A DNA stretch of 64,000 nucleotides, from NCBI RefSeq assembly GCF_030406045.1, contig NZ_CP128988.1:62001-126000 (forward strand). The letters are read 5' to 3'. The stretch is from Thiohalobacter sp. IOR34 (GTDB taxonomy: Bacteria; Pseudomonadota; Gammaproteobacteria; Thiohalobacterales; Thiohalobacteraceae). The first letter of the stretch is position 1; each line of letters opens with the position of its first letter. Made by a program: the position numbers and the translations under genes. The notes under the pieces are model-generated. The model made no database searches. It was not told where the DNA came from and worked only from the letters and a program-made list of their open reading frames with translations. Shown piece by piece: positions 1 to 64,000 of the stretch.

Positions 1-50
1 AGCACCAGGTTGATGTACAGCACGCGCCACAGTTGTCCGGGACTGAGCAT
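1..50 (-). CDS. ubiB: UbiB, N-terminal fragment (runs off the window)
   Basis: Only the first 16 complete codons are inside the window. They start at an ATG read leftward and encode MLSPGQLWRVLYINLV. This resembles the start of UbiB, the membrane-linked ABC1/ADCK-family atypical kinase needed for ubiquinone synthesis. No catalytic motif is visible, so the call depends mainly on position: it lies 11 bp after ubiJ in the order ubiE-ubiJ-ubiB, which is widespread in gammaproteobacteria. Confidence 0.7.
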   Translation of the reverse strand, partial: MLSPGQLWRVLYINLV

Positions 51-61
51 CGCGGGCGGCC

Positions 62-691
62 TCAGGCGTCGTCCCGTTGCCGCCGGGCGAGCCGCGTCTC
101 GAGCCGCTTGACCCGCGCCTCCAGCCGGTCGACGTCCTCGCGGCAGCGGTCCACCTCGGCCATGAAGTCCTCGATCTCGTAGCGGGTCGGCAGCAGCCGG
201 GCCTCCTCGCGCAGGTATTCGCCGAGGTCCTGGCGCAGGGTGTCGGCACTGTGCTGCAGGAAGCTGCCGGTCTCGCGCAGCAGCCGGCCGGCCTGGTGGG
301 CGGCGGCGTCGCCCACCAGGCGCGACAGCCATTCCTCCCAGTCGAACTCGAGGCTGGCGAGCAGGGCCTGGAAGCGGTGACCGACGGCGCTGTCGCCGCG
401 GATCTGCACCTCGCCGCCGAACAGGCCCTCGCCGGTCTTGCCGAGTCCCATCCGCGCCAGCGCCAGGGGGGTGCCGCTGATCAGGGTGTCGGGGCTGCCC
501 TCGTAGTTGAGCATCACCGCGATGCGGCCCTCCGCCGGCAGGAAGTAGAGGGTCTGGCCGAGGCCGCGCAGCTCCACGGCGATCACCTTGCCGTCGAGGG
601 CCGTGAGGCCGGCGGCCGCCTCCGGGTCTGCGGCGAGCAGCCCGTCGAGGGCCGCCTCCAGCGCGGCGGTGAACAGGGTGGCGGTGCTCAT
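62..691 (-). CDS. ubiJ: Ubiquinone biosynthesis accessory factor UbiJ (SCP2 domain)
   Basis: Probable UbiJ, the accessory protein of the soluble ubiquinone-synthesis complex. It is thought to hold lipid intermediates in its SCP2 (sterol-carrier) fold rather than to catalyse a step. Residues about 1-125 have the SCP2 layout. Residues about 165-209 are a highly charged Arg/Glu coiled coil, as expected for the C-terminus, and the 209-aa length fits. The gene lies 13 bp after ubiE and 11 bp before ubiB in the same direction, so the three are probably co-transcribed. SCP2 similarity alone would be a weak basis; the neighbours decide the name. Confidence 0.88.
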   Translation of the reverse strand: MSTATLFTAALEAALDGLLAADPEAAAGLTALDGKVIAVELRGLGQTLYFLPAEGRIAVMLNYEGSPDTLISGTPLALARMGLGKTGEGLFGGEVQIRGDSAVGHRFQALLASLEFDWEEWLSRLVGDAAAHQAGRLLRETGSFLQHSADTLRQDLGEYLREEARLLPTRYEIEDFMAEVDRCREDVDRLEARVKRLETRLARRQRDDA

Positions 692-704
692 GCCGGGCTC
701 CGCA

Positions 705-1454
705 TCAGAACTTGAAGCCGCGGTGCAGGGCGACGATGCCGCCGCTCAGGTTGTGGTAGTCGCAGTTCTCGAAGCCGGCCTGCTCCATCATGCCCTTCAG
801 GGTCTCCTGGTCCGGGTGCATGCGGATGGATTCGGCGAGATAGCGGTAGCTGTCGGCATCGTCGGCGATCAGCTTGCCCATCAGCGGCAGGATCTTGAAG
901 GAATAGAGATCGTACAGCGGCTGGAAGGCCGGCACGGTGACCTTGGAGAACTCCAGCACCAGGGCGCGGCCGCCCGGCTTCAGTGCCCGGTACATGGAAT
1001 CCAGGGCGGCCTGCTTGTCGGTGACGTTGCGCAGGCCGAAGGCGATGCTGATGCAGTCGAACTGGTTGTCGGGAAAGGGCAGGCGCTCGGCGTTGGCCAG
1101 CACGTATTCCACGTTGCCGGCGATGCCCTGGTCGAGCAGCCGGTCACGGCCGGCGCGGAGCATGGCGGCGTTGATGTCGGACAGCACCACCAGGCCCTCG
1201 CGGCCGACCAGTCGGGCGAAGCGCGCGGTCAGATCGCCGGTGCCGCCGGCCAGGTCCAGCACCCGGTGGCCGCGGCGCACGCCGCTCATCTCGATGGTGT
1301 AGCGCTTCCACAGACGGTGGATGCCGAGCGACATCAGGTCGTTCATGATGTCGTACTTGTCGGCCACCGAGTCGAACACCGCCCGCACCCGCCGGGCCTT
1401 TTCCTCGACCGGAACCTGCTGGAAGCCGAAGTGGGTGCTCTGCTTGTCGTTCAT
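705..1454 (-). CDS. ubiE: Ubiquinone/menaquinone C-methyltransferase UbiE
   Basis: SAM-dependent methyltransferase for the C-methylation step of ubiquinone (and menaquinone) synthesis. The 249-aa product starts [15 protein letters not shown], matching the family N-terminus. It has the SAM-binding motif [15 protein letters not shown] at about residues 60-74 and the later segment [10 protein letters not shown] typical of UbiE. The frame is open for 13 more codons upstream, to an ATG encoding [10 protein letters not shown] chose the internal ATG because it gives the usual length and conserved start. It leads the ubiE-ubiJ-ubiB operon, 111 bp after the DUF971 gene. Confidence 0.96.
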
Positions 1455-1565
1455 GGCCGGATTGTCCTGTGCTGGAGCGGGCCGGCGCCACATGCGGCCG
1501 GCCTCAGGGGCGGCAATACCATACCATTTCCATGGCTGCGGCGGACAGCGCGCCGGCCCGGCGGG

Positions 1566-1937
1566 TCAGATGATCTCGTCCGGGCTGCGGCGCTTGTGGC
1601 CGGCGGCGGCCAGCCGCTCGAGGTAGTCCTGCCAGTGCTGCTCGTAGTTCTTGCCCAGGTCGTAGAGGGTGTCCCAGGCATAGATGCCGGTGTTGTGGTT
1701 GTCGTCGAAGTAGATCTGCACGCCGTAGTTGCCGACCGGCACCACGTTCTCGATGTTGACGTCCTCTTTGCCGACCTGCAGCACGCCCTGGCCCGGTCCG
1801 TGGCCCTGGACCTCGGCAGAGGGCGAATAGACCCGCAGATACTCGGCCGGCAGGTTGAAGCTCTCGCCGCTCTCGAAGCTGATCTCCAGGGTGCGTGACT
1901 TGGTGTGAACCTTGATCTCGGTGGGATGCATGCTCAT
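1566..1937 (-). CDS. DUF971 protein (GBBH-like N-terminal domain)
   Basis: A 123-aa protein made of a single DUF971 domain, related to the small N-terminal domain of gamma-butyrobetaine hydroxylase. Typical features are the segments LEISFESGESFNLPAEYLR and VGNYGVQIYFDDNHNTGIY and the Tyr/Trp-rich tail EQHWQDYLERL. Stand-alone DUF971 proteins are small, often metal- or Fe-S-associated, and their function is not settled. The gene sits between hslU (68 bp upstream) and ubiE, a placement common in gammaproteobacteria. Part of the 3' end is very basic (HKRRSPDEII). Confidence 0.88.
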   Translation of the reverse strand: MSMHPTEIKVHTKSRTLEISFESGESFNLPAEYLRVYSPSAEVQGHGPGQGVLQVGKEDVNIENVVPVGNYGVQIYFDDNHNTGIYAWDTLYDLGKNYEQHWQDYLERLAAAGHKRRSPDEII

Positions 1938-2005
1938 GGGTGTTCCTCGAATCTATGGGTTGGCGGCAGGGGTGTCGTCGGCGGCGGCCCCTGCGCGGGC
2001 GGTTC

Positions 2006-3349
2006 TCAGAGAATGTAACGGCTCAGATCCTCGTCGCCGGCCAGGCTGTCGAGGTGCTGCTCGACGTAGGCGGCGTCGATGCGCAGTGTCTCGCCGGCCT
2101 TGTCCGAGGCCTCGAAGGAGATGGTCTCCAGCAGCCGCTCCATCACCGTGTGCAGGCGCCGGGCGCCGATGTTCTCGGTGCGTTCGTTGACCTCCCATGC
2201 GACCTGGGCGATGCGCTCCACGCCGTCCGGCAGGAACTCCAGGGTCACCCCCTCGGTGGCCAGCAGGGCGCTGTACTGCTCGGTGAGCGAGGCATCCGGC
2301 TCGGTGAGGATGCGCACGAAGTCTTCAGCCTCCAGGGCGTCCAGCTCGACGCGGATCGGCAGCCGGCCCTGCAGCTCGGGGATCAGGTCGGAGGGTTTGG
2401 ACAGATGGAAGGCGCCGGAGGCGATGAACAGGATGTGGTCGGTCTTGACCATGCCGTGCTTGGTGGTCACCGTGCTGCCCTCGACCAGCGGCAGCAGGTC
2501 GCGCTGCACGCCCTCGCGGGAGACGTCGGCGCCGCTGCTGCCCTCGGCGCGCTGGGTGACCTTGTCCAGCTCGTCGAGGAAGACGATGCCGTTCTGTTCG
2601 ACCAGTTCCAGGGCGCGGGTCTTGAGGTCCTCGTCGTTGACCATCTTCGCCGCCTCCTCGTCGCACAGCAGGCGGAAGGCCTCGCGCACCTTCAGCTTGC
2701 GGGTCTTGGTGCGGCCGCCGCCCAGGTTCTGGAACAGCCCCTGCAGCTGGCTGGTCATCTCCTCCATGCCCGGCGGCGCCATGATCTCCACGCCCAGCGG
2801 TGCCTGGGACAGCTCGATCTCGATCTCGCGTTCGTCCAGCCGGCCCTCGCGCAGCATCTTGCGCAGCTTCTGGCGGGTCTCCGTGGCCGTGCCCTCGGCG
2901 GGCGCCGGTTCGCTGAGAAAGCCGCTGCCGCGCGGTTGCGGCAGCAGGGCGTCGAGGATGCGCTCCTCGGCGGCGTCCTCGGCCCGGTGGCGGACCTTCT
3001 CCAGCGCCTGTTCGCGGCTCATCTTGATGGCGGCATCGACCAGGTCGCGGATGATCGACTCCACGTCGCGGCCGACATAGCCGACTTCGGTGAACTTGGT
3101 CGCCTCGACCTTGATGAAGGGGGCGTTGGCCAGCTGTGCCAGGCGGCGCGCGATCTCGGTCTTGCCGACACCGGTCGGGCCGATCATCAGGATGTTCTTG
3201 GGGGTGATCTCGTTGCGCAGCGATTCGTCCACCTGCATCCGCCGCCAGCGGTTGCGCAGGGCGATGGCCACCGCCCGCTTGGCCGCGGCCTGGCCGATGA
3301 TGTGCTTGTCCAGCTCCTGGACGATCTCGCGTGGCGTCATTTCCGACAT
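2006..3349 (-). CDS. hslU: HslU, ATPase subunit of the HslVU protease
   Basis: AAA+ unfoldase that feeds substrates to the HslV peptidase. The 447-aa length is normal. The Walker A motif GPTGVGKTE is at residues 57-65, the Walker B region [11 protein letters not shown] follows the inserted I-domain, and the sensor-2 region contains [16 protein letters not shown]. The C-terminus EDLSRYIL is the conserved tail that docks into HslV. The start lies 4 bp after the hslV stop codon, indicating co-translation of the two subunits. A heat-shock promoter is expected upstream of hslV, but I could not identify one with confidence. Confidence 0.98.
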
Positions 3350-3353
3350 GGGC

Positions 3354-3899
3354 TCAGCCTTGGTACTCCAGGGTCTCGATGGTCAGGTTGTGGTTGGTGT
3401 AGATGCAGATGTCGGCGGCGATGTGCAGGCCCTTCTCGACGATCTCCCGGGCAGAGAGCTCGGTGTTCTCCAGCAGGGCGCGGGCCGCCGCCTGGGCAAA
3501 GGGGCCGCCGGAGCCGATGGCGATCAGCCCCTCCTCCGGCTCCACCACGTCGCCGTTGCCGGTGATGATCAGCGAGGCATTCTTGTCGGCCACCGCCAGC
3601 AGGGCCTCCAGGCGGCGCAGCATGCGGTCGGTGCGCCAGTCCTTGGCCAGCTCCACGGCGGCCCGGGTCAGGTTGCCGCGGTGGCGTTCCAGCTTGGCCT
3701 CGAAGCGCTCGAAGAGGGTGAAGGCATCCGCCGTGCCGCCGGCGAAGCCGGCCAGCACCTGGTCCTGGAACAGGCGCCGCACCTTGCGGGCATTGCCCTT
3801 CATCACCGTGTTGCCCATGCTCACCTGGCCGTCGCCGCCGATCACCACGCAGCCGTTGCGCCGCAGCGAAAGGATGGTCGTTCCGCGATACTGCTCCAC
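3354..3899 (-). CDS. hslV: HslV, peptidase subunit of the HslVU protease
   Basis: Threonine peptidase of the proteasome-like HslVU complex. I chose a GTG start giving [16 protein letters not shown], 181 aa in all, so that a six-residue propeptide precedes the catalytic Thr (residue 7). This matches homologues that start MEQYRGTT. A GAGG-containing ribosome site lies just upstream. The frame is open to 4007, but that extension has no family similarity and runs into the vapBC promoter. Conserved segments are [29 protein letters not shown] and [14 protein letters not shown]. Confidence 0.96.
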
Positions 3900-3997
3900 T
3901 GTCCCTGCCTCGTTGCGAAGGGCATCCGATTGTACACCAACGCCCTGGCGCAAAGCAGGGCGAAAGCTGGGGGTATTCAGGCCTTGTGTACGCATCA

Positions 3998-4019
3998 ATA
4001 CGTACATACACTGACGTAT
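3998..4019 (+). promoter_or_regulatory. Putative vapBC operator (inverted repeat)
   Basis: A perfect inverted repeat with 6-bp arms, ATACGT and ACGTAT, separated by 10 bp. It ends 30 bp before the chosen vapB start codon in a locally AT-richer stretch. VapB antitoxins usually autoregulate by binding such palindromes, so this is the best operator candidate. I inferred this from position and symmetry only. Confidence 0.5.
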
Positions 4020-4048
4020 ACTTTAAGTGCATCATGAGCGGAACGAAC

Positions 4049-4246
4049 ATGCGCACGACACTGAACATCAATGATGACCTGCTGCTGGAAGCCCAGCGGT
4101 TGACGGGTCTGAAAGAAAAGACGGCCCTGGTGCGCGAAGGCCTGCGCGCACTGATCGAGCGCGAGAGCGCGCGCCGGCTCGCCCGGCTCGGCGGAACGGA
4201 GCCCGGTCTCGAGGACATCCGCCGGCGGCGCACGGGCACGAAGTGA
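4049..4246 (+). CDS. vapB: VapB-family antitoxin
   Basis: A 65-aa antitoxin beginning MRTTLNINDDLLLEAQRL, the signature of the ribbon-helix-helix-like VapB group, followed by TALVREGLRALIERE. It should bind its own operator through the N-terminus and neutralise VapC through the charged C-terminus (LEDIRRRRTGTK). An in-frame ATG 15 bp upstream would add MSGTN. I preferred the inner ATG because AGCGGAACG precedes it and family members start there. The stop codon overlaps the toxin start in a GTGA motif, implying translational coupling. Confidence 0.9.
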   Translation: MRTTLNINDDLLLEAQRLTGLKEKTALVREGLRALIERESARRLARLGGTEPGLEDIRRRRTGTK

Positions 4247-4614
4247 TCCTGGTCGACACATCGGTCTGGATCGATCATTTCCGGACGGGTGACCCCGGGC
4301 TTGCGGCGCTGCTCGAAGACTGCCGGGTGCTTGCCCACCCCTTCGTCATCGGCGAACTCGCCTGTGGAAACCTCGCCCGCCGCTCCGACATCCTGGGGCT
4401 CCTTCAGGATCTTCCCCAGGCCACGGTGGCGACCGACGCCGAAGTACGTGTCTTCATCGAACGTCACCGATTGATGGGCCGGGGCATCGGTTACGTCGAC
4501 GCGCACCTGCTCTCTTCCGCCGCCCTCACCGAATCCGCGCGCCTCAGGACGCGGGACAAACGCCTGGCCGAACTGGCCGCCGAACTCGGCCTGGCCAACG
4601 CGCCTTCCTCCTGA
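4243..4614 (+). CDS. vapC: VapC-family toxin (PIN-domain ribonuclease)
   Basis: A 123-aa PIN-domain protein starting MILVDTSVWIDHFRTG at a GTG that overlaps the vapB stop by 4 bp. The acidic PIN residues appear present: D5 in VDTS, the Glu in GELACGN, the Asp in GYVDAHLL and the Asp in TRDKRLAEL. VapC toxins are Mg-dependent RNases that cut tRNA or rRNA and stop translation when free of VapB. It is a compact two-gene module between hslV and xerC, two otherwise conserved housekeeping blocks, which fits a mobile toxin-antitoxin insertion. The RNA target is unknown. Confidence 0.92.
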   Translation: MILVDTSVWIDHFRTGDPGLAALLEDCRVLAHPFVIGELACGNLARRSDILGLLQDLPQATVATDAEVRVFIERHRLMGRGIGYVDAHLLSSAALTESARLRTRDKRLAELAAELGLANAPSS

Positions 4615-4689
4615 GCCTATTTCCGACGGGGGTTTTGGGAGCGCCGAGTTGTACTCCGCGTGTGCCGGCTGGCGGTGCTCCCGGAGGGG

Positions 4690-4775
4690 CATTTCCGCCG
4701 GGTGCGGGGGTGGGCATGATCGCGGCCAGGAGGCCGCTCCTACAGGGGTCATTTCCGCCGGGCGCGGGGGTGGGC
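4690..4775. repeat. REP palindrome between two copies of the xerC 3' tail
   Basis: A single GTAG-headed REP palindrome, read on the minus strand (4721-4743), lies between two direct copies of a 26-bp sequence at 4690-4715 and 4750-4775, which differ at one base. The second copy is the real end of xerC; the stop codon is at 4749-4751. The first copy is therefore a duplicated gene tail. A weaker third similarity begins near 4621. Confidence 0.75.
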
Positions 4776-5654
4776 CTTGTCGTAGACCTCGGCCAGGTGC
4801 TGGAAATCCAGGTGGGTATAGACCTGGGTGGTGCTGATGTCGGCGTGGCCGAGCAGTTCCTGCACGGCACGCAGGTCCCCGCTCGATTCCAGCAGGTGGC
4901 TGGCGAAGGAATGACGCAGCATGTGCGGATGGACGTGCTGCGGCAGGCCCTGGCGCTGCGCCCAGCGGGCCAGGCGCTGCTGTACCGAGCGCTGGCCGAG
5001 CCGCCGGCCGTTGCGGCTCACGAACAGGGCCGTTTCCTCGTCGGCGGCGAGCCCGCCGCGGTCGGCCAGCCAGCGTTGCAGGGCGGCGATGGCCTGGCGG
5101 CCGACAGGGACGATGCGCGTCTTGCCGCCCTTGCCCCGCACCGTCACCAGGCCCTGCTTCAGGTCCAGATCGCCCAGCTCCAGGCCGACCAGTTCGGAGA
5201 GCCGCAGCCCCGAGGAATAGACGAGTTCCAGCATGGCCCGGTCGCGGCGGGCCAGCGGATCGTCCTCGCGGATGTCCAGCAGCCGTGCCATCTGGTCGAC
5301 GTCGACCGCTGCCGGCAGGCGTTTCTCGCCCCGCGGTGCGGTCACGTTCTGCGCCGGGTTGTGCCGGAAGCGCCGGTTGTCGAGACGGATCAGGTGGTTG
5401 AAGAAACCACGTATCGCCGACAGCCGGCGCTGGATGCTGCGCCCGGCGAGGCCCCGGCGGTGGCAGCGGGCGGCGAATTCGCGCACCTGGCGGATGTCGA
5501 CCTCCTCCCAGCGCCCGAGGCCGGCGCGCGTGCAGTCCTCGGCGAAGGCCGCAAGATCGCGGCGGTAGGCGCTCAGGGTATGCGGGGACAGGCGGCGCGT
5601 TGCCGTCAGGTGCTGCAGGTAGTCGGCGAGCAGGCGCTGGGCGGTGGCGTTCAT
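4749..5654 (-). CDS. xerC: Site-specific tyrosine recombinase XerC
   Basis: The XerC partner of XerCD, which resolves chromosome dimers at dif. The 301-aa length is normal. The catalytic set is complete: R151 (SSGLRLSEL), K175 in RGKGGK, H244 and R247 (HPHMLRHSF), H270 (LLGHADIS) and nucleophile Y279 (TQVYTHL). The N-terminal core-binding domain occupies about residues 1-105. It follows DUF484 and dapF in the same direction with a 28-bp gap, the usual dapF-DUF484-xerC order. Its 3' end abuts a duplicated REP-bearing segment. Confidence 0.97.
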   Translation of the reverse strand: MNATAQRLLADYLQHLTATRRLSPHTLSAYRRDLAAFAEDCTRAGLGRWEEVDIRQVREFAARCHRRGLAGRSIQRRLSAIRGFFNHLIRLDNRRFRHNPAQNVTAPRGEKRLPAAVDVDQMARLLDIREDDPLARRDRAMLELVYSSGLRLSELVGLELGDLDLKQGLVTVRGKGGKTRIVPVGRQAIAALQRWLADRGGLAADEETALFVSRNGRRLGQRSVQQRLARWAQRQGLPQHVHPHMLRHSFASHLLESSGDLRAVQELLGHADISTTQVYTHLDFQHLAEVYDKAHPRARRK

Positions 5655-5682
5655 GGCCGGGGCCTCGCGGGTGCCGCCGGGG

Positions 5683-6390
5683 TCAGCTGCCCTTCCCCGG
5701 CAGATGCGGCTGCAGGGCGCAGCTCACCAGCTCGCTGAGCTTGGCCAGCAGCTCGGTGTCCATCGCCGGATGGTAGTAGTCGGGGTCGCTGTTGCCGACC
5801 GCCAGCAGGCCGTATTCGGCCGTCTCGCCGAGCGGGATCAGGGCCGCGGAGCGGATGCCGTCGGCGAGTTCGCCGAACAGGTAGTCGAGCTGCTCGGGAC
5901 TCAGCTGGCCGCACAGTGGCCGCACCTGCTGGAAGAAGCGCTCGAAGGCGGCCAGTGCGGGATCGTCCGGGTCCAGGTGGCGGGTCCGCGGCACGCCGCG
6001 CTCGGGGTCCAGGCCGGCCAGCCGCAGGCCCACGGCGTCGGCGCCGAACTCGCTGCCCAGGTGGTCGTGGAGCACGGCGATGGTCTCTTCCAGGGTGCTG
6101 CAGCGCATCAGCGCCAGGGTCAGCCGGTGCAGGTTGGTGAGCAGGGCATCGTTGCTGCGGCCGATCTCGACCAGCTCCAGCAGCTTGCGCCGGTACTGCC
6201 GGTTCTGCTCGCGGAGGACGCCGATCTGGCGCTCGATGAGCGACACGGCGCCATCGGTGGGATGGGGGACGTCCAGCTCGGCGAGCAGCGCGGGGCGCTC
6301 GGCCAGAAACTGTGGATGCCGGCGCAGGAAGTCCTCGACCTGTTCGGCGGAAAGGCCGGCGGCGGCGTGCTCTGGGGATTGGGTGCTCAT
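5683..6390 (-). CDS. DUF484 family protein
   Basis: A 235-aa DUF484 protein. An N-terminal helical part ([18 protein letters not shown]) and a coiled coil ([18 protein letters not shown]) are followed by a GAF-like domain from about residue 85. The family is almost always encoded between dapF and xerC in gammaproteobacteria, as here, but its biochemical role is unknown. Its start overlaps the dapF stop by 4 bp (ATGA), so it is translationally coupled to dapF. A ligand-sensing GAF-type role is inference. Confidence 0.9.
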
Positions 6391-7217
6391 AGTTCGATGC
6401 TGCCTTCGAAGACGCTGACCGCCGGTCCCGTCATGTAGACCGGCGCCGCGTCACCCGCCCAGCTTATCACAAGATCGCCGCCCGGCAGCTCGACCTCGAC
6501 CTGTTCGTCGAGCAGTCCCTGCAGCCGGCCGGCGACCACCGCGGCGCAGGCGCCGGTGCCACAGGCCTCGGTCTCGCCGGCGCCGCGCTCATGGACCCGC
6601 AGCCGGATGTGGCCAGGGTCCAGCACCTGCATGAAGCCGACGTTGACCCGCTGCGGGAAGCGCGGGTGGTGTTCGATCAGCGGGCCGAGGCGCGCCACCG
6701 GTGCGGTGTCGACGTCCTCGACCTGGAGCACGGCATGCGGGTTGCCCATCGACAGGGCGCCGATCTGCAGCGCCTCGCCCTCGACCTCCAGCGCATAGCG
6801 CGCGGCGCGCGTCGGGGCCTGGAAGGGGATGTCGGCCGGGTCGAGGCGCGGCGGCCCCATGTCCACCCGCACCTGGCCGTCGGCCTGGATCTGCAGTTCG
6901 ATCAGGCCGCCGCGGGTCTCGACCCGGATCCGGTCGCGGTCGATCAATCCGTGGTCACGGACGAAGCGGGCGAAGCAGCGCGCACCGTTGCCGCACTGCT
7001 CGACCTCGCCGCCGTCGGCATTGAAGATGCGGTAGCGAAAATCGGCGTCCGGCCGCGTGGCCCGTTCCACCAGCAGCACCTGGTCGCAACCGATGCCGCG
7101 CCGCCGGTCGGCGATGAAGCGCACCTGTGCCGGGGTCAGCTCGACCTGCTGGTGAATGGCGTCGAAGACCACGAAATCGTTGCCCAGGCCGTGCATCTTG
7201 GTGAACTGGAGGCGCAT
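6387..7217 (-). CDS. dapF: Diaminopimelate epimerase DapF
   Basis: Interconverts LL- and meso-diaminopimelate for lysine and peptidoglycan synthesis. I chose the ATG giving [19 protein letters not shown], a 276-aa protein; an upstream ATG adds eight unconserved residues. The two catalytic cysteines lie in the conserved contexts [14 protein letters not shown] and [14 protein letters not shown]. It leads the dapF-DUF484-xerC operon. lysA, the next enzyme of the pathway, lies upstream in the same direction but is separated by a 657-bp repeat-filled gap. Confidence 0.97.
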
Positions 7218-7262
7218 GGAGGGCAAGGATACCGAAGACACTGGTTGGAAGACAGGAGAAGT

Positions 7263-7639
7263 GCGGTCTGCAGGCCGCTCCTACGGGGCATGGCGGCATC
7301 CTGGCAGGAGCGGCCTCCAGGCCGCGATTGGACGGGCATCGCCCGGCCCATTTGCCGCGGCCGGCTGCCCGCGCCTGCGGGCTGGTGGTTGGCTGGCTAG
7401 CCCGGATATTGCGCCAAGGCGGTCTGCATGAACGGCTTCAGGCTGTTCTACAAGGGCGAGGTGGTCGTGAGAGCGTTGCTTGGGCGGGTGCCTTGCGTCT
7501 CGATCGCGGCCTGGAGGCCGCTCCTACGGGGCATGGCGGCACCCTGGTAGGAGCGGCCTCCAGGCCGCGATTGGTCGGGCATCGCCCGGCCCATTTGCCG
7601 CGGCCGGCTGCCCGCGCCTGCGGGTTGGTGGTTGGCTGG
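7263..7639. repeat. Duplicated BIME-like REP module between dapF and lysA
   Basis: Two direct copies of a 134-bp module lie at 7263-7396 and 7506-7639. Each has two head-to-head REP palindromes (CGCGGCCTGGAGGCCGCTCC type with a GTAG/CTAC head) followed by a conserved GC-rich tail. Between the copies, 7397-7420 carries the CCCGGATATTGCGCCA arm of a second repeat family. Most of the 657-bp dapF-lysA gap is this material. I see no gene in it except the remnant described at 7687-7806. Confidence 0.85.
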
Positions 7640-7686
7640 AGAGGGAATGGAAAAATACGCGATCAGGAACACCAGCGCCGACAAGG

Positions 7687-7806
7687 TCATGAAACGTCTT
7701 CGCCCAGCACCGGGGTCAACAGCCAGTCTCTCGGCAGGCCGTTGAGGATGGCGGCAAGCATCATGATGAGCCGGATTCCGAGGCCTTTTGCCAATACGCC
7801 AGCCAT
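7687..7806 (-). pseudogene. Possible remnant of a small membrane-protein gene
   Basis: A 39-codon frame starts MAGVLAKGLGIRLIMMLA and ends in a TGA overlapped by an ATG. A second frame then begins MTLSALVFLIAYFSIPSP and within about 17 codons runs into the REP array. The hydrophobic stretches and the 4-bp coupled overlap look gene-like, but neither product is complete or recognisable. The base composition is also less GC-rich than nearby genes. It may be the broken 5' end of an operon cut by repeat insertion, or chance. Confidence 0.25.
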
Positions 7807-7874
7807 GGTGAATGAAGATTCCCCGCGTTACCGTTCATCGGCACAGCATGCGCCGCAGTTCGGGGATGCCCTTG

Positions 7875-9122
7875 CTACGGCGGCAGCAGATGCTCGCCCG
7901 CGAACAGTGCCTCGATGGTCTCCCGTTCCCGCACCAGATGGGCCTGGTCGCCGTCGACCATCACCTCGGCGGCGCGCGGTCGGGAGTTGTAGTTGGAGCT
8001 CATGGTGAAGCCGTAGGCGCCGGCGGAGCGCACCGCCAGCAGGTCGCCCTCGGCCAGCGCCAGCGGCCGGTCCTTGCCGAGGAAGTCGCCGGTCTCGCAT
8101 ACCGGACCGACGACGTCCCAGGTCTTTTCCTCGCCCGGATGGGGGCTGACCGGCACGATCTCCTGCCAGGCGCCGTACAGGGCCGGGCGCAGCAGGTCGT
8201 TCATGGCGGCGTCGACGATGGCGAAGTTGCGGTGCCCGGTCTCCTTCAGGTACTCGACCCGGGTCAGCAGCACGCCGGCATTGCCGGCGATGGCGCGTCC
8301 CGGTTCGAGCAGGATCTCGATGTCGCGCTCGCCGAGGGCGGCGAGCAGCGGGGCCACGTACTCGGCCGGCGACGGCGGACCCTCGTCGCGGTAGCGGATG
8401 CCCAGGCCGCCGCCGAGGTCCAGGTGGCGGATGGGGATGCCGTCGGCGGCCAGCCGGTCGAGCAGCGTCAGGACCCGCTGCAGGGCGTCGACGAAGGGTG
8501 CGGTCTCGGTGAGCTGGGAGCCGATGTGGCAGTCGATGCCGGTCAGTTCCAGGTGCGGGTTGGCGGCGGCCTCGCGGTAGACCTCGAGGGCCTGCCCGAT
8601 GTCGATGCCGAACTTGTTCTCCTTGAGGCCGGTCGAGATGTAAGGGTGGGTGCCGGCGTCGACGTCCGGGTTGACGCGCAACGAGACGGGCGCGCGCTGG
8701 CCGCACTCGGCGGCGACCTCCGCCAGGCGCGCCAGCTCGGCGGTGGATTCGACATTGAAGCAGCGGATGCCGGCCTGCAGGGCGCGGCGCATCTCCTCGC
8801 GCCGCTTGCCGACGCCGGAGAACACCACACGGCCGGGGTCGCCGTCGGCGGCCAGCACCCGTTCCAGCTCGCCGACCGAGACGATGTCGAAGCCGGAGCC
8901 GAGCCGGGCGAACAGGTTGAGCACGGCCAGGTTGGAGTTGGCCTTGACCGCGTAGCAGATCAGGTGGGGCCGCCCGGCCAGCGCCCGGTCGAAGGCGTGC
9001 CAGTGCTGTTCCAGGGTGGCGCGGGAGTAGACATAGCAGGGTGTGCCATGGCTGGCGGCGATCTCGGTCAGGGGGACGGCCTCGGCGTGCAGTTGGCCAT
9101 CGTGGTAGTCGAAGTGGTCCAT
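7875..9122 (-). CDS. lysA: Diaminopimelate decarboxylase LysA
   Basis: PLP enzyme that decarboxylates meso-diaminopimelate to lysine. The 415-aa product starts MDHFDYHDGQLHAEAVPL; a 21-codon upstream extension lacks conservation and overlaps lptM. The PLP lysine lies in ICYAVKANSNLAVL (about residue 60). The HIGSQ motif, the glycine-rich LDLGGGLGIRY loop, the EPGRAI phosphate-binding segment and the CETGDFLGKDR active-site segment follow in order. It lies 7 bp after lptM, a coupling conserved across gammaproteobacteria. Confidence 0.97.
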   Translation of the reverse strand: MDHFDYHDGQLHAEAVPLTEIAASHGTPCYVYSRATLEQHWHAFDRALAGRPHLICYAVKANSNLAVLNLFARLGSGFDIVSVGELERVLAADGDPGRVVFSGVGKRREEMRRALQAGIRCFNVESTAELARLAEVAAECGQRAPVSLRVNPDVDAGTHPYISTGLKENKFGIDIGQALEVYREAAANPHLELTGIDCHIGSQLTETAPFVDALQRVLTLLDRLAADGIPIRHLDLGGGLGIRYRDEGPPSPAEYVAPLLAALGERDIEILLEPGRAIAGNAGVLLTRVEYLKETGHRNFAIVDAAMNDLLRPALYGAWQEIVPVSPHPGEEKTWDVVGPVCETGDFLGKDRPLALAEGDLLAVRSAGAYGFTMSSNYNSRPRAAEVMVDGDQAHLVRERETIEALFAGEHLLPP

Positions 9123-9129
9123 GCGGCGT

Positions 9130-9255
9130 TCAGCGGTTTTGTTGCTGGGCCTCGTCCGGCAGGTAGAGCGGCCCCTTCTGGCCACAGCCCGGCAGCAGGG
9201 CGCCGGCCATGCCGAGCAGCAGGACGAGGGCGAGTCGGGCGGCGGTCGCGGGCAT
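9130..9255 (-). CDS. lptM: LptM-type small lipoprotein
   Basis: A 41-aa lipoprotein. A short basic start and hydrophobic helix lead to the lipobox LLPGCGQKGPLYLP, where Cys24 would be lipidated and Leu-Pro-Gly precedes it. The GCGQKGPLYLPD sequence after the cysteine is the LptM (YifL) signature. LptM stabilises the LptD/LptE outer-membrane LPS translocon in enterobacteria; the same role here is inferred. It lies directly upstream of lysA, its usual position. A much longer frame through the same bases is an artefact of the high GC content. Confidence 0.9.
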   Translation of the reverse strand: MPATAARLALVLLLGMAGALLPGCGQKGPLYLPDEAQQQNR

Positions 9256-9393
9256 GGGATTCCCCCGGTGAAAGACGTTGGTCGGCGACCTTAGCGTACT
9301 GGCGGCGGCGAGACAATGGCCGGCGGCGTTGCGTCGTGGCCGGCGAGACCGCACAATCGATGCCGCGGGCGTACTGCCGTGGAGGACAGCCAG

Positions 9394-10065
9394 ATGAACA
9401 GCGAGGTGCTGCCGGGCGTGGTCATCCAGCCGCCTGGCCCTGCCGTCGCCAGCGTCCTCTGGTTGCACGGTCTGGGCGCGGACGGCCACGATTTCGAGCC
9501 GCTGGTCCGCCAGCTCGGACTGGTCGAGGCCGGTGTGCGTTTCGTGCTGCCGCATGCGCCGCTGCGGCCGGTGACCATCAACGGCGGGATGCGGATGCGT
9601 GCCTGGTACGACATCTGCCACCCCGACCTGCAGCGCGAGCCGGACGAGGCGGGCTTCCGCGAATCGGTGGCGATGCTCGGCCGGCTGGTCGAGGCGGAAC
9701 GCGCCCGCGGCCTGGCCAGCGAGCGCATCCTGCTGGGCGGTTTCTCACAGGGCGGCGCGGTGGCCCTGCATGCCGCGCTGACCTGGGCCGAACCCCTGGC
9801 CGGGGCCATGGTGCTGTCCAGCTACCTGGTGCTGCCCGAGGCACTGGCCGCGGAGCAGAACCCGGCCAACGCCGCCCTGCCGGTCTTCCTCGGCCATGGC
9901 CGGGCGGACCCGCTGGTTCCGCTCGCCGCCGCCGAGGACGCCCGCGACCGGCTGCAGGCGCTGGGCCATCCGGTGAGCTTTCATGTCTATGACATGCCGC
10001 ACTCGGTCTGTGTGGAGGAGATCGCGGACATCCGGGACTGGCTGGCGGCGCGGTTGCTCGATTAG
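9394..10065 (+). CDS. Alpha/beta hydrolase, carboxylesterase/phospholipase family
   Basis: A 223-aa serine esterase of the bacterial carboxylesterase / acyl-protein thioesterase-like family. The catalytic triad is visible: S118 in GGFSQGG, D172 in GRADPLVPL and H203 in YDMPHSVC. The oxyanion segment LWLHGLGADGHDF is near the N-terminus. There is no signal peptide, so it is cytosolic. The ATG follows a GGAGGA ribosome site; an upstream extension of 26 codons has no family similarity. Natural substrates of this family (short acyl esters, lysophospholipids) are broad and not predictable here. Confidence 0.9.
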   Translation: MNSEVLPGVVIQPPGPAVASVLWLHGLGADGHDFEPLVRQLGLVEAGVRFVLPHAPLRPVTINGGMRMRAWYDICHPDLQREPDEAGFRESVAMLGRLVEAERARGLASERILLGGFSQGGAVALHAALTWAEPLAGAMVLSSYLVLPEALAAEQNPANAALPVFLGHGRADPLVPLAAAEDARDRLQALGHPVSFHVYDMPHSVCVEEIADIRDWLAARLLD

Positions 10066-10130
10066 CCGACCCGCAGGCGTGGTCAGCCGGTCACGGCAAA
10101 TGTGGCGGGCATCGCCCGCGGCTGGCCGCC

Positions 10131-10455
10131 CAATCGCGGCCTGGAGGCCGCTCCTACGGGGTGTGGCGGTCCAATGTGTGGCCTCCAGGCCGCGATCGAG
10201 GCGCAAGGGGGTGCCACGCCATCCTGCCGTCCGGCAGATCTCACCCCCCCGGAACCCGCCCTGGTGCAGCATGCGGGCTGGCTGGCCAGGCCCTCGTGGT
10301 GAGGTACACTTTGTCCCTGTGTGGCTGATTCCGGGCATCGCCTGCGGGTGGGTGCACAATCGCGGCCTGGAGGCCGCTCCTACGGGGTGTGGCGGTCCAA
10401 TGTGTAACCTCCAGGCCGCGATCGAGGCGCAAGGGGGTGCCACGCCATCCTGCCG
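10131..10455. repeat. 99-bp REP-containing direct duplication upstream of the cytochrome gene
   Basis: Copies at 10131-10229 and 10357-10455 are both 99 bp and differ at two bases. Each begins with a REP pair like those elsewhere in the window, but with a shorter right arm. The copies are separated by 127 bp of unrelated sequence. Together they fill most of the 448-bp gap before the cytochrome c-DUF302 gene. I see no gene in the gap. Confidence 0.85.
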
Positions 10456-10513
10456 CTCCGGCCCACGGAGCGTGCTAGCCAGGCTGGCAGACGCACTTCG
10501 GGACGAACTGAGG

Positions 10514-11596
10514 ATGACGAGAATGGCGATGAGTTGGGGTTGGGGTCACTGGCTGGCGGCCGTCGGTCTGCTGGCCACCATGCTGGGTCCGGTGCGTGCC
10601 TCGGAGGTGCCCGACGGCCCGAGGCTGTTCCAGCGCCACTGCGCCGTCTGTCACGGTGAGACCGGCGAGGGTGGGGTCGGTGTGCCCCTGGCGTTGCCCG
10701 CCTTCCAGGCCAGCGTCTCCGACGCCTACCTGCGGCGCACCATCCGCCTCGGCCGCCCCGGCCGGGTCATGCCCTCCTTCGCCTATCTCAGCGATGCCGA
10801 GGTCAATGCCATCATCACCTATATCCGCAGCTGGCTCGACGTGCCGCGCCCGGCCTTCAGCGAGGCCCGCGTCGAGGGCGACGTGGAGCACGGCCGGGTC
10901 CTGTTCGCCGAACGCTGCGCTGCCTGCCATGGCAGCAATGGCGAGGGGGGCACCGGCACCGGGGTGACCTTCTCGCGGCCGCGCGACCTGCCGATCATCG
11001 CCCCGGCACTGAACAATCCCGGCTTCCTGGCGGCGGCCAGCGATCTGATGATCAAGGCCACCCTGATGCGGGGGCGGGCGGGGACGCCCATGGTCTCCTT
11101 CCTGGAACAGGGCCTCTCGGAGTCGGACATCGATGACCTGGTGGCCTTCATACGTGGCTTCGAAAAGAGCGCGCCGCAGTTGCGCAGTCACCTCAAGGCG
11201 GTGTCGCACGAGGCGGCGGTGCTGGTCTACGAATCGCCCTACAGCGTGGCGGAGACGGTGGAGGCGGTGAAGCGGGCGGTGATCGGCAAGAACTTCCGGC
11301 TGATCCGCACCCAGCGCCTGGAGTCCGGTCTGTTCCCGGAGGCGGAGCAGGATCCGCAGCAGGTGATCGTCTATTTCTGCAATTTCAACTTTCTCAACGA
11401 GGCGCTGAAGATCGACCCGCGGGTCGGCCTGTTCCTGCCCTGCCGGGTGACGGTGGTCGAACAGGACGGCGTGGTGAAGGTGATGTCGATCAACCCCAAG
11501 CGGCTGAGCAGCCTGTTCAACAACAACGCCCTGGACGAGGCCTGTAACCAGATGTACCAGGTCTACACCGACATCCTCGAGGAGGCGACGCTGTGA
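10514..11596 (+). CDS. Dihaem cytochrome c fused to a DUF302 domain
   Basis: A 360-aa periplasmic protein. A hydrophobic signal at about residues 10-30 ends near VRAS. The first c-haem domain has CAVCH (43-47) and probable axial M86. The second has CAACH (135-139) and probable axial M193. The C-terminal third (about 232-358) is a DUF302 domain containing YFCNFNFLNEALKIDPRVG. Cytochrome c domains carry electrons; DUF302 has no assigned activity. The stop overlaps the next gene, a free DUF302 protein, by 4 bp, so the pair is translated together. ATGs at 10523 or 10529 are possible alternative starts. Confidence 0.9.
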   Translation: MTRMAMSWGWGHWLAAVGLLATMLGPVRASEVPDGPRLFQRHCAVCHGETGEGGVGVPLALPAFQASVSDAYLRRTIRLGRPGRVMPSFAYLSDAEVNAIITYIRSWLDVPRPAFSEARVEGDVEHGRVLFAERCAACHGSNGEGGTGTGVTFSRPRDLPIIAPALNNPGFLAAASDLMIKATLMRGRAGTPMVSFLEQGLSESDIDDLVAFIRGFEKSAPQLRSHLKAVSHEAAVLVYESPYSVAETVEAVKRAVIGKNFRLIRTQRLESGLFPEAEQDPQQVIVYFCNFNFLNEALKIDPRVGLFLPCRVTVVEQDGVVKVMSINPKRLSSLFNNNALDEACNQMYQVYTDILEEATL

Positions 11597-12054
11597 TCCC
11601 TGCCCTGCGCTCCATTCTGCTCGCCCTCTGCCTGGGGCTGGCCAGTCTTGCCGTCCTGGCCGACAGCCTGCTGATGATCCGCTCGCCGCAGCCCTTTGCC
11701 GAGACCATGCTGGCCCTGCAGGACGCGATCCGCGAGCAGGGCTTCAAGGTGTCGCGGGTGCAGCGGGTCGACGTCGGCCTGACCGCCATGGGCTTCAAGA
11801 CCGACAAGTACCGGGTGGTGTTCTTTGGCCGGCCGGAGCAGGTGCGCCGGCTCAGTCACGAACATCCGGAGCTGGTGCCCTATCTGCCGCTGAAGATCGC
11901 CATCTTCGCCGAGCGCGACGATACCCTGCTGGTGGCGGCCAACCCGCGCGAGCTGGGGCGTTTCTATCACTCGGAGGTGCTGCAACCGGTGTTCGAGGAA
12001 TGGGCGGAGCAGATGCAGGCGATCTTCGACAAGGTCCGCCAGGCGCGCGACTGA
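11593..12054 (+). CDS. Periplasmic DUF302 protein
   Basis: A 153-aa DUF302-related protein starting at a GTG that overlaps the upstream stop codon (GTGA). Residues about 6-23 (SILLALCLGLASLAVLA) are a signal peptide, so it is probably periplasmic like its neighbour. The rest contains the DUF302-type segments FAETMLALQDAIREQGFKV and LPLKIAIFAERDDTLLVAAN. Having a fused and a free DUF302 in one operon suggests the two interact or act on the same substrate. The function is unknown. Confidence 0.8.
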   Translation: MIPALRSILLALCLGLASLAVLADSLLMIRSPQPFAETMLALQDAIREQGFKVSRVQRVDVGLTAMGFKTDKYRVVFFGRPEQVRRLSHEHPELVPYLPLKIAIFAERDDTLLVAANPRELGRFYHSEVLQPVFEEWAEQMQAIFDKVRQARD

Positions 12055-12067
12055 GTCCCGGACTCAG
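12051..12067. terminator. Palindrome across two convergent stop codons
   Basis: CTGAGTCC-C-GGACTCAG is a perfect 8-bp inverted repeat with a one-base centre. It spans the stop codon of the DUF302 gene and the oppositely oriented stop codon of cyaA. It could act as a short bidirectional transcription block. There is no T-tract and the loop is too small for an ordinary hairpin, so a standard intrinsic terminator is doubtful. Confidence 0.3.
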
Positions 12068-14919
12068 AGGCGGTTCAGCGCTTCGTTGAGCCGCTGCTCG
12101 ATGCGTTTCTTGTAGTTCAGGAAGTGCACCGTCTGCAGGCCCTGGGCCGCCTCGCCGCCGAGCAGGTTCTGCGCCAGGTCGATGTCGGTGATGTAGATCG
12201 GATAGGCCTGGCCACTGCTGCGCTGCTGCAGGACGTAGCGCGCCACCTCCTCGAACAGCGCATCGCCGTGTTCCAGCGAGGAGAACTCCATCTCGTTGCA
12301 ATACATGGTGAAGTGGGTGCGCTGGTCGTCCAGCACGTCGCCGATCACCTGTACCCCGAAATAGCTCTGCGACTGGCGGAAGGGGCTGATGTTCTGCCGT
12401 TCCAGGCGTGGCTGGCTGCCGGCCCGCTGCAGGATCTGGTAATACTCGATGTCGCCGATGCTCGTTTCCTGGTGCTGTTCACGCGCCAGGTGGCTGCGCC
12501 GCTGGCGAATCTTCTCCAGGAAGCGCTGGTACTGGGTGAGCAGGGTCAGGGCATCGTGAAAGGCGGCCTGCTGATGGAACAGGGCGCCCATCTCGTCCAG
12601 CACATAGACCGTCGCCCGGTTGCCCTGCACCTGATAGAAGAGCTGGATCACGCCAGGCCGGTTGGTCTCGTAGATCAGGGCCAGCGGCGTGTCCCCCAGC
12701 GTGCTGCCGTCGATGCGCACCGGGCTGAAGCTGTCCTGGGCCGCGCCGAGATGTGCGAGCAGGGCCTTGTGGCTGCTCAGCCGGGTATAGCGGGGCACCT
12801 CGTTCTCGCTCTGCAGCACGTAGTACTCGTGGCCGACCGGCAGCACGTAGCGGGCCGTGTCGCGCCACTCGTTGTGATAGAACCAGTCGATGACGTTGCG
12901 GAACACCTCCTCCACCCGATGGGCGATGGCCGCACCGCGGGTGGACGAGAAGCTGAAGGCGGAGACCGCCATGGGGGGGCTGGCGGAGGACAGCGGTGAC
13001 CAGGCCAGGTAGTCGCAGAGGCAGTCGAGCAGGGCGTCGCGGCCACTGTAGCGGAAGGTCAGCACCTCCTGCCAGCTGGTGACCAGGATCATCTCGAAGT
13101 CCAGGGCCAGGTTCTCCCAGCGGCCGCCATAGCTGAGGGCATCGGTGCGGTTGCTGACCAGCTGCATGCCGTTGCGGGTCAGCTTGGCCAGGGGGTCGAT
13201 GCCGAGGTTGATGAACAGGGCGTTCTCACGCACCCGGGCCGGTTCCGCCAGTTCCGCCATCTCCGGTTCCGCGAGACTGCCATTGGGGAAGATGTCTTCC
13301 AGGCATTCCATCACCGAGCGCAGCTCCCAGGTGCTCAGGCTGCAGTCTTCCGGCTGCAGGCGGATCATCGAGCCGTGGGGATGGACGATGCGGTTGAAGT
13401 GGCACCAGGCGAGGATCTCCAGCAGATTGGGCGTCCGCTTCAGCGGTCGCTGGCCGCGGGTCTCGGCGGGGGGCACGTCACCGCGGTACAGCACCCAGCC
13501 TTCCTGCCCCTGGTTGCGTACCTGGTGCAGTGACAGGCGTTCCTCCAGCAGGTCGTCGGAGATGCCGGGGTTGATGATGTCCACCTTGCCGGCCTTGCGC
13601 TCGAAGGCGACGTACAGGCGCCGGCCGAGCAGATTGAGCTCCGCCGGGTCGATGGCATGCTGCCTGGCGTGCTGGCGGGCGAAGTCGGACAAGGCACGGT
13701 AGCTCTGGCTGAGGGCATCGATCAGGGACTGCCTCTCCTCCAGTACCCGCTGTATCTTCCAGCTCTGGCGGGCGTCGAGCATCAGCAGGTGCGCCTGGCT
13801 CCAACCCCAGTCCTGCACCAGCTCGCGCATCACCTCGCGTCGCCAGCTGATGGTGCCACGCCGGTCGGGGCGGCTCATGCGCTCATGGATCTTGAAATAG
13901 AAACAGCGCCGGGCCAGTTCCAGGCGTTCCAGCTCGCCGTTCTCCAGCAGGTATTCCTCGACCCGTGTCACCAGCTGGATGTAGGGGTCCATCTCGTCCA
14001 GGTTGCTGTCGCCCCCGTAGACCCGCTGCTTGTAGCGCAGACCCAGGGTCTGCACCTGCGGATATTCGCCGGCATAGGCCTCCATGAGGAGGATCTTCAG
14101 TACCGACTTGTAGGGCGAGGAGACGCCCTTGTACAGCTGCCAGAGGGCGGCGCCGAAGAATTCGCCAGCCGGCATCCGGCCGATGCCGCCGAAGTCCACG
14201 GTGTCGTGAGGGCCGACGAAGCGGCGGCGCTTCAGTTCGTGGACATACTCTTCGTAGCAGGTCTCGTATTCCGGCGGCACCAGCCACCAGATCGGATAGC
14301 GGCCGGCGATCAGCAAGCCGGTACGGTAGAACTCGTCGAGCAGCAGATGGTGCTGGGCCGTGCCGCTGCTCTCCTGCGACAGGCTCGACACCTCGCCGGC
14401 GCGGAAGGCCTCGTCGTTCATCAGGAAGAAGTGCACCTCCAGGCCGATGGTCGCGGCCCAGGTCTCGATGCCCTCCGCCTTGCGTGCCAGCGCCTGCAGC
14501 CCGGCCTCGTCCAGATCCGGGCGCACGCAGACCCAGATGTCGAAGTCGCTGTTCGGGGAATAGGCGATGGTGCCGCTGGAGCCCATCAGGTAGAGGGCAT
14601 GGATGTTGTACTGGCGCACGGCGCGCCGCGAATAGGTGAAACTCTTGCTGAGCCGCTTGCCGGCCTCGATGCTGCGCTCGCTCGGCGTGTAGTCGCAGAT
14701 CCCGGCCGGGGTCTTGCTGGAGATGTAGCCGGGCAGCATGGGGTGGTTGATGTGGAACAGCAGCGGCAGCAGATCGAGAAAGTCCTTCTGCCGTTCGCGC
14801 ACGCTGATCTGCACCCGCTTCAGGCGGTCGTTGTTGATCGCCAGGAAGCGGCGCTTGACGGCGCGCAGCTGCACACCGTCCATCTCCAGCGGAGGGCTGT
14901 CGCTCGCCTGGGTCAGCAT
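12064..14919 (-). CDS. cyaA: Class I adenylate cyclase CyaA
   Basis: Class I (enterobacterial-type) adenylate cyclase making cAMP from ATP, 951 aa, close to Pseudomonas CyaA in length. The nucleotidyltransferase-like catalytic motif LYLMGSSGTIAYSPNSDFD covers residues 109-127, with metal-binding D125 and D127. Other family segments are FFLMNDEAFRAGE, GEFFGAALWQLYKG, SPYKSVLKILLMEAYAGEYP and FERKAGKVDIINPG. The C-terminal regulatory half is present and intact. No crp gene is in the window. It converges on the DUF302 gene and is preceded by a degenerate GGDEF gene in the same direction. Confidence 0.97.
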   Translation of the reverse strand: MLTQASDSPPLEMDGVQLRAVKRRFLAINNDRLKRVQISVRERQKDFLDLLPLLFHINHPMLPGYISSKTPAGICDYTPSERSIEAGKRLSKSFTYSRRAVRQYNIHALYLMGSSGTIAYSPNSDFDIWVCVRPDLDEAGLQALARKAEGIETWAATIGLEVHFFLMNDEAFRAGEVSSLSQESSGTAQHHLLLDEFYRTGLLIAGRYPIWWLVPPEYETCYEEYVHELKRRRFVGPHDTVDFGGIGRMPAGEFFGAALWQLYKGVSSPYKSVLKILLMEAYAGEYPQVQTLGLRYKQRVYGGDSNLDEMDPYIQLVTRVEEYLLENGELERLELARRCFYFKIHERMSRPDRRGTISWRREVMRELVQDWGWSQAHLLMLDARQSWKIQRVLEERQSLIDALSQSYRALSDFARQHARQHAIDPAELNLLGRRLYVAFERKAGKVDIINPGISDDLLEERLSLHQVRNQGQEGWVLYRGDVPPAETRGQRPLKRTPNLLEILAWCHFNRIVHPHGSMIRLQPEDCSLSTWELRSVMECLEDIFPNGSLAEPEMAELAEPARVRENALFINLGIDPLAKLTRNGMQLVSNRTDALSYGGRWENLALDFEMILVTSWQEVLTFRYSGRDALLDCLCDYLAWSPLSSASPPMAVSAFSFSSTRGAAIAHRVEEVFRNVIDWFYHNEWRDTARYVLPVGHEYYVLQSENEVPRYTRLSSHKALLAHLGAAQDSFSPVRIDGSTLGDTPLALIYETNRPGVIQLFYQVQGNRATVYVLDEMGALFHQQAAFHDALTLLTQYQRFLEKIRQRRSHLAREQHQETSIGDIEYYQILQRAGSQPRLERQNISPFRQSQSYFGVQVIGDVLDDQRTHFTMYCNEMEFSSLEHGDALFEEVARYVLQQRSSGQAYPIYITDIDLAQNLLGGEAAQGLQTVHFLNYKKRIEQRLNEALNRL

Positions 14920-14947
14920 GGTGCGGGAGGGGCCGGTCGACGGCGGA

Positions 14948-15718
14948 TCAGGCCGCTGCGCCGTCCCGGTTGTCGAAGGCTGCCCGGGCCCGGCGCAGCA
15001 GGGTATGGGCGTTGTCGGTGCGGGTCCATTCGGCCAGGCCGAAGGCCAGTCGCTCCGCCGGCAGGCTGCCGCCCAGGCGCAGGCGCAGCTTGTCGGCCAG
15101 CAGTCTCGCCTCGGGCAGGCGGGTCTCCGGCAGCGCCATGATGAACTCGCCCGGTTCGCCGCTGCCCACCAGATCGGCCCAGCGTAGCTGGTCTTTCAGT
15201 ATCTGGCTGGCGGCACGCAGCATCTCGCTGTCCGCCTCGCGGATGCGCAGCAGCAGCAGGGAGAGCGGACTGTCGTAGCGCCGGCTGCGCGAGACCTGGG
15301 GTTCAAGGGCGACCATCAGTCCACGCTGATTGAGCAGGCCGGTGATCGGGTCCTTCAGCGACTGGGCTTCCAGTTCGGTCTCCAGCCGCGCACAGTCGCG
15401 CCGCAGCTGCAGCAGCTCGGTGCAGTCCTGGAGGATGCGTCCGTGCCGTGCCGGGGTGCCGTCACTAGCGGGCAGCTCGAGGTCGTGGATACGGAAGTGG
15501 CGTTCGCTGCCATCCAGCGCCGGCAGGCTGACCAGGCCCTCGGCATCCGGCGCCGCGGCCAGCGGGTGCCCGGGTCCGAAGGGGGCGCCGTGGCTTTCCA
15601 GCAGGCGCTGGCCGGCCTGGTTGCAGGCCTGCAGCCGGTGTTCGTCGTCATAGACCAGCAGGGCCTGGTCGCAGGCGTCGAGCAGGGGCATGAGCTGGGC
15701 GCAGTCGAGGTTTTGCAT
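14948..15718 (-). CDS. PAS-like protein with a degenerate GGDEF domain
   Basis: A 256-aa soluble protein. Residues about 1-95 resemble a PAS domain (ALLVYDDEHRLQACNQAGQR). A GGDEF-like domain follows, beginning at DPITGLLNQRGLMVALEP. At the position of the GGDEF signature the sequence reads GEPGEFIMALP, so the first Gly pair and the metal-binding Asp are lost. It is unlikely to make c-di-GMP; it may bind GTP or c-di-GMP or act by protein contact. Start chosen at MQNLDCAQL, which follows GAAGGAGAC. A longer frame upstream lies in a repeat element. It precedes cyaA in the same direction, 28 bp away. Confidence 0.8.
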   Translation of the reverse strand: MQNLDCAQLMPLLDACDQALLVYDDEHRLQACNQAGQRLLESHGAPFGPGHPLAAAPDAEGLVSLPALDGSERHFRIHDLELPASDGTPARHGRILQDCTELLQLRRDCARLETELEAQSLKDPITGLLNQRGLMVALEPQVSRSRRYDSPLSLLLLRIREADSEMLRAASQILKDQLRWADLVGSGEPGEFIMALPETRLPEARLLADKLRLRLGGSLPAERLAFGLAEWTRTDNAHTLLRRARAAFDNRDGAAA

Positions 15719-15738
15719 GGCGGCGTCTCCTTCCTTAG

Positions 15739-15877
15739 CAGGCTGTTGAAAAACCCTCTGACGGCACGATACGGCGTTAAAAAATGGCTCAAGATGCTCA
15801 TTTACGGCCATGTAAACTGCGCTTTTTCGCCATTTTTGCCTTGTCGCGCACTCGCCAGAGACTTTTTCAACAGCCTG
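15739..15877. mobile_element. 139-bp MITE-like element with 15-bp terminal inverted repeats
   Basis: Perfect 15-bp terminal inverted repeats, CAGGCTGTTGAAAAA at 15739-15753 and its reverse complement at 15863-15877, bound a 139-bp element with no coding capacity. Termini of the GGCTGTTGAAAAA kind occur on several insertion-sequence families, so this is probably a non-autonomous derivative. It sits between the degenerate GGDEF gene and the MazG-like gene and ends just before the GGDEF ribosome site. Confidence 0.7.
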
Positions 15878-15969
15878 TTGGCGGTCGCGGGCGGCGGAAA
15901 ACTGTGTCGGGGTTAACAGTTTTACTAGCGACCTTGGGCGGGAAGGCTTTAATGGTTCAGGAGCCGGGG

Positions 15970-16326
15970 TCAGTCGTATTCGTCGGCGCGGCGCGCGTCG
16001 CCGCGCACCCGTTCGGCGGGATAGCGCCCCTCGTTGATCTCGATCTTGTCCTGGGCGGCCTGGATCAGGTCGACCTCCAGCTTGTCCGCGATGCGGATCA
16101 GGTAGATCAGGATGTCGGCCAGTTCCAGGCGCACCGCCTCGTGTTTTTTCTCATCCAGTTCAGTGCTTTGCTTCTCGGTCAGCCACTGGAAGTGCTCCAC
16201 CAGCTCGGCCGCCTCGGCGATCAGTGCCATGGACAGGTTCTTGGGGGAATGGAAGGGATCCCAGTCACGTTCGGCGGCGAAGCGGGCCAGTCGTCGGCGC
16301 AACTGTTCAAGGCTGTCGGGTTTCAT
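15970..16326 (-). CDS. MazG-like nucleotide pyrophosphohydrolase
   Basis: A 118-aa all-helical protein of the MazG/dCTP pyrophosphatase-like superfamily. The Mg-binding acidic pattern is clear: EAAELVEHFQW at residues 38-48 and LELADILIYLIRIADKL at 68-84. It also has the start RFAAERDWDPFHSPKNL found in this subgroup. Such enzymes hydrolyse non-canonical or excess (d)NTPs to the monophosphate and PPi, acting as house-cleaning enzymes. The specific nucleotide cannot be told from sequence. Start chosen at MKPDSLEQLR; the long in-frame extension reads antisense through the next gene. Confidence 0.88.
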   Translation of the reverse strand: MKPDSLEQLRRRLARFAAERDWDPFHSPKNLSMALIAEAAELVEHFQWLTEKQSTELDEKKHEAVRLELADILIYLIRIADKLEVDLIQAAQDKIEINEGRYPAERVRGDARRADEYD

Positions 16327-16404
16327 GCGCGGATACAATCCTTCAAGGTTGGCGATTCCGGCCGATAGGCACTTTATGATAGCGGATTCATCAATTGCTG
16401 CCGG

Positions 16405-17136
16405 ATGCTGAGTCGCGCATCCAGCCTGTCGTTGTTGCTGCTGCTGGTGGCCGGGGCGGAGCTGGCCGCTGCGGCCGAGATCCGTGGCCAGGTGGCGCTG
16501 CGTCACCTCGGCGTACTGCAGGGTGAGGCGGAGGTCGACGGCCGGCGGCTGATCAGCGTGGCCCTGCTGCCGCGTTCCGCGGCAGCAACGGGGCGGCCGC
16601 GGACCCATGTGATCAGGGTGCGGGACGGTCATTTCGAGCCCCTCTATCTCGCCATCCGGCGTGGCGACCGGGTGCGCTTCGTCAACCAGGCCGGGGTCTA
16701 CCATGAGCTGTTTTCGCTGTCTGCTGCCGAGCCCGTCCACATGCGGCTGGGCAAGAGCGGGGCCGGTGCCAACAGCGAGCGGGATTTTGCGATGACCGGC
16801 AGCTGGCATCTGTTCTGCCGTATCCACAGCCGCAGCTATGCACGCATCGATGTTCTGGATGCAGTGCGGATCCAGATGATCCCGGCGGGTGGCCACTTCG
16901 AATTCGAGGGCCTGGAAGCGGGCCGCTGGCAGCTGCGCGTGGCCGGCCCCGGTGTGGAGACCCAGCATGTCGAAGCGGTCGCCATGACCTCCCCGCCGCC
17001 CTTGAAGCTGACCCTGGCGGTCCACGGCGCGCCCGGCGCCGGCCAGGGGCTGGCGGCCGCGCCCATCGCCATCGAGCAGCTGTTTCCGGCCGAGCCGGAC
17101 GACCGGGGTTCGGTGGGAGGCAGGCGCGGGCCATGA
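16405..17136 (+). CDS. Cupredoxin-like periplasmic protein
   Basis: A 243-aa exported protein with a signal peptide ending near AAAAE (residues about 8-24). Residues 67-150 resemble a plastocyanin-like fold. Candidate copper ligands are H100 (GVYHELFS), C138 and H141 (WHLFCRIHS). The usual fourth Met two to three residues later is absent. Proteins of this kind are often labelled methylamine utilisation proteins without evidence. Residues about 155-230 are a second beta-rich domain of unknown kind. Its stop overlaps the start of the GGDEF-EAL gene (ATGA), so it may be a periplasmic partner of that sensor. Confidence 0.7.
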   Translation: MLSRASSLSLLLLLVAGAELAAAAEIRGQVALRHLGVLQGEAEVDGRRLISVALLPRSAAATGRPRTHVIRVRDGHFEPLYLAIRRGDRVRFVNQAGVYHELFSLSAAEPVHMRLGKSGAGANSERDFAMTGSWHLFCRIHSRSYARIDVLDAVRIQMIPAGGHFEFEGLEAGRWQLRVAGPGVETQHVEAVAMTSPPPLKLTLAVHGAPGAGQGLAAAPIAIEQLFPAEPDDRGSVGGRRGP

Positions 17137-19892
17137 AGATCGGCCAGAAGAACACCCTGTTCGTGCTGATGCTGGTCAGCGCCGTGCTGGTCGGCATGGC
17201 CCTGTCCGGTTACTACCTCGTGCAGCGGCACGTGGCGGCGCAGATCGACGCTGACATCGCCCGCGCCCACCGGGTCTTCGTCGAGGCGGAGCGCAGCGCC
17301 TTCACCCGCCTGCAGGCGGCGGCCCACGGCATCGCCCGCGAGCCCAGCCTGCTGGCCGCGGCGCTGACCGCCGATACCGCCACGGTGCGCGGCATGCTGG
17401 AGGATCTCTATCCCCGCCCGGGTATCGAGCTGCTCGCCGTCTATCTCGGTGGCAGTGTCGGCAGCGCCGTGGCCGAGGCCAGCAAGCCGCACCTCAGTTC
17501 CTCCCAGGTGCTGGCGTCGGCGCCGATGCTCGAGTTGATCCAGCGCGTCGGCCGCGGCGAGCCGGTGGCCTATGGCAATGCGCTGATCTTCGACACCTTC
17601 CTGCAGCTGGCGGCCATCCCGCTGCGCAGCCCGCTGGGTGGCTCGCTGGGCGTGCTGGTGGTGGGCGAGGAACTCGACCAGTCGGCCGTCGAGCAGCTCA
17701 AGCAGCTGATCCGGGCCGAAGTGGCGGTGTTCAGCGGCAACGTGGTGCTGGGCAGCACCCTGCCGATCGAGGGTGATCTGTTGCAGCAGATGGAGTACGG
17801 TCCCGGGCCGCGTCAGCCGCTGCGCTTCAGCGCCGGCGACGAGGTCTACCTGGGACACGTCTACCGCTTGCTGGCCGGCGACGGCAGCACCACGGTCGCC
17901 CGGCTGCTGGTGGCGCAGTCCAGCGATAGCTACTGGGCGCCCTATCGTCAGCTTGGCTTGCAGGGACTGATGTTCTCCGCCGGTGTGTTGCTGCTGGCCT
18001 CGCTGCTCGGCATCGGCATAAGCCAGGTTACCCTGACCCGGCCGATCATGCTGCTCAGCAAGGCGACCCGGCAGATCTCCAGCGGCAATCTGGACCACAA
18101 GGTGGTCATCGAACGCGACGATGAACTGGGCGAACTGGCCCGCTCGTTCAATGCCATGCTCGAGGATCTGGGGCGCTCGCGGGCGGAGCTGGTGCAGAGT
18201 CACCGCCGCTTCCATGATTTTGCCGAGAGTTCTTCCGACTGGCTGTGGGAGACGGACGCCGAGGGCCGCTTGGTGTATGTCTCCTCGGGTGTGGTGCACA
18301 ACCTGGGGGTGGCGGTGGACAGCTTGCTCGGGCACAGCTTCGCCGAGGTCTTTCCGCGTGACGATCTGGGGGAACTGACGGACCGCTTGTGTCCGCCGGG
18401 ACGGCGCCATTTCCCCTTCAAGGACCTGGAGTGCCGTGTCACCCTGCCGGACGGCAGCCGCCGCACCCTGCGCCTGAATGGCCTGCCGGTGGTCGAGGGG
18501 GGGCAGTTCCGCGGCTATCGCGGTACCGCCAGCGATGTCTCCAAGGCCCGCCAGGCCGAGGAGAGGCTGGCGGTACTCTCCAGCCAGGACCAGCTGACCG
18601 GACTGGCCAACCGGCGGCGTTTCCTGGTCGATCTGGCCCATGAGATCCGCCGGGCCCAGTCCCGGGACAGTCGAGGGGTGCTGATGCTGCTCGACCTGGA
18701 CTACCTGAAGATGATCAACGACACCGCCGGTCATGCGGTAGGCGACGAGATCCTCATCCAGGTGGCCGGTGTCCTGACCCGGCTGTCGCGCAGCGAGGAC
18801 CTGGTGGCGCGGGTCAGCGGCGACGAGTTCGCCCTCGCCTTCCCCGACATGTCGCTGGAGGAGGCGCGGGCCAAGGCGGAGATGATCCGCCAGGGCATCG
18901 CCGAGTGCCGGCCGGTGCACGGCGGCTCTGCGATCAATGTCTCGGCCAGCATCGGCGTGGTCTCCTTCCCCGACCGCGCCAGCAACGCCGTGGAGCTGAT
19001 GGCGCTGGCCGATACCGCCATGTATACGGCCAAGGACAACGGCCGCGATCAGGTGCGCTTGTTCAGCGAGCTGGACCGGCAGCGGGAGCACATGGGCAGT
19101 CTGCTGGCGGCCCGCAATCAGGTGCTGGAGGCGCTGGAGGAGGAGCGCTTCGAGCTGGTCTTCCAGCCGATCGCCGACGTCCTCAGCGGCGGTGTGCATC
19201 ATTTCGAGACCCTGCTGCGGATCCGCAATCCGGATGGCACCCTGTTGATGCCAGGCAACTTCATCCCCGCAGCCGAGCAGTTCGGTCTGATCGGCCGCAT
19301 CGACCGGCTGGTGCTGCACGAGGCATTGGCGCGGCTGGCCGCCCTGCCCCCGGAGATGGCATCGGTCGGCCTGTCACTGAATCTCTCCGGCCTCTCGGTG
19401 GGGGACGAGGGGATGCTGCGTCTGATCTGCGAGGAGGTCGAGGCCTCGGGAGTGGCGCCGGAACGCATCACCTTCGAGGTGACCGAGACGGCGGCCTGCG
19501 AGAACATGGGCCGCGCCGTGGAGTTCATCGCCCGCATCCGCCAGCTCGGCTGCAAGATTTCGCTGGACGACTTCGGGGTCGGTTTCTCGTCCTTCTCCTA
19601 CCTGAAGAACCTGCGGGTCGACGTGCTGAAGATCGACGGCAGTTTCATCCGCGACATCACCCGCAGCCAGGAGGATCAGCTGTTCGTCAAGGCGCTGGTC
19701 GACGTGGCGCGCGGCATGGGCATCCATACCGTGGCCGAGTTCGTCGAGACCCGGGAGGCCCTGTTGCTGCTGCGGCGGATCGGCGTCGACTACGTGCAGG
19801 GCTACTACATCGGCCGGCCGGGGCCGACCATGGAGCTGCGCCAGATCGAGATCCCCTCGGCCAGCGCCGTGCGGCCGGCGCTGGTGGGGTGA
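17133..19892 (+). CDS. Membrane sensor GGDEF-EAL protein
   Basis: A 919-aa c-di-GMP signalling protein. Order: transmembrane helix (about 8-30), a large periplasmic CACHE-like sensor (about 31-280), a second helix (about 283-305), HAMP, a PAS domain (about 350-470), GGDEF, then EAL. The cyclase motif is SGDEF at 562-566, a tolerated variant. The EAL motif reads ETL at 692-694. The other phosphodiesterase residues look present (NLSG, FEVTET, DDFGVGFSS, LKIDGSF, AEFVET, QGYYIGRP). Both activities are therefore possible; hydrolysis with GTP-stimulated control is my best guess. It is coupled to the cupredoxin-like gene. Confidence 0.93.
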   Translation: MKIGQKNTLFVLMLVSAVLVGMALSGYYLVQRHVAAQIDADIARAHRVFVEAERSAFTRLQAAAHGIAREPSLLAAALTADTATVRGMLEDLYPRPGIELLAVYLGGSVGSAVAEASKPHLSSSQVLASAPMLELIQRVGRGEPVAYGNALIFDTFLQLAAIPLRSPLGGSLGVLVVGEELDQSAVEQLKQLIRAEVAVFSGNVVLGSTLPIEGDLLQQMEYGPGPRQPLRFSAGDEVYLGHVYRLLAGDGSTTVARLLVAQSSDSYWAPYRQLGLQGLMFSAGVLLLASLLGIGISQVTLTRPIMLLSKATRQISSGNLDHKVVIERDDELGELARSFNAMLEDLGRSRAELVQSHRRFHDFAESSSDWLWETDAEGRLVYVSSGVVHNLGVAVDSLLGHSFAEVFPRDDLGELTDRLCPPGRRHFPFKDLECRVTLPDGSRRTLRLNGLPVVEGGQFRGYRGTASDVSKARQAEERLAVLSSQDQLTGLANRRRFLVDLAHEIRRAQSRDSRGVLMLLDLDYLKMINDTAGHAVGDEILIQVAGVLTRLSRSEDLVARVSGDEFALAFPDMSLEEARAKAEMIRQGIAECRPVHGGSAINVSASIGVVSFPDRASNAVELMALADTAMYTAKDNGRDQVRLFSELDRQREHMGSLLAARNQVLEALEEERFELVFQPIADVLSGGVHHFETLLRIRNPDGTLLMPGNFIPAAEQFGLIGRIDRLVLHEALARLAALPPEMASVGLSLNLSGLSVGDEGMLRLICEEVEASGVAPERITFEVTETAACENMGRAVEFIARIRQLGCKISLDDFGVGFSSFSYLKNLRVDVLKIDGSFIRDITRSQEDQLFVKALVDVARGMGIHTVAEFVETREALLLLRRIGVDYVQGYYIGRPGPTMELRQIEIPSASAVRPALVG

Positions 19893-19902
19893 GGGGGGGT
19901 TC

Positions 19903-19979
19903 AGAATCCAGAATCCAGAATCCAGAATTCAGAATTCAGAATTCAGAATTCAGAATTCAGAATTCAGAATTCAGAATTC
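19903..19979. repeat. Eleven tandem 7-bp repeats (AGAATYC)
   Basis: Eleven exact 7-bp units follow the GGDEF-EAL stop codon by about 10 bp. The first three read AGAATCC and the next eight AGAATTC. The array is AT-rich inside GC-rich DNA, and each of the eight later units holds a GAATTC palindrome. There are no spacers of constant size, so this is a simple tandem repeat and not a CRISPR. Confidence 0.95.
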
Positions 19980-19999
19980 CAGGAGTCAGGGGATAGGGG

Positions 20000-20391
20000 G
20001 TAGGAGCGATCGCCAGGTCGCGATGCGGCGCGAAGCGCCGCTTCTGACGGCTCACCTAGCCCGGATATTGCACCACGGATTCGATGCTCAGGGCGAAGCC
20101 AGCTTCGGCCTGACATCGAACAGGCACAAACTGTAACCCGCCCAGGGGGGCTTCATGGCCATATTGTCCCTGTATTACAGCACGAACCCCGTTCACGTGC
20201 GCCGCCTTGGTGCAATATCCGGGTAGCTGCGGCTATGCTTCTGCGGGCGATCGGCCAAGCTGCTTTTGCATACCCGGGTCTGTTAACACCACGCCTATCG
20301 CGGCCTGGAGCCCGCTCCAACCCTGGTGCCGCCATGCCCCGTAGGAGCGGCGTCCACGCCGCGATGCGGCGCGCAGCGCCGCTTCTGACGG
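20000..20391. repeat. REP repeats flanking the 20056-20226 element
   Basis: A 51-bp sequence with a GTAG-headed REP occurs at 20000-20050 and again at 20341-20391 in the same orientation. The second copy is the right half of a REP pair at 20296-20365. The copies flank the MITE-like element at 20056-20226. With the 7-bp array upstream, they account for nearly all of the 521-bp gap between the GGDEF-EAL gene and argH. I see no gene here. Confidence 0.8.
20056..20226. mobile_element. 171-bp MITE-like element, CCCGGATATTGCACCA ends
   Basis: The two ends are inverted copies of CCCGGATATTGCACCA (16 bp perfect) within about 20 bp of near-perfect inverted repeat. Next to the left end, 20079-20120 folds into a hairpin with matched blocks TTCGAT/ATCGAA, CAGG/CCTG and CGAAG/CTTCG. 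It has no open frame of note. The same arm recurs near 7399, 30250 and 32285, so this is a dispersed family. The transposase source is unknown. Confidence 0.75.
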
Positions 20392-20413
20392 ATTGATGAA
20401 GTCAGGAGGGGTG

Positions 20414-21808
20414 TCAGATTTCCAGGCGGGCACGGGCGCGCTGGGCGGCAGCGCGCACCTGGCTCGGGGCGGTGCCGCCCAGGTGGTCGCGGGCGGCCAC
20501 CGAGCCCTCCAGGGTCAGCACCTCGAAGACGTCCTCGCCGATCACCGGCGACAGGGCCTGCAGTGCGGCCAGCTCGAGCTCGGCCAGGTCGCGGCCGCTG
20601 TCGATGCCCAGGCGCACCGCCTTGCCGACGATCTCGTGGGCGTCGCGGAAGGGGACGCCCTTGCGCACCAGGTAGTCGGCCAGGTCGGTGGCGGTGGAGA
20701 AGCCGGCCCGCGCGGCACGGCGCATGTTGTCCCGTTTCGGTTCGATGGCCGGGACCATGTCGGCGAACACCCGCAGGCAGCCCTTGAGGGTATCCACGGT
20801 GTCGAACAGCGGTTCCTTGTCTTCCTGGTTGTCCTTGTTGTAGGCCAGCGGTTGGCCCTTCATCAGCGTCAGCAGGCCGATCAGGTGGCCATTGACCCGG
20901 CCGGTCTTGCCGCGCACCAGTTCCGGCACGTCCGGGTTCTTCTTCTGCGGCATGATCGAGGAGCCGGTGCAGAAGCGGTCCGGCAGGTCGATGAAGTCGA
21001 ACTGGGCCGAGGTCCAGAGGATGAGTTCCTCCGAGCAGCGTGACAGGTGGGTCATCAGCAGCGCCGCGGCGGCGGTGAATTCGATGGCGAAGTCACGGTC
21101 GGAGACGGCGTCCAGCGAGTTCTCGGCCGGGGCCTCGAAGCCCAGCAGCTCGGCGGTGTAGGCGCGGTCGATGGGATAGGTGGTGCCGGCCAGGGCGGCG
21201 GCACCCAGCGGCATGACGTTCATCCGCCGGCGGCAGTCCTTGAGCCGCTGCCGGTCGCGCTCCAGCATCTCGAACCAGGCCAGCAGGTGATGGCCGAAGG
21301 TCACCGGCATGGCCACCTGCAGGTGGGTGAAGCCGGGCATGATGGTGTCGGCCTCGCGTTCGGCCAGGTCGACGAGCCCCCGCTGCAGGCGTTCCAGTTC
21401 GGCAACACTGGCGTCGATCTCGTCACGCAGGTAGAGGCGCATGTCGGTGGCCACCTGGTCGTTGCGCGAGCGGCCGGTGTGCAGCTTCTTGCCGGCGTCG
21501 CCGATCAGCGCGGTGAGCCGCGCCTCGATGTTCATGTGCACGTCCTCGCGCGCCACCGACCACTCGAAGTCGCCGGCCTCGATCTCGCCGCGGATCCGCT
21601 GCAGGCCGTCGACGATGGCATCGCGTTCCGTCTCGCTGAGCACGCCGATCTTGGCCAGCATGCTGGCATGGGCGATGGAGCCGTCGATGTCGTAGCGGTA
21701 CAGGCGCCGGTCGAAGTCGACCGAGGCGGTGAAGGCCTCGACGAAGGCGTCGGTGGATTCGGTGAAGCGGCCGCCCCAGAGCTTGCCGTTCGGGTCTTGG
21801 TCTGCCAT
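20414..21808 (-). CDS. argH: Argininosuccinate lyase ArgH
   Basis: Last enzyme of arginine synthesis, splitting argininosuccinate to arginine and fumarate. The 464-aa product starts [17 protein letters not shown]; the longer upstream frame crosses the promoter region. Superfamily signature [19 protein letters not shown] is present, as are [19 protein letters not shown] and the catalytic region [18 protein letters not shown]. It is divergent from algZ with a 131-bp gap, the same argH-algZ-algR arrangement seen in Pseudomonas. Confidence 0.98.
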
Positions 21809-21939
21809 GTGCGGGTTTCCGTCTGCCGGTGCTGTGGATCGCGCCAGTATAGCCGAGGCCTTGTCCGCAACCCAGATTCGGCTTTTCCGCCGCCGTGCCG
21901 ATACTTGCAACAGGTGGATCGAACCGGGACACTCCAGCC

Positions 21940-23007
21940 ATGGCGTCAGCAAAGGGACACCAGCGCCCGCCGCAGGAACGCGCAGCGAGCTTTTTCCTGC
22001 CCAGCTTCTGCGGCATCCGCATGGTATTCGCCGTGGTGGTGGTGGCCGAGCTGCTGGCCTTCGTCCTGGTGCTGGCCGGCCGTGCCCCCGGGCCGCGGCT
22101 GTGGAGCGATCTCGGCCTGGTGTCCCTGTTCGTGCAGTGGGTCGCCCTGAGCAGCGCCGCCCTGCTCTGCCTGCTGCGGCCCTGGCTGGCGCGGCTCAGC
22201 AATCTGGCGGCGGGCCTGCTGGCCTATCTGCTGCTGCTGGCGACCACCGCGGTGCTCAGCGAGGCGGCCTATCGCCTGCTCGCGCCGCTGGGGGGCTCGC
22301 CCCAGCTCGATCACCCCGGTTTCGTGCTGCGCAACCTCGCGATCAGCGCCATCATCAGCGCCCTGCTGCTGCGCTACTTCTATGTCCGCCACCAGTGGCA
22401 GGCCCAGGTGCAGGCCGAGGCCAGGGCGCGGATCGCGGCCCTGGCAGCGCGCATCCGGCCGCACTTCCTGTTCAACAGCCTCAATACCATCGCCTCCCTG
22501 ACCTCCACCCGCCCGCAGCTGGCCGAGGAACTGGTCCAGGATCTGGCCGATCTGTTCCGGGTCACCATGCAGGACGTGGGGGCGCGGATCAGCCTGGCCG
22601 AGGAGATCGACATCGCACGCCGTTACCTGCACATCGAGAGCCAGCGCCTGGGCGAGCGCCTGCAGGTGGAGTGGATGACCAAGAACCTGCCGCTGACGGC
22701 CGAGGTGCCGCCGCTGATCCTGCAGCCGCTGCTGGAGAACGCCGTCTATCACGGCATCGAACCGGTGGCCGGTGGTGGCAGCATCCAGGTGCTGCTCACC
22801 TACAATCGCGGCGTGCTGCGGCTGGAGGTGCGCAATCCCCTGGTGGAGGGTGAGCTGGAGCGCCACCGCGAGGGCAACCGCATGGCCCTGGCCAACATCC
22901 AGGAGCGGTTGCGTCTGGCCTTCGGCGCCTCGGCCCGCCTGGAGACCGAGCAGCGCAACGGCGAATACCGGGTGCGGCTGCTGTTCCCGCTGGAGGCGGT
23001 GGCATGA
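21940..23007 (+). CDS. algZ: AlgZ/FimS-type sensor histidine kinase
   Basis: A 355-aa LytS/AlgZ-family sensor with four predicted transmembrane helices in residues about 28-148. The His_kinase domain carries H175 in [16 protein letters not shown]. The ATP-binding part contains [17 protein letters not shown] but the usual separate H-box/N-box pattern of classic kinases is absent, as in AlgZ. It pairs with the LytTR regulator whose start overlaps its stop by 4 bp. In Pseudomonas the pair controls alginate, twitching and virulence. Here targets are unknown. An alternative start 45 bp upstream exists; MASAKGHQ was chosen by family length. Confidence 0.92.
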
Positions 23008-23732
23008 GACTGTTGCTGGTGGACGACGAGGCCCTGGCCCGCGACCGGCTGCGGCGGCTGCTGGCCGAGCTGCCCGACACCGAGGTGGTGGGCGAGGCGG
23101 CCAGCGGCCGCGAGGCGCTGGAGCAGGTCGAGCGGCTGCAGCCGGACCTGGTGCTGATGGACATCCGCATGCCGGAGATGGATGGTCTGGAGGCGGCGCG
23201 GCATCTGGCGGCGCTGCCCGAACCGCCGGCGGTGATCTTTACCACTGCCTACGGCGAGCATGCCCTGGAGGCCTTCGAGGCGGCGGCGCTCGGTTACCTG
23301 GTGAAACCGATCCGCATCGAACGCCTGGCCGCGGCGCTGGGCAATGCCCGGCGCCTGACCCGGGCCCAGGCGGGGCGGCTGGAGGGCGAGAGCGGCCGGG
23401 CGCGCAGTCACCTCTGCGTGCGCCAGCGCGGCAACCTGCAGCTGGTACCGGTGGCGGACATCCGCTACTTCCGTGCCGACCACAAGTACGTCACGGTGCG
23501 CACGGGCAGCGGCGAGCTGTTGATCGAGGAGTCGCTGAAGTCGCTGGAGGAGGAGTTCGGTGCGCGCTTCGTGCGCGTCCATCGCAATGCGCTGGTGGCG
23601 CGCGCTTTCCTGCAGGGGCTGGAGAAGGATGCCCAGGGACGGCTCAACGTGGTGCTGATGGGCATCGACGAGCGGCTGGAGGTGAGCCGCCGGCATGCGT
23701 CGGCGCTGCGCCGGCTGTTGAAGGGCAGCTAG
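23004..23732 (+). CDS. algR: AlgR-type LytTR response regulator
   Basis: A 242-aa response regulator. The receiver domain (1-115) has acidic D7-D8 (LLVDDEALARDRL), the phospho-acceptor D53 in VLMDIRMPEMDG, and K106-type lysine in YLVKPIRIERL. The C-terminal LytTR DNA-binding domain (about 135-240) contains YFRADHKYVTVRTGSGELL and RFVRVHRNALVAR. It is the cognate regulator of the AlgZ-like kinase, with overlapping stop and start. hemC follows after a 1.2-kb insertion of repeats and one leftward gene; in Pseudomonas algR and hemC are adjacent. Confidence 0.94.
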   Translation: MRLLLVDDEALARDRLRRLLAELPDTEVVGEAASGREALEQVERLQPDLVLMDIRMPEMDGLEAARHLAALPEPPAVIFTTAYGEHALEAFEAAALGYLVKPIRIERLAAALGNARRLTRAQAGRLEGESGRARSHLCVRQRGNLQLVPVADIRYFRADHKYVTVRTGSGELLIEESLKSLEEEFGARFVRVHRNALVARAFLQGLEKDAQGRLNVVLMGIDERLEVSRRHASALRRLLKGS

Positions 23733-23734
23733 CT

Positions 23735-24320
23735 GTCCAATGAGCCAAGACAGGTTCCATGTGCCGGGGCTGGCGAGGCGGCAGGATGGGGGCGGCCCCC
23801 ATCGTTGTGAGTCGATCGCGGCCTGGAGACCGCTCCTACCCCTCGTGCCGCCATGCCCCCCGTAGGAGCGGCCTCCAGGCCGCGATCGGGCAGGATCCGC
23901 GGCCATGCCCGCCGCATGTGCCGCGGCTGGCCGCACCCGCGTGGCTAGTCCATGAGCCCGGGGAACGTTCCATGGGCCGGGGCTGGCGAGGCGTGAGGAT
24001 GGGGGCGGGTGGTCCCCGTCGTTGTGAGTCGATCGCGGCCTGAACCACGCCGCCCCCTTGTGCCGCCATGCCCCCCGTAGGAGCGGCCTCCAGGCCGCGA
24101 TTGGGCAGGATCCGCGGCCATGCCCGCCGCATGTGCCGCGGCTGGCCGCGCCCCCGGGCTAATCCATGAGCCCGGGACACGTTCCATGCACCGGGGTCTG
24201 GCGAGGCGGCAGGATGGGGGCGGCCCCCATCGTTGTGACTCGATCGCGGTCTGGAGACCGCTCCTACCCCTCGTGCCGCCATGCCCCGTAGGAGCGGCCT
24301 CCAGGCCGCGATTGGGCGGG
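23735..24320. repeat. Three tandem ~213-bp REP-containing repeats
   Basis: A unit of 213-214 bp is repeated in direct tandem, as shown by the recurrence of the same landmark at 23755, 23968 and 24182. Each unit holds a unique-looking GC-rich part and a pair of REP palindromes, including the GTAG head. The third unit is cut short at about 24320, next to the thioredoxin-like gene. Sequence differences between copies are mostly single bases, so amplification was recent but not immediate. The 596-bp gap contains nothing else that I recognise. Confidence 0.9.
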
Positions 24321-24328
24321 CTAGCTAG

Positions 24329-24835
24329 CTAGCGGCCGCGCAGGGCACGCAGGGCGGCGTCGATGGCCTGGTCCAGGTAGCCGCCGAAGAAGTCGGGCGT
24401 GGTCAGGCCGACCATGCGCTCGGTCAGCTCACGGCCCTCGGCGTCGAGAAACAGCAGGGTGGGGGTGAAGGACACGCCGTAGCGTTCGGCCAGCGTCTGG
24501 GGTGTGATGCGGCGGCCGTCGAAATCGGTCAGCAGTTCCGCCGCGTCGATGTCGATGCGACGGATCAGCACCCGGTCGTCATAGTCGCCGCTGATCAGCA
24601 TGGGCACCAGGAAGTCGCTCTCCAGCAGCCGGCAGTAGCCGCAGTGGCTGGCTTCCACCGCCAGCAGGATGGGGATCCGCCGTTCCCTGGCCAGGCGGGC
24701 ATCGCGCTGCAGGTCGCTGGCCAGCGGCGCCTGCGGCGGCCCGTCTGCCGCCGCTGCGGCGGCGGCCAGCAGCCAGCCCAGCAGCAGCCACACGGCCGGG
24801 CCGACCCCATATCGCTTGCAACCGGCTTTCACCAC
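24329..24835 (-). CDS. Periplasmic thioredoxin-like protein (CGYC)
   Basis: A 168-aa protein with a GTG start (two adjacent GTGs; no ATG precedes the hydrophobic segment). A signal peptide at about residues 12-30 ends in an Ala run before DGPP. The mature part is a thioredoxin fold with the redox motif CGYC in [13 protein letters not shown] and a cis-Pro in [15 protein letters not shown]. It resembles SoxW/DsbD-gamma-like thiol reductases that act on periplasmic disulfides. It is alone on its strand, inserted between algR and hemC with the tandem repeats at its 3' end. Confidence 0.82.
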
Positions 24836-24935
24836 TCGTTATCCTCGCCTTTTCGGGTCACGCGCCCGTCTTCGCCGGTCAGCTCCCGCGCCCGGGATCA
24901 GCCAGGTCCGCCCATTTCACAATCTGGATTGCAGG

Positions 24936-25871
24936 ATGTCCATCTCCAACGACACGATTCGCATCGCCACCCGCAAGAGCGCGCTGGCCCTGTGGCAGGC
25001 CGAGCACGTCCGCGCCGGTCTCGAGGCCCTTCATCCCGGTCTCAAGGTCGAGCTGCTGACCATGAGCACCCGCGGCGACAAGATCCTCGACAGCCCGCTG
25101 GCCAAGGTGGGCGGCAAGGGGCTGTTCGTCAAGGAGCTGGAACAGGCCATGCTGGAGGGACGGGCCGACATCGCCGTGCATTCCATGAAGGATGTGCCGG
25201 TGGAGATGCCGGACGGCCTGGAGCTGGCGGTGATCCTGGAGCGCGAGGATCCGCGCGACGCCTTCGTCTCCAACCGCCATGCGAGTTTCGAGGACCTGCC
25301 GCAGGGTGCGGTGGTCGGTACCTCCAGCCTGCGCCGCCAGTGCCAGCTGCGGGCTGCCCGCCCGGACCTGCTGATCCATGACCTGCGCGGCAACGTCAAT
25401 ACCCGGCTCGACAAGCTCGACGCCGGTGACTACGACGCCATCATTCTCGCCTGCGCCGGCCTCAAGCGCCTCGGTTTCGGCGCCCGCATTCGCCAGACCC
25501 TGGGACCGGATCAGGTGCTGCCGGCCATCGGCCAGGGCGCGGTGGGCATCGAGTGCCGTAGCGACGACGAGGCGGTGAAGGCGCTGATCGCACCGCTCGC
25601 CCATGCCGAGACCAGCCTGCGGCTGCGCGCCGAGCGGGCCTTCAACAGCCGGCTGATGGGCGGCTGCCAGGTGCCCATTGCCGGCTATGCCGAGATCGAG
25701 CACGGCGTGGTGCTGCTGCGCGGTCTGGTGGGTCGACCGGACGGCAGCGAGATCATCCTCGGCGACATCAGCGGCCGGCCGGAGGATGGTGAGGAACTGG
25801 GCCGGGTGCTGGCCGAGGATCTGCTGGCGCGGGGTGCCGGCGAGATTCTCGAGGCCCTGTACGCGGACTGA
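24936..25871 (+). CDS. hemC: Porphobilinogen deaminase HemC
   Basis: Joins four porphobilinogens into hydroxymethylbilane. The 311-aa length is normal. The dipyrromethane cofactor cysteine is C244 in [14 protein letters not shown]; catalytic Asp lies in [14 protein letters not shown]. The start [18 protein letters not shown] is highly conserved. It leads the hemC-hemD-hemX-hemY operon; the hemD start is 5 bp after its stop. Confidence 0.98.
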
Positions 25872-25876
25872 AGGCG

Positions 25877-26668
25877 GTGGCGGAATCCGGGCCACTGGCG
25901 GGGGTGCGGGTGCTGGTGACCCGGCCGGCGGCCCAGGCCGGCCGCCTGCAACGGCTGATCGAGGCGGCGGGCGGCCGCGTCGTGATCTTCCCGGTACTGG
26001 AGATCGCCCCCCCGCGGGACCCGGCCTCGGCGGCGGCCCGGTTGGGGCGCCTGGCCGACTACGATCTGGTGCTCTTCGTCAGCGCCAATGCCGTGCGCTG
26101 GGCCCGGGAGGCCGGGCTGAAGCCGGGTGCCTGGCCGGCCGGTACCCGTCTCGGTGCGGTTGGCCGGCGGACCGCCGAGGCCCTGCGCACGGCCGGGTTC
26201 GAACCCGATATCGTGCCTGCGGCGGGTCATGACAGCGAGGCGCTGCTGGCCGAGCCGGGGCTGACCGGGGTCGGCGGCCAGCGGGTGCTGATCGTGCGCG
26301 GCGAGGGTGGCCGGGAACGGCTGCGTACGGAACTGGAGGCGCGCGGGGCGACGGTCGACTATGCCGAGGTCTACCGCCGTCGGCGGCCGGCCGCCGACCC
26401 GACGGCGCTGCTCGCGGACTGGGCCGGGGGCGGCATCGACGTGGTCACCGTCAGCAGCCTGGAGGGCCTGCAGAATCTGGTCGCCATGCTGGGTGAAAAC
26501 GGGCAGACTCTGCTACGCCGCACGGCGCTGATCGTGCCCAGCCGGCGGGTGGCGGAGGCCGCCGCCGGACTCGGGTTACCGCCACCATGGGTGGCCGCCG
26601 ACGCCACCGACGAGGCCATGCTGGCTGCCCTCCGGGAATGGGTGGCCGTCAGGGGAACAGAGCAATGA
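25877..26668 (+). CDS. hemD: Uroporphyrinogen-III synthase HemD
   Basis: Cyclises hydroxymethylbilane to uroporphyrinogen III. The 263-aa product has a GTG start just 5 bp after hemC. HemD is poorly conserved, but the two-lobed layout is recognisable: VLVTRPAAQAGRL at the N-terminus, LVLFVSANAVRWA, VGRRTAEAL, VLIVRGEGGRERL, VVTVSSLEGLQNLV, and PSRRVAEAA. The stop overlaps the hemX ATG. Confidence 0.95.
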   Translation: MAESGPLAGVRVLVTRPAAQAGRLQRLIEAAGGRVVIFPVLEIAPPRDPASAAARLGRLADYDLVLFVSANAVRWAREAGLKPGAWPAGTRLGAVGRRTAEALRTAGFEPDIVPAAGHDSEALLAEPGLTGVGGQRVLIVRGEGGRERLRTELEARGATVDYAEVYRRRRPAADPTALLADWAGGGIDVVTVSSLEGLQNLVAMLGENGQTLLRRTALIVPSRRVAEAAAGLGLPPPWVAADATDEAMLAALREWVAVRGTEQ

Positions 26669-27861
26669 GCGAAGCGCAGCACGAAGACGACAGGAAATCC
26701 TCTCCCGCGGCGGCCAAGCCGCCCGCCCGCCCCGCCTCCAAGCGGCGCCGGGGGCGGGGTGCCGGAGGCGGCCGTCAGCAATCCCCGAGCGGGCCGGCAA
26801 CGGCCAGCTATGCACTGCCGCTGGCCCTGGTCGCGCTGCTGCTGGCGGTGGGAGCGCTGGTCGGCGGCTATTTCATCTGGCACGAGGTCACCCGCCAGGC
26901 CGGCTGGCAGCGTGAGGTGCTGGCCCAGATCGACGGCCGCAACCAGGCCATGGACGAGCGCATCCGCACCCTTGGCAGCCGGCTCGATGCCGATCTGGCG
27001 GCGGCGGCCCGCGCCCGCAGCGCACTGGAACAGCGCCTGCAGGGGCTCGGCAGCTCGCAGCAGGCGCTGGAGAACGCCATCGGTCTGCTACGGGCCCAGC
27101 TCGGCCGCAGCCACGACGACTGGACCTTGGCCGAGACCCGCTACCTGCTGCACGTTGCCAACCAGCGGCTGCTGCTGCTGCGTGATCCGGCCACTGCCCT
27201 GGCGGCGCTGGAGGATGCCGACCAGCGCCTGGCCGGCCTGGGCGATCCGGCCTATGTGCCGGTGCGCGAGGAGATCGCCCGTGAGATCGCCGCTCTGCGT
27301 CAGCTGCAGCTGCCGGACTACGAGGGCCTGGCGCTGCGCCTGGCGAGCCTGACCGGCCAGGTGGAGGCATTGCCGCTGGCCGGCAGCCAGTACCGGCCGG
27401 GGGAGAGAACCGCTCAGCCCGGAGCCGAGGGTGCGGCGCAGCCGGCGCCGGCGCCAGTCGCCGGCTGGCGGCAGGCCCTGGATGAGGTCGGCCGGGCGCT
27501 GGAGCGACTGGTGGTGGTGCGCCGTGAGGACCGGCCGGTGGCGCCCATGCTGCCGCCGGAGGCGCAGTATTTCCTGTACGAGAACCTGCGCCTGCAGCTG
27601 GAGGCGGCGCGGCTTGCCCTGCTGCGCCAGTCGCCGGCCGCCTGGCGCAGCAGTCTGCAGACGGTGCGCGACTGGCTGCAGGCCCACTTCGACACCGAGT
27701 CGCCAGCGACCCGCAGCCTGCTGACGGCAGTCGACGAGCTGCTTGCCATCGACATTCGTCCCGAGTTGCCGGATATCTCGGCCTCGCTGCGGCTGCTGCG
27801 CGAGCAGATGGTGTTGAGCGAGGCTGAACCGCCGGCGGCGGACGCGGAGCCGGCCCCATGA
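26665..27861 (+). CDS. hemX: HemX membrane protein
   Basis: A 398-aa single-pass inner-membrane protein of the HemX family, encoded in the usual hemCDXY order. The first 45 residues are Lys/Arg/Ser-rich and cytoplasmic, a hydrophobic helix spans about 50-71, and a long coiled coil (about 80-155) is followed by a helical periplasmic domain with ETRYLLHVANQRLLLLRDP. An Ala/Pro linker lies near 250-270. Once called a uroporphyrinogen methyltransferase, it lacks the motifs of that enzyme; its real role is not established. Confidence 0.93.
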   Translation: MSEAQHEDDRKSSPAAAKPPARPASKRRRGRGAGGGRQQSPSGPATASYALPLALVALLLAVGALVGGYFIWHEVTRQAGWQREVLAQIDGRNQAMDERIRTLGSRLDADLAAAARARSALEQRLQGLGSSQQALENAIGLLRAQLGRSHDDWTLAETRYLLHVANQRLLLLRDPATALAALEDADQRLAGLGDPAYVPVREEIAREIAALRQLQLPDYEGLALRLASLTGQVEALPLAGSQYRPGERTAQPGAEGAAQPAPAPVAGWRQALDEVGRALERLVVVRREDRPVAPMLPPEAQYFLYENLRLQLEAARLALLRQSPAAWRSSLQTVRDWLQAHFDTESPATRSLLTAVDELLAIDIRPELPDISASLRLLREQMVLSEAEPPAADAEPAP

Positions 27862-29132
27862 GGTTCCTGATCGCTGCCCTGCTGGCCCTGCTGGTTGCCA
27901 CCGGCCTCGGCCTGCTGCTGATGAAGGATCCGGGCTATGTGCTGATCGGCTACGGGCCCTGGACCGTCGAGACCTCCCTGTCCCTCCTGCTGACGGTCGT
28001 GCTGCTGCTGTTTGCGGTCTTCTATCTGCTGTTGCGGCTGCTGGCCGGCATGCGGCGTGCGCCCCGCCAGCTGCGCAGCTGGGACCGGCGGCGGCGGGCG
28101 CTGCGGGCCCGCAATGAACTCAACCGCGGCCTGATCGAGCTGGCGGAGGGCAACTGGTCGGCGGCCGAGCGGCGGCTGATCCGCCATGCGGCCGACAGCG
28201 ACAATCCCCTGCTCAACTACCTCGCCGCGGCCCGCGCCGCCCAGCAGCAGGGGGCCCACGAGCGACGCGACCACTACCTGCGGCTGGCCCACCAGGCGAT
28301 GCCGGACGCCGACGTCGCCGTTGGCCTCACCCAGGCCGAGCTGCAGATCGCCCACCGGCAGATGGAGCAGGCGCTGGCCACCCTCAGCCACCTGCGCCAG
28401 GTCGCGCCGCGGCATGCCTATGTGCTGAAGATGCTGGTGGAACTCTACCAGCGGCTCGGTGACTGGGAACACCTGCGGGATCTGCTGCCGGAGCTGCGTC
28501 GCCGGCATGTGCTGCCGGCCGAGGCGGTCGATGCCCTGGAGGTGAAGCTGCACGGCGAGCTGCTCGAGGCCGCGGCGCGCAGCGGCGATGCCGAGGCGCT
28601 GCGCGAGACCTGGGGGCGGGTCCCGCGCCGGCTGCGCGAGACCCCGGAGCTGGTTCTGCACTACGCCCGCCAGCTCCAGGTGCTGGGCGAGGACGGCGAG
28701 GCCGAACAGCTGCTGCGCGCTGCCCTGCGCCGGCAGTGGAACGAGCAGATGGTCGACCTCTATGGCCGCCTGGCCGGCGAGCACAGGGGACTGCAGCTAC
28801 AGACCGCCGAGGAGTGGCTGCAGGGCCACGACAAGGATCCGGTACTGCTGCTGGCGCTGGGCCGCATCGCCCTGCGCAACGAACTCTGGGGCAAGGCGCG
28901 CGGCTACCTGGAGGCGGCCCTGGCCCTGCAGCCCAGCGTGGAAGGCTACCAGCTGCTCGGCCGCCTGCTGGAGCGCATGCACGAGCCGGAGGCGGCGGTG
29001 GCCTGTTTCCGCCATGGCCTGGCCCTGGCGGCGGGCGAGGACGGCGCCCTGCTGCCGGCGCCTGGGGCGGGCACGGCGGTATCCGACGAGGCGGCGTCGG
29101 AGTCGGCCGACAAGGCGCTGCCGGCCGGCTGA
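27858..29132 (+). CDS. hemY: HemY-like inner-membrane TPR protein
   Basis: A 424-aa protein whose start overlaps hemX by 4 bp. Two transmembrane helices lie in the first ~65 residues (FLIAALLALLVATGLGLLL and a second near SLLLTVVLLLFAVFYLL), followed by TPR-like helices to about residue 400. This is the proteobacterial HemY of hemCDXY operons, not the Bacillus protoporphyrinogen oxidase of the same name. It is thought to be a scaffold for haem-synthesis proteins. Confidence 0.94.
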   Translation: MRFLIAALLALLVATGLGLLLMKDPGYVLIGYGPWTVETSLSLLLTVVLLLFAVFYLLLRLLAGMRRAPRQLRSWDRRRRALRARNELNRGLIELAEGNWSAAERRLIRHAADSDNPLLNYLAAARAAQQQGAHERRDHYLRLAHQAMPDADVAVGLTQAELQIAHRQMEQALATLSHLRQVAPRHAYVLKMLVELYQRLGDWEHLRDLLPELRRRHVLPAEAVDALEVKLHGELLEAAARSGDAEALRETWGRVPRRLRETPELVLHYARQLQVLGEDGEAEQLLRAALRRQWNEQMVDLYGRLAGEHRGLQLQTAEEWLQGHDKDPVLLLALGRIALRNELWGKARGYLEAALALQPSVEGYQLLGRLLERMHEPEAAVACFRHGLALAAGEDGALLPAPGAGTAVSDEAASESADKALPAG

Positions 29133-29137
29133 GGCGT

Positions 29138-30055
29138 TCAGCCGGGTCTGGCGGCGAGGATGCTGTGCAGCGGGGCCAGGCTGATCTGGGCCCGAAACAG
29201 GATCCGTCTGCTGTCGAGCAGGCCGAAGCAGTGGTAGGTCTGATAACCGTTCTCCCGGTCGCTCGCCGGCGTCTCCTCCAGCGGCAGTTTTCGCACCAGC
29301 AGGGCCAGCATGTCGTTGCTGGCGAGGCCGGCGCTCAGCGACCGGTCGATGCTGATCTGCTGGGAGACATAGACCATGGGGTCGGCGCGGAAGTCGTGGC
29401 CGAGCAGGGTCGCCCATTCCAGCAGGGCGCAGGAGATGTAGGCAACGGGAAAGATCTCCGGGAAACGCACCCGCCCCTCCAGCTCGTCGAAGTAGCGGGT
29501 CTGCTCGATGCCCGAGCCAACGAGGAAGTTCTTGGCGTTGGAGACGTTGAGGTACTTGCGCTTGAAGAAGTAGCCGCTGTCGCCGAGGATGCTGCGGTCG
29601 CATGCCCCCTCCAGCGCCGGCAGGCCGCGGAAGTCGGCCTCTTCCAGGACCAGCGGATGGCTGGCCTCCTTCTTGAAGCCGAGCAGGGCCAGGCGGCCGG
29701 CTGCCTTGAGCGAGAAGCGGTTGCTGAGCACATCCCCCGCCTCCGACAGGCGTGAGCCGCGGATCTCGATTTCCAGCGGGGCGTCGGGCTGTACCACGTT
29801 GGCGAAATTCACCTGGTAGTGGCTGAAGCCCAGCCCCCGTTGCTCGATCAGGGCAGTCTCGTCCTGCCGTTCACGGTGTTCGCGGAGCCGTTCCGCGACC
29901 AGGGCCAGCAGCTGGAAGCCGAGGGCAATGGGGCCGCCGAAGGGGTTGTCGTGGATCTCGCGCCACTTGGTCTTGTCGTGGAAGGGATTGAAGTCGTCGG
30001 TGGCGTTGCGTGCCGCATCGATGTGCACCAGCGAAAAGGCGACTTCCCGTGGCAT
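29138..30055 (-). CDS. MaoC-like hot-dog-fold protein, function unknown
   Basis: A 305-aa protein. The N-terminal part carries the hydratase-like pattern NATDDFNPFHDKTKW, close to the D-x-N-P-x-H active-site motif of MaoC / R-hydratase proteins, and GPIALGFQLLALVAE after it. The second half may be another hot-dog domain, but without a recognisable active site. Such proteins hydrate or hydrolyse acyl thioesters. The substrate is not predictable. It converges on hemY with a 5-bp gap; its upstream region is a REP composite. Confidence 0.65.
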   Translation of the reverse strand: MPREVAFSLVHIDAARNATDDFNPFHDKTKWREIHDNPFGGPIALGFQLLALVAERLREHRERQDETALIEQRGLGFSHYQVNFANVVQPDAPLEIEIRGSRLSEAGDVLSNRFSLKAAGRLALLGFKKEASHPLVLEEADFRGLPALEGACDRSILGDSGYFFKRKYLNVSNAKNFLVGSGIEQTRYFDELEGRVRFPEIFPVAYISCALLEWATLLGHDFRADPMVYVSQQISIDRSLSAGLASNDMLALLVRKLPLEETPASDRENGYQTYHCFGLLDSRRILFRAQISLAPLHSILAARPG

Positions 30056-30154
30056 AGAGGCTGCTCCAGGCGCGGCGGTGTCCTTGTGGTCCGCACCTTC
30101 CGAACCTTACCCCAAGGCAGCGGCCGCCGCTAGCAGCCTGTCAACACCACGCCA

Positions 30155-30281
30155 ATCGCGGCCTGGAGGCCGCTCCTGCCAGGGTGCCGCCATGCCCCGT
30201 AGGAGCGGCCTCCAGGCCGCGATCCCCGGCGGGTCCAGCCTCGCCCTGAGCATCGAATCCTTGGTGCAATATCCGGGCTAG
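30155..30281. repeat. REP pair joined to a CCCGGATATTGCACCA arm
   Basis: A head-to-head REP pair (30155-30223) is followed directly by an arm that, read leftward, begins CTAGCCCGGATATTGCACCA and continues with a GATTCGATGCTCAGGGCGA-type sequence. The same composite occurs in the opposite orientation at 32281-32417. A short conserved block (AACACCACGCC) also precedes the REP pair here and at 20285. No gene lies in this gap. It ends inside the stop codon area of the reductase gene. Confidence 0.8.
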
Positions 30282-31306
30282 CCAGCCGGCTGGGCATCCT
30301 TGGCGAATTCGAAGGCGTCGCAGTAGAGCTGTTCCTCGGGCAGTCCCCGGCCGAGCAGGGCGCTGCGTGCCGCCTCGACCATCGCCGGTGGTCCGGCCAT
30401 GTAGATGTCGTGAGCGCTGAGGTCGGGATGGTCCGCCAGCAGGGCGTCCAGGGCCAGGCCGCTGCGGCCATGCCAGGCATCCGCCGCCTGTGGTTCGGAG
30501 AGCACGGGGGTATAGCGGAAACCGGGGTGTGTCGCCTCCCAATTGCGGGCCAGCTCGTCCAGGTAGAGGTCGTCCCTGCCGCGTGCCCCCCAGTAGAGAT
30601 GGATGGGGCGTTCGAGGCCGATGTGGAAGGCGTGCTCGATCATGCCCTTGATCGGTGCGAAGCCAGTGCCCCCCGCCAGCATCAGGATCGGCCGGGGGGA
30701 GTCCTCGCGCAGATGGAAGCTGCCGAAGGGGCCTTCGATGCGCAGCAAGGTCTTGGGTTGCATCTGCTCGAACACGTAACGGGTGAACTCGCCGCCGGGC
30801 ACCAGGCGGATGTGCAGTTCCAGCGTCTCGTCGTCATGGGGCGCATTGGCGAGGGAGAAGGCGCGGCGGCGGCCATCCTTGAGCAGGATCTCGATATACT
30901 GGCCGGCGAGGAACTGCAGGCGTTCGGCCTCCGGCAGCTTGAGCCGCAGGCGCACGACATCGGCTGCCAGGTGCTCGATCTCGGTGACCTTGGCCGGCAG
31001 TTGCTTGACCTCGATCTCCGCCTCGCTCTCCACCTCCGGGACGGCGATCTCGAGGTCGGTTTCCGGCAGTGCCTGGCAGAACAGGGCGGTGCCGGCCGCG
31101 GCCTCCGCCTGGTCCAGGGCGGGCGGCAGGGGGCCGCCGTAGTGGACACGGCCCGCCAGGACCTGCCCCTGGCAGGCGCCGCAGCTGCCGCTGCGACAGC
31201 CGTAGGGGAGGAGAATGCCCTGGCGCAGGGCGGCATCGAGCACGGTCTCGCCCGCCTCGACGATGAATTCGTGATTGCTGCCCTGGATCCGCACCCGGTG
31301 ACTCAT
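30278..31306 (-). CDS. 2Fe-2S ferredoxin-FAD reductase (AscD/Fre-like)
   Basis: A 342-aa flavin reductase with an N-terminal plant-type 2Fe-2S domain (YGCRSGSCGACQG plus a later Cys in ALFCQAL). An FAD-binding barrel follows (RAFSLANAPHD) and then an NAD(P)-binding domain (ILMLAGGTGFAPIKGMIEHA). It is usually annotated as CDP-6-deoxy-glucoseen reductase, but no deoxysugar genes are nearby. In E. coli the flavin reductase fre adjoins ubiD; here ubiD is 2.5 kb away, so a role in supplying reduced flavin is possible. Start chosen at MSHRVRIQGSNHEF; the upstream extension is antisense to the epimerase gene. Confidence 0.85.
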   Translation of the reverse strand: MSHRVRIQGSNHEFIVEAGETVLDAALRQGILLPYGCRSGSCGACQGQVLAGRVHYGGPLPPALDQAEAAAGTALFCQALPETDLEIAVPEVESEAEIEVKQLPAKVTEIEHLAADVVRLRLKLPEAERLQFLAGQYIEILLKDGRRRAFSLANAPHDDETLELHIRLVPGGEFTRYVFEQMQPKTLLRIEGPFGSFHLREDSPRPILMLAGGTGFAPIKGMIEHAFHIGLERPIHLYWGARGRDDLYLDELARNWEATHPGFRYTPVLSEPQAADAWHGRSGLALDALLADHPDLSAHDIYMAGPPAMVEAARSALLGRGLPEEQLYCDAFEFAKDAQPAG

Positions 31307-31398
31307 TCGTGGTACCTTTTTGCCGTCTGTGGCGTCGTGTTCAAGTTGAGGATTGGCGAACCGCGCATTCTCGCTGATTTCCCCGGAGATAAAAACCG

Positions 31399-32274
31399 AT
31401 GAACCCTGTGTTAATCGTCGGCTGCGGCTATATCGGCCGCCGGGTCGCCGCCGCCTGCCTGGCCGAAGGCGGCAGAGTGTACGGCGTGGTGCGCAGTGCC
31501 GACAGCGCCCGCCGCCTGGAGGCCGAGGGCATCCGGGCACTGCCCCTCGATCTGGACCGGGAGCGGGTTCCGGCCGACTGGCCGACGGCGGGTGCCCGGC
31601 TGTACTACTTCGCGCCCCCGCCGGCCGAGGGCGTGAGCGATCCGCGCATCGAACGCCTGCTGGAGGCGTTGCAGGGGCCGCGGTGTCCGGCGCGCATCGT
31701 CTATATCAGCACCACCGGGGTCTATGGCGACTGTGGCGGGCGCTGGATCGACGAGTCGGAGCCGGCCAAGCCGGCCACCGACCGGGCCCGGCGGCGTCAT
31801 GCCGCCGAACAGGCGCTGCGCCGCTGGTCGGCCGCCAGCGGCGTGCCGGTGGTGATCCTGCGCGTGCCCGGCATCTACGGCCCGGGCAAGCTGCCGCTGG
31901 AACGGCTGCGGCGCGGCCTGCCGCTGCTCGACGAGGCCGATTCGCCCTATACCAACCGCATTCACGCCGAGGATCTGGTGGCCGCCTGCCGGGCGGCCAT
32001 GGCCCATCCCGCGCCCGGGCCGCTGTACAACGTGGCGGACGGCCGGCCCTCCAATATGACCGATTACTTCAACCGCATCGCCGATGCCGCCGGCCTGCCG
32101 CGACCGCCCACGGTGAGCCGGGCCGAGGCGGGGACGCGGCTCAGCGCCGGCATGCGTGCCTTCATGGATGAATCGAAGCGCATCGACAACCGCCGGCTGC
32201 GCGAGGAGCTGGGGGTCAGCCTGGCCTATCCGGACCTGGATGCCGGGCTGGCGGCCTGCCTCGGCGAGCCGTGA
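31399..32274 (+). CDS. NAD(P)-dependent epimerase-like protein (YeeZ type)
   Basis: A 291-aa extended short-chain dehydrogenase/reductase. It starts MNPVLIVGCGYIGRRVA, a Rossmann nucleotide loop with Gly pattern GCGYIG. The segment IVYISTTGVYGDCGG fits the family Thr/Ser-Tyr region, but the classical YxxxK is replaced by RRRHAAEQAL, so catalysis is uncertain. The C-terminal SNMTDYFNRIADAAGLPRPP is typical of the YeeZ-like group. A GGAGAT ribosome site precedes the ATG. The substrate is unknown. It is divergent from the reductase gene. Confidence 0.82.
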   Translation: MNPVLIVGCGYIGRRVAAACLAEGGRVYGVVRSADSARRLEAEGIRALPLDLDRERVPADWPTAGARLYYFAPPPAEGVSDPRIERLLEALQGPRCPARIVYISTTGVYGDCGGRWIDESEPAKPATDRARRRHAAEQALRRWSAASGVPVVILRVPGIYGPGKLPLERLRRGLPLLDEADSPYTNRIHAEDLVAACRAAMAHPAPGPLYNVADGRPSNMTDYFNRIADAAGLPRPPTVSRAEAGTRLSAGMRAFMDESKRIDNRRLREELGVSLAYPDLDAGLAACLGEP

Positions 32275-32280
32275 CACAGC

Positions 32281-32417
32281 TAACCCGCCTATTGCGCCAA
32301 GGATTCGATGCCCAGGGCGAGGCTGGACCCGCCGGGGATCGCGGCCTGGAGGCCGCTCCTACCCGGGTGCCGCCGTGCCCCGTAGGAGCGGCCTCCAGGC
32401 CGCGATTGCCGGGTTAA
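32281..32417. repeat. Composite REP element bounded by TAACCCG/CGGGTTA
   Basis: A REP pair (32338-32406) is preceded by the arm TATTGCGCCAAGGATTCGAT seen at 20062 and 30260. The whole is bounded by inverted TAACCCG and CGGGTTA. It starts 7 bp after the epimerase stop and may also end its transcript by hairpin formation. Confidence 0.75.
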
Positions 32418-32443
32418 TACAGACGCCTAACCCTACGCTTGGG

Positions 32444-32470
32444 TAAAGATTTTCCGGCCGGGTTCGATAC
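32444..32470 (+). promoter_or_regulatory. Putative sigma-28 (FliA) promoter for the chemoreceptor
   Basis: TAAAGATT, an 11-bp spacer, then TTCGATAC. The FliA consensus is TAAAGTTT-N11-GCCGATAA, so the -35 matches at 7 of 8 positions, the spacing is exact, and the -10 keeps the CGATA core. It ends 78 bp before the start codon of the methyl-accepting protein. A flagellar-class promoter suits a chemotaxis gene. This is sequence matching only. Confidence 0.55.
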
Positions 32471-32548
32471 AGGCGGGTGAGGGACCAAAATGTGACGGAG
32501 TTGGACTTTCCGAAAAGAACCCTGAGATAACGAGACGGGAAGGTAATC

Positions 32549-33685
32549 ATGTTTGGTACAGCGTTTTTTACCCATGGCGGGAAACGGCAGGCAGAGCAGC
32601 AGCAACGAATCGACGAACTCCAGGAAGAGATAACCCGGCTCAAGGCGGAGCTCGAGGGTGCCGAGGCGCAGCGCGATGCGGCCCTGGCGCAGGTGGCAGA
32701 GGCCGAGCAGCAGAGCCGTCTGAGTGCGGGTCTGTTCCAGAATTTCAGTTTCTTCGGCGATTCCCTGCTCAAGCTGCAGGCGACCCTGGCGCGCCTGGCG
32801 GAGACCCTGCGCTCAGAGCGCGACTCTGCAGTCGAGGCCGCCCGGGTGTCGGTGGAGGCGCGCCAGGGGACGGACAGCCTGGTCGGCAATCTGCGCATCG
32901 TCACCGACAGCGTGAACGATGCCGTGGGCCACGTCGACAGCCTCAGCCAGCGCGCCGGGGCGATCGGCAACATCGTCAATCTGATCAACGAGATCTCCGA
33001 CCAGACCAACCTGCTGGCGCTGAATGCGGCCATCGAGGCGGCACGTGCCGGTGAACATGGGCGCGGTTTCGCGGTGGTCGCCGACGAGGTGCGCAACCTG
33101 TCGATGCGTACCAACAACGCCACCCAGGAGATCGCCGGCGAGATCAGCAAGATCCAGGAGGAGACCACCGAGACCCAGGCCAAGATGCAGCAGATGTCGG
33201 CCGATTCCGCCGAGCTGAGTGCGGTCGGCAACCGTTCCAGCCAGGCCATGAGTGAGGTGTTGTCGCTGTCCCAGCGCATGGAGGGTGCCATCTCGGCCGG
33301 TGCCCTGCGCAGCTTCGTGGAGCTGGCCAAGACCGACCACCTGATCTACAAGTTCGAGATCTACAAGATCCTCATGGGGATCTCATCCAAGCGCATCGAG
33401 GATTTCGTCGACCACACCCAGTGCCGTCTCGGCAAGTGGTACTACGATGGCGAGGGCAAGGGCTGCTTCTCCCAGTTGCCCGGCTATGCCGATATGGAAG
33501 TGCCGCACCATCGCGTCCATCACAGTGGAACCGAGGCCCTGAGCCGTTTCGCCGAGGGGGATATCGAAGGCGCGCTGGCAGCGCTGCAGGCGATGGAGGA
33601 TGCCAGCATGGAAGTGCTGGACTGTCTGGAGACCATGGCCGCCAGTGCCGAGGGCGACAACAGCCTGCTTTGCCGCGCTGGATGA
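32549..33685 (+). CDS. Soluble methyl-accepting chemotaxis protein with CZB domain
   Basis: A 378-aa cytoplasmic chemoreceptor with no membrane helix. Residues 12-65 form a coiled coil. The signalling hairpin is at about 145-185 with the conserved tip [19 protein letters not shown] and the following [12 protein letters not shown]. The C-terminal part is a zinc-binding CZB domain: [19 protein letters not shown], a Cys in [13 protein letters not shown], and [13 protein letters not shown] receptors sense zinc status or oxidants such as HOCl through the zinc-cysteine core. A sigma-28-like promoter lies upstream. Confidence 0.92.
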
Positions 33686-33691
33686 TGTTAT

Positions 33692-33783
33692 AGCCACGAA
33701 ACCCCACGAAAAGATGTTTGGGTCTGGTCCGGCGCGAAGCGCCGGCCAGAAAACAATAGTCCTTTTCGTGGGTTTCGCGGCTA
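33692..33783. repeat. CCACGAAACCCACGAAAA-type inverted repeat, copy 1
   Basis: A left arm of AGCCACGAAACCCCACGAAAAG and its near-exact inverse on the right enclose a second perfect hairpin, CCGGCGC-GAA-GCGCCGG (33729-33745). It lies between the convergent chemoreceptor and ubiD genes and could act as a bidirectional terminator. It is one of three copies of a family found only around ubiD, prlC and gorA in this window. Confidence 0.8.
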
Positions 33784-33784
33784 G

Positions 33785-35248
33785 CTAGATCCCGAGTTCG
33801 TCCCAGAGGGCGTCGACGCGGCGCCTGACCTCTTCGCTCATGCGGATGGGCCGGCCCCATTCGCGGTCGGTCTCGCCCTTCATCTTGTTGGTGGCGTCGA
33901 AGCCGATCTTGCCGCCGAGGCCGGAGACCGGCGAGGCGAAGTCCAGGTAGTCGATGGGGGTGTTGTCGATCAGCGTGGTGTCGCGCACCGGGTCCATGCG
34001 CGTGGTCATGGCCCAGATCACGTCCTTCCAGTCGCGGATGTTCACATCGTCGTCGGTGACGATGACGAACTTGGTGTACATGAACTGGCGCAGGAAGGAC
34101 CAGACGCCGAACATCACCCGCTTGGCATGGCCCGGGTACTGCTTTTTCATGCTGACGATGGCCAGGCGGTAGGAGCAGCCCTCCGGCGGCAGGTAGAAAT
34201 CCGTGATCTCCGGGAACTGCTTCTGCAGCAGGGGCACGAAGACCTCGTTCAGGGCCACGCCGAGGATGGCCGGTTCGTCCGGCGGCCGGCCGGTGTAGGT
34301 GCTGTGATAGATGGGGTCGCGGCGGTGGGTGATGCGTTCGATGGTGAACACCGGGAAGCGCTCCACCTCGTTGTAGTAGCCGGTGTGGTCGCCGAAGGGG
34401 CCCTCGTCGGCCTCCTCGCCCGGTTCGATGAAACCCTCCAGCACGATCTCGGCGCTGGCCGGCACCTGCAGATCGTGGGCCCGGCATTTCACCAGTTCGG
34501 TCCTGGCGCCACGTAAAAGCCCCGCGAAGGCGTATTCGGAGAGCGCGTCCGGCACCGGGGTGACGGCGGCGAGGATGGTGGCCGGGTCGGCGCCCAGTGC
34601 CACGGCCACCGGGAAGGGTTCGCCCGGCCGGGCTTCGCACCATTCGCGGAAGTCGAGCGCCCCGCCGCGGTGTGCCAGCCAGCGCATGATGACCTTGTTG
34701 CGGCCGATCACCTGCTGGCGGTAGATGCCCAGGTTCTGCCGTTCCTTGTTGGGACCCTTGGTGGCTACCAGCGCCCAGGTGATGAGCGGCCCGGCATCGC
34801 CCGGCCAGCAGGTCTGCACCGGGATCTTCGACAGATCGACGTCGTCGGCCTCGATGACCACTTCCTGGCAGGATGCGCCGCGCACCACCCTGGGGGCCAT
34901 GTCCAGCACCTTTTTGAACTTGGGCAGCTTGGCCCAGGCGTCCTTCATGCCCTTGGGCGGCTCCGGCTCCTTGAGGAAGGCGAGCAGCTTGCCGACCTCG
35001 CGCAGCGCCTCCACCGAATCCTCGCCCATGCCCAGCGCCACCCGCCGCGGGGTGCCGAACAGGTTGCCGAGCACCGGCATGTCGTGGCCCTTGGGATTCT
35101 CGAACAACAGGGCGGGACCTCCCGCGCGCAGGGTGCGGTCGCAGACCTCGGTCATCTCCAGGCAGGGGTCGACCTCGGCGCGGATGCGCTTCAGCTCGCC
35201 CATCTGTTCGAGCTGGGCGATGAAGTCGCGAAGATCCTTGTATTTCAT
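33785..35248 (-). CDS. ubiD: 4-hydroxy-3-polyprenylbenzoate decarboxylase UbiD
   Basis: Prenylated-FMN-dependent decarboxylase of ubiquinone synthesis. The 487-aa length is normal. Family blocks include the N-terminal [20 protein letters not shown], the prFMN/metal region [42 protein letters not shown] and [16 protein letters not shown] with the catalytic acid area, and the C-terminal KIGFDATNK. Its partner UbiX, which makes prFMN, is not in the window; a flavin reductase lies 2.5 kb away. CCACGAAA-type repeats flank it on both sides. Confidence 0.97.
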
Positions 35249-35266
35249 GGTCTCACCTGTTCTGAG

Positions 35267-35363
35267 GCCACGAAACCCACGAAAAGGATCTGAGTTTCAC
35301 GGCGCCGCGCGGAGCGCGTGCGCCGACGCATCATCTTTTCGTGGGTTTTGTGGGTTTCGTGGC
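35267..35363. repeat. CCACGAAACCCACGAAAA-type inverted repeat, copy 2
   Basis: A 97-bp hairpin element between ubiD and prlC. The left arm GCCACGAAACCCACGAAAAG is mirrored on the right, where it is lengthened by an extra GTGGGTTTTG unit. The centre contains a GC-rich sub-palindrome around CGCGGAGCGCG, also present at about 37540 in copy 3. It lies between two same-direction genes 123 bp apart. Confidence 0.85.
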
Positions 35364-35371
35364 TATCCATG

Positions 35372-37411
35372 TCAGGCCGCCAGGCCCGTGTGGCGCAGCA
35401 GCGCGTCGATGGTCGGTTCGCGGCCACGGAAGTCGATGAAGAGTTCCATGGGGTCGCGTGAGCCGCCCTGCTCCAGGATGCGGGTCAGAAAGCGCCGGCC
35501 GGTCTCGCGGTCGAAGATGCCGGCCTCCTCGAAGGCGGCGAAGGCGTCCGCCGAGAGCACCTCGGCCCACTTGTAGCTGTAGTAGCCCGCGGCGTAGCCG
35601 CCGGCGAAGATGTGGGCGAAGCTGTGCGGGAAGCGGTTGAACGAGGGCGGCTGCATCACCGCTACCTGCTCCCGCACCTCCTTCAGGATCTCGTAGATGC
35701 GTCCGCCCTTCTCCGGGTCGTATTCCAGGTGCAGGCGGAAGTCGAAGATGGCGAACTCGAGCTGACGCACCATCTGCATGGCGGACTGGAAGTTGCGGGC
35801 CGCGGTCATGCGCCGGAACATCTCCTCGGGCAGCGCCTCGCCGGACTGGTAGTGGCCGGCGATGAGGTCCAGTGCCTCCCGTTCCCAGCACCAGTTCTCC
35901 ATGAACTGGCTGGGCAGTTCCACGGCGTCCCAGGCGACGCCGGAGATGCCGGAGACGCCGGCGTAGTCGACCTGGGTCAGCATGTGGTGCAGGCCGTGGC
36001 CGAATTCATGGAACAGGGTGATGACCTCGTCGTGGGTGAAGAGTGCCGGGTCGTCGCCGATCGGCGGTGAGAAGTTGCAGGTGAGGTAGGCGACCGGGGT
36101 CTGCAGGCCATCGCGGGTGATGCGCCGCGAGACGCACTCGTCCATCCAGGCGCCGCCGCGCTTCTGCGGCCGGGCGTAGAGATCGAGGTAGAACTGGCCG
36201 CGCAGCTCGCCGCGCTCGTCGCGGATTTCGAAGAAGCGTACGTCCGGATGCCAGACGTCGATGCCCTGATGCTCCTCGATCTGCAGGCCGTAGAGGCGTT
36301 CCACTACCGCGAACATGCCGGGCAGCACCCGCGTCTCCGGGAACCAGGGTTTCAGTTCTTCCTGGGAGATGGCGTACTTGTGCTGGCGCAGCTTCTCCGA
36401 GTAGTAGGCGACGTCCCAGGCCTCGATCTCCTTCACTCCGAATTGATCGCGGGCGAAGTTGCGTACCTCCTCCAGTTCCTCGCGTGCCCGCTCCAGGGAG
36501 CGTTTCGCCAGGTCGTTGAGGAAACTGAGCACCTGTTCCGGGGAGCGCGCCATCTTGGTGGCCAGCGAGCGCTCGGCGTAGTTGGCGAAGCCGAGCAGCC
36601 GCGCTGCCTCGTGGCGCAGGGCGAGGATCTCCTCCATCACCGGACCGTTGTCCCAGCGGCCGGCGTGGGGGCCCTCGTCCGAGGCGCGGGTGACATAGGC
36701 GGTGTACAGCTCACGCCGCAGCTCACGGTCGTCGGCATAGCTCAGCACCGGATGATAGGAGGGAAATTCCAGGTTGAACAGCCAGCCCTCCAGGCCCTCG
36801 CGCTCGGCCATCTGTCGTGCCAGGGAGATCGCCGATTCCGGCAGGCCGGCCAGCTGCGATTCGTCCGTCACCAGCTTTTGCCAGGCGTTGGTGGCGTCCA
36901 GCAGGTTCTCCTCGAACCTGGCGGTCAGCGAGGACAGCTCCTGCATGATCGTCTTGTAGCGCTCGCGCTGCTCGGCCGGCAGGGCGACGCCGGAGAGCTT
37001 GAAGTCGCGCAGCGCGTTGTCGATCACCTTGCGCTGTGCCGGGTCGAGTGCCTCGGCGGCCGGACCTTCGGCGATCGCCCGGTAGGCGCGGTAAAGGGCC
37101 TCGTTCTGGCCCATCTCGGTGCCGTACTCGGACAGCCTCGGCAAGCAGGTGTTGTAGGCGCTGCGCAGTGCCTCGCTGTTGACCACCGAGTTCATGTGGC
37201 TGACCGGCGACCAGGCGCGCGACAGCCGGTCCTCCACGTCCTCGATGGGCTGGATCAGGTTGTCCCAGGTATAGTCGCCGCCGGCCTCCAGCAACCGCGC
37301 CACCGTCTCCCGGCATTCCTCGAGCAGGGCCTCGATGGCGGGCTCGACGTGTTCGGGGCGGATCTTGGAGAAGGGCGGCAGGCCCTTGAGATCGAGCAGC
37401 GGGTTGGTCAT
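35372..37411 (-). CDS. prlC: Oligopeptidase A (PrlC/OpdA)
   Basis: M3-family zinc metallopeptidase that degrades cleaved signal peptides and other short peptides in the cytosol. The 679-aa length equals that of E. coli OpdA. The zinc motif is H468-EFGH ([13 protein letters not shown]) with the third ligand in [14 protein letters not shown]. The N-terminal start [17 protein letters not shown] is conserved. The C-terminal end [21 protein letters not shown] matches the family. The upstream in-frame extension translates the CCACGAAA repeat into FRGFRGFRG and is not real. Confidence 0.97.
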
Positions 37412-37454
37412 CTGGGATCTGGCCTCGGTGTGGATGAAGGGGATCATTATATCG

Positions 37455-37884
37455 CCACGAAATCCGCGAAACCCACGAAAAAAACGCATAGCCACGAAAC
37501 CCACTAAACCCACGAAAAAGGGGCAGGCTTTACAGCGACGCGCGGAGCGCGTGGGCCACAATATTAACCCGGCAACCAAATATGCCGTGTTCAGGGCTTC
37601 AGGCCTGTTCCGGGACAAGGCGCGGCCCGCCGGCAAGGGTCGGTCTCCTTGTCAAGGGCCGGAACGCCGGACCGGGACAGGCCTGAAGCCCCGGTCATTC
37701 CATGATTCAATGGGTTCGGCCGTCGTGTGCCTGCCTGCGGACGGCGTTATCGAACCTTGCCGTAGGAATGCTACGGCGGCGTTTCGATGCCTTGCCGCAG
37801 GCAGGCACACGGCGGCTGAACACGGCATATTTGGTTGTCGGGTTAATAACCATTTTGGTGGGTTTCGTGGATTTCATGGCCATC
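37455..37884. repeat. Large outer inverted repeat of the CCACGAAA family, copy 3
   Basis: Left arms at about 37455-37520 contain two runs of CCACGAAA(T/A)CC-type sequence; the right arm at about 37850-37884 is the inverted partner. Between the two lies the separate 285-bp multi-stem element at 37563-37847, which appears to have inserted into this older repeat. Together they fill the 523-bp gap between divergent prlC and gorA. There is no gene here. Confidence 0.75.
37563..37847. mobile_element. 285-bp multi-stem element flanked by TA (MITE-like)
   Basis: Outer inverted repeats of 32 bp (37563-37594 and 37816-37847) match at 31 positions. Inside are two further perfect hairpins: GGGCTTCAGGCCTGT arms at 37594-37608 and 37677-37691, and GTGTGCCTGCCTGCGG arms at 37725-37740 and 37795-37810. 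The second contains a third stem GCCGTAG/CTACGGC at 37759-37777. The outer ends read TA-TTAACCC and GGGTTAA-TA, as after insertion at a TA site. There is no coding capacity. A TA-targeting (for example IS630-like) helper is inference. Confidence 0.7.
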
Positions 37885-37934
37885 CCGAAAGCGCGGTTGT
37901 TCAGGACGTGCGGGGTCGGGTATGCTCCCGGCGC

Positions 37935-39287
37935 ATGGCAGACAAACACTATGACCTGATCGCCATCGGCGCCGGCAGCGGCGGCCTGTCGGTGGCCGAG
38001 CGCGCGGCGCGTTACGGCAAGCGCTGCGCGGTGATCGAGCGCGGCCCGCTGGGCGGCACCTGCGTCAACGTCGGCTGCGTGCCGAAGAAGGTGATGTGGT
38101 TCGCGGCCAACCTCGCCCACAGCCTTGGCGATGCCGCCGGCTACGGCTTCGACATCGAGCTGCGTGGTTTCTCGTGGGAGCGGCTGAAGGCCGCCCGTGA
38201 TGCCTATGTGCAGGGCATCAACGACTGGTATCACAGCTACCTGGCGGATTCCGGGATCGATCTCATCCAGGGCGAGGCGCGCTTTGTCGATGCCCGCACC
38301 CTGGAGGTCGGTGGCGAGCGCTACACGGCCGATCACGTCTGCATTGCGGTGGGTGGCTATCCGGCGGTGCCCGACGTGCCCGGTGCCGAGCTGGGCATCA
38401 CCTCCGACGGTTTCTTTGCCCTGGAGAGCCAGCCGCGGCGGGTGGCGGTGGTCGGCTCGGGCTACATCGCCGTGGAGCTGGCCGGGGTGCTGAAGGCGCT
38501 CGGCTCGGACGTCACCCTGCTGCTGCGCCGCGAGCACCTGTTGCGCGACTTCGACGCCATGCTGCGTGAGGCGCTGATGGAGGAGATGCTGAACGACGGC
38601 ATCGGCATCCTCTCCGGCACCCAGGTGGCGGCGGTCAGCCGCTGTGACAACGGCGAATTGTGCATCGAGTGCGACAACGGCCAGCGCCTGGAGGGCTTCG
38701 ATGCCCTGATCTGGGCCATCGGCCGCAAGCCGGCGACGGCCGGGCTGGGGCTGGATGCGGCCGGGGTGGAGACCGATGCAGAGGGTTACATCCCCAGTGA
38801 CGAATTCGAGAACACCAATGTGCGGGGCATCAGCGCGCTGGGCGACGTCAACGGCAAGGTGGCGCTGACGCCGGTGGCCATCGCTGCCGCCCGGCGCCTG
38901 GCCGACCGCCTCTACGGCGGCATGAGCGGGCGCCGGCTCGACTACGAAAACATCCCTTCCGTGGTGTTCAGCCATCCGCCGATCGGCACCGTGGGCCTGA
39001 CCGAGGCCGAGGCCCGCGAGCGGCACGGCGATGCGGTCAAGGTCTACAGCACCCGCTTTACCGCCATGTACCATGCCCTGAGCGAGCACAAGCGCCAGAC
39101 CGCCATGAAGCTGGTCACCGTGGGTGCGCAGGAAAAGGTGGTCGGCTGTCACATCATCGGCATGGGCGCCGACGAGATGCTGCAGGGCTTTGCCGTCGCC
39201 GTCCGCATGGGGGCCAGCAAGCGTGACCTGGACGATACCGTGGCCCTGCATCCGACCAGCGCCGAGGAGCTGGTAACCCTGCGCTGA
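37935..39287 (+). CDS. gorA: Glutathione-disulfide reductase
   Basis: NADPH-dependent flavoprotein that reduces oxidised glutathione. The 450-aa length equals that of E. coli Gor. The FAD loop is [16 protein letters not shown]; the redox-active disulfide is C43/C48 in [16 protein letters not shown]; the NADPH loop is [15 protein letters not shown]. The C-terminal catalytic His is in [13 protein letters not shown]. The N-terminal extension of the reading frame runs through repeat DNA, so the ATG at [11 protein letters not shown] is preferred. Confidence 0.97.
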
Positions 39288-39332
39288 GCAGGTGGTCCAC
39301 TGCCCGGGATCTGGAGTTTGTTGGGAACCGGC

Positions 39333-39863
39333 ATGAGCATCCGAGACTTTGACGGCCACACACCCCGCATCGATGCCAGCGCCTTCGTGGACGAGACCGC
39401 CCTGGTGATCGGCGATGTGGAGATCGGTGCCGACAGTTCGCTCTGGCCCATGGTGGTGGCGCGGGGCGACATCCATCGCATCAGGATCGGCGCGCGCAGC
39501 AATATCCAGGATGGCAGCGTGATCCATGTCACCCACGACAGCGACCACGTCCCCGGTGGACACCCGGTGGTGATCGGCGATGGTGTCACCGTCGGTCATC
39601 AGGTCACCCTGCATGGCTGCACCATCGAGGACGACTGCCTGATCGGCATGGGTTCCCTGGTGCTCGATGGCGCGCGGATCGAGCGCGGCACCCTGCTCGG
39701 CGCCGGCTCGCTGGTCTCGCCCGGCAAGGTGCTGGAGGGCGGTTACCTCTGGCTGGGGCGCCCGGCCAAGCGTATCCGCCCGCTGACGGCCGAGGAGCGG
39801 GGCTATCTCGGTTACTCCGCCGATCACTACGTGCGTCTCAAGGAGCGGCACCGCCGCGGCTGA
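39333..39863 (+). CDS. Gamma-carbonic anhydrase homologue (YrdA type)
   Basis: A 176-aa left-handed beta-helix protein of the gamma-class carbonic anhydrase family. It has the hexapeptide pattern IGDVEIGADSSLWPMVVARG, and three His fit the zinc ligands: one in DGSVIHVTH and two in VGHQVTLHGC. YrdA-type members bind zinc but often lack carbonic anhydrase activity, so the reaction is uncertain. Start chosen at the ATG after GGGAACC; TTG codons upstream are in frame but have no support. Confidence 0.88.
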   Translation: MSIRDFDGHTPRIDASAFVDETALVIGDVEIGADSSLWPMVVARGDIHRIRIGARSNIQDGSVIHVTHDSDHVPGGHPVVIGDGVTVGHQVTLHGCTIEDDCLIGMGSLVLDGARIERGTLLGAGSLVSPGKVLEGGYLWLGRPAKRIRPLTAEERGYLGYSADHYVRLKERHRRG

Positions 39864-40011
39864 GCGGTCGCGCGAGTCAATCTTCTGGCGCTGGGCGGGG
39901 CTTTGGCTTACACTTGAGTCGAGCGTGACAAAAAGGACTCAGACCAGGGAATCTTCCGGCGGCTTGCGAGTCGGAACAGGTGACGACCACTGCGTTTGAG
40001 TGAGAAGAACC

Positions 40012-40350
40012 ATGATGCTCTATCTGGGAAATCTGCCGAGGGCCGCCTCGGAACAGCGCCTGGCCCGCCTGATGCATCTGCCCCGCGGTGCCCTGAACCG
40101 GCTGCGGATCATCAAGAAGCCCGGTCGTGATGGTGACACCATCCGTTATGGGCTGCTCTACGTGGACTCGGAAGCCGAGGCGAAGCGGCTGCGGGTCCGC
40201 AGCCGCGGCCTGCAGCTCGATGGTCAGCCGGTCGAGGTGCGGGAATTCCAGAAGCGGGTGGCCAGCAACGAGCGCCGCGCCCTGGACTGGCGCAGCCGGC
40301 CCTGGCCGCACAAGGAACGTCGCCTGCGCGAGCGCCGCCGGCCGAACTGA
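40012..40350 (+). CDS. Small RRM-like putative RNA-binding protein
   Basis: A 112-aa basic protein. MLYLGNLPRAASEQRLARLM resembles the RNP2 strand and first helix of an RNA-recognition motif, and IRYGLLYVDSEAEAKRL could stand for RNP1, although the usual aromatic residues are reduced. The C-terminus is strongly basic (HKERRLRERRRPN), which suits nucleic-acid binding. Two ATG codons are adjacent; the first was taken. It stands alone between the carbonic anhydrase homologue and aroE, on which it converges. Confidence 0.6.
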   Translation: MMLYLGNLPRAASEQRLARLMHLPRGALNRLRIIKKPGRDGDTIRYGLLYVDSEAEAKRLRVRSRGLQLDGQPVEVREFQKRVASNERRALDWRSRPWPHKERRLRERRRPN

Positions 40351-40356
40351 GCCGGT

Positions 40357-41181
40357 TCAGTCCCCTTTCCGCAGCGCCTCGATCACCGGCGCGGTGTCCG
40401 GTCGCACCCCGCGCCAGATATGGAAGGATTCCGCCGCCTGCTCCACCAACATCCCCAGCCCGTCACGGGCGCAGCCTGCACCCTGCGCCACGGCCCAGCG
40501 TACGAAGGCCGTCGGCTCACGGCCATACATCATGTCGTAGCAGCAGCTCTCTGCTTTTACTGTCTCCGCCGGAATCGGTGGCACCTCGCCGCTGAGGCCG
40601 GCGGCGGTGGCGTTGATCAGGAGATCGAATGGGCGCCGGGGAATGGCGTCCAGGGCACAGCCGCGCACCGGGCCGAGGTCGCGGAAGTGCGCTTCCAGCT
40701 CCAGGGCCCGTGCCGCTGTGCGGTTGGCGATCAGCAGCTCGGCCGGCGCCTGTTCCAGCAGGGGGGCGAGGACGCCGCGGGCCGCGCCTCCGGCGCCGAT
40801 CAGCAGGATGCGGCTGCCGGCCAGTTGCAGGTCCAGGTTGCGGGTCAGGTCGCGGACCAGGCCGATACCATCGGTGTTGTCGCCGCAGAGGCGGTCCTCA
40901 GGGTCCCAGTAGAGGGTGTTGACGGCGCCGGCCCGCTCGGCGCGTTCGCTGCGCCTCTCGGCCAGCGCCCAGGCCTCCTGCTTGAAGGGTACGGTGACGT
41001 TCAGGCCCTGGCCGCCGGCGGCGCGAAACTCGGCCACGGCCTCGGCGAAGCGGCCCGGCTCGACGCAGATCGCCTCGTAGCGGATCGCCTCGCCGGTCTG
41101 CTCGGCGAACAGGCGGTGGATGCGCGGCGACAGGCTGTGGGCGATGGGATTGCCCATCACCGCATAGCGGTCGAGGGTCAT
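40357..41181 (-). CDS. aroE: Shikimate dehydrogenase AroE
   Basis: NADPH-dependent reduction of 3-dehydroshikimate to shikimate. The 274-aa product begins YAVMGNPIAHSLSPRIHRLF, the conserved shikimate-binding segment. The catalytic Lys is in NVTVPFKQEAWAL and the Asp in GDNTDGIGLVRDL. The NADP loop is LLIGAGGAARGVLAPLL. Its start overlaps the pit stop by 4 bp, so the two may be co-translated although their functions are unrelated. Confidence 0.97.
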   Translation of the reverse strand: MTLDRYAVMGNPIAHSLSPRIHRLFAEQTGEAIRYEAICVEPGRFAEAVAEFRAAGGQGLNVTVPFKQEAWALAERRSERAERAGAVNTLYWDPEDRLCGDNTDGIGLVRDLTRNLDLQLAGSRILLIGAGGAARGVLAPLLEQAPAELLIANRTAARALELEAHFRDLGPVRGCALDAIPRRPFDLLINATAAGLSGEVPPIPAETVKAESCCYDMMYGREPTAFVRWAVAQGAGCARDGLGMLVEQAAESFHIWRGVRPDTAPVIEALRKGD

Positions 41182-42434
41182 CCGCCAAACACCGCCTTGA
41201 GCAGATAGAAGAAGACGATGGCCAGGATGGCGCCGGCCGGCAGGGTGATGATCCAGGACAGGAAGATGGTGCGTACCACGTCCATGTTCAGCGCCGCGAT
41301 GCCGCGCGCAAGACCGACGCCGAGCACCGCGCCGACCAGGGTGTGGGTGGTGGAGATCGGCAGCCCGGTGCCGGAGGCCAGCACCACGGTGGTGGCGGCG
41401 GCCAGGGTGGCGGCGAAACCGCGGCTGGGGGTGAGTTCGGTGATGCCGCTGCCGACGGTGGCGATGACCTTGTGGCCGTAGGTGAACAGGCCGACCACGA
41501 TGCCGGTGCCACCGAGGATCAGGATCCAGGCCGGCATGGCGGTCTTGTGTGCCACCTGGCCGCCGCTCTCGACGATGCCGACCACGGCGGCCAGCGGGCC
41601 GACGGCGTTGGCGACGTCGTTGGAGCCATGGGCGAAGGCCATGGCGCAGGCGGTGACCATCATCAGCACGCCGAACACCCGTTCCACGTTGGCGAAGTGG
41701 AAGTCGGTGTCGGCCAGGGGGTCGAACTTGATGCGGGCGATGGCGAAGACGCCGAAGGCCATGCTGGCCGCGCCGACGGCGGCAGCGATGCCATAGTTCT
41801 CCAGTGGTTCCAGCTCCAGGCCGATGTGCTTGAGGCCCTTGAACAGGGTGACCAGGGCGATGATGAAGCCGACCAGGAACATGTAGTAGGGCACCCAGCG
41901 CTTGGCGGCCACGAAGGGTTGGCGGCTGTTGAGGATCAGGAACTGCACGCTGCGGAACAGCCAGTAGGAGATGATCCCCGCCAGGGCCGGCGAGACCACC
42001 CAGCTCATGACGATCTTGCCCACCTTGTCCCAGTGCACGGCATCCATGCCGATTCCCACTGCGGCGAAACCGACGATGGCGCCGACGATGGAATGGGTGG
42101 TGGATACCGGCCAGCCGAAACGGGACGCGACCAGCAGCCAGATGCCGGCGGCCAGCAGCGCCGCCAGCATGCCGAAGATCAGCAGTTCGGGGGTGGCGCT
42201 CAGCAGGTCGGCATCGACGATCCCCTTGCGGATGGTCTTGGTGACCTGTCCGCCGGCCAGGTAGGCGCCGGCGAATTCGAAGATGGCGGCGACGATCACC
42301 GCCTGGCGGATGGTCAGCGCCTTGGAGCCGACCGAGGTGCCCATGGCGTTGGCGACGTCGTTGGCGCCGACGCCCCAGGCCATGAACAGGCCGAAGATGC
42401 AGGCCAGAACGATATAGCTGGTACCGAAATCCAT
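41178..42434 (-). CDS. Low-affinity inorganic phosphate transporter, Pit family
   Basis: A 418-aa membrane transporter with about ten hydrophobic helices. The Pit signature is duplicated, as expected from its internal repeat: AWGVGANDVANAMGTSVGS in the N-terminal half and AHGSNDVANAVGPLAAV in the C-terminal half. Pit carriers move metal-phosphate complexes with protons. The gene follows the DUF47 partner in the same direction (28-bp gap), a pairing typical of Pit systems that replace Pst at high phosphate. Confidence 0.95.
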   Translation of the reverse strand: MDFGTSYIVLACIFGLFMAWGVGANDVANAMGTSVGSKALTIRQAVIVAAIFEFAGAYLAGGQVTKTIRKGIVDADLLSATPELLIFGMLAALLAAGIWLLVASRFGWPVSTTHSIVGAIVGFAAVGIGMDAVHWDKVGKIVMSWVVSPALAGIISYWLFRSVQFLILNSRQPFVAAKRWVPYYMFLVGFIIALVTLFKGLKHIGLELEPLENYGIAAAVGAASMAFGVFAIARIKFDPLADTDFHFANVERVFGVLMMVTACAMAFAHGSNDVANAVGPLAAVVGIVESGGQVAHKTAMPAWILILGGTGIVVGLFTYGHKVIATVGSGITELTPSRGFAATLAAATTVVLASGTGLPISTTHTLVGAVLGVGLARGIAALNMDVVRTIFLSWIITLPAGAILAIVFFYLLKAVFGG

Positions 42435-42462
42435 AGAACGTGTCGTGTCCGCTGTCAGGGGG

Positions 42463-43140
42463 TTAACGGGCGAGCATCAGCTCCAGACGGCTGCCGACGC
42501 GCTGGGCGCGGTCGGCCAGGTCGCCGATCCAGTCGATGATGCGGTACAGAAACATGACCTCGATCGGTGGCAGTTCCTTCTCGCGCTCGAACAGGGCGGC
42601 GCGGATCTCCACCTGCATGCGGTCGGTGTCACTCTCGATCTCGTCGAGCTTCTTGATCATGGATTCCACCAGTTCCACCTCGCCGCCGCGGAAGCCGGTC
42701 TCCACCAGTTCGTCCAGCTCGTTGATGGCGGTCTGGGCCTGTACCGCGGCATCGATGGAACGGCGCACGAAGGCCATCATCAGCGGACCGATGGGCTCGG
42801 GGATCTCCATCCGCCGGCCGAGGATCAGCCCGGCGATGTCCTTGGCGCGGTTGGCGATCTTGTCCTGCATGGTCAGCACTTCGAGGATGTCACGCCGCGA
42901 TACCGGCATGAACAGGCTGTTGGGCAGGTTGAGGCGCAGCTCGCGCTTGAGCTTGTCGGCCTCCCGTTCCAGTTCGCTGATCCGTTGCTGCTGACGGGCG
43001 GCGCCCTCCCAATCCTTGTCCAGGACATGCTGGAAGAAAGGCTCCAGTTCCTTGACGCAGTCGATCACCGCCGCCATCTGCTTCTGCAGCGGGCGGACCG
43101 GCGAGGAACTGAACAGGCTGGAGATGGTGGTACGTGCCAT
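42463..43140 (-). CDS. PhoU-like DUF47 protein, Pit accessory
   Basis: A 225-aa all-helical protein of the DUF47 (TIGR00153) family, structurally PhoU-like. Conserved parts include the start TTISSLFSSSPVRPLQKQM, ISELEREADKLKRELRLNLP with the metal-binding E-x-x-x-D, and ESDTDRMQVEIRAALF. Encoded immediately before a Pit transporter, it probably regulates transport, as described for similar pairs. Start chosen at MARTTISSLF; a longer frame adds residues without conservation. Confidence 0.93.
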   Translation of the reverse strand: MARTTISSLFSSSPVRPLQKQMAAVIDCVKELEPFFQHVLDKDWEGAARQQQRISELEREADKLKRELRLNLPNSLFMPVSRRDILEVLTMQDKIANRAKDIAGLILGRRMEIPEPIGPLMMAFVRRSIDAAVQAQTAINELDELVETGFRGGEVELVESMIKKLDEIESDTDRMQVEIRAALFEREKELPPIEVMFLYRIIDWIGDLADRAQRVGSRLELMLAR

Positions 43141-43174
43141 GGCGTGGTTCCTGGTGATGTGTAGGGTCGGGTCT

Positions 43175-44852
<1,678 letters not shown>

Positions 44853-44910
44853 CTAGCCCGCAGGCGCGGTCAGCCGGCCGCGGCAAATGGGGCCGGGCGA
44901 TGCCCGCCCA

Positions 44911-44979
44911 ATCGCGGCCTGGAGGCCGCTCCTACGGGGCATGGCGGCACCCTGGTAGGAGCGGCCTCCAGGCCGCGAT
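44911..44979. repeat. BIME-like REP pair
   Basis: Two head-to-head palindromes of the same family as at 7506 and 30155, with the GTAG head on the right member, follow the unrecognised gene by about 60 bp. The stretch just upstream (GCAGGCGCGGTCAGCCGGCC) also resembles the sequence just before the pair at 10133. The pair may form a terminator-like structure. Confidence 0.85.
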
Positions 44980-45094
44980 CCCCGGCGTGTCCAGGCACGC
45001 CATCATCCGGGCTAAAGGCGATGCCCGGAGCGGACGCTACTCCCGGATAGGTGGCCCGTGTCGGGGCGCAGAACAGAAGAATCCGGGAGGCAGC

Positions 45095-45754
45095 ATGCAG
45101 CAGAACACAGGGACAGCCGTCGTCAGCCGTGCCGGGAGGCATTTCATCTGGTTGGCGGGCCTGCTGCTGCTCGGCCTGCTGTTCATGCCGCGAGCCGAGG
45201 CGGGCCTGGCCCCGGTGGACGTGGTGCGGGCGGCTTCCAGCCAGGTGCTGGAGCGCCTGGAGAGCGAGGGCGATGCCTTGCGCCAGGATCCGCAGCGGCT
45301 GTACGAGCTGGTCGATCATGTGCTGGTCGAGCACATGGACTTCCAGCGCATGTCGCGCTGGGTACTGGGCAAGCACTGGAAGCGGGCCACGCCCGAGCAG
45401 CGGCAGCGCTTCGTCGAGGAATTCCGCACCCTGCTGGTGCGCACCTACTCATCGGCCCTGCTCGGCTACAGCGGCCAGCAGGTGAAGTTCCTGCCGCTGC
45501 GTGCCGCCAACGAACGCCAGGTGACGGTGCGGACCGAGATCGAGCAGCCGGGCGGCCCCTCGGTCCCGGTGCATTACAGCCTCTACAACAGGAACGGCGA
45601 GTGGAAGGCCTATGACGTCATCATCGACGGCGTCAGCCTGGTGGCCAACTACCGCGCCACCTTCGGTGCCGAGGTCCGCCGCGGCGGGCTGGAGCAGCTG
45701 ATCCTGTCGCTGGCCGAGCGCAACCGCCAGTCGCTGGCGGCGAGCAGCCTCTGA
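45095..45754 (+). CDS. MlaC/Ttg2D-type phospholipid-binding periplasmic protein
   Basis: A 219-aa exported protein of the MlaC (toluene-tolerance Ttg2D) family. A GGGAGG ribosome site precedes the ATG. The signal peptide spans about residues 14-36 (AGLLLLGLLFMPRAEAG). Family segments are MDFQRMSRWVLGKHWKRATP, RFVEEFRTLLVRTYSSALL and WKAYDVIIDGVSLVANYR. MlaC ferries phospholipids between the outer membrane and the MlaFEDB complex. The other mla genes are not adjacent, so its partners must be elsewhere. Confidence 0.9.
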   Translation: MQQNTGTAVVSRAGRHFIWLAGLLLLGLLFMPRAEAGLAPVDVVRAASSQVLERLESEGDALRQDPQRLYELVDHVLVEHMDFQRMSRWVLGKHWKRATPEQRQRFVEEFRTLLVRTYSSALLGYSGQQVKFLPLRAANERQVTVRTEIEQPGGPSVPVHYSLYNRNGEWKAYDVIIDGVSLVANYRATFGAEVRRGGLEQLILSLAERNRQSLAASSL

Positions 45755-45815
45755 GCCGGCCGGCGGCGCCGCTTCGCTTGCACGGCCGGGTCCGCTGCCG
45801 CTACCCTGCGGCCCC

Positions 45816-46760
45816 ATGGCCGCCCTGCTTGCGCTCTCCCGGCTGATCGCCAACCAGCTGGCGCCGCTGACCCTGCTCGGGGCGGTCGCCGCCTATCTGC
45901 ATCCGCCGTTGTTCCTGGTGTTCCGGGAGAGTTTTCTCTGGTTCTTCGCCGCCACCATGTTCGCTCTGGGGGTGGTGCTGGAGCCGCGGGAGCTGCGCGC
46001 CACGCTGCGCGAGCCGGGGCGGATCGGCCTCGGCGTGCTGACCCAGTACACGGTGATGCCGCTGCTCGGCCTGGCGGCGGCCCTGTTGATGCCGCTGCCG
46101 GATGCCGTGGCGCTCGGCTTCATCATCGTCGCCTGCGCCCCGGGGGCCATGGCCAGCAACGTCATCGTCTATCTGGCGGGCGGTGCGGTGGCCTACTCGG
46201 TGAGTCTGACCACGGTGGCCACCCTGCTCTCGCCACTGCTGACTCCGGCGCTGGTCAAGTGGCTGGGCGGGGTCTTCCTGCCCATCCCCTTCTGGCCGAT
46301 GATGCAGACCATTCTCTGGACGGTGCTGTTGCCGCTGCTGGCCGGTCTGGCGCTGCGGCGCCTGCTGGGGGCGCGGCTGGGCGTGGCGCGGGAGCTGGCG
46401 CCGGCCATCGCGGCGCTGGCCATCGTCGTCATCTGCAGCTACGCGGTGGCCGCCAACCAGGGGCGGATCGCCGCCATGGGGCCGCTGGTGATGCTGACCG
46501 TGATCGCCGTCAACGGCCTCGGCTATGCGGCCGGCTGGTGGCTGGCGCGGCGCTATGGCTTCGATCGCCGCCACCGGCTGACCCTGGCCATCGAGATCGG
46601 CATGCAGAATGCCGGCCTGGGCGTGGCCCTGGCGCTGCGGCACTTCACCCCGGAAACCGCCCTGCCCGGCGCCCTGTTCGCCGTCTGGTGCATCCTCACC
46701 GCCGCCGGGGCCAGCGCTTTTCTGCGCCGCCGGGCGGCCGTGATGCCGACGGTTGCTTGA
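45816..46760 (+). CDS. BASS-family sodium:organic anion symporter
   Basis: A 314-aa membrane protein with about nine to ten hydrophobic segments, of the bile acid:sodium symporter (BASS) family. Conserved parts are FAATMFALGVVLEPREL, LGVLTQYTVMPLLGLAAALL, IVACAPGAMASNVIVYLAGG (crossing-helix region) and EIGMQNAGLGVALALRHF. Bacterial members take up pantoate, pyruvate or other organic anions, not bile acids; the substrate is unknown. Just downstream lies the sigma-54 RNA candidate. Confidence 0.93.
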   Translation: MAALLALSRLIANQLAPLTLLGAVAAYLHPPLFLVFRESFLWFFAATMFALGVVLEPRELRATLREPGRIGLGVLTQYTVMPLLGLAAALLMPLPDAVALGFIIVACAPGAMASNVIVYLAGGAVAYSVSLTTVATLLSPLLTPALVKWLGGVFLPIPFWPMMQTILWTVLLPLLAGLALRRLLGARLGVARELAPAIAALAIVVICSYAVAANQGRIAAMGPLVMLTVIAVNGLGYAAGWWLARRYGFDRRHRLTLAIEIGMQNAGLGVALALRHFTPETALPGALFAVWCILTAAGASAFLRRRAAVMPTVA

Positions 46761-46860
46761 CGTTCGCCGCCTGCCGGGGATCCTTCCACCCCGCATGGAC
46801 CCTCATGTCGTAGCGCCAACCTCTTGAAATAAAAAGCCATCATTGCCGGATTCGGGGGTC

Positions 46861-46876
46861 TGGCACGTCGCTTGCA
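46861..46876 (+). promoter_or_regulatory. Sigma-54 promoter (-24/-12)
   Basis: TGGCACG-TCGC-TTGCA matches the RpoN consensus TGGCACG-N4-TTGC(A/T) at every defined base. The GG and GC dinucleotides are at 46862-46863 and 46874-46875, with the required 10-bp spacing. Transcription would start near 46887. Such promoters need an enhancer-binding activator. No enhancer site could be recognised upstream. Confidence 0.8.
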
Positions 46877-46886
46877 ACCCATCCGG

Positions 46887-47205
46887 ACAGGCGCAGCGAA
46901 ACCGGGGCTAAAGGATGTCGGGAATCGGTCGCTAGCCTAAGCAAGAGGACGCGCTGTTGAGTCCACTGTGGCATGAGTCCGGTAGGGCCTGAACCCAAAA
47001 TTCCGAACCGTGCCTGGCCACTGACGACGTGGTGTGCAGATCCGCATGACGGAACTCCTGAAGCGTCGCGTAGCCTAAAAGGTGAGTACCCAGGTTCAAG
47101 CCAGCGGGCTCATGCCACAGTTGACCGAAGCAGTTGGGTCCAAGATCGACTCCTCCGACGCTGAAAAGCGTTTTCACCCCGCCTTTTTCTGGCGGGGTTT
47201 TTTTT
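46887..47205 (+). ncRNA. Candidate sigma-54-dependent structured RNA
   Basis: Predicted ~319-nt transcript between the BASS gene and the FCSD-like flavoprotein. A 21-bp helix with one mismatch and one G-U pair joins 46961-46981 to 47105-47125. A second helix of 10 bp with one mismatch (46986-46995 with 47093-47102) continues it almost without a gap, giving a rod of about 30 bp. An inner UUCCG/CGGAA pairing and a CCAC/GUGG hairpin are also possible. An 8-base motif, TAGCCTAA, occurs at 46933 and 47071. No convincing reading frame is present. The transcript may be a free small RNA or a long leader of the next gene. Confidence 0.6.
47162..47205 (+). terminator. Strong intrinsic terminator with a preceding mini-hairpin
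   Basis: CCCCGCC (47177-47183) pairs perfectly with GGCGGGG (47191-47197), followed by eight T. A second small hairpin, TGAAAA-GCG-TTTTCA (47162-47176), abuts it. It is one of the clearest Rho-independent terminators in the window. It lies 94 bp before the flavoprotein start, and could either end the RNA or act as an attenuator. Confidence 0.9.
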
Positions 47206-47298
47206 GCCTGTCTCCAGCTGTGCGACCCTTGCTGTCTATACTCGAAGAGGACGGGTGCCGGCTTCGCTGCGCGGCGCCGGATCGAGAGGGGGCAGAGC

Positions 47299-48642
47299 AT
47301 GAAGAAAAGACTTTCCCGGCGCGAGTTCATCAGGCTGTCCGGTTCCGCGATCGCTGTCGGTGCGCTGCCGCAAGGGTCGGACGCCGCCGGCCTGGACAAG
47401 GGGCGAACCGGGCCGCTGCTGCGGGTCGATCGTCCCGCCGAGCTGCCCAGGGCCAGGGGGCGGCGGGTCATCGTGGTCGGTGGCGGCTGGGCCGGGCTGA
47501 CCATGGCCAAGTACCTGCGCAAGGAGGATCCGGAGCTGGATGTGGTGTTGATCGAGAAGCGCGCCCTGTTCATGTCCTGTCCGATCAGCAATCTCTGGCT
47601 GGGGGACAAGGTGGCGCTCGAGTTCCTGTGCCACAGCTTCCTGGATGCGGCCAGGAACAACGGCTATCTGTTCCTCAACGCCACCTTGCTGGATCTCGAC
47701 CGTGAGCGGCGTCGGGTCTATACCGACCAGGGTCATCTGGATTACGACTATCTGGTCCTGGCCCCCGGCATCGACTACGACTATGCCGCCATCGGTGTGA
47801 CCGATCCGGTGGAGCTGCATTACCTCAAGACCCATTATCCCGCCGGCTTCATGCCCGGTTCGGAACATCTCTCCATCCGCAACAAGCTGGAGAATTTCAG
47901 CGGTGGCATCTTTCTCCTCACCGTGCCGGCCGGCAATTACCGCTGCCTCCCCGCCCCCTATGAGCGCGCCTGTCTGATCGCCGCCTATTTCAAACGCAAC
48001 AAGATCAAGGGCAAGGTGGTACTGCTCGATGCCAACCCGGATGTGACCATCAAGAAGGACGGTTTCCATGCGGCCTTCGACGAACTCTACAAGGGCTATC
48101 TCGAATACCTGCCGTCCTTCGATATCCGTCGCGTCGATGCCCGCCGGCGGACCCTGTCGTCGGAATTCGACACCGTCTCGTTCGACGATGCCGCCATTTA
48201 TCCGCGGGTGCGTGGCGCGCAGTTGATTGAACAGCTAGGGCTGGTTGCTCCCGGGAGTCGTCAGAAAGAGGCCAACATCGATGTGCTGTTCAACAACCTG
48301 ATCGGTGACCGGCGTGTCTACGTGGTCGGCGACGCCCGGCCCATGCCCTTCTCCAAGAGTGGCAACACGGCCAATTCGGAGGCCAAGATCATCGCCCGGG
48401 TGATCGCCAGGCGGGCCCGGGGGGAGGAGGTGACCGAGTGGACCAGTCCGCACACCATCTGTTATTCGATGGTCAACACAGAGCCGCTGGAGGCGATCAG
48501 CCTCTATGCCCGCTATGCCTACGACCCGCAGGAGAAGTCTTTCGCCTTCGACCAGGTGCGGGTCTTCGAGAAGCGCTCGGCGGCGCGCGGCCAGGCCACC
48601 TTTAGCTGGGCGGAGGGTCTCTACCGGGACATGTTTTCCTGA
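47299..48642 (+). CDS. FCSD-like flavoprotein with Tat signal
   Basis: A 447-aa flavoprotein related to the flavin subunit of flavocytochrome c sulfide dehydrogenase (FccB). The start has a twin-arginine motif, SRREFIRLSG, so it is probably exported folded. The FAD loop is VVGGGWAGLTMAKYL. Cysteines fit the FccB pattern: C94 (MSCPISNLWLG), C216 (NYRCLPAPYERAC) and C388 (TICYS). C216 and C388 would be the redox disulfide over the flavin. No FccA-type cytochrome is beside it, so the electron acceptor is unclear. A GAGAGGGGG ribosome site precedes the ATG; the extended frame runs back through the terminator. Confidence 0.85.
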   Translation: MKKRLSRREFIRLSGSAIAVGALPQGSDAAGLDKGRTGPLLRVDRPAELPRARGRRVIVVGGGWAGLTMAKYLRKEDPELDVVLIEKRALFMSCPISNLWLGDKVALEFLCHSFLDAARNNGYLFLNATLLDLDRERRRVYTDQGHLDYDYLVLAPGIDYDYAAIGVTDPVELHYLKTHYPAGFMPGSEHLSIRNKLENFSGGIFLLTVPAGNYRCLPAPYERACLIAAYFKRNKIKGKVVLLDANPDVTIKKDGFHAAFDELYKGYLEYLPSFDIRRVDARRRTLSSEFDTVSFDDAAIYPRVRGAQLIEQLGLVAPGSRQKEANIDVLFNNLIGDRRVYVVGDARPMPFSKSGNTANSEAKIIARVIARRARGEEVTEWTSPHTICYSMVNTEPLEAISLYARYAYDPQEKSFAFDQVRVFEKRSAARGQATFSWAEGLYRDMFS

Positions 48643-48669
48643 TCAGCCCTGTCGCCCGGCAGGCGTTGC

Positions 48670-49815
48670 TCAGTCGAGGCGGGGTGGCAGCCGACGGCCG
48701 AGCGCCTGTTTCTCGGCCACCCGCTTGCCGCCCAGCACGAATCCCAGCAGTCGCCCCGCCGCGTCACGGAACAGGGCGCGCAGCCCGTCGTCGTCCTCTT
48801 CGAGCTGCCATTCACCCACGGCGTCCACGGGCGGTGGTGCCACCACCAGCGGGTAGCTGGGGGTCTTCACCGCCACCGGCATGGCTGGATAGGCCACCGG
48901 CGTCGGCTGGCCGGCGAGGGTCCGGGCCAGGGCGCGGGCTCCCTGCATGATGGGCATGACGAAGGGCAGCAGCAGGCCTTCCACCTCGGCACAGTCGCCG
49001 ATGGCGTAGATGTCGGGCTGGCTGCTGCGCAGCCAGCGGTCGGTGCGGATGCCGCGGCCCACCTCGAGGCCGGCGGCCGCAGCCAGGGTGGTGCGCGGCT
49101 TAAGACCGATGGCGGACAGCACCAACCCGGCGTGCAGGCGGCTGCCGTCGGAGAGGCGCAGGGCGTAGCCATCCCCTTCCCGGCTCACCTCCTCGACCGA
49201 GACGCCGAGATGCCAGTCCGCCCCGCGTTCGCTGAGCCGCGCCTCAAGGGCGCGTCCCGCCGCCTCCGGAACCAGGCGTCCCAGCGGGTGGCTGCCCAGA
49301 TCGATCAGGCTCACCTGGTGGCCGCTGGCGAGCAGGTCGTCGGCGAACTCGCAGCCGATCAGCCCGGCACCGATGATGGCGACCCGTCGCCTGCCTTCCA
49401 GGGCAGTGCGGAAGCGGGCATAGTCCAGACGGTCGTTGACGGTGAGGATGTCGGCCGCGCCGTCGCCCGCGATCGGCAGACGGATGGAGTCGGCGCCGAG
49501 GGCCAGCACCAGCTGGCGATAGGGATGCTCGCCGCGGTTGCTGCGCACCCGCCGCGCGGCCGGCTCGATGGCCTCCACCTGGCAGTGGTCGAGGATCTCG
49601 GCGTCCAGCTGCCCGGCCATCCGGGCTGCGCTGCTGATCACCAGCTGCTCGGCTGTCTTGCCCTGGGCCAGGGCGTTGGACAGCATGGGCTTGGAATAGA
49701 AGGCGCCGTCGTCGCGGCTGAGGATCTGCAGCGGCGTTTCCTGGTCCAGTTTGCGGAACTCGCGGGCCACCGAGTAGCCCGCCAGTCCGCTGCCGATGAT
49801 GAGGATGGGTTGCAT
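48670..49815 (-). CDS. Rubredoxin reductase
   Basis: A 381-aa NAD(P)H-dependent FAD oxidoreductase of the rubredoxin reductase (RubB/AlkT) type. The FAD loop is ILIIGSGLAGYSVAREF and the NAD loop is VAIIGAGLIGCEFADDL. The motif near the C-terminus, DIYAIGDCAEVEGL, closes the flavin site. It lies 6 bp after the rubredoxin gene in the same direction, which fixes the partner. Together with rubrerythrin it would pass electrons from NAD(P)H to peroxide. Confidence 0.93.
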   Translation of the reverse strand: MQPILIIGSGLAGYSVAREFRKLDQETPLQILSRDDGAFYSKPMLSNALAQGKTAEQLVISSAARMAGQLDAEILDHCQVEAIEPAARRVRSNRGEHPYRQLVLALGADSIRLPIAGDGAADILTVNDRLDYARFRTALEGRRRVAIIGAGLIGCEFADDLLASGHQVSLIDLGSHPLGRLVPEAAGRALEARLSERGADWHLGVSVEEVSREGDGYALRLSDGSRLHAGLVLSAIGLKPRTTLAAAAGLEVGRGIRTDRWLRSSQPDIYAIGDCAEVEGLLLPFVMPIMQGARALARTLAGQPTPVAYPAMPVAVKTPSYPLVVAPPPVDAVGEWQLEEDDDGLRALFRDAAGRLLGFVLGGKRVAEKQALGRRLPPRLD

Positions 49816-49821
49816 GATGCC

Positions 49822-49989
49822 TCACTCGTCCTCGATCATCTCGAAGTCCTCCTTGCCGACCCCGCATTCCGGGCACACCCAGTCGTCGGGGATGTCCTCC
49901 CAGCGGGTGCCGGGCGCGATGCCTTCCTGGGGAAGGCCCGCGGCCTCGTCATAGATGAAGCCGCAGACGATGCATTGCCATTTCTTCAT
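49822..49989 (-). CDS. Rubredoxin
   Basis: A 55-aa rubredoxin, recovered by direct translation of the minus strand. It begins [18 protein letters not shown] and later has [15 protein letters not shown], giving the two CxxCG iron-binding pairs (C6/C9 and C39/C42). The acidic C-terminus (EMIEDE) is usual. It is the small electron carrier between the reductase encoded just downstream and rubrerythrin encoded 52 bp upstream. Confidence 0.95.
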
Positions 49990-50041
49990 GTCGATCTCTC
50001 CGTTTCTGTTCAGTAAATTCGATACGGTTCAGGATGGCGTC

Positions 50042-50521
50042 TCAGCGCCTGACCTGGTCCAGTGCCTCGCGGTAGTGGCGGGCGTGGCGCTGCTCGACCT
50101 TGGTCAGTGCGGCGAAGCGCTTGGCGGCCTTGGCCAGCATGGTCTGGAAGCGTTCCGCGTGTTCGCGTGATTCCTCGATCTGGGCGTCGAACTCGCGCAC
50201 CGCGTCCTCGCGCTGTTCCTGTTCGGCGAGGTGCCGGAAGCTCGGGTACATCTCGGTGTACTCGTGGGTCTCGCCGGCAATGGCCAGTTCCAGGCAGCGT
50301 GCCGGATCGAGCTCGCTCGGTGGGTAGAGCAGATCCATGTGGCCGAAGGCATGCTGCACCTCCTGCGCGGCGGTGGCCTCGAAGATGGCTGCCGTTTCCT
50401 CGTCACCCTGGGCGCGGCAGATGCGCGCGAAGTACAGGTATTTGATATGGGCCATGGACTCGCCGGCCAGTGCGGCTTCCAGGTTCTTGACGGTGATGGA
50501 TTCAGGGTTGCTGTCGTTCAT
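50042..50521 (-). CDS. Rubrerythrin (diiron domain only)
   Basis: A 159-aa ferritin-like diiron protein. Iron ligands are seen in LEAALAGESMAHIKYLYFA, TAAQEVQHAFGHM, AIAGETHEYTEMYP and EESREHAERF. The C-terminal rubredoxin domain of classical rubrerythrin is absent; the separate rubredoxin gene next to it can fill that role. Rubrerythrins reduce hydrogen peroxide to water. The AT-rich upstream region carries a perfect palindrome that fits an OxyR half-operator. Confidence 0.93.
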   Translation of the reverse strand: MNDSNPESITVKNLEAALAGESMAHIKYLYFARICRAQGDEETAAIFEATAAQEVQHAFGHMDLLYPPSELDPARCLELAIAGETHEYTEMYPSFRHLAEQEQREDAVREFDAQIEESREHAERFQTMLAKAAKRFAALTKVEQRHARHYREALDQVRR

Positions 50522-50609
50522 CTCGGTTTCTCCCGTGGCTGTTCGCTGTTGACGGGATACAGCTTAAGTCCCTGCATATGATTGGTCTAATTGATTATTT
50601 AAATTATAT

Positions 50610-50628
50610 TGATAGCTATTAGCTATCA
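50610..50628 (-). promoter_or_regulatory. Palindromic operator upstream of rubrerythrin (OxyR-like)
   Basis: TGATAGCTA-T-TAGCTATCA is a perfect 19-bp palindrome, 89 bp before the rubrerythrin start and in an unusually AT-rich stretch. It contains ATAG-N7-CTAT with T and A at the expected inner positions, matching one half of the OxyR operator. A weaker second half-site (ATTGAT) lies 7 bp away at 50590-50604. Binding by OxyR or another LysR-type regulator is inference. Confidence 0.5.
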
Positions 50629-50646
50629 TCAGGGCCGGCCGCCCTT

Positions 50647-51237
<591 letters not shown>

Positions 51238-51274
51238 CTATAGCAGCCGGCGGCCCGGCCATGGAACCGCTGCC

Positions 51275-52312
51275 TCAGGCGGCAGGCACCTGGGTTTCGA
51301 TGGTGACCCGGTTGCGACCGAAGCGCTTGGAGTGATAGAGCGCCGCGTCGGCCCGGCCGATGAAGCTGTGGGCGGATTCGCCCGGGCGGTACAGGGCCAC
51401 GCCCATGGACAGGGTCACGCTGCCGAGCGGTTCCTGGGTGTCCTTCTTGCGCAGGCGCTGCTGCTGGACGGTGGCACGCAGGTGCTCGGCGACGGTCAGT
51501 CCGCCACGCAGCGGGGTGTTGGGCAGGAGGATGGCGAATTCCTCACCGCCGAAGCGTGCCACCAGATCCTGTCCCTTGATCCCCTCGGACAGCAGGCCGG
51601 CGATCACCCGCAGCAGCTTGTCGCCGGTGAGGTGGCCGTGGCTGTCGTTGAAGTGCTTGAAGTTGTCGATGTCGGCCATGATCAGGCACAGGTGCTGGTC
51701 GTCGGCCGTGGCCTGGGCCATGGCCTCGGCCAGCGCCTCGTCGAAGGCCTGGCGGTTGGCGATGCCGGTCAGGCTGTCGACGGTGGCGGCCTGACGGGCC
51801 TGCTCCAGTTCCTGGCGCAGCTGGTCGAGTTCGCTGGTGGTCCGGTCGAGGCGCGCCTGCAGTTCCCGGTTGGCCTGCTGCATGGCGCGCGTCTCGGCCA
51901 TGAATTCCCCCAACAGCTGGCGGAACTGCGCGTTGTCCAGCTTGCCGTGGAGGCGGCTGTGGTAGTCGGCCAGCACCTTGCCGTAGTGGTCCGCCTGTTG
52001 TCCGGAGTGGCCGAGCTGTTCCAGCACCGCGCCCACCATCTGCTGCACCTCGAGCCGCATCTGCTCGGCGATGCGCGCCTCCTGGTCGAGGAAGTAGCGG
52101 TCGTAGAGTTGCTTGCTGAACTCGGCGGAGAGCTGCTGGTGGCGGGCGAGGACCTCGTCGATGGCAGTCTTCAGCGCCTGGTTGCGGCCACTGACGTATT
52201 CATACCAGACGGTGTAGTGGTCCGGGCTGGCCGGTATCTGGTGGCGGGACATGAGCGGCAGTGCCTGCCGCACGAATTCCGCCGCCCGGTCGTTGGATTC
52301 CTGATAGTGCAT
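51275..52312 (-). CDS. Diguanylate cyclase, soluble
   Basis: A 345-aa GGDEF protein. The N-terminal ~170 residues are helical with a coiled coil (RELQARLDRTTSELDQLRQE) and no membrane helix. The cyclase domain starts at DSLTGIANRQAFDEAL. Its active motif is intact as GGEEF in LVARFGGEEFAILLP. At the inhibitory site the usual RxxD reads KGQD, so product inhibition may be weaker. It is expected to make c-di-GMP. It is divergent in function from its neighbours hemF and tsaC. Start chosen at MHYQESNDRA. Confidence 0.93.
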   Translation of the reverse strand: MHYQESNDRAAEFVRQALPLMSRHQIPASPDHYTVWYEYVSGRNQALKTAIDEVLARHQQLSAEFSKQLYDRYFLDQEARIAEQMRLEVQQMVGAVLEQLGHSGQQADHYGKVLADYHSRLHGKLDNAQFRQLLGEFMAETRAMQQANRELQARLDRTTSELDQLRQELEQARQAATVDSLTGIANRQAFDEALAEAMAQATADDQHLCLIMADIDNFKHFNDSHGHLTGDKLLRVIAGLLSEGIKGQDLVARFGGEEFAILLPNTPLRGGLTVAEHLRATVQQQRLRKKDTQEPLGSVTLSMGVALYRPGESAHSFIGRADAALYHSKRFGRNRVTIETQVPAA

Positions 52313-52447
52313 GTCGCCTCGGCCCCCTGTCGGTCCGCCCTCTATGTCCGGTAGATATAAAGCCGTGTGTCTGGGACGACGGGATGTCGTCATCATTATT
52401 CTTGTTGGCGCAAAACAAGCAGTTTTTGTGCCAGTATTTCCGAGGTG

Positions 52448-53011
52448 TCAGGCGGGGCGCAGCCAGCGGCCGCTGCGGGCATCGCGGATCGGGGTCGGCG
52501 CGGGATCGCCCCCGGTCGCCGCGTGCAGGATGCAATCGATTGATCCATCGAAATATTTTCGAACTTTCAGGGGGGTGCGTGCGGGCCGCCGGGCGGCCGG
52601 GTTGGCACTGGTGGAAACCAGTGGCAGGCCGAAGGCGCGGCACAGTTCGACGGCCGGCGGGTGGGCGGTGACCCGTACCGCCAGCGTCGAATGTTCGCCG
52701 CGCAGCCAGTAGGGGACCCAGGGACGGACCGGCCAGGCCCAGGTGACGGGTCCGGGCCAGCTGGCCAGCACCGCCCGCCGGCGGGCCGCCGGCAGGGGTT
52801 CGAGAAAGGGTTGCAGCCGGGCGAAATCGTCGCTGATGAGGATCAGGCCCTTGGCTGCGGGGCGCTGCTTGAGCAGCAGCAGGCGAAGCACGGCATCGCG
52901 GTCCAGCGGGTTGCAGCCCAGGCCGTAGACCGCCTCGGTGGGATAGGCGAGCAGGCCGCCCGCATGCAGATACTGGCAGGCTTGGCGCAGTTGCCAGGGG
53001 CGCAGCGGCAT
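52448..53011 (-). CDS. tsaC: Threonylcarbamoyl-AMP synthase TsaC
   Basis: Makes threonylcarbamoyl-AMP for the t6A modification of ANN-decoding tRNAs. The 187-aa YrdC-domain protein has no Sua5 extension. Conserved blocks are GGLLAYPTEAVYGLGCNPLD, LKQRPAAKGLILI, the basic pocket near LAVRVTAHPPAVELC and PLVSTSANPAARRPA. It starts 4 bp after topA in the same direction. Confidence 0.96.
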   Translation of the reverse strand: MPLRPWQLRQACQYLHAGGLLAYPTEAVYGLGCNPLDRDAVLRLLLLKQRPAAKGLILISDDFARLQPFLEPLPAARRRAVLASWPGPVTWAWPVRPWVPYWLRGEHSTLAVRVTAHPPAVELCRAFGLPLVSTSANPAARRPARTPLKVRKYFDGSIDCILHAATGGDPAPTPIRDARSGRWLRPA

Positions 53012-53015
53012 GCTC

Positions 53016-55313
53016 TCAGCCGGCCTCGTCCGCCTCGGCGGTTTCCACCGGCTCGGCGAACTTGCAGTCCTTCTGCGGGCAGACCTTTTCGGTGCCGCGG
53101 CGCTTGGTGGTCTTCAGGGTCAGCATCGGCCAGCCGCATTCCGGACAGGGCTCGTCGAGCGGCTCGTTCCAGACCGCGTACTTGCAGTCCGGGTAGGTGG
53201 AGCAGGAGTAGAAGATCTTGCCATTGCGCGACTTGCGCTTGAGCATGCTGCCCTTGCCGCACACCGGGCAGGGGACGCCGGTGTCCTCGGGTTTCTCCAG
53301 CGGCTCGATGTGCTTGCAGTCGGGATAGCTGGAGCAGCCGATGAACTTGCCGTAGCGGCCGCTGCGGATGATCAGGTCGGACCCGCATTCCGGGCACTTG
53401 CGGCCCTCGACCACCTCCGGTTCCGCGGATGCCGCGTCCTCGCCGAGGTTGCGGGTGTAGTCGCATTCCGGGTAGCCGGAGCAGCCGACGAAGCGGCCGC
53501 GGCGGCCGAGCTTGATCTGCAGCGGCTTGCCGCATTTCGGACAGCTCTCGTCCAGCGCCTCGGTGGTGACGTCCTTGCGCGAGACGCTGGCCTCCTTGTC
53601 CTCGACCTGCTTGTGGAAGGGCTCCCAGAAGCTCTTCAGCAGCGGGATCCATTCCCGCTCGCCGCGGGCGATCTCGTCGAGGTCGTCCTCCAGGCGCGCG
53701 GTGAAGTCGTAGTCGACGTACTGGGTGAAGTGGTCGGTGAGGAACTTGGCGACGATGCGGCCGACATCGGTCGGCTGGAAGCGGCGCTTCTCCAGGGTGA
53801 CGTATTCACGGGCCAGCAGGGTGGAGATGATGGTGGCGTAGGTCGAGGGCCGGCCGATGCCATGTTCCTCCAGAGTCTTGACCAGGCTGGCCTCGGTGTA
53901 GCGCGGCGGCGGCTCGGTGAAGTGCTGCTCCGGGCGGATGGCCAGCAGCTTGACGACGTCGCCCTCCTCCAGCGGCGGCAGCAGCTTCTCCTCGCCACCG
54001 GCCTTCTTGTCGTCGACGCTCTCCTGGTAGACGGCCATGAAACCGGGCTTGGCCACGGTGGAGCCGGTGGCGCGCAGGATGTTGCCCTCGCCGCAGGGGA
54101 AATCGACACCCACCGTGTGTATGGTGGCGTGGATCATCTGGCAGGCGATGGTGCGCTTCCAGATCAGGCTGTAGAGCTTGTACTGGTCGGTACTCAGGTA
54201 CTGCTTGATCTCCTCGGGGGTGCGCAGCGCCGAGGTGGGGCGGATCGCCTCGTGGGCCTCCTGGGCGTTCTTGGCCTTGGTCTTGTACAGCCGCGGCTTG
54301 TCCGGCAGGTTGTCCTTGCCGTAGCGTTCGGCGATCAGCGCGCGGATTTCGTCCAGCGCCTCGTTGGCCAGGTTGACCGAGTCGGTGCGCATGTAGGTGA
54401 TCAGACCCACCGAGCCGCTGCCGGTGTCGATGCCCTCGTAGAGCTGCTGGGCGACGCGCATGGTGCGGCTGGCGGAGAAACCGAGCTTGCGCGAGGCCTC
54501 CTGCTGCAGGGTCGAGGTGGTGAAGGGCGGCGAGGGGTTGCGCCGGCGCTGCTTCTTCTCCACCTTGCCGACGGTCAGCTGGCCGCCCGCCGCCTCCAGC
54601 AACTCCTTCTCCACCGCGTGGGCCTGTTCGGCCTTGCCGATGTCGAACTGGCCGAGCTTCTTGCCGTGCAGCTGACTGAGCTTGGCGCTGAAGTCCTGGC
54701 TGTCCTTTTCCAGGTCGGCCTCGATGGTCCAGTATTCGCGGGGCTTGAAACGCTCGATCTCCTCCTCGCGCTCGACGATCATGCGCAGCGCCGGGCTCTG
54801 CACCCGGCCGGCCGACAGTCCGCGGCGGATCTTCTTCCACAGCAGCGGCGAGAGGTTGAAGCCGACCAGGTAGTCCAGGGCCCGGCGCGCCTGCTGGGCG
54901 TTGACCAGGTCCATGGACAGCTCGCGGGGATGCTCGATGGCCTCCTGGATGGCGCGCTTGGTGATCTCGTGGAACACCACCCGGTAGACCGGCTTGTCCT
55001 TCAGCACTCCGCGGTCCTTGAGGATCTCGTACAGATGCCAGGAGATGGCCTCGCCCTCGCGGTCCGGGTCGGTGGCGAGATACAGGGCATCGGCCTTCTT
55101 CATCGCCTTGGCAATGGCGTCGACGTGCTTGGCGTTCTTGTCGATCACCTGGTACTTCATGGCAAAGTCGTGCTCGGTGTCGACCGCGCCGCCCTTGGGT
55201 ACCAGGTCGCGCACGTGGCCATAGGAGGCCATCACCTCGAAATCCTTGCCCAGGTATTTCTTGATGGTCTTGGCCTTGGCCGGGGATTCGACGATCACCA
55301 GGTGCTTGCTCAT
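53016..55313 (-). CDS. topA: DNA topoisomerase I
   Basis: Type IA topoisomerase that relaxes negative supercoils. The 765-aa product starts MSKHLVIVESPAKAKTIKKY. The active-site Tyr is Y307 in GLITYMRTDSVN. TOPRIM acidic residues lie in LATDPDREGEAISWHL. Four Cys4-type zinc-binding repeats occupy the last ~170 residues (for example CPKCG and CSGYPEC, CPECG and CSSYPDC). An upstream ATG adds 18 residues without conservation. Confidence 0.98.
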   Translation of the reverse strand: MSKHLVIVESPAKAKTIKKYLGKDFEVMASYGHVRDLVPKGGAVDTEHDFAMKYQVIDKNAKHVDAIAKAMKKADALYLATDPDREGEAISWHLYEILKDRGVLKDKPVYRVVFHEITKRAIQEAIEHPRELSMDLVNAQQARRALDYLVGFNLSPLLWKKIRRGLSAGRVQSPALRMIVEREEEIERFKPREYWTIEADLEKDSQDFSAKLSQLHGKKLGQFDIGKAEQAHAVEKELLEAAGGQLTVGKVEKKQRRRNPSPPFTTSTLQQEASRKLGFSASRTMRVAQQLYEGIDTGSGSVGLITYMRTDSVNLANEALDEIRALIAERYGKDNLPDKPRLYKTKAKNAQEAHEAIRPTSALRTPEEIKQYLSTDQYKLYSLIWKRTIACQMIHATIHTVGVDFPCGEGNILRATGSTVAKPGFMAVYQESVDDKKAGGEEKLLPPLEEGDVVKLLAIRPEQHFTEPPPRYTEASLVKTLEEHGIGRPSTYATIISTLLAREYVTLEKRRFQPTDVGRIVAKFLTDHFTQYVDYDFTARLEDDLDEIARGEREWIPLLKSFWEPFHKQVEDKEASVSRKDVTTEALDESCPKCGKPLQIKLGRRGRFVGCSGYPECDYTRNLGEDAASAEPEVVEGRKCPECGSDLIIRSGRYGKFIGCSSYPDCKHIEPLEKPEDTGVPCPVCGKGSMLKRKSRNGKIFYSCSTYPDCKYAVWNEPLDEPCPECGWPMLTLKTTKRRGTEKVCPQKDCKFAEPVETAEADEAG

Positions 55314-55418
55314 GATGCCATTGGTCAGGGGGTCAAAAGGGTTCTGGGAGGGGCCGCCCTCCGCCACGGAGGGGGCGGGCGGGCGTGCGCGGCGCGGGGT
55401 CGGTCCCGCGCCACGGGT

Positions 55419-55898
55419 TCAGTGCAGCCGGCCGGGCGTGTCGTCGAAGACCAGGTCTTCCATCCAGGCGTAGGCGGCCTCCTGGCCGGGCTGGTTGAAC
55501 AGCACCATGAGAATGATCCATTTCAGTTGCTCGAGGTCGACGTCCGCCGCGTCCAGCGCCATGACCCGGTCGATGACCAGTTCGCGGCTGCTGGCGGTGA
55601 GTATGCCCATCTGTTCCAGGAACATGAGAAAGCCACGGGATTCCACGTCCAGCCGCTGGCATTCCGCCTCGGTGAACAGGCGGATGGCGTGGGCGGTCTG
55701 GGCGGCCGGGATGCCGCTGTCGCGGAACCGGGTCAGGCCCTCCAGCCAATCGAAGGCCTTGTTGATCTCGGCGGGGGCGAAGCCGGCCTCGAGCAACTCG
55801 ACATGCAGCGAATCGCGATCCGGCTGGGGCTCGATATCCTCGTCCATGTAATAGTTTTCAAACAGATACATCAGCACGTCGAGCATGCTTTCTTTCAT
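55419..55898 (-). CDS. smg: Smg protein (DUF494)
   Basis: A 159-aa DUF494 protein starting MKESMLDVLMYLFENYYM, the family signature. The second half has FLMFLEQMGILTASSREL and LKWIILMVLFNQPGQEAAY. Smg is nearly always encoded between dprA and topA or def; its function is unknown. Its start lies one base after the dprA stop codon region, so the two genes are almost certainly co-translated. Confidence 0.95.
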   Translation of the reverse strand: MKESMLDVLMYLFENYYMDEDIEPQPDRDSLHVELLEAGFAPAEINKAFDWLEGLTRFRDSGIPAAQTAHAIRLFTEAECQRLDVESRGFLMFLEQMGILTASSRELVIDRVMALDAADVDLEQLKWIILMVLFNQPGQEAAYAWMEDLVFDDTPGRLH

Positions 55899-55899
55899 T

Positions 55900-57003
55900 T
55901 CAACCTCTCTTCTCGGTCCGGACATAGCGCCCCCCGCTCAGCGCGGAGACGTAGCCATCCAGCTCTAGGATCAGGAGCATGGAGGAAACCGCCTCTGCCG
56001 TCAATCCGCTGCGCTCCACCAGCTGGTCCACGGAAACCGGATCGTAGCCAAGGGATTCAAGCAGCGCCTGCTGGTCGTCGGAGAGCCCGGCGTCCCGCTG
56101 CGGCGCGGTTTCCGCCGCCGTCGCGGATGCCTGCAGCGTGCCGGCCAGCGGCCCCAGTTCCTCGAGAATGTCGGCGGCTGTCTCCACCAGCTTGGCGCCC
56201 TGGCGGAGCAGCGCGTGGCAGCCGCGGGCCAGCGGATTGTGGATGGAGCCGGGGATGGCGAACACCTCCCGACCCTGCTCGGTGGCCAGGCGGGCGGTGA
56301 TCAGGGAACCGGAGCGCGGTGCCGCCTCGACCACCAGGGTGCCGAGGCTGAGGCCGCTGATGATGCGGTTGCGGCGCGGGAAGTTCTCCGGCCGCGGCCC
56401 GGTGCCCGGCGGGAACTCGGTGACCAGCGCGCCCTGTCCGGCGATGCTGTGGGCCAGCTCGCGGTTGCGGGCCGGATAGACCCGGTCGGGGCCGGTGCCG
56501 GTCACCGCCAGGGTGGCGCCGCCCGCCTGCAACGCCCCGCGGTGAGCGGCGCTGTCGATGCCGAGTGCCAGGCCGCTGGTGATGAGCAGGCCGGTGCGGG
56601 CCAGGCAGGCGGCGAAATCACGGGCGGTCTGGATACCGCCGGCGGTGGGGTTGCGGCTGCCGACCACGGCCAGTTGCGGGGCCGAGAGCCAGCCGGGATC
56701 GCCCTGCACGAACAGCAGGGGCGGCGGGTCGGGGATCTCCTTCAGCAGGGCGGGATAGGCCGGGTCGTGCAGGGTGAGGATGTGCCGTCCGGGCGCCTCT
56801 CGCCAGCGCAGGTCGGCCTCGGCGGCACCGGGGTCGCTCCGGCGCAGGGCCTCGCGCAGCTCCGGCGGCAGCTCGGCCGGCGGCCCGGCCAGCAGCTCGG
56901 CGGGTGAGGCCAGGTCCAGCAGCCGCCGGAAGGTCGCGCTGCCGATGCCGGGGGCGCGCCACAGGCGCAGCCAGGCCAGCAGCTCCTCCTCGGCGCGGCT
57001 CAT
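55900..57003 (-). CDS. dprA: DNA-processing protein DprA
   Basis: A single-stranded-DNA-binding Rossmann protein that loads RecA on incoming DNA in natural transformation, and is widespread in non-competent species too. 367 aa. The Rossmann-like core has AVVGSRNPTAGGIQTARDFA, ITSGLALGIDSAAHRGAL, GTGPDRVYPARNREL and PRRNRIISGLSLGTLVVEAA. A C-terminal winged-helix domain (about 310-365) follows an Ala-rich linker. Confidence 0.96.
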   Translation of the reverse strand: MSRAEEELLAWLRLWRAPGIGSATFRRLLDLASPAELLAGPPAELPPELREALRRSDPGAAEADLRWREAPGRHILTLHDPAYPALLKEIPDPPPLLFVQGDPGWLSAPQLAVVGSRNPTAGGIQTARDFAACLARTGLLITSGLALGIDSAAHRGALQAGGATLAVTGTGPDRVYPARNRELAHSIAGQGALVTEFPPGTGPRPENFPRRNRIISGLSLGTLVVEAAPRSGSLITARLATEQGREVFAIPGSIHNPLARGCHALLRQGAKLVETAADILEELGPLAGTLQASATAAETAPQRDAGLSDDQQALLESLGYDPVSVDQLVERSGLTAEAVSSMLLILELDGYVSALSGGRYVRTEKRG

Positions 57004-57027
57004 GCGGCCGGCCGCCGCGTGCGGGAT

Positions 57028-58053
57028 TCAGGGCGTGGTGACGATATCCAGTACATGGATGGGCCGGGTCGCTTCCATGATCAACCCGAAACTCACCTTG
57101 TCGAAGGTGCGGAACACCAGCATCAGCCCGGCCTCCTCGTCGGGCAGCCTGACCTTCTCCTTGCCGCCGGCGATGCGGTCGCGGATGGTCTCGCCCGCCT
57201 GCATGACGCGCAGTACGTGACCGACCTCCATGCCTTCACGCTTGCCGCGGTTGATGACCACCACCTGGTACTGGCCGATCTGGCTGACGCCGTCCAGCAC
57301 CGAGATGATCTGGCCGCGCAGGCCCGGCTGCGGCGGGTGCGGCAGGAAGGACAGGTGGATCTCGTCCTCCTCCACCGGCATCAGGCGGTCGCCGATGTTG
57401 ACCTCGCGGCTGGTGCGGGTCAGGGTGAGGGTGGCCGGGTCGCCGAACCGCTGTACCCGGGCGTCGCCCACATAGACCGCCTCGTGGCCGAGCAGCTCGC
57501 CGGTCTCGGGGTCGGTGAAGGGCTCGCCGGGGCGGAACAGGTTGTAGCGGCCATAGGCGTTGCTGCTGATGCCGCGCACATAGATGCGGTCGCCGGCGCC
57601 GGTGACGATGTGTTCATCCGGGCTGTCGAGGACATAGGGTGCCGCCTTCAGGGTCTCCTCGCTCACCACCAGCGGCTGGGTGAGGAACTGGCGGATGGCG
57701 TCGATCGGGATGGTGGGGATGGCCTGGTCGATGCGGGTCACCCGGGCATGGGGCGACAGCTTGACCGTGGGACGGCCGCGCTCGACGCGCAGCTGGGGCC
57801 GGCCGTCGACGTAGACCAGGCGGATGACGTCGCCCGGATAGATGAGATGGGGGTTCTCGATCTGCGGATTGGCGTACCAGACCTCCGGCCACAGCCAGGG
57901 ATCGCGCAGGAAGCGGGCCGAGATGTCCCACAGGGTGTCACCCGGCACCACCACGTAGCGCTCGGGATGGTCGGGGTTGAGGGCGATTTCGTCCGCCCAG
58001 CTGAGGACGGTGAAGCAGGCGGCGAGGATGAATCCAAACAGTTTTCTGGCCAT
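57028..58053 (-). CDS. LysM-domain periplasmic protein
   Basis: A 341-aa exported protein. The signal peptide covers about residues 1-20. The LysM domain (about 33-82) contains YVVVPGDTLWDISARFL and PHLIYPGDVIRLVYVDG. The remainder is a beta-rich domain usual for the LysM proteins encoded upstream of dprA in gammaproteobacteria. LysM binds peptidoglycan; the role is likely in cell-wall maintenance but is not established. It starts 191 bp from def, with which it is divergent. Start chosen at MARKLFGFILAA. Confidence 0.9.
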   Translation of the reverse strand: MARKLFGFILAACFTVLSWADEIALNPDHPERYVVVPGDTLWDISARFLRDPWLWPEVWYANPQIENPHLIYPGDVIRLVYVDGRPQLRVERGRPTVKLSPHARVTRIDQAIPTIPIDAIRQFLTQPLVVSEETLKAAPYVLDSPDEHIVTGAGDRIYVRGISSNAYGRYNLFRPGEPFTDPETGELLGHEAVYVGDARVQRFGDPATLTLTRTSREVNIGDRLMPVEEDEIHLSFLPHPPQPGLRGQIISVLDGVSQIGQYQVVVINRGKREGMEVGHVLRVMQAGETIRDRIAGGKEKVRLPDEEAGLMLVFRTFDKVSFGLIMEATRPIHVLDIVTTP

Positions 58054-58244
58054 ATGCGTCCCTTTGATTCTTGGGGCCGGTACGGTGGCCCGGTGGCTGG
58101 CACGCCGCCGGCGGGCCTCCCTGTCCAATAACCCTGTCCAGCGCGCTGTGTAAACAGGGCTTGAATTCCAGTATTATCGAAGCCTTAGCGAGTTACTTTA
58201 GCAATATATCCCAATGCGCGAAAGGCGTTTGTGAAGCACAGCAC

Positions 58245-58787
58245 ATGGCCAAGCTCGAAATCCTCCACTTTCCCGACGAACGTCTGCGAACCCGTGCCGA
58301 GCCCGTGGAACAGGTCGACGATGCGCTGCGCCGGTTGATCGACGACATGTTCGAGACCATGTACGCGGCGCCGGGCATCGGCCTGGCCGCGACCCAGGTC
58401 AACGTCCACCGGCGGCTGATCGTGATCGACATCAGCGAGGAGAAGGATCAGCCACTGGTGCTGATCAATCCCGAGATCCTCGCGCGTGACGGCGTCGAGG
58501 AGATGGAGGAGGGCTGTCTGTCGGTGCCCGGGATCTACGAAAAGGTACAGCGCGCCGATTCGGTGCGGGTGCGGGCACTGGACCGCGACGGCCGGCCCTT
58601 CGAGCTGGAGGCCGACGGCCTGTTGGCGGTCTGCATCCAGCACGAGATCGATCACCTGGACGGTAAGCTGTTCGTCGACTATCTGTCCAGCCTCAAGCGC
58701 CAGCGGATCCGCAAGAAGCTGGAGAAGGCCCGGCGCCAGCACAGCCTGCCCGCCGAGCCGCTCAAGCATCCGGAGCCCGTCATCTGA
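58245..58787 (+). CDS. def: Peptide deformylase
   Basis: Removes the formyl group from nascent N-terminal Met. The 180-aa product has the three metal motifs: [20 protein letters not shown] (Cys ligand) and QHEIDHLDG (two His ligands and catalytic Glu). It heads the def-fmt-rsmB-DUF4390-ntrY run; fmt follows after 75 bp. The gap to the divergent LysM gene should hold its promoter, but no clear -35/-10 pair stands out. Confidence 0.98.
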
Positions 58788-58862
58788 GGCTCGGCTGGCG
58801 TGGTCCCTTCCCGCCGACTGCTATATCCTGTCGGCCTTCACATTAGATAGACACCTGTCTCC

Positions 58863-59810
58863 ATGCGCATCCTCTTTGCCGGTACTCCCGAGTTCGCCGT
58901 TCCGCCGCTCCAGGCCCTGCTCGACGATGGCCGTCACCAGGTGGTGGCCGTCTATACCCAGCCCGACCGGCCGGCCGGCCGCGGCCGCAAGCTGCGCGCC
59001 AGCCCGGTGAAGACGCTTGCCCTGGAGCGCGGCATCCCCGTGGAACAACCGGCCAGCCTGCGTGAGCCGGAGGCCCAGCAGGTGCTGGCCGGCTATGCCC
59101 CGGACCTGATGGTGGTGGTCGCCTACGGTCTGCTGCTGCCCCAGGCGGTGCTCGATCTGCCGACCCGCGGCTGCGTCAACATCCACGCCTCTCTGCTGCC
59201 GCGCTGGCGCGGGGCCGCACCCATCCAGCGCGCCATCCTCGCCGGTGATCGCGAGACCGGCGTCACCCTGATGCAGATGGAGGCCGGACTCGACACCGGG
59301 CCGATGCTGGCCCAGGCGCGTTGCCCCATCGGCGAGCTGGAGACCGCGGCCGAGCTGCACGACCGGCTTGCGCAGCTGGGTGCGCAGCTGTTGGTGGACA
59401 GGCTGGACGCCATTCTCGCTGGCGAACTGGACCCCCAGCCCCAGGACGAGAGCCAGGCGACCTATGCGGCCAAGCTGAGCAAGGCGGAGGCGGAGCTCGA
59501 CTGGACCCGTCCGGCGGTCGAGCTGTTGCGCCAGATCAACGCCTTCAATCCCTGGCCGGTGGCGCAGACCGGTTTCCGCGGCCAGGTACTGCGTATCTGG
59601 CGGGCCCGGCCGGTGGCGGTCGACGGCGAGCCGGGCGAGGTGGTTGCCGCTGGCCGGGATGGCGTCGACGTGGCTTGCGGCGAGGGCGGGCTGCGCCTGA
59701 CCGAGGTCCAGCTGCCGGGTGGCAAGCGGGTCAGTGGGGGCGATTTCAGCAATGCCCAGTCGCCGGTCGGCGAGCGCCTGGGTCCGCGTGACGCAGGCGG
59801 GACGGATTGA
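58863..59810 (+). CDS. fmt: Methionyl-tRNA formyltransferase
   Basis: Formylates initiator Met-tRNA. The 315-aa length is normal. The N-terminal start [20 protein letters not shown], the formyl-folate site [19 protein letters not shown] and the following [17 protein letters not shown] are present. The C-terminal OB-like domain begins near residue 205. The last codons overlap the TTG start of rsmB. Confidence 0.98.
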
Positions 59811-61138
59811 GCACCACGGCGAAGCTGAATGCACGCCGCGCCGCCGCAGCCGCGCTGGGCCAGGTGCTCGACGGACGTTCGCTGACCACGGCCCTGCCGC
59901 CACTGCTGGCCGAGGTTGAACCACGCGAGCGGCCCTTCGCCCAGGAGATGGCCTATGGCGTGGTGCGCTGGCAGCCGCGGCTTTCCGCCCTGCTCGCCCG
60001 TCTGCTGCAGCGACCGCTGAAACGCAAGGACCGGGACGTCGAATGGCTGCTGCTGGTCGGTCTCTACCAGCTGCTCTATCTCGAGGTGAAACCCTATGCT
60101 GCGGTGCACGCCAGCGTCGAGGCGGTGCGCGAGGCGGGCAAGGGCTGGGCGGCCAAGCTGGTCAATGCGGTGCTGCGCAACGCCCAGCGTCGCGCTGCCG
60201 AGCTGCTGGCCGAGGTCGATGCCGAGCCGGCCGCGCGGCTGGCCCATCCGGAGTGGCTGCTGAGGAGGCTGCGCGGCGACTGGCCGGAGGACTGGGCGGT
60301 GATCGCCGAGGCCAACAACCGGCGGCCGCCGATGTGTCTCAGGGTCAACGCCCGGCAGATGGAGCGGGATGGCTACCTGCAGGCGCTGGCGGCGGCCGGC
60401 ATCGAGGCCGCGCCGCTGGCGATCGGCGACCAGGGGGTGGTGCTGGCGCAGCCGCAGTCGGTGGAGCGCCTGCCGGGCTTCGCCGAGGGGCGGGTCTCGG
60501 TACAGGACGGTGCGGCGCAGCTGGCCGCGCCCCTGCTCGATGCCGGCGCCGGGATGCGGGTGCTGGACGCCTGCGCCGCGCCCGGCGGCAAGACAGCGCA
60601 CATCCTCGAACGCGAGCCGCGCCTCGCCCGCCTGCTGGCGATCGACGCCGAGGCCGGTCGGCTGGCCGATCTGGAAGCGAACCTCGCCCGGCTGGGGCTG
60701 GCGGCCGAGACGCGCGTCGCGGACGCCGCCCGACCCGCGGACTGGTGGGATGGCGAGCCTTTCGAGCGCATCCTGCTCGATGTGCCCTGCTCGGCGACCG
60801 GGGTGATCCGCCGCCACCCCGACATCAAGCTGCTGCGCCGCGAGGCGGACATCGAGGCACTGTTGAAGGCGCAGGCGCGGCTGCTCGACAGCCTCTGGCC
60901 GCTGCTTGCTCCGGGTGGCCTGCTGCTCTATGCGACCTGCTCGGTGCTGCGTGACGAGAACGAGCGCCAGGTGACGGCCTTTCTGGCACGCACCCCGGAT
61001 GCCCGCGAGCTGCCCCTGGACGGGGTCGGCTGGGGACGGCCGCAGGCCGCGGGGCGGCAGATCCTGCCCGGCGAAGGCCAGCCACCGGGCGGTCTGGATG
61101 GTTTCTATTACGCCCGTCTGTTAAAACAGCGGCCATGA
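59807..61138 (+). CDS. rsmB: 16S rRNA m5C967 methyltransferase RsmB
   Basis: SAM-dependent methylation of C967 in 16S rRNA. The 443-aa product starts at a TTG overlapping the fmt stop (TTGA); no ATG or GTG fits better. An N-terminal NusB-like domain (about 1-140) precedes the Rossmann methyltransferase. The SAM loop is [16 protein letters not shown]. The catalytic cysteine motifs are [14 protein letters not shown] and [11 protein letters not shown]. The first usually reads APCSGTG in this family, so two positions deviate but the Cys is kept. Confidence 0.96.
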
Positions 61139-61731
61139 GGTACGCGGCGACGACAGGGACGGGGCGGGGCGCCGGCTGGCTGGGGGGGTGGCTGCTGCTG
61201 CTGTGGCTGCTGGCGCCACCGCTGCCGGCCGCGGAGGCGGTGCCGCGTTTCCAGGTGCGCGATCTCAATACCGAGCTGCGCGATGGCGTCTACCGGCTGG
61301 ATGCCAATATCGTCTTTCCGCTCAGCGCGCCGGTCAAGGAGGCGCTGGAGAATGGGGTGCCGCTGGTGTTCGAGCTGCAGATGGAGGTGATCCGCCCGCG
61401 CGACTGGTTGTGGGACGAGACCCTGGCCGCCTTGTCGCTACGTTACCGCTTGCGCTACCACGCCCTGAGCGAACGCTACGTGCTGGAGAACCTGAGTACC
61501 GGCGTGCGGCAGAGCTACCCCAGCCTCAACGAGGCGCTGTACCGCCTCGGCACGCTGCGCGATTTCCCGCTGCTCGACCGTCAGCTGCTGCCGTCCGGCG
61601 GCACCTTCCTCGCCCGGCTGCGCGCCGTGCTCGACATCGAAGCCCTGCCGACCCCGCTGCGGGTGATGGCCTATGTCTCGCGGGCCTGGTGGCTGGGCAG
61701 TGACTGGTACCAATGGCAACTCGAACCCTGA
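61135..61731 (+). CDS. DUF4390 protein
   Basis: A 198-aa DUF4390 protein, often encoded between rsmB and ntrY in gamma- and betaproteobacteria. A hydrophobic signal spans about residues 15-33 (WLGGWLLLLWLLAPPLPAA). The mature part contains VRDLNTELRDGVYRLDANI and DFPLLDRQLLPSGGTFLARL. It is probably periplasmic and linked to the envelope or the kinase encoded next, whose start lies 19 bp inside its 3' end. The function is unknown. Confidence 0.92.
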   Translation: MRYAATTGTGRGAGWLGGWLLLLWLLAPPLPAAEAVPRFQVRDLNTELRDGVYRLDANIVFPLSAPVKEALENGVPLVFELQMEVIRPRDWLWDETLAALSLRYRLRYHALSERYVLENLSTGVRQSYPSLNEALYRLGTLRDFPLLDRQLLPSGGTFLARLRAVLDIEALPTPLRVMAYVSRAWWLGSDWYQWQLEP

Positions 61732-63896
61732 GACATCTCGGCCACGGCCTGGGGCCGATGCTGCTGCTGTTCGGCCTGCTGCTGGTGTCGCTGTCCTTCA
61801 TGAGCGACGCCACCCACAACTCGGAACGCTTCGGCCGGCTCTATTCCCTGCTGCTGTTGACCAACGCCATCGGCCTGATGGTGCTCGCCGTGCTGATCAG
61901 CAGCAATCTCTACTGGCTGGTGGTGCAGTACCGCAAGCGGGCCGCCGGTGCCCGGCTCACGGCGCGGCTGGTGGCGATGTTCGTGATCCTCGCCGTGCTG
62001 CCGGTGTCGGTGGTCTACTATTTCTCCCTGCAGTTCCTCAACCGCGGCATCGACAGCTGGTTCGACGTGCAGATCGAGCGCTCGCTGGAGGATGCCCTGG
62101 AACTCAGCCGCTCGGCCTTCGACGTGCGGCTGCGCGACCTGCTGCACAAGACCCAGGCCCTGGCCGAGGATCTCACCGAGGTGCCCTCGCCGCTGGCGCC
62201 GATGAGCCTGTTCGACCTGCGGGTGCGGTCCGGGGCACGCGAGCTGACCCTGCTCGGCGCCAACGGCCGGATCATCGCCTCCAGCAGTGTCGAGTCCACC
62301 GATATCGTCCCCGACCGGCCCTCCGATGCGGTGCTGGCCCAGTTGCGTCAGGGCCAGCCCTATGTGGCCCTGGATCCGGCCGGCGAGGAGGGCTTGCAGG
62401 TGCGGGTGGTGGTGCCGGTGCCGGCGGCGCGGCCGACCGCCGAGCAGCGCGTGCTGCAGGCCCTGTACGACATCCCGGAGCGTCTTTCCAGCAAGGCGGA
62501 GAGCGTCGAGCAGGCCTATGTGCGCTACAAGGAGCTGGCCTATCTGCGCAAGCCGCTCAAGCAGAGCTACACCCTCACCCTGTCGGTGGTGCTGCTGCTC
62601 AGCCTGCTGTCGGCGGTCTGGGGGGCCTTCTTCTCGGCGCGCCGGCTGGTGGCGCCGATCCGCGACCTGGCCGAGGGCACCCGGGCGGTGGCCGACGGCG
62701 ACTACAGCAAGCAGCTGTCGGTGGTCGGCAGCGACGAGCTGGGCTTCCTGGTGCAGTCGTTCAACGTCATGACCCGACGCCTGGCGCTGGCCCGGGACGA
62801 GGCGCGGCGCAGCCAGCAGCAGGTGGAGGGGCAGCGCGCCTACCTGGAGGCGCTGCTCGGCAATCTGTCCTCGGGGGTGATCAGCCTGTCGCCGGAGCTG
62901 GAGCTGCGCACCGTCAACGAGGCCGCCTGCGAGATCCTCGGCGTGCCCCTCGCCCAGGAGGCCGGCGCCACCTTCCAGGCACTGGTCGAACGCCATCCCT
63001 TCCTGGAACCGCTCGGCAGGATGATCGAGCGCCACCAGCGCGAGGGCAGGCGGCACTGGACGGAGGAGATCACCCTGTTCGGGCGCCGCGGCCGCCAGGT
63101 GCTGATCTGCCGCGCAGCGCGCCTGCCGGGGGATGCCGGCCACCCGGGAGGCCAGGTGATCGTGTTCGACGACGTCACCGCCCTGATCCAGGCCCAGCGC
63201 GACGCGGCCTGGGGCGAGGTGGCGCGGCGTCTGGCGCACGAGATCAAGAACCCGCTGACCCCCATCCAGCTTTCCGCCGAGCGCCTGCGGCGTAAGTACC
63301 TGCCGCGCATGGAGGCCTCGGAGGGCGAGGTGCTGGACCGTGCCACCCACACCATCGTGCAGCAGGTGGAGGCCATGAAGGAGATGGTCAATGCCTTCTC
63401 CGAGTACGCCCGTGCGCCGCAGATGCAGCTCGAAGCGCTGCATCTCAACCGCCTGGTCGAGGAGGTGCTGGAGCTGTACCGCGGTGGCCAGCCGCAGGTC
63501 GCCATCCGCACCCGGCTGGATACGGCCGATCCGCGCATCGAGGCCGATGCCAACCGCATCCGCCAGCTGCTGCACAACCTGATCAAGAACGCCCGCGAGG
63601 CGGCGGTGCAGCAGGGCGACGGCCTCGTCGAGGTGGAGACCCGGGTGGTCAGCGAGCAGGGTGTGGCCTATGTCGATCTCAGCGTGCGCGACAACGGTCC
63701 CGGTTTCCGCGAGGACATGGTCGACACCCTGTTCGAGCCCTATGTCACCAGCAAACCGAAGGGCACCGGCCTGGGGCTGGCGATCGTGAAGAAGATCGTC
63801 GAGGAGCATGGCGGGGTGATCCATGCCACCAATGGGGTGGAGGGAGGTGCCGTGGTCCATGTCCGCCTGCGGCTGCTGGGGGGCGGGGACGACTGA
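61713..63896 (+). CDS. NtrY-like sensor histidine kinase
   Basis: A 727-aa membrane kinase. Three or four N-terminal helices (about 14-105) are followed by a periplasmic loop, a further helix near 290-312, a HAMP segment, a PAS domain (about 380-490) and the kinase core. The phospho-acceptor is H509 in RRLAHEIKNPLTPIQLSAE; the ATP lid has DNGPGFREDM and TSKPKGTGLGLAIVKKIV. This is the NtrY layout. Its cognate NtrX-type regulator is probably the gene that begins at 63991. Confidence 0.92.
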   Translation: MATRTLRHLGHGLGPMLLLFGLLLVSLSFMSDATHNSERFGRLYSLLLLTNAIGLMVLAVLISSNLYWLVVQYRKRAAGARLTARLVAMFVILAVLPVSVVYYFSLQFLNRGIDSWFDVQIERSLEDALELSRSAFDVRLRDLLHKTQALAEDLTEVPSPLAPMSLFDLRVRSGARELTLLGANGRIIASSSVESTDIVPDRPSDAVLAQLRQGQPYVALDPAGEEGLQVRVVVPVPAARPTAEQRVLQALYDIPERLSSKAESVEQAYVRYKELAYLRKPLKQSYTLTLSVVLLLSLLSAVWGAFFSARRLVAPIRDLAEGTRAVADGDYSKQLSVVGSDELGFLVQSFNVMTRRLALARDEARRSQQQVEGQRAYLEALLGNLSSGVISLSPELELRTVNEAACEILGVPLAQEAGATFQALVERHPFLEPLGRMIERHQREGRRHWTEEITLFGRRGRQVLICRAARLPGDAGHPGGQVIVFDDVTALIQAQRDAAWGEVARRLAHEIKNPLTPIQLSAERLRRKYLPRMEASEGEVLDRATHTIVQQVEAMKEMVNAFSEYARAPQMQLEALHLNRLVEEVLELYRGGQPQVAIRTRLDTADPRIEADANRIRQLLHNLIKNAREAAVQQGDGLVEVETRVVSEQGVAYVDLSVRDNGPGFREDMVDTLFEPYVTSKPKGTGLGLAIVKKIVEEHGGVIHATNGVEGGAVVHVRLRLLGGGDD

Positions 63897-63990
63897 ATCG
63901 GGGCCGTGCGTATGCGCCGGGCCGACGAGGGGGTATACTCGACGCCGCGCACCAGGCGCTGCAGACACAGACTCACAGACACTGAACCCT

Positions 63991-64000
63991 ATGCCGGCTG
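63991..64000 (+). CDS. Start of a probable NtrX-type regulator (cut by the window end)
   Basis: Only ATG CCG GCT G is visible, giving Met-Pro-Ala. NtrX-type regulators often start this way and normally follow ntrY, but three codons cannot prove it. A TATACT box lies at 63934-63939, about 50 bp upstream. No clear ribosome site is seen. Confidence 0.35.

Follow-up and report, generated by a model that had tools for sequence, protein, structure and literature searches.

The RNA gene and its two promoters

The window, which is the whole 64,000-nt stretch of DNA analysed in this study, holds a real and conserved non-coding RNA gene at 46887-47205 (+), composed of tandem sigma54 and sigma28 promoters, a rod derived from 6S RNA and an sRNA-like tail. 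A sigma54 promoter, a rod and a terminator had been described here in the initial annotation, and all three were located where it had put them. The sigma28-type promoter, the 3' module (present in other families even where the rod is missing) and the hemB-to-hemF neighbourhood are additional to that description. The predicted RNA 46887-47205 folds better than all shuffles (z = -3.5), and the fold from the sigma28 start, 46942-47205, likewise beats every shuffle (z = -5.4). No credible ORF lies inside, as originally stated: the 63-aa ORF from ATG 46973 is unconserved, and the equivalent start in L002 runs into a stop after six codons. A protein-coding reading was dropped, since there is no conserved frame.

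The upstream element is a sigma54 (-24/-12) promoter, TGGCAC-GTCGC-TTGCA, at 46861-46876 (+), with a predicted start near 46887. Its description as a textbook RpoN promoter is borne out by 11/11 agreement with the -24/-12 consensus and by conservation in related genomes, where the element is kept at the correct spacing, as in sigma54-dependent sRNAs, and scores 9-11/11 in the other genomes of family f1 and in the f81 orthologues. Some orthologues (f153, f84 and f44) carry no recognisable sigma54 element; the sigma28 element is present in f153. The 5' leader of the sigma54 transcript (46887-46960, +) holds the second promoter and is otherwise poorly conserved (alignment A2). This second promoter, TAAAGGAT-N11-GTCGCTAG at 46909-46935 (+), lies inside the sigma54 transcript, has a predicted start near 46942, and shows the sigma28/FliA layout when compared with the E. 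coli consensus. The window's element agrees with that consensus at 11/16 positions; nearly all module-bearing sequences compared reach 10-15/16 with a constant N11 spacer, and shuffles mostly peak at 8-10. As in FliA-dependent sRNAs, the element (11/16 in the window) resembles the flagellar promoters of the host itself, its flagellin promoters reading TAAAGTCT-N11-GCCGCTAG and TCAAGTTC..GCCGTTAG, and the cheY- and cheV-like genes of the host are also preceded by sigma28-type elements. Taken alone, the sigma28 pattern is enriched about twofold over the control in the host genome (11 vs 5). The two promoter elements are both maintained and their spacing is fixed, the distance between them being 30-33 nt in f1, f2, f46 and f147 and 41-44 nt in f81; in the f1 member L006 the gap is readable as 25 or 30 nt.

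The rod and its relation to 6S RNA

The 6S-like rod domain (46961-47125, +) is delimited by a covariance-model match, by RF00013 matches in relatives and by covariation. Its closing stem pairs 46961-46981 with 47105-47125 over 21 positions with one C.U mismatch and one G-U, exactly as first described; in a model-fitted alignment 95.9% of its cells are paired and 15/21 pairs show two-sided changes. Helix 2 (46986-46995 with 47093-47102), bordering the central bubble, is also present, although the ten clean pairs claimed for it proved to be nine pairs and one C.A mismatch. Here 85% of cells are paired, with two-sided changes in five of the six modelled pairs, and the GGUUCA of the 3' arm corresponds to the 3'-bubble GGUUCAAG of 6S RNA. 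The apical arm (47015-47076, +) bears the conserved 6S signature GGUGUGCAG..CCGC....CGGA..CCUGAAG and occupies the position of the '-35'-like arm of 6S.

Among 13 rods aligned with MAFFT, two-sided changes were found in 18 of 44 pairs and 94% of cells were paired, a figure that falls to 25-43% when the partners are slid by 1-3 columns. An alignment of 15 rods, fitted to the structure itself, gave two-sided changes in 30/46 pairs. In both cases 0/500 shuffles match; the initial annotation had judged long-range pairing of this quality unlikely by chance. Closing stem, central bubble and apical arm are thus kept by covariation, as in 6S RNA, and a homology search in relatives, as the initial annotation had proposed, and a covariation count find the RNA both conserved and covarying. 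The closing-stem core (46970-46980/47106-47116, GGCAUGAGUCC/GGACUCAUGCC) hardly varies although pairing would permit change, and something may read this sequence; the small hairpin of f153 bears CTGTGRCATGRGTCC, which is similar to it.

6S RNA is a growth-phase decoy of the housekeeping polymerase. An Rfam search of the window at the gathering threshold and at relaxed E-values returned no family, with weak matches to the tail only, in line with the initial report of no known family match. That report holds for the sigma54-type promoter before a conserved structured RNA but fails for the family, since covariance models applied in both directions identify the rod (46961-47125) as a diverged 6S RNA. 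Plain cmscan, which had been suggested as a check, is silent because the rod scores below the Rfam gathering threshold: RF00013 requires 46.4 bits, gives no match in the window and gives 32.5-35.6 bits for the rods of relatives.

The model built from the rods (R1) was run over 369 genomes of the class and returned rods together with canonical 6S genes across Gammaproteobacteria, the latter being confirmed at 61-142 bits by R2, a model of 20 canonical 6S RNAs from which rods were excluded. At the retrieved 6S loci that were read, the frame downstream on the same strand resembles 5-formyltetrahydrofolate cyclo-ligase. R1 alone was insufficient, as it gives 44.7 bits to the window rod read in reverse complement; its E-values were accordingly not accepted at face value, and the reverse direction was tested with RF00013 and R2. 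Against the 64-kb window R2 gave one significant match, 46962-47125 end to end (R2 1-184; 25.7 bits, E 3.7e-5), a homology in sequence and structure to canonical 6S along its full length. All 12 rods of relatives were matched on the forward strand only (E 2.7e-8 to 0.0075). Two orthologues at great distance, L190 (E 2.2e-9) and L198 (E 3.3e-8), were matched by R2 as well. RF00013, searched over 24 genomes, found 6S above the cut-off in 22, host included, and its second match in G002, G006 and G009 was the rod, full length and on the correct strand (E 1.7e-5 to 9e-5). With a sequence-only HMM of 6S, 12 rods outrank all 3800 shuffles; the window's own rod was not found by this HMM. The homology claim stands on these three lines, R2, RF00013 and the HMM. 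By eye, the apical arm of the window (GGTGTGCAGATCCGC-ATGACGGAACTCCTGAAG) is nearly identical to that of the host 6S (GGTGTGCATGACCGCGATGACGGTAAGCCTGAAG).

It is very improbable that the initial view of a sigma54-driven regulatory RNA unlike any known kind is correct and that the resemblance of the rod to 6S arose by chance. Such a reading would accommodate a rod below the gathering threshold, and the R1 score of the reverse complement indicates that hairpins inflate scores; it does not account for forward-strand, end-to-end matches of R2 and RF00013 in independent genomes, for a signal in a model without structure, or for an apical sequence so close to that of the host 6S.

We identify the rod as a second, diverged copy of 6S RNA. 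Tree building groups the rods in a single clade, separate from canonical 6S, and the canonical 6S of the host lies elsewhere (G000:C1:406838-407020; RF00013 84.6 bits), followed by a frame resembling 5-formyl-THF cyclo-ligase. The window RNA is flanked instead by a bile-acid-type symporter gene and an FCSD-like gene. Of the 3'-bubble release hairpin of 6S (CUUGAACC/GGUUCAAG), the window retains GGUUCAAG, modelled as paired with the 5' strand, and a possible remnant of about 4 bp only. Because the hairpin has shrunk to this size, function may differ or be lost, and since GGUUCA is used in helix 2, pRNA release may differ from that of canonical 6S. In the distant orthologues L101 and L191 a hairpin at the 3'-bubble position is apparently kept, by eye. 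We have kept the rod outside RF00013 because its score falls short of the cut-off, its neighbouring genes are not the usual ones and a clear release hairpin is missing. In comparison with 6S RNA (SsrS, RF00013), it shares the rod with closing stem, central bubble and apical arm, the near-identical apical signature and a full-length covariance-model match both ways; it differs in its score, in lying away from the formyl-THF cyclo-ligase gene, and in its 21-bp closing stem (one C.U mismatch) and reduced 3'-bubble hairpin. The window RNA as a whole differs further in its sigma54/sigma28 promoters, its fused 3' tail and the presence of a canonical 6S in the same host.

Distribution, synteny and the 3' module

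Ten further genomes from the host's family were searched and nine gave a homologue, the exception being G008 (570 contigs); orthologues were found in about 12 families. Nearly all loci with the 3' module have hemB, mlaC and a bile-acid-type symporter on one side of the RNA and rubredoxin reductase/rubredoxin/rubrerythrin/hemF on the other. Long forms with the 6S domain at this hemB-hemF locus are found in f1, f84 (L012) and f156 (L101), and 6S-like rods upstream of the module also in f44, f46, f147 and probably f100. The module is retained in f153 with only a small hairpin in place of the rod. In f81 (Thiogranum type) a short RNA occupies the hemB locus and the rod lies elsewhere behind its own sigma54 promoter (short RNA/rod pairs L013/L011, L023/L015 and L038/L054); the separate rod gene L054 still bears the 3' module. 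The simplest reading of this pattern is that an ancestral two-part RNA would have shrunk in one lineage and been divided between two genes in another. The gene is conserved and syntenic, with covarying structure, homology to 6S and promoters at fixed spacing, and we regard it as highly probable that it encodes a two-part RNA of 6S ancestry, preceded by promoters of the sigma54 and sigma28 types.

Several features of individual loci were recorded. L011 (G090), L015 (G214) and L054 (Thiogranum MASpbin.12) each have their own sigma54 promoter TGGCATCAGCNTTGC; a convergent EF-hand-like gene ends right next to the L011 rod, and the L015 rod lies directly upstream of a short lipoprotein-like ORF. 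The very diverged L101 (G165:C11:187873-188040) has sigma54 and sigma28 elements, a 6S-like rod and the CUCCUCC module, and shares the hemF neighbourhood of the window although it belongs to another family. The hemF-like ORF of the window (50647-51204, -; 185 aa) matches only positions 150-295 of PF01218, whereas the hemF frames of relatives are full length (320-350 aa); inspected by eye, it seems to have lost an internal segment in frame, so that the HemF N-terminus is fused to the C-terminal half.

An untranslated region, an attenuator or a mobile inverted repeat, in place of an RNA gene, is the least probable of the readings considered. The L015 rod does stand directly before a short ORF and the rod is a long inverted repeat, but the RNA has its own promoters and terminator, fixed synteny, neighbour genes varying in type and strand, and one full copy per f1 genome. 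Plasmid and viral scans found no copy, and a mobile inverted repeat was ruled out by single copy, synteny and covariation.

The 3' module consists of CUCCUCC (47150-47156, +), the hairpin GACGCU-GAAA-AGCGUU (47157-47172, +) and an intrinsic terminator (47177-47205, +), and these nearly invariant elements are the most conserved part of the RNA. CUCCUCC is predicted to be unpaired in the folds, is complementary to a GGAGGAG Shine-Dalgarno sequence and is invariant in alignment A10; stem changes in the hairpin are compensated in distant families. The terminator (CCCCGCC/GGCGGGG and a T-run), conserved in A10, is very strong, as originally described. The short forms without the 6S domain imply that the tail can act without the rod. 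A target search of the host genome with GGAGGAGTC gave 20 sites, compared with 16 when the motif was reversed as a control, with no flagellar start-site match and no clear target. Matches to the module model R3 below about 40 bits were treated as terminator noise. One such match in the host, L168 (G000:C1:2335442-2335520, -; 35.4 bits), lacks good sigma54 or sigma28 elements and reads GTGTGACTCCTCC followed by a hairpin and terminator; it is possibly a sibling sRNA sharing the seed. GGA motifs seen by eye in the leaders of the Thiogranum short forms gave rise to the idea of a CsrA sponge.

An alternative that we consider possible but unlikely is a base-pairing sRNA acting in trans whose function resides entirely in the CUCCUCC tail, the 6S-derived rod having lost its polymerase binding and serving only as a stabilising scaffold. 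The tail is the best conserved part and survives rod-less at the f81 hemB locus and in f153, and the 6S release hairpin is reduced in the window's family. The apical arm, however, is nearly invariant in loop and stem nucleotides, exceeding what a scaffold needs, and the f81 rod persists at a separate locus behind its own sigma54 promoter, tail-less in 2/3 cases.

FliA is present in the genomes bearing the RNA, as required of a sigma28-dependent sRNA: 24/24 inspected genomes with a 3' module at >=40 bits encode it, against 208/369 (56%) of the sample (P 5.7e-7 if independent; about 0.001 counting the 12 families once). G077, also above 40 bits, has FliA and stands outside the 24, its locus not having been properly inspected.

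Proposed function and comparison with known RNAs

We assign a probability of roughly 0.6 to the reading that a 6S-derived decoy and a base-pairing tail have been placed behind sigma54/sigma28 promoters and tied to the flagellar programme. Production of the RNA would coincide with an active flagellar cascade (sigma54, then sigma28). Its rod would mimic an open promoter and use the conserved '-35'-like apical arm to occupy RNA polymerase holoenzyme, with the outcome that sigma70 transcription is damped or a competing holoenzyme modulated, and the CUCCUCC tail would pair with GGAGGAG-type ribosome-binding sites. Thiogranum-type genomes would apparently have divided the two jobs between two genes. 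In E. coli 6S the '-35'-like contact lies on the apical arm, and truncating the arm abolishes binding (PMC8876501). From the diverged 6S copy and tail behind these promoters it follows that bacteria may couple a polymerase decoy to swimming.

A more specific version is offered tentatively: a dual-function 6S under flagellar control in which the arm and the altered bubble would retune the trapped holoenzyme, for example as Esigma28 feedback or as a trap lacking pRNA release, and the tail would repress mRNAs at the Shine-Dalgarno sequence, the functions being split in some lineages. Turning of the 6S-like domain to Esigma28 or Esigma54, as a negative-feedback decoy of its own sigma factor, seems improbable. 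The sigma-specific promoters, the retained apical arm facing sigma region 4 and the bubble altered relative to canonical 6S speak for it, but sigma54 lacks the region-4/-35 contact of the sigma70 family. If the flagellar decoy reading is right, a conserved 6S paralogue links sigma-factor competition to the motility programme and illustrates how a ubiquitous RNA can be recruited, then lengthened and eventually divided; the cultured relative Thiohalobacter thiocyanaticus offers a direct test of whether alternative sigma factors are served by 6S relatives.

Second 6S RNAs are known, such as L. pneumophila 6S2 (PMC3048289), which has a strong Rfam match (E 2.5e-15), and B. subtilis 6S-2 (PMC4211561). 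These share with the present case a second, differently expressed 6S beside the ordinary one; sigma54/sigma28 control or a fused tail was not found described in those two papers, and searches of the open-access literature found no 6S relative with sigma54 or sigma28 promoters or with a fused sRNA tail. Among flagellar RNAs, sigma28-dependent sRNAs are known in E. coli (PMC10578931), and C. jejuni has FliA- and RpoN-dependent sRNAs, CJnc170 with the RpoN-dependent CJnc230 (PMC11187230). These resemble the window RNA in their place in the flagellar cascade under RpoN or FliA control, and differ in having no 6S domain, single promoters of these classes and, in several cases, an origin from UTRs or mRNAs. 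GlmY/GlmZ, CrcZ and Qrr have a sigma54 promoter in common with it; the window RNA has no Rfam match to any of them.

The tail shares a CU-rich stretch and a terminator with the Burkholderia anti-hemB RNA (RF02837, named for hemB; ncS04) and toxic sRNA (RF02278), which differ in having no rod (anti-hemB literature: PMC5688073, PMC3521395). Its matches are weak (RF02837 E 2.2e-4, RF02278 E 3.6e-3) and far below the gathering scores, 27.8 bits, much of it from the terminator, against 49.5 bits for RF02837. The anti-hemB RNA may be a distant relative of the tail.
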